Assembly: GCA_016933395.1 (NCBI GenBank)
Contig: JAFGBA010000273.1
Coordinates: 1 to 35,237, forward strand
Origin: Sedimentisphaerales bacterium
GTDB lineage: Bacteria > Planctomycetota > Phycisphaerae > Sedimentisphaerales > SM23-30
DNA length: 35,237 nucleotides
Direction: 5' to 3'
This document shows positions 1-35,237 of the stretch, in pieces; within the stretch, counting starts at the first letter, position 1, and every line of letters begins with the position of its first letter. Made by a program: the position numbers and the translations under genes. Below the pieces are notes generated by a model, which saw only the letters and a list, made by a program, of their open reading frames with translations, made no database searches and was not told the origin of the DNA.

Positions 1-255
1 CCGGTGCTCATTGTCGTCAGTTTGTTCACTTTTGTTTATACATGGCAGGATATCATGGGACCCTTAATTTACCTGGACAATCCTGCTTATCGAACCGTAA
101 CCTTGGGCCTGGAATTTTTCCGCTCTCCCTATACGGACAATCGCCATCTCCTCATGACCGGAGCGGTTCTGGCCATGCTACCGGTGTTTATCCTCTTTGT
201 TTTCATACAAAAACATATCATGTCAGGTATTGCAACAACGGGTTTGAAGGGGTAA
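1..255 (+). CDS. Carbohydrate ABC transporter permease (MalG-like), C-terminal fragment truncated at window start
   Basis: Frame open from base 1 to TAA at 253-255; PLIYLDNPAYRTVTLGLEFF...LMTGAVLAMLPVFILFVFIQKHIMSGIATTGLKG resembles the C-terminus of sugar ABC inner-membrane permeases. Confidence 0.88.
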   Translation, partial: PVLIVVSLFTFVYTWQDIMGPLIYLDNPAYRTVTLGLEFFRSPYTDNRHLLMTGAVLAMLPVFILFVFIQKHIMSGIATTGLKG

Positions 256-463
256 ATAGCCAACTTATAGTGTTGTTGCAACTAATGTTTTGTTAAAATT
301 ATGCTAAAGTACTTTATCAAAAATTGTTTATAAATTTTTATCGGTCCGTCTGTAAAAAACGGCCCGCCCAATTTTTGTATTACGTTATTATATAAAGAGT
401 TATATATCATACCGCTCCCATTATTTGCTCAGATATCGAGTTTTTACAATAGATAAATAATGC

Positions 464-492
464 TTGACAAAACGATGCTGTCGATTTAGAAT
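464..492 (+). promoter_or_regulatory. Sigma70-like promoter upstream of the LacI-family gene
   Basis: TTGACA at 464-469, 17-bp spacer, TAGAAT at 487-492, upstream of the ORF at 566. Confidence 0.6.
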
Positions 493-565
493 ACGCTGGT
501 AAAGTGCTTTTTCAGTAGTTGAACCATGTTTTGCTTTCCCTGAGTTTATCTCGCGAAAGCCGTTT

Positions 566-1645
566 ATGGAAAGTTGCCCCATGAAGCAGTCCGTTCCAAG
601 ATTAAAAGACATCGCAAAAGAGGCGAATGTTTCAATGACGACGGCGTCGCTGATTTTGCGAAATGAAAAAGGTCGTTTTCATTCCGATACCCGCCACAGA
701 GTTATTAATGTGGCCCGAAAACTCGGTTGGCGAAGGAATCTTTTGGTCGAAAGTCTGCAAACCGGTAAAACTCGTACCGTTGGCGTTTTGGTTCCGCCGT
801 ACGATTCATTTTGGTCAAATGTCCTGTTTGGCCTGCATCACGAACTGGTCGCTGCGGATTACATGCCGATTACGCTTTGGATAGGAGATGACATTGAAGC
901 GCTTCTTGCCCACTCCCCACAACCGGCCAACGGCCTGGATCAGATTAACCGTCTGATTGATCGTCGTGTGGAAGGGTTCGTTCTTTGGCCGGATACGGCT
1001 GACGCCTACAGCGATTTATTCAAGGAGCTTGTCGAACGCGGCGTTCCCGTTGTTGTTATTGACAGCGAACTAACGGACGAAAAAATTGCCGATTCCATCC
1101 AAACGGACGAGGAGTCCGGCAGTTATCAGGTTGCCCAGCATCTCCTCAAACTGGGGCACAGAAATATTGGTTGCTTGATCGAAACGGAACTGGCGTCAAA
1201 GCGTTGGCAGGTCGCCAGGCAAAGATACTTTGAATTCGCATTGAGTGAGTGTCACGCCGTTCAATATCGTAGTTGGGCGTTGGAAGCATCAGATCCGGAC
1301 GGCAAAAGGGTGGCATCTCTCATTCTCGACGACCCTAACCGTCCAACGGCGATATTTTGCGATACAGACCATCTGGCGCATGATTTATATCATGTGGCCC
1401 ATGAGAAAAACATACGAATTCCCGAAGATATCTCTGTTGTGGGTTTTTCTGATCTGGATTTTGCCAAGACGATGAGGCCGCCTTTGACAACGGTCAGGCA
1501 GAAACCGCTGGAGTTGGGCCGTCATGCGGCAAGGCTTCTGATCGGTCGAATCACAGGCGAATTGAAGGATGCCGAACCGCACACCATAAAGGTGGGCTGC
1601 TCGTTGATAGAACGCGAATCAACTGCGTTGGCAAATGGCAAATAA
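566..1645 (+). CDS. LacI/GalR-family transcriptional regulator (start may be ATG at 581)
   Basis: N-terminal HTH PRLKDIAKEANVSMTTASLILRNEKGRFHSDTRHRVINVARKLGWRRN followed by a periplasmic-binding-like domain (ISVVGFSDLDFAKTMRPPLTTVRQ). Confidence 0.93.
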   Translation: MESCPMKQSVPRLKDIAKEANVSMTTASLILRNEKGRFHSDTRHRVINVARKLGWRRNLLVESLQTGKTRTVGVLVPPYDSFWSNVLFGLHHELVAADYMPITLWIGDDIEALLAHSPQPANGLDQINRLIDRRVEGFVLWPDTADAYSDLFKELVERGVPVVVIDSELTDEKIADSIQTDEESGSYQVAQHLLKLGHRNIGCLIETELASKRWQVARQRYFEFALSECHAVQYRSWALEASDPDGKRVASLILDDPNRPTAIFCDTDHLAHDLYHVAHEKNIRIPEDISVVGFSDLDFAKTMRPPLTTVRQKPLELGRHAARLLIGRITGELKDAEPHTIKVGCSLIERESTALANGK

Positions 1646-1722
1646 AATAAATCATCATAGTTTTGTTGTAGGTAGCTCATTGGAGTGTGGCCGTTTTTAA
1701 ACAATTATAAAGGAGAAATGAA

Positions 1723-3054
1723 ATGAAGAGTAAAACAGTAGCGTTGTTATTTGTTATTATGATGGCATGTCTTAGCGCACAGAGTTTCGCCTTGCCTTTG
1801 GAGGATTTTGAATCTTATACCGATACGGCGGCACTGCAGGCGCAATGGCCGATTCTTCCCGCCACTCAAACGACGGTGAGCACCTCCTTGAGCACTTCGG
1901 TGTTTCACGCCGGCGCAAAATCAATGCGTTATAATTACGATTGCAGTGTGGAACCGTATTATAGTCGAGTATTTCACGTATTTCCGAGCGATCAAGACTG
2001 GTCGGCTTATAATATTCTTAGCTTTTGGCTCAAGGGCGAATCCAGCCTGACCAATAGTTCTGAATATGTAATTATCTCTCTCTATAAACTAGTCGGCGAG
2101 GTTTACAATGACCCGAATGACCTGGAACTTATAGGCACTACGTCGCTCGCCGGGATCACGCAGGATCCCTCATGGAAACACCAACAGGCGAATATCCAGG
2201 TGGGCTATGGCGATCGCAGCGCAGTTCGGGCTATTAGCATCGGCCTTGATCCCCATGCATTGTACGGCTACGGCGATGGCGTACTCTGGTTTGATGACCT
2301 GGAAGTGACGAGCGCCAGCTTGGAGCCGCTGGAAGATTTCGAGAGTTACGCCGATACAACGGAGTTGCTTGATTTTGGCACCAATGACGGCAACGGCGGC
2401 GGCTGGTCATCCGGCACTTCCACCGCTGTTTTATCCTTGTCCACCACGGAGGTGTACGAGGGCCTTCAAGCCATGAGGTTCGATTACAACAATGGCGCCG
2501 ATCCTTATTATGCCAAGGCCATGAAATGGTTGGCCTGGAGTAGTGGCGACGGTTTTGACATGCGACCTTATGACATTCTTTCGATTAGCTTTAAGTGCAC
2601 CGATGCGTCAGACTATTTGCAGGCGGTGCTTGTCGATGGCGATGGCATCAATCAGGCTGTCATCCAGTACAACGGCACTACTCCTCTTCCCGTCGGTGAT
2701 TGGGTGAAATGGCAAATTGACCTATCGACCATTCCCAATGAAGACAAATGGATGGTGGGTCGCGTGGATCTTGTTATGAAAGGTTATTATGGTAGTGGGA
2801 CGGTGTACTTTGATGATATCCACCTGAATGTCTGTGTTCTGGATATTCCCGGCGATGTTGATGGGAACTGCCGCGTCAATCAGCAGGATTTGGCCAAGTT
2901 CGCGAGTTATTGGTTGGATAATACGTGTGTGGCGGATACGTGGTGCGATAGTTGTGATATTGATCAGAGTGGTGAAGTTGACCTGATCGATTTTGCCGTT
3001 CTAGCGAACCATTACGGTGAATGCAACTTGCTTGTGCAGGAAGATTGCGACTAG
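1723..3054 (+). CDS. Secreted protein with two DFESY/CBM-like beta-sandwich modules and C-terminal dockerin type I
   Basis: Signal peptide; two modules starting LEDFESYTD and LEDFESYAD; tandem dockerin repeats GDVDGNCRVNQQDLAKFASYW and CDIDQSGEVDLIDFAVLANHY; RBS aaaggag upstream. Confidence 0.8.
   Translation: MKSKTVALLFVIMMACLSAQSFALPLEDFESYTDTAALQAQWPILPATQTTVSTSLSTSVFHAGAKSMRYNYDCSVEPYYSRVFHVFPSDQDWSAYNILSFWLKGESSLTNSSEYVIISLYKLVGEVYNDPNDLELIGTTSLAGITQDPSWKHQQANIQVGYGDRSAVRAISIGLDPHALYGYGDGVLWFDDLEVTSASLEPLEDFESYADTTELLDFGTNDGNGGGWSSGTSTAVLSLSTTEVYEGLQAMRFDYNNGADPYYAKAMKWLAWSSGDGFDMRPYDILSISFKCTDASDYLQAVLVDGDGINQAVIQYNGTTPLPVGDWVKWQIDLSTIPNEDKWMVGRVDLVMKGYYGSGTVYFDDIHLNVCVLDIPGDVDGNCRVNQQDLAKFASYWLDNTCVADTWCDSCDIDQSGEVDLIDFAVLANHYGECNLLVQEDCD
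2329..2826 (+). repeat. Copy A of DFESY-module DNA repeat
   Basis: Closely matches 4657-5160 at DNA and protein level (LEDFESYAD...LLDFGTNDGNGGGWS...STAVLSLSTTEVY...MVGRVDL...GTVYFDDI); both contain ttccaccgctgttttatccttgtccaccac. Confidence 0.9.
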
Positions 3055-3132
3055 AAAACAACGGATTGTGTAAAAAACCAATTATTGAAAAAGGCATACA
3101 AACACAAGAACCGCGACATTAAACGGATATAA

Positions 3133-5295
3133 TTGGCTGATTATATGGTAAAGAAGTGTCTCATCATGAGCCTTATCATAATTACACCGAATTGGGCTGC
3201 TGTGCCGGATTACATCTTTGATGTTAGCGCGACCCGGCAAACCGTTATGGGATTCGGTGCGCAGGTATGGTCTGGAGATACGAATGTCAACGCGATGTTG
3301 AGTAATCTAAACTGCAAATATGTTCGCATGGAAATCGGTCCCAATTGGAATGAAGTTACAGACCCCCCGCCGACTGATTCCAGCAGGGCTTCGTTCGACG
3401 CTTATTTTGCCGATCACATTGGCGCCGCCAGGGTAAACAATCTGGCCGCTTCGTGGGCCATGGCGGATAGTCTTGGAATAGAAATAATCGCGAATCAGTT
3501 TCACGCCCCCAATGCCTGGCTTGACGGCGGAAATCAGTTGCTTTCTGCGTACCATCAGGATTTTGCCTTGCTTTGGGGGGCGACGGCGGCGTTTCTTGAC
3601 GGTCATGGTATGCGGCCGGATTACGTGGATTTATTGAATGAACCGGAAGGTCACTGGAATGTGTATGTGCCGCCGGCGGATTACAATACCGTCGTTAAAC
3701 TGGTTCGATACGAGCTCGACGACCGGGGATTTGCCGATGTCGGCATCGTTGGACCGGGTTTGGCCTATCTCGATCATGATGATGGCGGACAAACATGGGT
3801 CAATGCCCTGGATCAGGATGGCGTCGCTTCTCTGGCGGCCTGGAGCACACACGCCTGGGATGAAAGCTTTCAGCCGGATTGCGGTCCTGAATTTTTGGAA
3901 AACCGGTGGATCGATTTCGGAAATGCGATTGCCAATAAGGATCCGGAAGGCTTTATGCCTGTTTTCGTGACTGAGTACATGACCGGCGCGACCACCTTTA
4001 ACGGAATCAGTTATGCGTCACCGGGATCGGCGTCCAGTGGTACGGCCAGCGAAACGGACGCTTTTGCCGTCCGCGTTTTTCAAAATACCCTTTCTTTGTT
4101 GAATTGCGGCGCCAATGCCCTGGTGCTTTGGGAAGCGGCGGATCAATACTGGAGCGGCTCAAGCTGGGGTTTGCTTCGTAGCGCCGCCATGGGCAATACA
4201 CCGCGGCCGGCGTATTACGCCTTGTCCTGTTTGTTGCCTGTTATTCCGGACAATGCCCAGGTGATCGAAAAAAGCTGGACGGATAACGAGGTCATTGCCG
4301 GGGCATTTTGGGAAGGCAATACATTGGTTGCGGCTTTTGCCAACGGAACAACAGGCGTAAAACAGCGGGTGGCTCAGCTTGCGAATATCAACAGCGCCCG
4401 CGTCACCCAGGCCTGGGCTTATGAAGGCGGCAGTGTGGTCGATCGAACCTCGTCCGTTGTCATGGACCAGGACCTCCATCAAGCACTGGTTTCGCTTGAG
4501 CCGGATAGCACGTTGACCGTGGTTTTTTCGATCAATGAATGTTCGGAATCCTTAAACGCTGATTTAAATGGTGATTGCGTCGTTAACCTGATTGATTTTT
4601 CGATTGTATCGAGCAACTGGCTCCAGACGAATTTTGGGCCCTTGCACGTGGTATTGGAAGATTTCGAGAGTTACGCCGACGACGAGGAACTGCTTGATTT
4701 CGGGACCAATGACGGCAATGGCGGCGGCTGGTCGCCCGGTGATTCCACCGCTGTTTTATCCTTGTCCACCACAGAAGTGTACAGCGGCGGCCAGGCCATG
4801 AGGTACGATTACAACAATAGCGCCAGTCCCTATTTTGCCAAGGGCATGCAGTGGTTGGCATGGAGCGCAGGTACGAATGGCGTCGATTTTCGGCCATACG
4901 ACATTCTCTCGATCAGCTTCAAATGCACTGACGCTTCGGGCTATCTGCAGGCGACGCTGGTGGACGGTTGGGGCATCAATAAGGCCGCTATCTTATACAA
5001 CAACATGGCCGTTCTTCCCGAGGGTGAGTGGGTCGAATGGCAGATTGATCTAACGGCGATCCCCGATAGCGCCAAATGGATGGTCGGCCGCGTGGACCTT
5101 TTCATGTTAGATACAAGCGGCACTTATGGCAATTTCGGCACGGTTTATTTCGACGATATCGTACTGGTCGATTCATCGTCGCTGACGGAATGCGATGGAT
5201 TCCAGCCGGGAGATGTAACCGGTGATTGTGAAGTCAACGTGGAGGACCTCAGCGAGATGGCCATAAGCTGGCTGGAATGTGCGTTAATCGAGTAA
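3133..5295 (+). CDS. Secreted glycoside hydrolase, clan GH-A (GH30/GH5-like), with DFESY module and two dockerin-like repeats
   Basis: Signal peptide; QTVMGFGAQVWSGD; likely acid/base in DLLNEPEGHW and nucleophile in FVTEYMTGATTF; C-terminal LEDFESYADD module with dockerin-like repeats on both sides. Confidence 0.75.
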   Translation: MADYMVKKCLIMSLIIITPNWAAVPDYIFDVSATRQTVMGFGAQVWSGDTNVNAMLSNLNCKYVRMEIGPNWNEVTDPPPTDSSRASFDAYFADHIGAARVNNLAASWAMADSLGIEIIANQFHAPNAWLDGGNQLLSAYHQDFALLWGATAAFLDGHGMRPDYVDLLNEPEGHWNVYVPPADYNTVVKLVRYELDDRGFADVGIVGPGLAYLDHDDGGQTWVNALDQDGVASLAAWSTHAWDESFQPDCGPEFLENRWIDFGNAIANKDPEGFMPVFVTEYMTGATTFNGISYASPGSASSGTASETDAFAVRVFQNTLSLLNCGANALVLWEAADQYWSGSSWGLLRSAAMGNTPRPAYYALSCLLPVIPDNAQVIEKSWTDNEVIAGAFWEGNTLVAAFANGTTGVKQRVAQLANINSARVTQAWAYEGGSVVDRTSSVVMDQDLHQALVSLEPDSTLTVVFSINECSESLNADLNGDCVVNLIDFSIVSSNWLQTNFGPLHVVLEDFESYADDEELLDFGTNDGNGGGWSPGDSTAVLSLSTTEVYSGGQAMRYDYNNSASPYFAKGMQWLAWSAGTNGVDFRPYDILSISFKCTDASGYLQATLVDGWGINKAAILYNNMAVLPEGEWVEWQIDLTAIPDSAKWMVGRVDLFMLDTSGTYGNFGTVYFDDIVLVDSSSLTECDGFQPGDVTGDCEVNVEDLSEMAISWLECALIE
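4657..5160 (+). repeat. Copy B of DFESY-module DNA repeat
   Basis: See copy A at 2329-2826. Confidence 0.9.
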
Positions 5296-5298
5296 TAG

Positions 5299-5320
5299 GT
5301 ATCCTGAGTGTACAGGATAC
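5299..5320 (+). promoter_or_regulatory. Intercistronic hairpin between the GH and PEP-CTERM genes
   Basis: Perfect 8-bp stem GTATCCTG-AGTGTA-CAGGATAC. Confidence 0.6.
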
Positions 5321-5352
5321 AAAATGTATAATCTTATTAAGGAGATGGAAAA

Positions 5353-6030
5353 ATGTTGAAGCTAAGAGCAAAATGGTTAGCCGGACTGTTATGTCTGGCG
5401 CTGGTTGGCACTGCTTCGGCGGCGGTCATAGTGATCGACGATTTCGAGTCGTACGCTGATGACGCGGCCTTGCAGGCTGCGTGGGTGGTTCACCCCGGCG
5501 GCGAGCCGATCCTGGAGTCTCTGGAGACGGTCAACGGCAGTACGGCCATGCTGATTGACACGAACCAAAGCAGTATCTACTGGTCTCAGACCAAGCTGTC
5601 CCTGCCGGGCGCTGTGCCCGACGTCCACGGCGTCAATTTCGTTTATGCCGGCCATGATGCGTTGAGCGTGGATGTTAAGGTTCCCGCCAACCAGGAAGCT
5701 CCCTGGGTTTACCTGGGCGGTACGGGCGGATTGGTCTATCTGTCGCTGTTCGACTGCTGGGGTCAGCAGGTTCTTTACGCTGACATTCCCAACTATGACA
5801 GCCAGACGACCGCGAATGGCACGAACATTACCTGGGAGATTCCCTTCGCCACCGCCACCTTGCCGGGAATGAACCTGGAAAACGTCGCCACCATCGCGGT
5901 GGGCTACAAATATATGTACCGCGGCCGCGGCGGCCTGTTCATCGATAATGTCGCCCTGGTTCCCGAACCGGCGACGATGTCGCTGCTGGTTTTGGGCGGT
6001 GTGGCTTTGCTAAGACGTCGCAGACACTAA
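5353..6030 (+). CDS. PEP-CTERM sorted exported protein with DFESY-type N-terminal module
   Basis: Signal peptide; IDDFESYADDAALQAAW; C-terminal VPEPATMSLLVLGGVALLRRRRH is a canonical PEP-CTERM signal. Confidence 0.88.
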   Translation: MLKLRAKWLAGLLCLALVGTASAAVIVIDDFESYADDAALQAAWVVHPGGEPILESLETVNGSTAMLIDTNQSSIYWSQTKLSLPGAVPDVHGVNFVYAGHDALSVDVKVPANQEAPWVYLGGTGGLVYLSLFDCWGQQVLYADIPNYDSQTTANGTNITWEIPFATATLPGMNLENVATIAVGYKYMYRGRGGLFIDNVALVPEPATMSLLVLGGVALLRRRRH

Positions 6031-6048
6031 TTTGGTTTGGTTCGGATC

Positions 6049-6082
6049 AAGTGTTCCGGAAGCTCAAAATTCCGGAACACTT
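6049..6082 (+). terminator. Strong hairpin after the PEP-CTERM gene (possible terminator, no clear U-tract)
   Basis: Perfect 13-bp stem AAGTGTTCCGGAA-GCTCAAAA-TTCCGGAACACTT. Confidence 0.6.
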
Positions 6083-6180
6083 ATCCGACTTAATGAAGCG
6101 TATGATGTTACGTAAGTACGACATGAATGATAACAGCGATGAGTCACTGCCGATTAAGAACTGATGAGTAAAATTTTCGA

Positions 6181-6225
6181 ACAGAACAAATAGTCGATAG
6201 CTCAACTATTTCGATGTCGTTCTGT
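6181..6225 (+). promoter_or_regulatory. Structured leader upstream of the pseudopilin gene
   Basis: ACAGAAC-AAATAGT ... ACTATTT-(cgatgtc bulge)-GTTCTGT can form a 14-bp interrupted stem. Confidence 0.45.
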
Positions 6226-6254
6226 CAGGCATAATAATTAAATGGGTATAGCGC

Positions 6255-7049
6255 ATGAAAGAGAGGTTCGTCATGGCCAAAAAACGAGCATTTACCCTTA
6301 TTGAACTGTTGGTGGTGGTGTCCATCATCGCATTATTGGTGTCCATATTGCTGCCGGCGCTGGGCAAAGCCAGGCAGTCGGCGAAAAAGGCTGTATGCGC
6401 AAGTCAACTGCATCAAACCACGCAGGCATGCACCGCTTACGCCATAGCTCTGAATAATGATAAATTGCCTCAGGGAACCATGGGCACAAGCAGTAGCAAT
6501 ACTCCGGGCTGGAGCCAGACAAATTACATTATGGATATTGCATTTAACGGCATAGCCAAATATCTCGAAGATACGCGCGTAATGAGCTGCATCAATACGG
6601 AGAAATGGTATGCTTATGATTCCGAATATATCGATGGCAGGCCTTTTATTCCCAGTTGGTGCCTGGCGGTGAACTGGCCGGCATATATATTTGGTTATAA
6701 TTATCTCGGCGGTCATTTTGCCAAACAATGGCCGGATCCTGTTGATCCGGAAGCGGTGAAATGGGATTCGCCAAGCAAACTGTCCGATCCGGGTTATTTG
6801 CCGTTAATGGTCGACATCATCAGTCAGAGCACTTATTATACGAAAACAAGCATCGCTCATGGCAGTAGAGGAGACTTCATTAGCACTAACTATATCGATT
6901 CTCCCGGGGAGCAAGATATACAGGTCGGCGGGAATGTCGGTCTGCTCGATGGCTCGGTGCATTGGAAGAATATTTCTGAAATGGAAAAGCACAATATTTT
7001 GAATCAGTTTGGCGATATTACCTCTAGAGACCTTTTCGGATGGTGGTAA
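6255..7049 (+). CDS. Type II secretion/pilin-like pseudopilin of the planctomycete type
   Basis: Prepilin motif KKRAFTLIELLVVVSIIALLVSILLPALGKARQSAKK; C-terminal VGLLDGSVHW resembles the DG-motif end of planctomycete pseudopilins. Start may be ATG at 6273 (MAKKRAF). Confidence 0.88.
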   Translation: MKERFVMAKKRAFTLIELLVVVSIIALLVSILLPALGKARQSAKKAVCASQLHQTTQACTAYAIALNNDKLPQGTMGTSSSNTPGWSQTNYIMDIAFNGIAKYLEDTRVMSCINTEKWYAYDSEYIDGRPFIPSWCLAVNWPAYIFGYNYLGGHFAKQWPDPVDPEAVKWDSPSKLSDPGYLPLMVDIISQSTYYTKTSIAHGSRGDFISTNYIDSPGEQDIQVGGNVGLLDGSVHWKNISEMEKHNILNQFGDITSRDLFGWW

Positions 7050-7140
7050 ACGTCAAAGTTTGATTACCAATATTCCACGAGCACCACGGCGTAATGTCAT
7101 CATGCCCGACTACCGGAGCAATTAAGCAGCAGGTATATTT

Positions 7141-8163
7141 GTGTTAAAAACGATAAGAAAGCAAAATCAAACCGTATCCACCTCAACCGTGACTGATCGT
7201 TCCTTGCCCGCCATTCCCTGGCAGCCTCGTCCTGCAGACTCGATAGATATCATTTGGCGTCACGACAAAAATCCCATTATCGGCCGGCGACCCATTCCAT
7301 GTGCCCAGGGGGTCTATAACAGCGCCGTGGTTCGGTACAAAACAGGTTATGTGGGAATATTCCGGGTGGATCACAAAGACCGCGTGCCGCGATTGCATCT
7401 TGGCCACTCTCATGACGGGCTTGCGTGGACGATTGAACCTGAACCGATTGTTCTCTCTGGCGCTGCGTCAGAAATCCGAAAAATGGAATATGCCTACGAT
7501 CCGCGGCTGTGCCAGATCGAGGATTATTGGTATATCACGTGGTGTAATGGTTATCATGGTCCAACCATCGGTTTGGCTCGCTCTAAAGATTTCATCACAT
7601 TCGAACAGTTGGAAAATGCCTTTCTACCCTTTAACCGCAACGGCGTCATGTTTCCTCGCAGGATCAATGGTCGTTATGCCATGCTTAACCGCCCGAGCGA
7701 CAATGGCCATACGCCTTTTGGCGATATCTTTTATAGCGAGAGTCCGGACCTGACTTTTTGGGGCAAACACCGTTTTGTTATGGGAGCCGGCGGGCAATGG
7801 TGGCAGGGAGTCAAGATCGGAGCCGGACCCACCCCGATCGAAACTGAACATGGCTGGCTGACGTTCTACCATGGCGTGCTCGGCACCTGCAATGGTTTCA
7901 TCTATAGTATGGGGGCGGCCCTGCTGGACCTCAATGAACCCTGGAAAGTGCTTTATCGCACCAACGAACCCATTTTGGCCCCGGAACTCAGCTACGAGAT
8001 CGGGGGAAATGTCGCCAATGTTATCTTTCCATGCGCTTGTCTGCATGATAGGGAAAGCGGAAAATTCGCTATATACTATGGGGCGGCTGATACCTGCACC
8101 TGTGTGGCCTATACCAACCGTGACGAACTTATCGCTTTTATTAAAAATCACTCCGAAGTATGA
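7141..8163 (+). CDS. GH130-type glycosidase/phosphorylase
   Basis: Five-bladed propeller features: NPIIGRRP, YNSAVVRYKTGYVGIFRVDH, AYDPRLCQIEDYWYITW, HGWLTFYHGV, YYGAADTCTCVAYT; GTG start. Confidence 0.82.
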   Translation: MLKTIRKQNQTVSTSTVTDRSLPAIPWQPRPADSIDIIWRHDKNPIIGRRPIPCAQGVYNSAVVRYKTGYVGIFRVDHKDRVPRLHLGHSHDGLAWTIEPEPIVLSGAASEIRKMEYAYDPRLCQIEDYWYITWCNGYHGPTIGLARSKDFITFEQLENAFLPFNRNGVMFPRRINGRYAMLNRPSDNGHTPFGDIFYSESPDLTFWGKHRFVMGAGGQWWQGVKIGAGPTPIETEHGWLTFYHGVLGTCNGFIYSMGAALLDLNEPWKVLYRTNEPILAPELSYEIGGNVANVIFPCACLHDRESGKFAIYYGAADTCTCVAYTNRDELIAFIKNHSEV

Positions 8164-8254
8164 TATGTCAACCATGATTGTGCCAAGACGGCTTGCTGTC
8201 CGCTGCCGGGCGGAATCTTATGCGTCTGGCATAACATAATTTCGGAGGCACAAT

Positions 8255-11200
8255 ATGACGGCTGACTCTGGCATTTGTACGATTAAAAGAGCCTGCATTC
8301 TGGGAATTGTGCTGTTAACGTCCTTGAGTATCACCGGGTTACATGCTGAATCGATATACCGAATTGGTATTCTCCTAAACCATAATAACACCCCGCCGTT
8401 TGTCGCGTCGTTGGATCAGCCATCGGTTCATTTGACCGTTTTGACGTATAAGGATCTGACGGCGGACGGTTCACAACTGGGGCAATTTAACTGCCTGTTA
8501 ATTCCCAACAGTCCAAGCTTTCCGCAAGTGGCGTTTGCCGATCTCAAACGCTTTATAGAAAACGGCAACGACCTTATCCTGCTTGGCGGCCAATCATTTT
8601 CCCATCCGCTCTGGCTGTTTCAAGACCAGTGGCTCACGCGCGATCAATTACGCCGGCAAATGCAACTGACATTGGCCGATTCCCAACTGATCATTAAACC
8701 AGATTCTCCGATGATCGATTGGGAAAGACATGCACAGAATCTTAAAACGCCATCTCGAATCATCTACGAAGACCAACACTTTGACCTTGAAATCCGCGAT
8801 ATCGACCTCTGGGCTTGGGATACTTATGCTCACCCGTTTCCAGACGATATCCCCTCCGATCATAACACGTTAACGTTTGAACTGAAAGCCTCGCTGCAAA
8901 CCAAAAGAGTCGTCATTGAAATCATTGAAAATGATAAATCACGCTGGATGTATGTCGCTCCCGCCACCACGGACTGGGAAAAGCACATTGTCCGCAAGGA
9001 GGATTTCACCTTTTTCTCGGACGGCTCGCCTCCGGATCGCGGTTATGCGGGCGATAAACTAAATCTCCCTAATGCCAAAACGATTTCAATTGGCTTGGCC
9101 TTTAATATATCCCCCTTTACGCCAGGCAATCACGATATTTCCATCAGACAGATAGCGACGGCAAAAACGACTCTCCCGGCAGGATTTACAAAAACTGCTG
9201 ATTCTTTGCCATTGCCAATTTTTGAGGACCGGGATATCTACCGGCTTAAAAAGATTACCACTATTTCCACTTATCACGACCAGGATTTACTGGCGAATAT
9301 TCCTGACATATCCGGGGATTTTGTTGGCATGTCCGCTGTAGGATTCGCTTATCCGGAAGCATCGCGATATATTCCATTGCTTGACGCCTGTGATTGCTAC
9401 GGCCGCACCCAAGGTTTGGCGGCGGGGCTTCTGGTGCATTACGAAGGACCGTACGCGCCGGGCCAGTGGTTTATTTCGGGAATCGAGACGCCCGCGTTTT
9501 ATCAATCTCAAACATTCACCCGCACGTTGAACCAGGTTGTCGAATACCTCAAGACCAGAAAACTTCTTGCCCGTTATCAAGAGCTAGATAAGTGCAACCA
9601 ATCAAGTCTTCCAGAGCCTCCAGACAATTCCGATCTGAAAAATAAGGAAAAACCATTACGGATAAGCCGGGATGGTCGGCATTTTATTACGGCTGATAAT
9701 CGGCGTTTTTTCGTTATCGGGTGTAATTACCTGGGCCCCAGGGACCGCAAATGTCAAATTGGCGGCCCGCTATTCGATGCGGTGAAAATCGAAGCGGATT
9801 TCCGCGCCGCTAAAGACGCCGGCATCAATCTGTTTCGCTTTTGGAGCGCTAATATTGAAACCGAGCCGGATCATTTCCATACGATTCTGGAACTGGCGCA
9901 AAAATATAATATTTATCTGTTGCTGCTGCCGGCGCCGCATGTTCAGCCGACCGATGAGCAAACGCTTGACGCCTTGGAAGCAACCGCCCGACTGGCCGGT
10001 GGCTGTCCTATGGTCGTCGGATACGATTTGCTCAACGAACCGCTGCTGACGGATGTCGGGGCGACGCGAATCAACCATCAACCCAGTCCAATCCTGCGGC
10101 ATCGCAGCTACGAACGCTATCCGTCGGATTTAACCAATCGGCGTTGGGTGGACCAGCTTACCCAAAACCGCTCCGGCTGGCCGACGATCAAATCCTGGGT
10201 TAATGACGACGATGCACGGGAACTTCTCGCCGCTCATTTTCTCTGCGAGCGGCTGGTGCAGGAACAGATGACGTGCAGTAATCTTTCCTTGCTTTGCGGG
10301 CTTGAAGGAAAGCTCGAACTGCCTGATGCTTATCATGATCTGCAACAAGCGGTCAATCAGACATTTCAACGGTGGATTGATTTTCAGATCAAGGCGTTAA
10401 AAAACATAGCGCCGGATCAATTCGTTACCGTCGGTTATAACAGTCCGCTGGCCGCTCTGGCGGCGAACCAGTCGTTGGATTTTCAGGCTTATCATCTTTA
10501 TAACTTTCCGTTTAGTCGGCGGGATTTGGATGACGCCTTGTCAACTCTCGACCGATTGCAATCGATGTTCCCCCGCCAACCGATTACCCTGGGCGAATTT
10601 GGATACTCGTCGGGTTTGAAACTTCCCGATGGCGAATTTCTCGATATACACTCCGCCGGCGTCGCGGAAATAATGACCTTGCTGTATGCCTATGTCCATG
10701 ACTATGGCGGCGCTATGTTCTGGCTGCTTAACGAATGGCCCATCGCCAATATCAGGTACAATGCCCCGTGGATCCCACCCGAAAAATACCTGAGCGAATC
10801 ACGATTGGGATTGTACTATCATGACGGCACGGAACAGGGACATAAAAAACCCATCGCCTATGCGACGGCTTTCTTTAGCCGATTTCTCGATACGCAACCA
10901 TCGGGATCGTACACATTTACCCTGACCGATGCGTCCATTCCCATCCAAACCGGTTATATTTTCCAGGGACCCAATGCGTTGTTTGTAGGCGACCAGGAAT
11001 ATCACAGCTCCGAAATATCCTTTAAGGCCCCCCACCCGGTTAATGTAATGATCAGGTGGGACCGGAAATCGATTCACCTGATGGCTACGACGGACACCTC
11101 GGTAACCTTTAACCCGGTGCTCATCACCAAACAAGCTTACAAACAGCCATTGACGGTTAGTGGAAAATGTTCCGAACTTAGCCAAAATGATAATGAAATA

Positions 11201-11272
11201 TCCATAGGCCTGCTGGCCGGTGAGACGGTAAGTCTATTACTCGATGAAACTCAAAAGGAACTCCAGAAATGA
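8255..11272 (+). CDS. Large secreted protein with N-terminal amidotransferase-like region, jelly-roll region and GH clan-A (GH5-like) catalytic domain
   Basis: Signal peptide; FFVIGCNYLGPR; DAGINLFRFWSANIE; VVGYDLLNEPLL (acid/base Glu); ITLGEFGYSSGL (nucleophile Glu). Confidence 0.75.
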   Translation: MTADSGICTIKRACILGIVLLTSLSITGLHAESIYRIGILLNHNNTPPFVASLDQPSVHLTVLTYKDLTADGSQLGQFNCLLIPNSPSFPQVAFADLKRFIENGNDLILLGGQSFSHPLWLFQDQWLTRDQLRRQMQLTLADSQLIIKPDSPMIDWERHAQNLKTPSRIIYEDQHFDLEIRDIDLWAWDTYAHPFPDDIPSDHNTLTFELKASLQTKRVVIEIIENDKSRWMYVAPATTDWEKHIVRKEDFTFFSDGSPPDRGYAGDKLNLPNAKTISIGLAFNISPFTPGNHDISIRQIATAKTTLPAGFTKTADSLPLPIFEDRDIYRLKKITTISTYHDQDLLANIPDISGDFVGMSAVGFAYPEASRYIPLLDACDCYGRTQGLAAGLLVHYEGPYAPGQWFISGIETPAFYQSQTFTRTLNQVVEYLKTRKLLARYQELDKCNQSSLPEPPDNSDLKNKEKPLRISRDGRHFITADNRRFFVIGCNYLGPRDRKCQIGGPLFDAVKIEADFRAAKDAGINLFRFWSANIETEPDHFHTILELAQKYNIYLLLLPAPHVQPTDEQTLDALEATARLAGGCPMVVGYDLLNEPLLTDVGATRINHQPSPILRHRSYERYPSDLTNRRWVDQLTQNRSGWPTIKSWVNDDDARELLAAHFLCERLVQEQMTCSNLSLLCGLEGKLELPDAYHDLQQAVNQTFQRWIDFQIKALKNIAPDQFVTVGYNSPLAALAANQSLDFQAYHLYNFPFSRRDLDDALSTLDRLQSMFPRQPITLGEFGYSSGLKLPDGEFLDIHSAGVAEIMTLLYAYVHDYGGAMFWLLNEWPIANIRYNAPWIPPEKYLSESRLGLYYHDGTEQGHKKPIAYATAFFSRFLDTQPSGSYTFTLTDASIPIQTGYIFQGPNALFVGDQEYHSSEISFKAPHPVNVMIRWDRKSIHLMATTDTSVTFNPVLITKQAYKQPLTVSGKCSELSQNDNEISIGLLAGETVSLLLDETQKELQK

Positions 11273-12282
11273 AACTCCAACGTTGCAAACAAAATCCCAT
11301 TCTTGCCCCAAATCCTAAAAATCCGTGGGAAAACCTCGTTGTCACGAACCCCGCGGCCTGGTATGACCAAACGGAACATAAATTTAAAATGCTCTACCGT
11401 GCTGCGGGCGATGACCCAGAGCATCGTGTCTATTTCGGCCTGGCGGAAAGTGCTGATGGCGTTAAATGGACCCGGCTATCCGACAAGCCCGTATTTTCAC
11501 CGGGACAAGATGGCCTCGACGCCGGCTGTGTTGAAGACCCTCGCGTTGTCAAAATGGGAGATGATTACTTTATCACCTATGCCAGTCGGCCATTTCCGCC
11601 GGGACAGTATTGGCTAAAAGAAGCCCGGAAATTCAAACCACCGGTTTGCCCGGAATTTTACCCGAAAATTATGCGGGAAAACGCAACCGCTACATTCCTG
11701 GCGATTACCAGAGATTTCAAGACGTTTTACCGGGCCGGATGCCTGACCAATCCGCTTTATGATGATCGAGATGTTATATTATTCCCGAAAAAAATCGGCG
11801 GCCAATTTGTGATAATGCATCGACCCATGCAGTTGTGCGGGCAGGGATACCCAAACGAACATCCGGCCATCTGGATTAGCAAGGCGGACGATCTGCTCGG
11901 ATTTCGCGATAGCGTCTTGCTCGCTCAGGCGAAATTCCCTTGGGAACTCAAGATTGGCGGTAATACCCCGCCGATTAAAACCGCGGCGGGCTGGTTGACC
12001 CTTTACCATGCGGTCGGCGAAGACGGCTACTATCGCCTCGGCGCGATGCTTCTGGATCTTGAAGACCCGGCTATTGTGTGCTATCGCACCAGAGACTGGA
12101 TTTTGCAGCCGGAAAAAGCCTATGAAACAGAAGGTTTTTATAACGGCGTGGTTTTCCCGTGCGGGAAAGTGGTTCGTGATGACACGTTATATGTATTCTA
12201 TGGCGGCGCCGACAAATATGTCGGCCTGGCGATATGTTCGCTGACCGAGTTGCTTGACTATCTCAAAACGTGCCCTGACTAA
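11269..12282 (+). CDS. GH130-type glycosidase/phosphorylase (second, divergent copy)
   Basis: NPILAPNPKNPWEN, TNPAAWYDQTEHKFKMLYRAAGDD, VEDPRVVKMGDDYFITY, AGWLTLYHAVGEDGYYRLGAMLLDLEDP, FYGGADKYVGLA; overlaps the upstream stop by ATGA. Confidence 0.9.
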   Translation: MKLQRCKQNPILAPNPKNPWENLVVTNPAAWYDQTEHKFKMLYRAAGDDPEHRVYFGLAESADGVKWTRLSDKPVFSPGQDGLDAGCVEDPRVVKMGDDYFITYASRPFPPGQYWLKEARKFKPPVCPEFYPKIMRENATATFLAITRDFKTFYRAGCLTNPLYDDRDVILFPKKIGGQFVIMHRPMQLCGQGYPNEHPAIWISKADDLLGFRDSVLLAQAKFPWELKIGGNTPPIKTAAGWLTLYHAVGEDGYYRLGAMLLDLEDPAIVCYRTRDWILQPEKAYETEGFYNGVVFPCGKVVRDDTLYVFYGGADKYVGLAICSLTELLDYLKTCPD

Positions 12283-12322
12283 AGGAGACAATTGTTACCT
12301 TCACAAGTAAGGAGACTGACGT

Positions 12323-13054
12323 ATGTTGTCATATAAATTTCTGGGATTATTCGGATGTTTGATAGCTGCTATCGCCACCGATACTGCAAAGGTGGACGTG
12401 TCAAATAGTAAGGAGCAGGCTGTGAGTCCTTGGGAAGAGTCTATTTGTGAATTTGAGCAATGGGACGCGAAAAACACCCCTCCCCGGAATGCTATCTTGT
12501 TTGTGGGCAGTTCGAGTATCCGTGGGTGGAAAACGGCACAATGCTTTCCCGAGCTTACGGTAATCAACCGCGGTTTCGGCGGATCGACAATTCCAGACGT
12601 ATTGGAATTTACGGATAGAATCGTCGTTAAATATCATCCCAAGGTTATCGTCTTTTATTGCGGCGATAATGACATCGCGGGAAATACGACGCCGGAAACG
12701 GTCAGGAATAATTTCGTGGTTTTTGCCGAAGGTATGGCCCAACAGCTTCCGAATACACCCATCATATTTATTTCCATCAAACCCAGCGGATCGCGTTGGT
12801 CACTTTGGCCCCGGATGCAGGAAGCCAATAAGCTGATTAAAACCTATTGTGAAGACCACGAGAAGCTGTATTGGCTGGACTTGGGGAGTTGCCTACTTGG
12901 AGATGATGGCCGGCCGGATGACTCGCTTTACTCAGATGATCGCCTGCATCTTTCCGATAAGGGCTATGCCGTGTGGACTAATCAACTGAGAGTGCGTCTT
13001 CAACGCATACTCGAAAAGCCGTGTGCTGCAACCAAAGAAAATGATGGCCGGTAA
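12323..13054 (+). CDS. SGNH/GDSL-family hydrolase (putative carbohydrate esterase)
   Basis: Block I FVGSSSIRGW, INRGFGGSTIPD, YCGDNDIAG, and block V DDRLHLSDKGYAVW. Confidence 0.85.
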   Translation: MLSYKFLGLFGCLIAAIATDTAKVDVSNSKEQAVSPWEESICEFEQWDAKNTPPRNAILFVGSSSIRGWKTAQCFPELTVINRGFGGSTIPDVLEFTDRIVVKYHPKVIVFYCGDNDIAGNTTPETVRNNFVVFAEGMAQQLPNTPIIFISIKPSGSRWSLWPRMQEANKLIKTYCEDHEKLYWLDLGSCLLGDDGRPDDSLYSDDRLHLSDKGYAVWTNQLRVRLQRILEKPCAATKENDGR

Positions 13055-13095
13055 TACTTAACCTACGTCATTTTCTTCATCGAGGAATAGAAATA

Positions 13096-13968
13096 ATGAA
13101 ACATTTTACCATCACACTCGGCGTAATATTGGCGCTATTCTTGACTGCCCCAGGCATTTACGCCGATCAGGAAGCCGTCGATTCTACCCCATCTTACAAG
13201 ACGATATCGGACATCTCATATTTCGACATTGATTCCAACACGCCGGATGAATACCGCCAACAACAGTGCAAACTGGATCTTTATGTGCCATTGAAGGAAT
13301 CCGGATTCGCCACAGTGGTGTGGTTTCACGGCGGCGGGCTTACCACCGGCGACAAGTCGATTCCTCAGCAACTTAAAAACCGCAATATCGCCGTTGTCGC
13401 CGTGGGTTACAGGCTTTACCCCAAAGTGTCATGTCCCGTTTATATCGAAGACGCTGCCGCGTCGATTGCCTGGGCGTTTAAGCATATTGAAGATTATGGC
13501 GGCGATCCTAATCTGATTTTTCTTTCCGGGCATTCCGCGGGCGGTTACCTGGCCGCCATAACCGGAATCGATAAAAAGTGGCTGGCCCAATTTGGGATTG
13601 ACGCCAACAACATCGCCGGGATTATCCCGTTCAGCGGCCACATGATTACCCACTTTACCATTCGCCAGGAACGCGGCATCCCCGGCATGCAACCGATTAT
13701 CGATGAATTCGCCCCGCTGTTTCACGTCAGAAATGACGCTCCGCCGCTGGTGTTAATCACCGGCGACCGGAATCTGGAACTCCTCGGCCGCTACGAAGAA
13801 AACGCCTACATGATGCGGATGATGAAGGTTATCGGCCATCAACAAACCTCTCTATATGAAATCCAGGGGTTCGATCATGGTGGCATGGCCGACCCGGCTT
13901 TTTCCCTGCTCCTCAAGCACGTTAATGAAATCGTGGAATCTTATAAGAAACGTGAAGGTCACTCTTAA
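13096..13968 (+). CDS. Secreted alpha/beta hydrolase (carboxylesterase/BD-FAE-like)
   Basis: Signal peptide; oxyanion motif WFHGGGLTTGD; nucleophile elbow LSGHSAGGYLA; ITGDRN; FDHGGM. Confidence 0.88.
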   Translation: MKHFTITLGVILALFLTAPGIYADQEAVDSTPSYKTISDISYFDIDSNTPDEYRQQQCKLDLYVPLKESGFATVVWFHGGGLTTGDKSIPQQLKNRNIAVVAVGYRLYPKVSCPVYIEDAAASIAWAFKHIEDYGGDPNLIFLSGHSAGGYLAAITGIDKKWLAQFGIDANNIAGIIPFSGHMITHFTIRQERGIPGMQPIIDEFAPLFHVRNDAPPLVLITGDRNLELLGRYEENAYMMRMMKVIGHQQTSLYEIQGFDHGGMADPAFSLLLKHVNEIVESYKKREGHS

Positions 13969-14065
13969 ACGCGGATTCCTTGTCAGAGAGTTCCAGAGAT
14001 ATGCGATATGATATTATGTGGCTACTGTTTGTGTTGATCGGATATATATAGGCTGTGTCGGAAAC

Positions 14066-14812
14066 ATGGAAATCGTTGCACATCGGGGAGCTTCGTTCGA
14101 GGCGCCGGAAAATACACAAGCCGCAGTAAAGTTGGCTTGGGAGAAAAACGCCGATGCCGTGGAAATCGACATCCATTTGTCAAAGGACAATAAAATTGTC
14201 GTGATACACGACTATTCGACCTACCGCACTTCGGGCACAGCCCTGGAAGTCAAGGACACCGACTCAAGCCGATTGCGAAAACTCGATGTGGGGACTATCA
14301 AGGACAAGCGGTTCGAAGGCGAGCAAATTCCATTTCTCGACGAGATTCTGAATTTGCTGCCCCCTGCCAAAAAATTATTCTTGGAAATAAAATGCGGTTC
14401 GGCCGTCTTGCCTTATTTGCAGGAAACCATCACTCAAAATCATAAGGAATCTCAAATCATCCTGATGTCCTTCGACCTGGAAACCATCGCTATAGCAAAA
14501 AACGTAATGCCGTATATAGCGGCATATTGGCTGAAACAAACAAAGGTGAACGAACATACCAGGCAAATGATTCCGCATGACATACATTGGATTGATATTG
14601 CCATGGAAAACAAACTGGAAGGTATGGCTGTCCGGTGGGACGGCGTGACAACAGAATTTGTTTCGTTTGCGAAGGCAAAAAGGCTTAATATCTATGTTTG
14701 GACCGTGGACGACCCTAAAGTTGCCTCTGAATTACAGAAACTCGGTATCGATGGGATTATCACGAATCGTCCCGGTTGGCTGCGGAAAATGTTGAACAAT
14801 GATGTTTTTTGA
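14066..14812 (+). CDS. Glycerophosphodiester phosphodiesterase family protein (track ORF starts at GTG 14018; ATG 14066 preferred)
   Basis: MEIVAHRGASFEAPENTQAAVKLAWEKNADAVEIDIHLSKDNKIVVIHD and C-terminal VWTVDDPKVASELQKLGIDGIITNRP. Confidence 0.92.
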   Translation: MEIVAHRGASFEAPENTQAAVKLAWEKNADAVEIDIHLSKDNKIVVIHDYSTYRTSGTALEVKDTDSSRLRKLDVGTIKDKRFEGEQIPFLDEILNLLPPAKKLFLEIKCGSAVLPYLQETITQNHKESQIILMSFDLETIAIAKNVMPYIAAYWLKQTKVNEHTRQMIPHDIHWIDIAMENKLEGMAVRWDGVTTEFVSFAKAKRLNIYVWTVDDPKVASELQKLGIDGIITNRPGWLRKMLNNDVF

Positions 14813-14918
14813 TTTAGATTTAGATTACACTCAAACTGACCGAATTTTGATCGTAAAGTTACGTAAATCTTTGTTCGACAGATAGTTATATTGTAATCAG
14901 AAATAGTATAAATTAGCC

Positions 14919-14935
14919 ATCCGCCGCAGGCGGAT
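14919..14935. terminator. Hairpin between convergent genes (GDPD and hemL), possible terminator
   Basis: ATCCGCC-GCA-GGCGGAT, perfect 7-bp stem. Confidence 0.45.
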
Positions 14936-14955
14936 ACCGTAATTTTGCATTTTGA

Positions 14956-16251
14956 TTATTGCATTCTCTGCTTTTGTAAAGCATCGTAGTTAATCTGAAT
15001 GGTTCTCTCGATATCTGCTTCAGTATGGGCTGTACTCAGGAAAAAAGCTTCGAATTGCGAGGGTGGTAGGTAAATACCCTGTTCAAGCATACCGTGGAAG
15101 TAACGAGCGAAGGCCTGTTGGTCACAGCGCTGGACATCTGCGAAATCATGAACAGGACGGTCAGCAAAAAACAGGCAAGCCATGCTACCAACTCGCACAA
15201 ATTGATACGGCAGGGATAATTTAGAGAGATTTTCGCGGACGCCTGCTTCCAGTTGCGCCCCACAGGCTTCGAGCTTGGCATAAGCCTCGTCATTGAGTAG
15301 GTTCAACGTCGCCAGCCCGGCAGCGGTAGCGATGGGATTGCCCGACAGCGTCCCGGCTTGATACACCGGCCCGGCCGGAGCGAGTTGCTCCATTAGCGCT
15401 TTTGGCCCTCCGACGGCCCCGACGGGCAAGCCGCCGCCGATGATCTTACCCAGGGTGGTCAGGTCCGGCCGCACGTTGTAAAGCTGCTGTGCCCCGCCGG
15501 GGGCTACGCGAAAACCGGTCATTACTTCATCAAAAATCAGCAGCGTCCCGGCCTTGTCGCACAGCCGCCGTAAATCCTGCAAAAAACCACTTGACGGCAA
15601 AATCACGCCCGAATTCCCGACAATCGGCTCGATAATCACCGCGGCCACACTGCCGGGAAACATCCCCAATAACTGGGTAACGGAGGCAATATCGTTGAAT
15701 TGGGCCACCAAAGTGGTATTCACTGTGGAACGCGGGATGCCCGGACTGGTCGGATGTCCGCCTGTCGCCGCTCCGGACCCGGCCTTGACCAGAAAGCTAT
15801 CGGCGTGACCATGATAGCATCCTGCGAACTTGATAATACGATCCCGTCCCGTCGCCGCGCGGGCCAACCGCACGGCTGTCATGGTCGCTTCCGTGCCTGA
15901 ACTAACCAGCCGCACCATTTCCAGGTTGGGCATTAGTTCAATAATCCGGCGGGCAAGAGCAATTTCCGCCGCCGTGGGCGCTCCAAAAGTACTGCCCCGG
16001 GCTGCGGCCGCCTGTATTGCCTCAACCACTTGCGGATGAGCATGGCCCAGAATGCACGGTCCCCACGAACCGACGTAATCTATGTACTCCCGGCCTTCAA
16101 CATCCCACACCCGTACCCCCTGCGCCCGGGCGATAAAACGCGGCGTCCCCCCCACCGCACCAAAAGCACGCACCGGGGAATTCACACCGCCCGGCATCAC
16201 CTTACGGGCAATTTGGTGTAATTCGGCATTATCCTGCGGCAAATCGCTCAT
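14956..16251 (-). CDS. hemL: Glutamate-1-semialdehyde 2,1-aminomutase
   Basis: MPGGVNSPVRAFGAVGGTPRFIARAQG, FAGCYHGHADSFLVKAGSGAAT, LIFDEVMTGFRVAPGGAQ, GKIIGGGLPVGAVGG, AGTLSGNPIATAAGL. Confidence 0.97.
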   Translation of the reverse strand: MSDLPQDNAELHQIARKVMPGGVNSPVRAFGAVGGTPRFIARAQGVRVWDVEGREYIDYVGSWGPCILGHAHPQVVEAIQAAAARGSTFGAPTAAEIALARRIIELMPNLEMVRLVSSGTEATMTAVRLARAATGRDRIIKFAGCYHGHADSFLVKAGSGAATGGHPTSPGIPRSTVNTTLVAQFNDIASVTQLLGMFPGSVAAVIIEPIVGNSGVILPSSGFLQDLRRLCDKAGTLLIFDEVMTGFRVAPGGAQQLYNVRPDLTTLGKIIGGGLPVGAVGGPKALMEQLAPAGPVYQAGTLSGNPIATAAGLATLNLLNDEAYAKLEACGAQLEAGVRENLSKLSLPYQFVRVGSMACLFFADRPVHDFADVQRCDQQAFARYFHGMLEQGIYLPPSQFEAFFLSTAHTEADIERTIQINYDALQKQRMQ

Positions 16252-17240
16252 TTATCCGGCTCCAGAAAAAATTTCGCTGTGGTTTTTATATATTCCGCCG
16301 TTGTCGGCAATACCTCGAAACACACTTGCGATCCCACGGCGTCCACTGCCTGTTTGATAATGGCGCCCAGGTCGCCTTCATCAGCGGCATGCATCATAGC
16401 ATAGAGATTATACGGCCAATCTAACGCTGTTGCACGCTGATAACAATGGCTCACCTCAGACAACGATGCCAGGGCCATCCCTGCCCTATCGATACTCTTA
16501 GCTTTAACCGCAAACACCACCATCGCATTGGCTTGCCAGCCTAGTTTATGGTGTCGCACCGTCGCACCGAACCGACGGATAACGCCTTTTCGACGCCAAA
16601 CGTCTATTTGCCTCAGTACGGTTCCCGACGGCCAGTTTAATGCTTCAGCAACAGGTGCGAAAAAATCGCTTTGTATGGTCATATCTTCCTGCAGCAAACG
16701 CACCAATTGCTTCTGCTCATCATTAAACATGGGTTTCGTTACCGCTAGCGTTTGCGGCGCTGATGTTTCTTTGGATACAGCATCTCTGACATTGGTGAAT
16801 ATCGCATTTAACTTGTATAGTTTGACAGCCGGGAGATTTACTAATCGCGACAGTTGATACTTATGTTTTAATCCTGCCAATAATGTTTCTATGTCTGCAA
16901 GCGATACTGCGTTAAGCGTAAACCACACATTCAATGCGTGCCTGCGCTCATAACAATGGCTTACGCCCGGCAATGTTTTAAGTTCCGCAACCAGCCCCTC
17001 AAGCTTATCCGTCGCCGCCTCAGCCCCGACAAGTGTACTGTGATACCCCAATCGCCGGGCGTCAAACGTTGCGCCTATACGACGAATAATGCTTTCGAAC
17101 TGTAACCGCCGACATTCATCAAGAACTTCATCTTCGCTGCATGTCAGTTGTTCGGCCAAAGCAGCGAACGGCCGCCGGCACAAGGGAAAATGTGTTTGTA
17201 ACAGCGTTAGTAATGTCGCTTGCCAATCCGTCATACTCAT
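16248..17240 (-). CDS. ahbAB: Siroheme decarboxylase, apparent fusion of AhbA-like and AhbB-like Lrp/AsnC-type halves
   Basis: Two homologous halves, each with HTH and Lrp-like domain: ESIIRRIGATFDARRLGYHSTLVG...VSHCYERRHALNVWFTL and GVIRRFGATVRHHKLGWQANAMVV...VSHCYQRATALDWPYNLYAMMH; lies between ahbD and hemL. Confidence 0.88.
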   Translation of the reverse strand: MSMTDWQATLLTLLQTHFPLCRRPFAALAEQLTCSEDEVLDECRRLQFESIIRRIGATFDARRLGYHSTLVGAEAATDKLEGLVAELKTLPGVSHCYERRHALNVWFTLNAVSLADIETLLAGLKHKYQLSRLVNLPAVKLYKLNAIFTNVRDAVSKETSAPQTLAVTKPMFNDEQKQLVRLLQEDMTIQSDFFAPVAEALNWPSGTVLRQIDVWRRKGVIRRFGATVRHHKLGWQANAMVVFAVKAKSIDRAGMALASLSEVSHCYQRATALDWPYNLYAMMHAADEGDLGAIIKQAVDAVGSQVCFEVLPTTAEYIKTTAKFFLEPDK

Positions 17241-17264
17241 AAGATAACCCCCGAAGGTAAAAAG

Positions 17265-18353
17265 TCAAAGCCTCGGCTGATATAAACAAAACGGCTCCGC
17301 CGCTACCACATCCCCCGTCATGGCGTATGCCCGCGCCCGACAGCCGCCGCACATCCGCCGGTACTCGCAATGGCCGCACTTGCCGTGATAGCCGTCCACA
17401 TTGCGAATCTGCCGCAAAAAAGGCGAGTCGCGCCAAATCGCTTCAAAATTGAACCCATTATCCCGCAGCCGCCCCGCCGAGTGTTCCAAAAAACCGCAAA
17501 TCTGCACTGCGCCTGTATGCGAAATAAACGCAAAACTCTTGCCGCCCAGGCATCCTCCCTGCGGCCGCTCGCCTGGTTTCAGGCCCCCCTGCTCGCGAAG
17601 AATCCGCTGATAATGCGGCGCACACGTCACCCGAATCGGCATATCCCCCTTCGCCTGCTCCCGCGCCAACCACTGCAAGGCGTCCTCGTATTGCTGCGGG
17701 CTTAGCTCCTGGTCCGCCATCGCCTCACCTCGCCCCGTCGTCACCAGTAAAAATGGATTAAACGTCTTAGCCCCTAACCCTTTGGCCAATGCCAGCAAAG
17801 CAGGCAGTTCATCTATATTAGTCTTCGTCAACGTCGTATTAATCTGAAACGCCAAATCCCCCGCCTTTAGCGCCTGCACACCGGCCAGTGCAGACTCGAA
17901 CGCTCCTGGCACACCACGAAATGCATCATGTGACGTCGTCGTCGCCCCATCCAGCGAAATAGACACACACTCAATGCCGCACACCTTCAACCGCCCCACC
18001 ACTTCCGGCGTCAATAATGCCCCGCACGTTGCCAATACCATCCGCAAACCCAGTTTATGGCCGGATACGATTACGTCAAACACATCCTCGCGCAGCAACG
18101 GCTCCCCGCCCGTAATAATCATCGTCGGCCGGGCGAATCCGGCGATGTTTTCCAACACCCGCCGGCATTCCTCCGTCGTCAATTCATCCTGATACGCCAC
18201 ATCCTCCGCCGCCGCTCGACAATGTTGGCATTTCAATCGGCAGCGGCGGGTCAATTCCCAGGCGATAATGCGTGGCGGCGCTGCTTCTGAAGATAAAGAT
18301 GATGAAGTGGAGGATTGTGACATAACTGGCTTACCGTGATGCAATTTCCTCAT
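17265..18353 (-). CDS. ahbD: Radical SAM heme synthase (Fe-coproporphyrin III decarboxylase) AhbD; start may be the internal Met of MSQSS
   Basis: CxxxCxxC as CRLKCQHC; ITGGEPLLREDVF; C-terminal CGHCEYRRMCGGCRARAYAMTGDVVAAEPFC. Confidence 0.85.
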   Translation of the reverse strand: MRKLHHGKPVMSQSSTSSSLSSEAAPPRIIAWELTRRCRLKCQHCRAAAEDVAYQDELTTEECRRVLENIAGFARPTMIITGGEPLLREDVFDVIVSGHKLGLRMVLATCGALLTPEVVGRLKVCGIECVSISLDGATTTSHDAFRGVPGAFESALAGVQALKAGDLAFQINTTLTKTNIDELPALLALAKGLGAKTFNPFLLVTTGRGEAMADQELSPQQYEDALQWLAREQAKGDMPIRVTCAPHYQRILREQGGLKPGERPQGGCLGGKSFAFISHTGAVQICGFLEHSAGRLRDNGFNFEAIWRDSPFLRQIRNVDGYHGKCGHCEYRRMCGGCRARAYAMTGDVVAAEPFCLYQPRL

Positions 18354-19494
18354 CCGTCAAATAACACGCCGGATCCGACGCCCAAATATCCCCCGTAGCC
18401 GCCTCCGCCCGCGCCCGAAAGTTGCCGTTACAAATATCCAGATACCCGCACGTCGCACACCGTCCCTTCAGCAATTCCTTCCGCCGGCGCAACTGCCCCA
18501 GCAAGTCATCATTCGCCTCCCCCCAAATCGCCGAAAACGGCTTTTCCCGCACGTTCCCCAGCGGCTTATCCCGCCAGAACTGGTCCGGATACACCGTCCC
18601 ATCCCAACTCACGCAACCAATCCCGCTGCCGCTGCGATTACCGCGGTTGCGTTCTAACAACTGCCGCGCCTCCGCCAGACGCGGATGGTTCTCCCGTCGC
18701 ATCCGCTCCAGCAGATACGCCCCATCGGCATGATTATCCACCGTCAGCACCTGCTTATCCAACCCCGCCTGATGCAGCCGCACCGTATGGTCGATAATTA
18801 CATCCATCGACGCCCGCGCCTGGTCATGAGTCAGGTCATCGGCCATGATGTCCCGCCCTCGCCCGGTATAAACCAGATGGTAAAAACACACCCGCGGAAT
18901 ATCTTCATCCACCAGCAGCTTGAAAATCGCCTCGATATCGCCCACATTATGTCGCGTCAGCGTAAACCGCAACCCTACCTTCACTCCCGCCCGCCGGCAA
19001 TTGCGAATCCCCTCCAGCGCCAGCTCATACGCGCCCTCAAAATGACGAAACCGATCATTTGTCGCCCCGATCCCATCCAGACTTACCCCCGCATAATGCA
19101 ATCCCACCCGCGCCAATTCCCCGGCCACATGTCGCGTAATCAACGTGCCGTTCGTGCTCAACACCGTCCGTAATCCCCGTTGTCGTGCATAGCCTATCAA
19201 ATCAAAAATATCCTCACGCTTTAATGGCTCGCCCCCGCTAAACAAAACAACCGGCACGCCAAACGCCGCCAAATTATCCAACAATTGATACCCCTCATCC
19301 GTCGTCAATATTTCACCGCCGCTCCCTCCCTGCTGATGCGCATAACAATGCACACACCGTAAATTACACGCCGGCGTCACATTCCACACCACCACCGGCC
19401 GCGGCGGCGATTGCACAACTGTTTTCCCATGACCATAGCGGAGGCTGTCTGTATCACCCTCACGGCCGCAATACAATCGTGTGATGTCAATCAT
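18331..19494 (-). CDS. ahbC: Radical SAM 12,18-didecarboxysiroheme deacetylase AhbC
   Basis: MIDITRLYCGREGDTDSLRYG; CNLRCVHC; FSGGEPLKREDIFDLI; C-terminal CATCGYLDICNGNFRARAEAATGDIWASDPACYL. Confidence 0.88.
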   Translation of the reverse strand: MIDITRLYCGREGDTDSLRYGHGKTVVQSPPRPVVVWNVTPACNLRCVHCYAHQQGGSGGEILTTDEGYQLLDNLAAFGVPVVLFSGGEPLKREDIFDLIGYARQRGLRTVLSTNGTLITRHVAGELARVGLHYAGVSLDGIGATNDRFRHFEGAYELALEGIRNCRRAGVKVGLRFTLTRHNVGDIEAIFKLLVDEDIPRVCFYHLVYTGRGRDIMADDLTHDQARASMDVIIDHTVRLHQAGLDKQVLTVDNHADGAYLLERMRRENHPRLAEARQLLERNRGNRSGSGIGCVSWDGTVYPDQFWRDKPLGNVREKPFSAIWGEANDDLLGQLRRRKELLKGRCATCGYLDICNGNFRARAEAATGDIWASDPACYLTDEEIASR

Positions 19495-21029
19495 GTTGTC
19501 TTACGCTCCGCTTGCAACACCGCGTCCACCAAACCATCCAGCGTATGCTCGCTCGCCTCAACGTTAACGCTCAGCCTCAACTGCCTAATGGCAGCCGATG
19601 TCACCGGCCCAATGCTCGCCAACCGCACTTTTTTTTCCGCTAACCGCTCTATCTCTATTATATCAAAGAAATTACGTACTGTCCCCGAACTGGCGAAGGT
19701 AATCCAATCCACCCCATCAGCATTCAATATCGCTTCCAACCGTGACGCAGGCATCCTCCCCGCGTTTTCCGAGACTGTACGATAAGCTACCACCTCATCA
19801 ACTATCGCCCCACAAGCCCGCAAGCCCTCCGGCAATTCTTTGTCCGCCTGATCCGCCCTCGCCAGCAGCACCTTTTTACCCTCCAATAGCCTTGTTTGTC
19901 GCATCGCTTCCAACAAGGCTTCACTCGTGAACGTTTCCGGCGCCAGGTCGGCTACAACACCATAATCCATCAACCGTCCCGCTGTCGCCGACCCGATGGC
20001 CGCGACTTTTACTCCCGCCAATCGTCGAACATCACCGCCTTGAGCAAATAATGCCTCCATAAACGTTTCCACACCATTCACGCTGGTTAATCCCACCCAG
20101 TCATAATCACCAATAGTTGCCGCCGCTCGCTCCAATGGGCCGTTATCCTCCGGCGGCTCAATGCGAATCGCCGGAAACTCGATAACCTCCGCCCCCAATT
20201 GTTCCAGCCGTTCCGTCAACTCACTCGCCTGTGCCCGTGCCCGCGTCACCACAATCGTCCTGCCAAACAACGGCCGATTTTCAAACCACGCCAGCTTCTC
20301 CCGATATTTCACCACTTCACCGACAATTACCAGCGCCGGCGGCCCCATGTTTTCTTCTGCCACCCGCTGCGCCAGCGTGCCTATCGTAGCACAAAGGGTT
20401 TTCTGTCGAGCCGTCCCCGCCCAATGCACCATCGCCGCCGGCGTTTCCCTTGGCTTTCCATGCTGCTGCAATTGCTCACAGATTTTCGTCACATTCTTCA
20501 CCCCCATGTAAAACACCAGTGTCCCCCGCCATCGCCCTAGCAATTCCCAGTCCACCTGCGATTCCCCAACCCGCTGTGCATCCTCATGACCGGTAATGAA
20601 CGCCACCTCACTGGCGCAATCCCGATGTGTAAGAGGTATCCCCGCATACGCCCCCGCCGCCGACGCCGCCGTCACTCCCGGCACGATTTCAAACGCCACC
20701 CCCGTCGCCGCTAGCGCTGTCGCCTCCTCGCCTCCCCGCCCGAAAATGGTCGGATCGCCTCCCTTCAAGCGCACTACCGTTTTACCTTGCCTCGCCTTTT
20801 CAATCAGTAAGGCGATAATCTCCTCCTGCCGCATAGTATGCACATTGGCTTGTTTCCCCACATAGATACGTTCCGCCCCCTCGGGCGCCCACCGTAACAA
20901 TCCCTCTGTCGCCAAATGATCATAAACCACAACCTCGGCCTGCTCCAATAATTCACACCCGCGCAAAGTAATCAGCTTTACATTTCCCGGCCCCGCGCCC
21001 ACAAGATAAACGCTTCCTGTATCAGTCAT
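19491..21029 (-). CDS. cobA-hemD: Bifunctional uroporphyrinogen-III C-methyltransferase / uroporphyrinogen-III synthase
   Basis: SUMT: VYLVGAGPGNVKLITLRGCELLEQAEVVVYDHL, RLKGGDPTIFGRGGEE, VPGVTAASAAGAYAGIPLTHR; HemD-like: GRTIVVTRARAQASELTERLEQLGAEVIEFPAI, ITFASSGTVRNFF. Confidence 0.95.
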   Translation of the reverse strand: MTDTGSVYLVGAGPGNVKLITLRGCELLEQAEVVVYDHLATEGLLRWAPEGAERIYVGKQANVHTMRQEEIIALLIEKARQGKTVVRLKGGDPTIFGRGGEEATALAATGVAFEIVPGVTAASAAGAYAGIPLTHRDCASEVAFITGHEDAQRVGESQVDWELLGRWRGTLVFYMGVKNVTKICEQLQQHGKPRETPAAMVHWAGTARQKTLCATIGTLAQRVAEENMGPPALVIVGEVVKYREKLAWFENRPLFGRTIVVTRARAQASELTERLEQLGAEVIEFPAIRIEPPEDNGPLERAAATIGDYDWVGLTSVNGVETFMEALFAQGGDVRRLAGVKVAAIGSATAGRLMDYGVVADLAPETFTSEALLEAMRQTRLLEGKKVLLARADQADKELPEGLRACGAIVDEVVAYRTVSENAGRMPASRLEAILNADGVDWITFASSGTVRNFFDIIEIERLAEKKVRLASIGPVTSAAIRQLRLSVNVEASEHTLDGLVDAVLQAERKTT

Positions 21030-22011
21030 GTCCCAAACCGCCTTTACTTATGTCTTGTAAAATTCTTTCTCCTCCTCGACGTAATATATCCTCCGCAACC
21101 TTCCGCCCCAGCGCCAAGGCCGCCTCTGTAGGGTGGGTCTCTGACCCGCCGCATTCTACTAAACGAATTTCTCCATGACCACGTATCACCTTCCGGCCGT
21201 TGTTATCCGCCAACATGGCGTCCATCACCAACCGCTCTTCTTCCATCCTCGCGTATGCCCCTGTCGGCGCCGTGCAGCCTCCCTGCAAATGATGCAAAAA
21301 TTCCCGTTCCGCCGTCACTGCTTGCCGCGTCGCAGAGTGATCCATGGCCCCTACTAACTTCCGCGCCTCTTCATCGTCACTGCGAATCTCCACGGCAATC
21401 GCTCCTTGCCCACACGCCGGCAAAAAAACCAACGGATCCAGTCGTATGCTTCCCTCTGGCGACAAATCCAAACGCTTCAATCCCGCCAGAGCGAGAATAA
21501 TCGCGTCCGCATCGCCTTCCTGAAGCTTTCGCAACCGCGTGGGCACATTGCCGCGCACATTGACAATCCCAATATCCGGCCTTACATGTTTTAACTGTGC
21601 TTTCCGACGCAAGGAACCTGTCATCACCTTTGCCCCCTGCGGCAGGCCTTGCCACCCCCCTAAGTGTTTGCTTATAAGCACATCGGCCGGATCTTCACGC
21701 TTCAGAATGGCTCCCAACATCAAACCCTTCGCCAGATCCGTAGGCAAATCCTTCAGGCTGTGCACCGCCAAATCGATCCGTGCAGCCAACAATTCCTGCT
21801 CAATGGCTTTGGTGAACAATCCCGTTTCATCCGCCGACACCGGCGTTCCCTCGGGTTTTTCATCGCCTCGCGTTTTTACAATACACGTTTGCACCATAAT
21901 ACCAGGATATATCCTTTTCAGAACGGTGATAACCGCTTCTGTTTGCCGTAGAGCCAGCTCACTTCCACGGGTGCCGATTCGCCATTGTTTACGGCTTGCT
22001 ACATCCTTCAT
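21022..22011 (-). CDS. hemC: Porphobilinogen deaminase (hydroxymethylbilane synthase); track ORF extends to 22044, ATG at 22011 preferred
   Basis: WRIGTRGSELALRQTEAV, VHSLKDLPTD, GSLRRKAQL, VRGNVPTRLRKL, REFLHHLQGGCTAPTGAYA (dipyrromethane Cys). Confidence 0.96.
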   Translation of the reverse strand: MKDVASRKQWRIGTRGSELALRQTEAVITVLKRIYPGIMVQTCIVKTRGDEKPEGTPVSADETGLFTKAIEQELLAARIDLAVHSLKDLPTDLAKGLMLGAILKREDPADVLISKHLGGWQGLPQGAKVMTGSLRRKAQLKHVRPDIGIVNVRGNVPTRLRKLQEGDADAIILALAGLKRLDLSPEGSIRLDPLVFLPACGQGAIAVEIRSDDEEARKLVGAMDHSATRQAVTAEREFLHHLQGGCTAPTGAYARMEEERLVMDAMLADNNGRKVIRGHGEIRLVECGGSETHPTEAALALGRKVAEDILRRGGERILQDISKGGLGHD

Positions 22012-22373
22012 GTTTCGCCTGAATATCCTTATTATCAATTGCAAAGCAAAGATAAAATTATACGTAACTGCCCGTCATAAAACAAGTTCCAACATAATAC
22101 CTTATTTTATACCATTTTTAATAATAATAAAAATACCGGTGTGCCGTATATTTCTGCGTCCGATAAGCGAATACACTATAATCAATTTTATAAATTTCTT
22201 TGGGAAAATTAAAAAATATTTCAAAAAAACCTCAGACCCGCATATTACATAACCAATTACCGGAAAACAAATTCCAATCAATCGTGTATTATTTCACGCG
22301 GCATGTAATATATACTTGTAATAAAGTGGCCGATTTCAACAATTCACGGGGGATTTTTATACGATGTTCGTCA

Positions 22374-22389
22374 ACGTGAAACATCACGT
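22374..22389. promoter_or_regulatory. Inverted repeat upstream of the chemotaxis receptor gene
   Basis: Perfect ACGTGA-AACA-TCACGT. Confidence 0.45.
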
Positions 22390-22457
22390 AAACTATGTCG
22401 CGTAAAATAAGGGTCCGATAAAAAACACACATGCGGATTTATCACAGGAGATAAAAA

Positions 22458-24527
22458 ATGAGCCTTTTTTCTTCATCACTTAGAACACGGTTACTTTCAG
22501 CAGGTATTTTTCTGACACTGGTTCCTTTGCTGGTAATGGGCATTTTCGTCTGGCGGCAGAACCAGCAAATGGCGGAATCTGCCGCCGCGGAAAGCACGCG
22601 CCTGGCTTATGCCGACCTGGATCACATCGTCAAAGGCGCTTATGACATGTGCCTGACCCAGCAGAAAAGCCTGCAAAAAGGCGTTAATGAAAAGCTGAAT
22701 GTCGCCCGTTTGGTCATGACTCATGAAGGTGATATTCATCTCGACCCCGCGCAAACCGTTGCCTGGGATGCCGTAAATCAGTTTAGCAAACAAGCAACCC
22801 GCGTCGAACTGCCTCGCATGATGGTGGGTGAAACCTGGCTGGGTCAAAACACCGACATGAAAACCACCTCACCTGTGGTCGATCAGGTCCAATCCCTTGT
22901 GGGCGGCACTTGCACTATTTTTCAGCGTATGAATGACGCCGGCGATATGTTGCGCATAAGCACAAATGTGGAAAAACTTGACGGCGCCCGCGCCATCGGC
23001 ACCTATATTCCCGCCGTCAATCCCGATGGCAAACCCAATCCGGTTATTAAAACCTTGCTGACGGGGGAAACGTATCGTGGACGAGCATTTGTCGTCAATG
23101 CCTGGTATATCACCGCCTACGAACCCATTAAGGACACAACCGGCGCAATTATTGGAGCGTTATACTTCGGTATTCCCCAGGAAGACGTCAAGGAACTCCG
23201 CCAGGCCATTATGGCTACCAAGGTCGGCGAGACCGGTTATGTATATGTGCTTGATACTGCCGGCCATTACGTGATCAGTTCCGGCGGCAAGCGGGATGGC
23301 GAAGATATTTCTCAAGCCAAGGACGCCGATGGCGTATTATTTATCCAGGAAATCTGCGAAAAAGCCAAAAAATCAAAATCTGGAGAAATATTCGAACAGC
23401 TATATCCCTGGAAAAATAAAGATGATAACGCGGCTCGATTAAAAGTGGTGCGTTTGATGTATTTCGAAGATTGGGACTGGGTGATTGGCGCCGGTTCTTA
23501 TCTGGAGGAATTCCAGGAAGCCGCACGGAATGTCCAGGCTATCAACCGGCAAAGTCTTGCCGTTCTGGGTATTGTCTTTTGTATATCAGCAGGTATTTCG
23601 ATTGTAATATGGTTGCTTATTTCTGGTCGAATCAGCCATAGGCTTAAAAACGCCATTGTCCAGCTCAGCAACGGTGCCGCGGAAGTTTCTTCCGCCGCCG
23701 GGCAGGTGTCATCGGCGTCACAATCTTTGGCTCAAGGCTCCACCGAACAGGCCGCCGGTTTACAGGAAACCACTTCAAGTCTGGAAGAAATGTCTTCCAT
23801 GACTAAAACCAATGCCGAAAATGCCGAACAAGCCAATTCTCTCTCACGGCAGGCGAGGGAAGCCGCCGACAAGGGCAATCAGGCCATGGAACAAATGAAT
23901 CTGGCGATTAACGCGATTCGGCAAAGCGCTGATCAAACCGCAAAAATCATTAAGGTCATTGACGAAATCGCCTTCCAGACCAATTTGTTGGCCCTTAACG
24001 CCGCTGTGGAAGCCGCTCGTGCCGGTGAAGCCGGAAAAGGCTTTGCCGTTGTCGCTGAAGAAGTTCGTAATCTTGCCCAGCGCAGCGCCGAAGCGGCTCG
24101 CAACACCACGCAAATGATCGAAGAATCAGTCAATAATGCTCAAAACGGTGTTCAAATTACCAGCGAAGTGGCTGCCACGCTGGAGGAAATTACCACAGCA
24201 TCAAGAAAAGTTAATGATCTTGTGGCCGAAATTGCTGCCGCCAGCCAGGAACAGGCCCAAGGCATCAGTCAGGTAAATACCGCCATGGGACAAATGGATC
24301 AGGTAACCCAACGCAATGCCGCCAACGCTGAAGAATCCGCCGGCGCAGCCGAAGAGCTTTCTAGCCAATCCAAGCAACTCCATTGTATCGTTGATGAATT
24401 GGCTATGTTAATTGGTGGCGAAAACTCCAAAATATCTCCTTCTAAAACAAAAAATAAAGCGAAAACACAGAAGGCAGCCACTTTAGCTACGACCGCCGAA
24501 TGTTCTATTCCCATGGACACTGAATAG
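22458..24527 (+). CDS. Methyl-accepting chemotaxis protein with extracytoplasmic Cache-type sensor
   Basis: Two TM segments; Cache-like [19 protein letters not shown] and [15 protein letters not shown]; signalling tip [47 protein letters not shown]. Confidence 0.95.
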
Positions 24528-24637
24528 AGAAAAGGCTTGATATTACTATTTATATTATGAAAATAACGATAAAAAAACGCTTAAAATAGAGAACACAAAA
24601 ATAGTCAAATAGTTTAAAATCCCCAACTTTCGTAGAT

Positions 24638-24679
24638 AATGGCAGCATAAGTGACAAATACTTATACTGCCATTTTTTT
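24638..24679 (+). terminator. Rho-independent terminator after the chemotaxis receptor gene
   Basis: AATGGCAG-c-ATAAG ... CTTAT-a-CTGCCATT followed by a T run. Confidence 0.75.
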
Positions 24680-24889
24680 ATGTAATAAATTTACTATCTT
24701 CAACATGTTACGAAATAAAGTCATTATTAACATTTTTCAGCTTATATTGTCTTTTAACTCGTAAACTTAGGTAATATAGGTATAATCGGTTGCCTTTTAC
24801 TCCTTTTTTGCTTAACTTAATTTTAGGGTGATGAAGTAAATAAACCTCATTCACCCCAACCTTCTTCATAGCCGTAAGCCTTGCATCGT

Positions 24890-24918
24890 TTGACAGATAA
24901 CGTTTTTTAGGTTATACT
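24890..24918 (+). promoter_or_regulatory. Near-consensus sigma70 promoter of dnaG-rpoD
   Basis: TTGACA (24890-24895), 17-bp spacer, TATACT (24913-24918), about 58 nt before the dnaG start. Confidence 0.75.
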
Positions 24919-24975
24919 TTTATGATTTAAATATTTGTGGGTTAGCCAGTAAAACGTGAACGTCCTGGGAGATAT

Positions 24976-26793
24976 GTGAACACGTTTTTTGATGATACGC
25001 ATATACGCCAAATCCTTCAGGCAAATGACATTATAGACGTCATTCGATCTTATGTCGCGCTGAAGCCCCGCGGCAAGGAACAGGTGGGATTGTGCCCCTT
25101 CCACGATGACAGCCGTCCATCCATGTATGTCAACCCGGTAAAGCAAATTTTTAAATGTTTTGCCTGTGGCGCCGGCGGGGATGTGATTAAATTCATCATG
25201 CTCCGTGAAAATCTTACATTCCCGGAGGCCGTAAGGGTATTGGCCGACCGCGTCGGTATTCACCTGCCTGAACGACGGGTACAGGAAGACCGCTCTAACA
25301 GCCCTAACAGCAATGAATTAGAAAAAACAAACCGCTGGGCGGCCAAGTGGTTTCGCCATAATTTTGAAGACCCCCAGACCGGTCAACAGGCCCGCAGTTA
25401 CGTAAATGAAAGAAAAATTGACGAAGATATCGCCAGGAAATTTGGCTTGGGTTGTGCTCCGGCGGGCTGGGAACACCTGGTTCAAGCAGCCAAACGGGAA
25501 AATATACCTTTTAACCACCTGGAAGTCCTGGGCTTGGTTGTCCGCCGTGAAGATGGCAGCCATTATGACAGGTTCCGCGAACGCCTGATATTCCCGGTAC
25601 TGGATCCCATGAACCGGGTTATCGCTTTCGGCGGCCGAACGCTGGGTGACGATCCCGCGAAATATCTAAACAGCCCGGAAAGCCCTCTTTTTGATAAAAG
25701 CCGGTCTTTGTACGGCATTCATACGGCCAAAGACCATATTACCCATTCGCGGGAAGCGATTATCGTTGAAGGTTACACCGACTGCCTTATGGCCCATCAA
25801 TTCGGTATCCGTAACGTGGTTGCGACACTGGGTACGGCCCTTACCAATGATCACGCCCGTGTTCTTTCGCGGTACGCCGAGCGAATCGTGTTGCTTTTCG
25901 ACTCGGATGAAGCCGGGCAGCGAGCGGCGGACAGAGCGATTGAGGTATTTTTCCGTCATCATCTTGAAGTTCGTCTGGCGACGATCCCGGAAGGCAAGGA
26001 CCCCTGTGATTATCTGCTGCTTCGCGGCAAAGAGGCTTTCGATGAAGTTATACATAACTCGGTGGATGCTTTGCAATACAAGTGGAACCAAACTTGCCAA
26101 CGTTTGAATCAAGCCAACAGCCTCTCCGGTCGACAACAGGCGGCTGAGGCATTTTTGGAATTGGTCGCCCAGGCTTTCACCCAGGAACAAGTGGATGCCG
26201 TTACGCGTGGCTTCATTGAAAACCACCTGGCTCAGCTTGTCGGCCTGCCCAGCGAAGAAGTTCGTCAGCGGGTTAACAGGTTAAGCAAGCAACAACGAAC
26301 CGGTGTAACCCGCCAACGTAATACTATGGAAGAACGGTGGTTAACGCTCGATAGCCATGAAAACGCTATCCGGGAAATAGTGGAAGTGCTACTCAACCGG
26401 CCGGATTTATTCAGCCAGGTGCAACAAGTGCTTGATTCGGCCGACGAAGTACATTCCGAACGTTTGAAACCCCTCGTTCAGCAGGTATGGCCGTGGTGTC
26501 TGCAAGGCGAAGACAATCTCGCCATGTTGACCGCGACGTGTGAAGATCCGGATATATGTGCGGATATAACTGATTTGGCCCAGCGAGGCGAAGAACGGGG
26601 TAATTTCGAGGCCCGGTTGAAAGGCGCTCTCGAACGTTTGGAAGATGAAAAACCCCGACAACACCGAGGACAATTGCGGCAGGAACTGGCCTATGCCGCG
26701 CAACGTTACGGCGATGATGTGGAAGCGGCTTTGCTCTCTGAAATTGTCGCACGGCAAAAGCCCGATCCCCGCCGACCCGGTGCCGTCGAATGA
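24976..26793 (+). CDS. dnaG: DNA primase
   Basis: CHC2 zinc finger VGLCPFHDDSRPSMYVNPVKQIFKCFACGAGGDVIKFIM; TOPRIM EAIIVEGYTDCLMAHQFG and VLLFDSDEAGQRAADR; GTG start. Confidence 0.97.
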   Translation: MNTFFDDTHIRQILQANDIIDVIRSYVALKPRGKEQVGLCPFHDDSRPSMYVNPVKQIFKCFACGAGGDVIKFIMLRENLTFPEAVRVLADRVGIHLPERRVQEDRSNSPNSNELEKTNRWAAKWFRHNFEDPQTGQQARSYVNERKIDEDIARKFGLGCAPAGWEHLVQAAKRENIPFNHLEVLGLVVRREDGSHYDRFRERLIFPVLDPMNRVIAFGGRTLGDDPAKYLNSPESPLFDKSRSLYGIHTAKDHITHSREAIIVEGYTDCLMAHQFGIRNVVATLGTALTNDHARVLSRYAERIVLLFDSDEAGQRAADRAIEVFFRHHLEVRLATIPEGKDPCDYLLLRGKEAFDEVIHNSVDALQYKWNQTCQRLNQANSLSGRQQAAEAFLELVAQAFTQEQVDAVTRGFIENHLAQLVGLPSEEVRQRVNRLSKQQRTGVTRQRNTMEERWLTLDSHENAIREIVEVLLNRPDLFSQVQQVLDSADEVHSERLKPLVQQVWPWCLQGEDNLAMLTATCEDPDICADITDLAQRGEERGNFEARLKGALERLEDEKPRQHRGQLRQELAYAAQRYGDDVEAALLSEIVARQKPDPRRPGAVE

Positions 26794-26852
26794 TATAAAC
26801 GTATATTAGGAATGTGTGAGTAAATTTTAACCTTTTATTTTGCGACAGGGAG

Positions 26853-28580
26853 TTGAACTTGGCTACCAAAGAGGAAGCGAACAACTCGATGCCTATGGAC
26901 CGCGAAATGCGGGCGTTGGTCGAAAAAGGCAAACAGCGCGGTTTTTTGACCTACGAGGAAATGAACGAAGAATTGCCCGACGAAAATCTTTCGCCGGACC
27001 GCCTGGACAGCTTGCTGATGACGCTGGATGACCTCGGCATCGATCTGATCGATGAGACAGAGGTCGAAAAACGGGAAGCCGCCGATAAAGGCGATGATGA
27101 CGTTGACGAGCAGGACGCTCAACTGGAAGTGACCCTGACAAGCTCCGACCGTCGTATTGATGACCCCGTGCGGATGTATCTTCAGCAAATGGGGGAAATC
27201 CCCCTATTGGCGCGGGTCGAAGAAATCGCTCTGGCGCGTAAAATCGAGATGACGCGCATGGTCTTCCGACAGCGCATCCTGGAAAGCGACTACTGCATGA
27301 ATCAGGCGTGTCATATTCTCGATCAGGTGCAGCGGAGCGAACTGCCTTTCGACCGCACCATGCGGGTTTCGACGGCCAATCACGCGGCGAAAAATTCCAT
27401 TACGCGCCGTATTCCGGAAAATCTGCGCACCGTGCGCCGCATCATGGAGTTAAACCAGGCGGATTTCAATGCTCTGCGCACGGAAACCGACGAAGCGAAG
27501 CTACAGGAAATCCGTCACCGCATCAAACGCCGCCGCCGGCGCGGCGCCACCCTGCTGGAGGAACTGGGGCTTCGCACCAGTCGCATCACCCCCATGATTC
27601 GACGGCTGGAAAATCTTCGTGACAAGATGTTTGCGCTGGAGGAGATGATTCAAAACGCCGACCAATTGAAACACCTTACCGAAGATGATCTTTTGGTCGC
27701 CCGCGAAGAGCTTCACGGCCTGCAGGATCTGGTTGCCGAAAACAGCGTTTCACTGGAGGCGCGCATCAAGCGTATTCGCAAGGTATATAGCGAATACGAA
27801 GACGCCAAGCGCAAACTCAGCGGCGGCAACCTGCGTCTGGTCGTATCCATCGCCAAGAAATATCGCAACCGCGGCCTGAGCTTTCTGGACATTATTCAGG
27901 AAGGCAACACCGGCCTTATGCGCGCGGTGGATAAATACGAATATCAGCGCGGCTATAAATTCAGCACCTACGCAACCTGGTGGATTCGCCAGGCGATTAC
28001 CCGCTCCATCGCCGATCACGCCCGCACCATTCGCATTCCGGTGCACATGATTGAGACCATGAGCAAACTTCGCAACATCAGCAAAAAACTCCAACAGGAA
28101 GTGGGCGCCGAACCCAGCCTGGAGGAAATCGCTCTTGCCGCCGAAATGCCCATCAGCGAAGTGCGGCGAGTGATGAAAATCGCCCGACATCCGATCAGCC
28201 TGGACCGACCCGTAGGTGAAAGCGAAGACAGCTATTTCGGTGATTTCATCGAGGATGAACGCGTGGAATCCCCCGTCATTGCGGCTTCACAGGAAATGCT
28301 CAAGGATAAAATCGACACCGTGCTCAAAACCCTCACTTACCGCGAACGCGAGATCATCAAACTTCGCTACGGCATCGGTGACGGTTATACTTACACGCTC
28401 GAGGAAGTCGGCCGTATTTTCAAAGTCACCCGCGAGCGCGTCCGGCAGGTGGAAGCCAAGGCCATCCGCAAACTTCAGCACCCCGTTCGCGCCCGTAAAC
28501 TGGAAGGCTTCCTGGACCGCATCGACCGGATCAACTTCACCGACGAAGACGAGGAAGGTCAGATGGAAGAACAACTCTAA
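26853..28580 (+). CDS. rpoD: RNA polymerase primary sigma factor (TTG start as drawn; ATG at about 26889 possible)
   Basis: Region 2 [74 protein letters not shown]; region 4 [47 protein letters not shown]. Confidence 0.97.
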
Positions 28581-28620
28581 TACGCCCTGTCGCGGTACTA
28601 TTTACCGCATAATTTTCCTA

Positions 28621-28655
28621 AAACCGCATCGATATAGGCCGATGCGGTTTTTTTC
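28621..28655 (+). terminator. Rho-independent terminator after rpoD
   Basis: AAACCGCATCG-atataggc-CGATGCGGTTT followed by TTTT; 11-bp perfect stem. Confidence 0.88.
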
Positions 28656-28776
28656 GCGCCGAATGCAAATAAAAATATTCCCTCGGGTGGAAAAAGTAAC
28701 TGACAATTTTCTCTAGCGAGATGCTATTCCTTTTTTTACAATGACTTACAGCAATAGTACTTTATGGAGTTAAGTC

Positions 28777-29070
28777 ATGGCAGATCACATGGCTGCGGCG
28801 ATGAATGCGGCCCAGGCCGGTCGCATCATTGCCGATACGGAAGAACCTGTGCGCGACGCCCACGCGGTCTTTCGCCGGCAGGCTTACCAGAAGGCGATTG
28901 ACCTTCTGTCTCGTGCGGGCCAGAAGGCTTTTTCCCCCTCCGACGAACCTGTTCCAGGGGCCGGGGGATGTGCTGTGACGCTGACAATGCCGATAGCCTG
29001 ATGGCCCGTGGTAAGCCTGTATTATTCGAACCTCTGGATGGACTACCGGACCCATCAGCGGGCGGCCTAA
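28777..29070 (+). pseudogene. Degenerate transposase remnant 1 (ISKra4-like, tentative): N-terminal piece joined to C-terminal piece by internal deletion, with frameshift
   Basis: MADHMAAAMNAAQAG...DAHAVFRRQAYQKAIDLLSRAGQKAFSPS, then frame-shifted (CD)ADNADSLMA / LYYSNLWMDYRTHQRAA*, matching the 3' end of remnant 2. Confidence 0.7.
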
Positions 29071-29098
29071 TCCGTTGCCAGAAAAAAGGTCGCTGACC
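28956..29098 (+). repeat. Direct repeat, left copy (transposase 3' end)
   Basis: Aligns with 31776-31919, e.g. tgtattattcgaacctctgga, cagcgggcggcct and gttgccagaaaaaa..ggtcgct. Confidence 0.88.
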
Positions 29099-29214
29099 CT
29101 TCTGCGAATAACGGTAATTTTATCTTGTCATTCGAGATAAATAACCTACAATCAATAAAAAATAGTAAAGGCTTGAATATTACCTGTTGGATAGTCCTTT
29201 AGCAAAGCGGTGTA

Positions 29215-30528
29215 ATGGAGCATTCTGTGCAACTTTATCTTTTTCCCAAAGAAGATGTAACCGCAATAAATGTCAGGAAAAATGGCAACGCCAATAAATT
29301 AAGCGGCGACGATAAACAGTTCCATGATTGGTATCGATTTGTTCTTTCTTTTCCTCCTCATTTAGTCAGAGAATACCTGGTAAAATTTCAACTAACAGAA
29401 AATAACGTTGTTCTTGATCCGTTTTGTGGCACAGGAACAACGCTTGTCGAAGCAAAGCTGCATGGCATACCAAGCATTGGAATCGAAGCGAATGACATGG
29501 CTCACTTTGCATGTTCCGTCAAAGTGGATTGGGATATAGACCCTGATAAACTGATGAAGCACGCCGTTTTGGTGGCAGAGAAGGCGAATCAAATTATCTC
29601 TTCAGAGAAGCGCCTTTCACTAAGAACGTTACCGGAAGAGTCATATACTCTATTATTGAAAGATTCGATTAGCCCCTTGCCTTTACATAAAGCATTGGTG
29701 CTGTTAGAACAACTCGAAAAAAACAAGAACCCATATTTCCGGCGTCACGAATTGCTGGCGCTGGCGAAATCGCTGGTGTTTTCCAGTAGCAACCTGCATT
29801 TCGGTCCTGAAGTCGGCGTACAGCGAAAAAAGAAAACCGATGCGCCCGTTATTGAAAGTTGGCTGGCCGAGGTGCAATATATAGCAGAAGATATACGTCA
29901 TACTCAACACCGCGACACCTTCGCCATGGTTCATCATGCGGATTCACGACAATTGGCGGCGCTTTTAACTCCCCAGAGCATCGACGCGGTTTTTACGTCT
30001 CCGCCTTATCCTAATGAAAAGGATTACACGCGAACCACTCGTCTGGAATCCGTGATGCTTGGTTTTATCAAAGACAAAATGCAACTACGAGCCTTGAAGA
30101 AAAATCTGCTCAGGTCCAATACCCGCAATGTATATAAAGGCGATGACGACGATAAATGGATTGCGGAACATGAAGAGATACAAACGATAGCCGCCGCGAT
30201 AGAAAATCGTAGAATTGCTCTGGGCAAAACATCCGGATTTGAGAAATTATATGGCAAAGTAACCAAGTTGTATTTCGGCGGCATGGCTCGCCATTTGGCC
30301 GAATTGCGGCCGTTTCTCAGACCGGGCGCCTATCTTGGCTATGTGGTGGGCGACCAGGCCTCGTACCTTCAGGTTATGATCCGCACGGGCCGGCTACTTG
30401 CCGACATTGCTCAGTCTTTGGGCTACCAGGTGGTAAGCCTCGACCTGTTTCGAACCCGCCTGGCGACGGCGACAAGAAAACAAATGCGGGAAGAGGTTGT
30501 CGTATTGCAATGGCCTGGTCGCCAATGA
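29215..30528 (+). CDS. Site-specific DNA methyltransferase (N4-cytosine/N6-adenine type)
   Basis: AdoMet motif VLDPFCGTGTTLVEAKLHGIPSIGIEAN; catalytic motif DAVFTSPPYPNEKDYTRTTRLESVML. Confidence 0.88.
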   Translation: MEHSVQLYLFPKEDVTAINVRKNGNANKLSGDDKQFHDWYRFVLSFPPHLVREYLVKFQLTENNVVLDPFCGTGTTLVEAKLHGIPSIGIEANDMAHFACSVKVDWDIDPDKLMKHAVLVAEKANQIISSEKRLSLRTLPEESYTLLLKDSISPLPLHKALVLLEQLEKNKNPYFRRHELLALAKSLVFSSSNLHFGPEVGVQRKKKTDAPVIESWLAEVQYIAEDIRHTQHRDTFAMVHHADSRQLAALLTPQSIDAVFTSPPYPNEKDYTRTTRLESVMLGFIKDKMQLRALKKNLLRSNTRNVYKGDDDDKWIAEHEEIQTIAAAIENRRIALGKTSGFEKLYGKVTKLYFGGMARHLAELRPFLRPGAYLGYVVGDQASYLQVMIRTGRLLADIAQSLGYQVVSLDLFRTRLATATRKQMREEVVVLQWPGRQ

Positions 30529-30540
30529 GGAGGATGTGTT

Positions 30541-31365
30541 ATGGCGAAAAATAGCAATCGGTATTCAAAGCTGATCGCAAAGATATTTGATCAAAACTAC
30601 ACGAAAAGCGCACGGGAAGTAATCTTTCATCGCAAAGATCTGGTTAGCACGGCGGCCGCGCTCGGTATAGAATTGCCCAAGAACCTCGGTGATATTGTTT
30701 ACAGCTTTCGTTATAGAGCCGCTTTACCGGAAACCATTCGCAAACGTGCCCCCAAGGGTTTGGAGTGGGTCATTCGTCCGGTCGGGCAGGCCAAATATAA
30801 GTTTTCCTTAACCGCAATGGCTCGGATACTGCCAAACGCCCTGTTAGCTGAAACGAAAATTCCTGATGCTACGCCGGGTATTATTGCGAAGTATGCGTTC
30901 AACGATGAGCAAGGGCTTTTGGCAAAACTGCGATATAATCGGTTGATAGACATCTTTTCAGGAATTACGTGCTACTCCCTGCAAAATCATTTACGGACAA
31001 CCGTACCGGATATGGGGCAGGTTGAAACAGATGAAATTTACGTAGGAGTGGATCAACGAGGCGCACAGTATGTTTTTCCCGTTCAGGCGAAAGGCGGGAC
31101 GGACCAGCTTGGTATTGTCCAAATCGAACAGGATTTTGCTTTGTGCGCCACGAAATTTCCGCAATTAATTTGTCGTCCGGTGGCGGCACAATTCATGGAA
31201 GATAATTTGATCGCACTTTTCGCTTTCGAAGAGAGTGAAAACGGAGTTGCCATTAGCGATGAAAAACATTACCGTCTTGTTCCGCCTGAACAAATGACCG
31301 ATGAAGATTTAGCCAATTATCGCAACAGAGTAATAAACACAACCAACAAGGTTTCCGGTATTTGA
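30541..31365 (+). CDS. Putative type II restriction endonuclease (PD-(D/E)xK-like)
   Basis: 12 nt after the methyltransferase with its own RBS (gaggagg); VETDEIYVGVDQRGAQYVFPVQAKGGTDQLGIVQIEQD fits an (E)...D...(Q)xK nuclease core. Confidence 0.65.
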   Translation: MAKNSNRYSKLIAKIFDQNYTKSAREVIFHRKDLVSTAAALGIELPKNLGDIVYSFRYRAALPETIRKRAPKGLEWVIRPVGQAKYKFSLTAMARILPNALLAETKIPDATPGIIAKYAFNDEQGLLAKLRYNRLIDIFSGITCYSLQNHLRTTVPDMGQVETDEIYVGVDQRGAQYVFPVQAKGGTDQLGIVQIEQDFALCATKFPQLICRPVAAQFMEDNLIALFAFEESENGVAISDEKHYRLVPPEQMTDEDLANYRNRVINTTNKVSGI

Positions 31366-31377
31366 CAACAGGGTTTA

Positions 31378-31889
31378 GGCGGCAATCAAACTTAGGAAGA
31401 AAAGTGGATCGCCGGTGAATATCGCCGATAACGGCCCATGTTGGATGAGCATATTCTGGACTATTTTCACTTCCGGGATCACGTCATTGTCGCCGCCCAG
31501 GCCCTCTATGGGGAAGGAACCCGCAAGGCTCAGGCGCGGCGGGAAGAGATAACGGGCTATGCCTGAAATCAGGGCTCGCTGGTGATGCTGGATAAGCCGG
31601 CCCCTTATCTCCAGCGTCATCATCGGGGCGTCAAAGGGGAGGCGTTACGCGCCTTGTGGGGGTATGTGGCCAAGCGGATCACCATGACCGATTATCCCCG
31701 CTTCCGTGAAATGGGCTACGATTGCGGCAGTGGCCCCACCGGATCGTTCTGCGGCACTTTGACCGCCCGCCCCTCAAGGGCCGGGGGATACGCTGGGACG
31801 CCGACAACGCCGAGAGCCTGATGGCCCTGGGCAACCTGTATTATTCGAACCTCTGGAAAGACTACTGGACCCAACAGCGGGCGGCCTGA
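31378..31889 (+). pseudogene. Degenerate transposase remnant 2 (ISKra4-like, tentative): N-terminus missing, three in-frame stops and one frameshift
   Basis: GGNQT*EEKWIAGEYRR*RPMLDEHILDYFHFRDHVIVAAQALYGEGTRKAQARREEITGYA*NQGSLVMLDKPAPYLQRHHRGVKGEALRALWGYVAKRITMTDYPRFREMGYDCGSGPTGSFCGTL / RPLKGRGIRWDADNAESLMALGNLYYSNLWKDYWTQQRAA*. Confidence 0.78.
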
Positions 31890-31919
31890 TTAGTTGCCAG
31901 AAAAAAAAGGTCGCTCACC
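31776..31919 (+). repeat. Direct repeat, right copy (transposase 3' end)
   Basis: See left copy 28956-29098. Confidence 0.88.
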
Positions 31920-32021
31920 TGAAAAAGAATGCCAAAATAAACTCTTTATTTTTTCTCGTGCCTGGGGTAACTTATCTTGTTTATAGCTATTAATATGCAA
32001 CCCCTTTAGGAAGCGAGTGTT

Positions 32022-34232
32022 ATGAAAAAAATAGTGCTGACGCTAACGGTCGGGCTTATAATCGCAAGTTATTGCAGTTCCACGATGGCGGTGGACACGG
32101 TTTATATCACCCACGACTCGGAAAAAGCCTTCAAAGCGGGCGAGACCAAAGGGGTGCTAATTAACAGTGAAGGAATGCTATCCCTGGGATACGTCAATCA
32201 CAAGATTTTTGACCAAACGGACGAGGTATGGGTCTTTAATGATTTGCTGGCCGGCGCTGATGGCGCACTCTATGCCTCAAGCAGTCCGCAAGGACGGGTT
32301 TATAAAATAATGGCCGATGGCTCCACGGAACTACTCTATGGAGCTCAGGATAACCAGGCAAAACACGTTTTCTGCCTGGCTCAAGACGACCAACAACGCT
32401 TACTCATGGGAACCGGCGGCGACCAGGGGTTGCTGTTACGGCGTAATGGCGACGGCGCCATTGAGCAACTATTCTGCCATGAAGACATCCTGTATATCTG
32501 GGATATCGTCGTTGATCAATCCGGGCGAATATATCTGGCGACCGGGCCAAAAGGTCAGGTTATCCGCCTGTCCGCTGACGGTCAGAAGACGGAATTTCTC
32601 CATGACGCCAAAGAAAAAAATATCCTGACGTTGGCCCTTGATGAAACCCGCAACGTGCTTTATGCCGGAGGGGATGAATTTGGTCTGGTATATCGCATTG
32701 ACCTCGCCGGCGGCCAAACCACCATCACCCTCGACACCGGTCATGAGGAAATAGGCAAACTCCTCCTTCAGGAAACAACCGGCAATTTATACATTGCTAC
32801 GGCTGATCCCGGAGCCGCACGTATGCGCAAAGTATTGCTGCTAAAAAACGGTGGATCCGGCCGGGCGCCCAAGGCGGACAACGCTGCCGACGAAAATTCC
32901 GAACCTGCCGCCGCTAAAGATGAAAAAAAACTCGCCGAAGACTCCAATGAGAACAAGCCCTCCGAGGAAGAAAAACGGGAGACTCCCGCTCAACGTATGC
33001 CTGATTTTGGGAAGGTTCGCGGAGCGAACGAAGTTTTTGAGGTTACACCGGATGGATTCATACAAAACCTGCTCAAATTACCGGTCATCTTTTTTGATAT
33101 GGCCTGGACCACTCATGGAGAACTTTTACTGGCAACGGGCAATGACGGTCTGATATTAAGCCTGAATCTTGGCAATCGCCAGGCCGTGGAGCTTTTTGAT
33201 GTCGAAAAGGCCGATCAGGTAACGGCTCTTGCCACATGTGAAAACGGAGTTATCTACACCGCCGGCGCCAACGCCGCAACGGTTTGGAGCATTGAACCCG
33301 ATTTTCTCACCGAAGGCGTGTACGAGTCGGAAGCCCTCGACGCCGGGCAAATCAGTCGATGGGGCACGATAACCGCAAACCTTTCTTCCCCCGCGGATAC
33401 CGCTGTACTGTTGGCGACGCGCACCGGCAACACCAAAGATCCTGAAAAAGGCGGGTGGCGGGACTGGTCCGAGGATCAGGACATTACTGCTTCCCAGACG
33501 GCATTAGTGCTTTCCCCGCCGGGCCGTTTTTTGCAATACCGTCTGAAATTAACCAACACGGACGGCATTCAAACGCCCCAGGTAAGCAAAATTACACTGG
33601 CGTATCGTAGTCCCAACCTGACTCCGCAGGTAAGTGCATTTGACGTCACCGTCGGCGAACCTCGCAGCAGTAAAAATAAAAATCCTGACACCGCCGCCGT
33701 CATGTTCAAATGGAATGCTCAGGACGACAACAAGGATGAAATGAAATACGAATTATTCCTGCGGCCTTTGGGCTACGAATACTGGATTCGCTTCGCCAAA
33801 GACATCAAGGAAACACAATTCAAGTGGAACAGCCGCACCGCCGCGGATGGACGTTATGAATTCAAGATAACGGCTTCGGATGCTCCCGCCAATCCCCCTG
33901 ATCAGGCGTTAAGCGACAGCCGCGTTAGCAAGGTGACGTTGATTGATAACACGCCGCCGGAAGTTGCGGCCGTTAATATCAACCGCCAGGATAAACACAT
34001 CGTTTTCTCCGTTCGCGTCAAAGACGCCCTCAGTCCCATCGCCCGCATGAGTTATTGTATCGACGGCGGCGACGACTGGCCGGCTATATCACCTGACGAC
34101 GGCATGTTTGACACCCCGGAGGAAACCGCCGCCTTTACGATAGATGATGATAACAATAACCATTTGCTATGCCTTCAAGTAGAAGATGAACGCGGCAACG
34201 TGTTGTATCACAACATCGTAGTAACCCCCTAA
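32022..34232 (+). CDS. Exported beta-propeller-like (NHL/WD-type) protein with C-terminal Ig/FN3-like regions
   Basis: Signal peptide; repeated blade motifs such as LLAGADGALYASSSPQGRVYKIMADGS, IVVDQSGRIYLATGPKGQVIRLSADG, LDETRNVLYAGGDEFGLVYRIDLAGG; Lys/Glu-rich linker within the propeller region. Confidence 0.72.
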   Translation: MKKIVLTLTVGLIIASYCSSTMAVDTVYITHDSEKAFKAGETKGVLINSEGMLSLGYVNHKIFDQTDEVWVFNDLLAGADGALYASSSPQGRVYKIMADGSTELLYGAQDNQAKHVFCLAQDDQQRLLMGTGGDQGLLLRRNGDGAIEQLFCHEDILYIWDIVVDQSGRIYLATGPKGQVIRLSADGQKTEFLHDAKEKNILTLALDETRNVLYAGGDEFGLVYRIDLAGGQTTITLDTGHEEIGKLLLQETTGNLYIATADPGAARMRKVLLLKNGGSGRAPKADNAADENSEPAAAKDEKKLAEDSNENKPSEEEKRETPAQRMPDFGKVRGANEVFEVTPDGFIQNLLKLPVIFFDMAWTTHGELLLATGNDGLILSLNLGNRQAVELFDVEKADQVTALATCENGVIYTAGANAATVWSIEPDFLTEGVYESEALDAGQISRWGTITANLSSPADTAVLLATRTGNTKDPEKGGWRDWSEDQDITASQTALVLSPPGRFLQYRLKLTNTDGIQTPQVSKITLAYRSPNLTPQVSAFDVTVGEPRSSKNKNPDTAAVMFKWNAQDDNKDEMKYELFLRPLGYEYWIRFAKDIKETQFKWNSRTAADGRYEFKITASDAPANPPDQALSDSRVSKVTLIDNTPPEVAAVNINRQDKHIVFSVRVKDALSPIARMSYCIDGGDDWPAISPDDGMFDTPEETAAFTIDDDNNNHLLCLQVEDERGNVLYHNIVVTP

Positions 34233-34259
34233 AACACTATTAAGGAGTTTATCACACCC

Positions 34260-34394
34260 ATGGAAACCGCTCGTAACAGCAAAATCAAACGCCTGCGCAA
34301 ACAAGGTTTTCTGGCGCGCATGCGCACTAAAAAAGGCCGTCAGATGATTAACCGCAAGCGCCGCGCCGGCCGCAGCGTCAATATCAGCATGTGA
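34260..34394 (+). CDS. rpmH: 50S ribosomal protein L34 (bL34), 44 aa, not in the supplied ORF track
   Basis: METARNSKIKRLRKQGFLARMRTKKGRQMINRKRRAGRSVNISM* resembles bL34 core (KRxRxHGFxARMxTKxGRxxLxRRRxxGR); RBS aaggag at 34242-34247. Confidence 0.85.
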   Translation: METARNSKIKRLRKQGFLARMRTKKGRQMINRKRRAGRSVNISM

Positions 34395-34398
34395 CGCC

Positions 34399-35237
34399 AT
34401 GCGTGAGCTGAATCCCCAGATCATCATCGATGCGATTGCTGCTTTGTGCATTGACGCCTGTCGCAACCTTAGCGATGAAATGCTGGCGGCGCTGCATACG
34501 GCTTGCGAAACTGAAAGCCGCCCCCCCGCTGCGGAACGACTGGACCAATTACTCGAAAACGCCCGCTTGGCGTCTGAACAGCAGTTGCCCTTGTGCCAGG
34601 ACACCGGCTTCACCGTGGTGTTCGTGGAGCAGGGCCGTGACTGCTTCATTAGCACTTTGCCCGATGATCCCAATGCCACATTAACTGACGCCATTCAGGA
34701 AGGCGTACGACGCGGTTATAAAGATGGTTTGTTGCGAAAAAGCATCGTCTGCGATCCTCTGCGAAATCGAATCAACACCGGCGACAACACGCCCGCCGTC
34801 GTCCATCACGCCTGGACGCCTGGCGATAAGCTCAAACTCACTGTTATGGCCAAGGGCGGCGGCTGTGAAAATCGTTCCGCTTTCACCATGCTCAAACCCA
34901 CCGCCGATCCCCAGGAAGTGGAAGATTACATTTTCACCGTTGCCCGCAACGCCGGGGCGGATGCCTGCCCGCCGTTGGTGGTGGGCGTCGGGCTGGGCGG
35001 CACGTTTGAGAAATGCTGCATTCTCTCCAAATACGCCCTACTGCGACCTTTACAGCAGCGCCATCCCGAACCATTTTACGCCGATATGGAAACCCGCCTG
35101 TTCACCCGCCTCAATCAGACCGGCGCAGGTCCTGCCGGCCTCGGGGGCGATACCACGGTTCTGGCCGTCGCCATCGAAACCCACCCCTGCCATATCGCCT
35201 CTCTCCCCGTCGCCGTCAACATCGAATGCCACTCCCA
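34399..35237 (+). CDS. Class I (Fe-S) fumarate hydratase / tartrate dehydratase alpha subunit, truncated at window end; not in ORF track
   Basis: Open frame to window end: LPLCQDTGFTVVFVEQG, RKSIVCDPLRNRINTGDNTPAVVHHAW, VMAKGGGCENRSAFTMLKP, LVVGVGLGGTFEKCCILSKYALLRPL. Confidence 0.92.
   Translation, partial: MRELNPQIIIDAIAALCIDACRNLSDEMLAALHTACETESRPPAAERLDQLLENARLASEQQLPLCQDTGFTVVFVEQGRDCFISTLPDDPNATLTDAIQEGVRRGYKDGLLRKSIVCDPLRNRINTGDNTPAVVHHAWTPGDKLKLTVMAKGGGCENRSAFTMLKPTADPQEVEDYIFTVARNAGADACPPLVVGVGLGGTFEKCCILSKYALLRPLQQRHPEPFYADMETRLFTRLNQTGAGPAGLGGDTTVLAVAIETHPCHIASLPVAVNIECHS

What the first reader, a model, noticed from the sequence alone, without database searches (positions are those of the whole stretch)
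30541..31365. Putative endonuclease of possibly novel family (VETDEIYVGVD...FPVQAKGG)
No restriction enzyme family is recognisable to me from the sequence. Close coupling to the methyltransferase and an E/D...QxK core suggest a PD-(D/E)xK nuclease with Gln in place of the usual D/E. Family, recognition site and activity are unknown.
Basis: partly seen in the sequence, partly recalled or inferred. Interest (0 to 1): 0.6.

Follow-up and report, generated by a model that had tools for sequence, protein, structure and literature searches.

The report
Type II restriction enzyme, D…QxK core
The window carries an ordinary two-gene bacterial restriction-modification pair whose cutting enzyme belongs to an already catalogued but structurally unsolved family; its relatives are odd in being paired with either of two unrelated DNA methyltransferases.

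Summary
The ORF at 30541-31365 is real (274 aa). It follows a methyltransferase (MTase) gene, 29215-30528, after 12 bp that hold a good ribosome-binding site. It is not an unknown family: PADLOC model PDLC03404 (Type II restriction enzyme) matches residues 4-261 at 390 bits. It has no credible Pfam or NCBIfam match and no PDB relative by sequence.

The PD-(D/E)xK reading holds. [quoted passage not shown] Q182 is Q in 90 of 92 homologues and E in the other two, so the Gln does occupy the D/E position.

In all 91 loci with a detectable partner, the MTase lies upstream on the same strand. The partner is one of two unrelated kinds: an N4/N6-type MTase with an invariant TSPPY motif (as here), or a C5-cytosine MTase (enterobacterial plasmids, prophages). 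This implies that cytosine is the protected base. Two relatives are single-ORF M-R fusions. Several large phages carry the endonuclease without an adjacent MTase.

The recognition site stays unknown; a test by site avoidance in phage genomes was inconclusive. The pair is horizontally acquired and lies between decayed ISKra4-family remnants. This is a new member of a known kind.

The parts
29215..30528 (+). Modification methyltransferase gene (437 aa), N4/N6 amino-MTase type; most likely N4-cytosine
   Evidence: ORF; Pfam N6_N4_Mtase 1.2e-12; 41 relatives upstream of R homologues all carry DPFCG[TA]G and TSPPYPNE; AlphaFold pLDDT 86 with Rossmann-MTase matches
29416..29436 (+). MTase motif I (AdoMet site), DPFCGTG
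   Evidence: invariant or near-invariant in alignment A5
29998..30009 (+). MTase catalytic motif IV, SPPY
   Evidence: TSPPYPNE invariant in the 42 sequences examined
30527..30534 (+). Ribosome-binding site GAGGAGGA before the endonuclease start, overlapping the MTase stop codon (translational coupling inferred)
   Evidence: read directly from the sequence
30541..31365 (+). Type II restriction endonuclease gene (274 aa), PD-(D/E)xK fold with D...QxK active site
   Evidence: PDLC03404 390 bits; AlphaFold model; conservation
30907..30909 (+). E123 codon, start of core helix alphaA; possible additional catalytic acid (inferred)
   Evidence: E in 91 of 92 homologues; helix 123-132 in model
31030..31032 (+). 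D164 codon, beta2, predicted metal-binding Asp
   Evidence: D in 91 of 92 homologues; strand 159-170
31084..31092 (+). Q182-A183-K184 codons, beta3, predicted QxK half of the active site
   Evidence: Q in 90 and E in 2 of 92; K in 91 of 92; strand 176-184
28955..29098 (+). Upstream decayed insertion-sequence 3' end, same orientation as the downstream one
   Evidence: 86% identical to 31775-31919
31438..31919 (+). Downstream decayed ISKra4-family transposase remnant
   Evidence: NCBIfam NF033572 transpos_ISKra4 E=1.2e-11 on 31438-31788 read through stops; 3' end repeated upstream

Best explanation
This is a two-gene Type II restriction-modification system. The endonuclease is a PD-(D/E)xK nuclease of the PD-QxK subtype. 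D164 on beta2 and Q182/K184 on beta3 (perhaps with E123) would hold one or two Mg2+ ions and hydrolyse the phosphodiester bond, probably as a homodimer at a short palindrome that contains C. The upstream gene makes an amino-MTase, most likely N4-cytosine, that methylates the same site and protects host DNA; it is translated first and the endonuclease is translationally coupled behind it. The pair spreads horizontally, here between insertion-sequence remnants. Shown: the ORFs, family membership, predicted core fold, conserved residues and gene order. Inferred: cleavage, dimerisation, target base, protection. Unknown: the recognition sequence.
For: PADLOC Type II REase HMM over residues 4-261 of the protein (2-259 of 260 model positions), E=1.5e-117. 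Model at pLDDT 89 with helix 123-132, strands 143-155, 159-170, 176-184, helix 192-205, strand 214-218, the canonical core order. D164/Q182/K184 near invariant, with a natural Q-to-E change at 182 in L090 and L091. MTase upstream on the same strand in 91 of 91 loci where one is detected. Partners either N4/N6-type or C5. C5 partner confirmed by Pfam PF00145. TSPPYPNE invariant in the N4-type partner. Natural in-frame M-R fusions L024 and L089. Sporadic presence in 9 of 98 relatives and 10 of 392 genomes of the phylum, lower GC than the surroundings, and insertion-sequence remnants on both sides point to horizontal gain. PD-QXK is a documented subgroup (PMC11347163, PMC3874165).
Against: No solved structure matches the model at E below 1e-3; the best nuclease-like hits (ACE1/Cas4, AdnAB) are weak, with TM-scores near 0.2. 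No activity data were found. Five phage contigs and one plasmid carry the endonuclease without an adjacent MTase, so an MTase is not an absolute requirement.
Confidence: 0.9

Rival explanations
1. It is a modification-dependent (Type IV, Mrr/MspJI/BisI-like) endonuclease that cuts methylated DNA, and the neighbouring MTase is incidental.
For: D...QxK is the Mrr/BisI-type core (PMC11347163, PMC3874165).
Against: Constant, same-strand coupling to an MTase across more than a dozen phyla, with two MTase types and two in-frame fusions, fits protection rather than targeting. No Mrr or other Type IV Pfam match. The PADLOC match is to the Type II REase model.
Confidence: 0.05
2. The locus is a decayed, non-functional remnant of a restriction-modification system.
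For: It sits between decayed insertion-sequence remnants, and some relatives are broken (L045, L047, L048, L092).
Against: Both ORFs are full length, start with ATG, keep every conserved residue and a good ribosome-binding site, and are 72-84% identical to the nearest relatives.
Confidence: 0.05
3. The MTase is an N6-adenine enzyme, so the recognition site need not contain a protected cytosine.
For: Pfam N6_N4_Mtase does not separate the two activities, and SPPY occurs in some N6-adenine MTases (general knowledge).
Against: The motif IV Ser is typical of N4-cytosine MTases (general knowledge), it is invariant here, and the homologous endonucleases are otherwise paired with C5-cytosine MTases.
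Confidence: 0.25

Closest known systems
PADLOC PDLC03404 (REase_II, Type II restriction enzyme)
   Same: Full-length match at 390 bits; the same model matches the plasmid, megaplasmid and distant homologues tested.
   Different: Nothing detectable. The model carries no named specificity, and no Pfam or NCBIfam entry or solved structure was found for the family.
Klebsiella/Salmonella/E. coli ColE1-type plasmid restriction-modification pair (e.g. pB1019, NC_019988.1: WP_001584442.1 + WP_032446875.1)
   Same: The endonuclease is 52% identical over 262 aa with the same D...QxK core and the same M-then-R order.
   Different: The partner is a C5-cytosine MTase, unrelated to the N4/N6-type MTase of the window.
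PD-QXK (Mrr-like) nucleases, e.g. the BisI family
   Same: PD-(D/E)xK core with Gln in the D/E position (PMC11347163).
   Different: BisI enzymes require methylated cytosines; the present enzyme has a cognate MTase and no sequence match to Mrr/BisI models or structures.
Type II systems with a fused R-M polypeptide (the engineered RM.Eco29kI, PMC3039593)
   Same: Relatives L024 and L089 read MTase and endonuclease as one ORF of about 710 residues.
   Different: In the window the two genes are separate; the relatives' fusions are natural, with M N-terminal.

Membership tests
PADLOC PDLC03404 Type II REase family | Full-length HMM match | tested here: met
   389.6 bits, residues 4-261, model 2-259 of 260
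[quoted passage not shown]
   order of elements in the AlphaFold model, pLDDT 89
PD-(D/E)xK nuclease superfamily | Asp on beta2 and (D/E/Q)xK on beta3, conserved | tested here: met
   D164 91/92, Q182 90/92 (E in 2), K184 91/92
PD-(D/E)xK nuclease superfamily | significant structural match to a solved member | tested here: inconclusive
   no PDB match at E<1e-3; weak ACE1/Cas4 and AdnAB hits; viral PD-(D/E)XK proteins at about 1e-3 to 1e-2
PD-(D/E)xK nuclease superfamily | active-site residues clustered in space | not testable with these tools
Type II restriction-modification system | endonuclease gene next to a cognate MTase gene | tested here: met
   MTase 12 bp upstream; 91 of 91 loci with a detected partner have M upstream on the same strand
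Type II restriction-modification system | site-specific Mg2+-dependent cleavage of unmethylated DNA, blocked by the MTase | not testable with these tools
   needs biochemistry
Type IV / Mrr modification-dependent nucleases | PD-QXK core | tested here: met
   Q182-x-K184
Type IV / Mrr modification-dependent nucleases | match to Mrr/Type IV family models | tested here: not met
   no such match in Pfam, NCBIfam or PADLOC
Type IV / Mrr modification-dependent nucleases | no cognate MTase | tested here: not met
   constant MTase partner
N4-cytosine DNA methyltransferase (upstream gene) | SPP(Y/F) motif IV and AdoMet motif I | tested here: met
   TSPPYPNE and DPFCGTG
N4-cytosine DNA methyltransferase (upstream gene) | methylates N4 of cytosine | not testable with these tools
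   needs methylome sequencing

The most novel reading that the evidence does not exclude
One restriction-endonuclease lineage has kept its cutting enzyme, and probably a cytosine-containing site, while exchanging its protective partner between two unrelated MTases (N4-type and C5). It has also been fused to its MTase at least once and taken up without an adjacent MTase by large phages.
Probability: 0.55. Interest if true: 0.4.

Novelty: new member of a known kind. Interest (0 to 1): 0.3.

Why it matters
The family occurs in at least a dozen phyla and on small enterobacterial plasmids, including one KPC carbapenemase plasmid, yet no Pfam or NCBIfam model or solved structure was found for it, and it is annotated 'hypothetical protein' or 'endonuclease'. 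Knowing its site would explain a plasmid and prophage barrier to gene transfer and add a usable enzyme. The natural Q-to-E variation at the motif gives a direct test of what Gln does in a PD-QxK active site, and the two partner types let one ask how the same nuclease is blocked by two different cytosine methylations.

Tried and rejected
1) Finding the recognition site through phages that carry the endonuclease without an adjacent MTase. Their genomes do lack whole motifs (CCGG 0 of about 645 expected in the 378-kb phage, CCWGG 0 of about 692 in a 191-kb phage, RGATCY nearly absent in four). 2) Naming a characterised isoschizomer: no PDB relative and no paper found with the motif or the plasmid. 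Guesses from memory (Sau96I, HgiBI, AvaII groups) could not be tested and are not claimed. 3) Foldseek against PDB for the endonuclease gave only weak hits. 5) The Pfam Pathogen_betaC1 and PDB GTP cyclohydrolase matches are noise.

Full report
OBSERVATION. The ORF 30541-31365 (+, ATG, 274 aa) and the quoted peptide are present. The preceding ORF, 29215-30528 (437 aa), ends 12 bp upstream, and a GAGGAGGA ribosome-binding site overlaps its stop codon. M and R have 46.6 and 45.8% GC against 50.8% for the window and 52-55% for neighbouring genes. Both flanks hold decayed insertion-sequence DNA in the same orientation: an ISKra4-family transposase remnant downstream (NF033572, E=1.2e-11) whose 3' end recurs upstream at 86% identity. 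The pair therefore looks like an acquired cassette.

FAMILY. Pfam and NCBIfam give nothing credible and the PDB has no relative by sequence, by single query or by profile. PADLOC has it plainly: PDLC03404, Type II restriction enzyme, 390 bits over residues 4-261. The same model matches the Klebsiella plasmid homologue (451 bits), a Pseudomonas megaplasmid homologue (281 bits) and a remote Sulfitobacter one (115 bits). So the family is catalogued, though without a named specificity.

FOLD AND ACTIVE SITE. AlphaFold on 40 aligned homologues gave pLDDT 89.3 and pTM 0.85, with helix 123-132, strands 143-155, 159-170 and 176-184, helix 192-205 and strand 214-218. This is the PD-(D/E)xK core order. 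D164 falls on the second core strand and Q182-A-K184 at the end of the third. In 92 homologues D164 is kept in 91, K184 in 91, and position 182 is Q in 90 and E in 2 (L090, L091: PTEAK). The exchange of Q for E at exactly this position is the best sequence evidence that it is the D/E of the motif. E123, D122, N133 and Q160 are also nearly invariant. Foldseek found no PDB match at E<1e-3; the most relevant weak ones are Cas4-like ACE1 and AdnAB nucleases. In the viral library several annotated PD-(D/E)XK proteins appear at about 1e-3 to 1e-2. The core is thus assigned with good confidence, while the whole chain resembles no solved structure closely. D-QxK is a known variant: BisI-type enzymes are described as the PD-QXK (Mrr-like) subgroup (PMC11347163), and Type ISP enzymes carry PD-QXK (PMC3874165).

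PARTNERS. Of 92 homologues analysed, 53 have the window's type of MTase and 29 a C5-cytosine MTase directly upstream; 10 have neither. Of these ten, three lie at contig edges (L038, L096, L104), one (L054, remote) has an Eco57I-type methylase gene downstream, one is on a Pseudomonas megaplasmid (L055), and five are phage contigs. In all 91 loci with a detected partner the order is M then R on one strand (some loci are near-duplicates and two are the window itself). The window-type MTase has motif I DPFCG[TA]G and motif IV TSPPYPNE without exception in 42 sequences. The C5 partner matches PF00145 at 2.7e-64. The label changes at least twice on the endonuclease tree as found, but a tree with all N4-type rows as one clade is not rejected (p-AU 0.64), so one partner switch suffices. 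If the site and the protected base were kept across the switch, the target base is cytosine; Ser in motif IV agrees with N4-cytosine (general knowledge). From memory, the PspGI/Ecl18kI/EcoRII group is a precedent for related endonucleases with N4- and C5-type partners; that the endonucleases are related is in PMC4081073, their MTase types were not checked here.

FUSIONS AND COPIES WITHOUT AN ADJACENT MTASE. L024 and L089 read M and R as one ORF of about 710 residues. L048 looks like a deletion joint, not a functional fusion. Phage contigs L077-L079, L081 and L083 (records up to 378,848 bp) encode homologues at 36-43% identity without an adjacent MTase of either type. In L079 and L081 the gene lies in a conserved block with dUTPase-, IF3-, DnaX-, sigma- and clamp-like genes (names from reading the translations). 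Their own genomes ought to lack the recognition site if the enzyme is active and the DNA unmodified, so I counted palindromes. Whole motifs are missing, but the phages avoid dozens of palindromes in general, and a related phage with no detectable copy lacks the same ones, so the site cannot be read from this.

DISTRIBUTION. Homologues occur in 9 of 98 related genomes and 10 of 392 genomes of the same phylum, in more than a dozen phyla and on Klebsiella, Salmonella, Citrobacter, Enterobacter and E. coli small plasmids, one carrying Tn4401/KPC. This is the patchy pattern of mobile restriction-modification systems.

VERDICT. 'Possibly novel family' is not. Activity, site, target base and dimer state were not tested.

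Noticed in passing
L106-L124 (378-kb phage), L125-L134, L135-L144, L145-L147, L184-L189, L190-L209 (400 kb of a 441-kb phage): Large phage genomes in which 16-29 of the 64 six-base palindromes are absent or nearly so, along with short motifs (CCGG 0 of ~645, CCWGG 0 of ~692, GGCC 1 of ~322 expected): extreme restriction-site avoidance.
   Followed up: partly
L079:3812-4726, L081:3974-4714, L077 about 3980-4723, L083 about 3986-4753: Phage-encoded homologues of the restriction endonuclease without an adjacent MTase; in L079/L081 inside a replication/transcription gene block. Possible weapon against host or rival DNA.
   Followed up: partly
L024:312-2459 and L089:151-2277: Natural in-frame fusions of the MTase and the endonuclease into one polypeptide of about 710 residues.
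   Followed up: partly
window 28955-29098 and 31438-31919: Decayed ISKra4-family remnants on both sides of the restriction-modification pair, same orientation; the search of the window's own assembly for the downstream remnant found only these two copies.
   Followed up: yes
L090 and L091 (endonuclease homologues): Divergent homologues with ExK (TEAK) in place of QxK, a natural Q-to-E exchange at the catalytic position.
   Followed up: partly
L054:3743-4657 (Sulfitobacter plasmid): Remote homologue (25% identity) that lost the catalytic Lys (VQMET) and sits before an Eco57I-type methylase gene.
   Followed up: no
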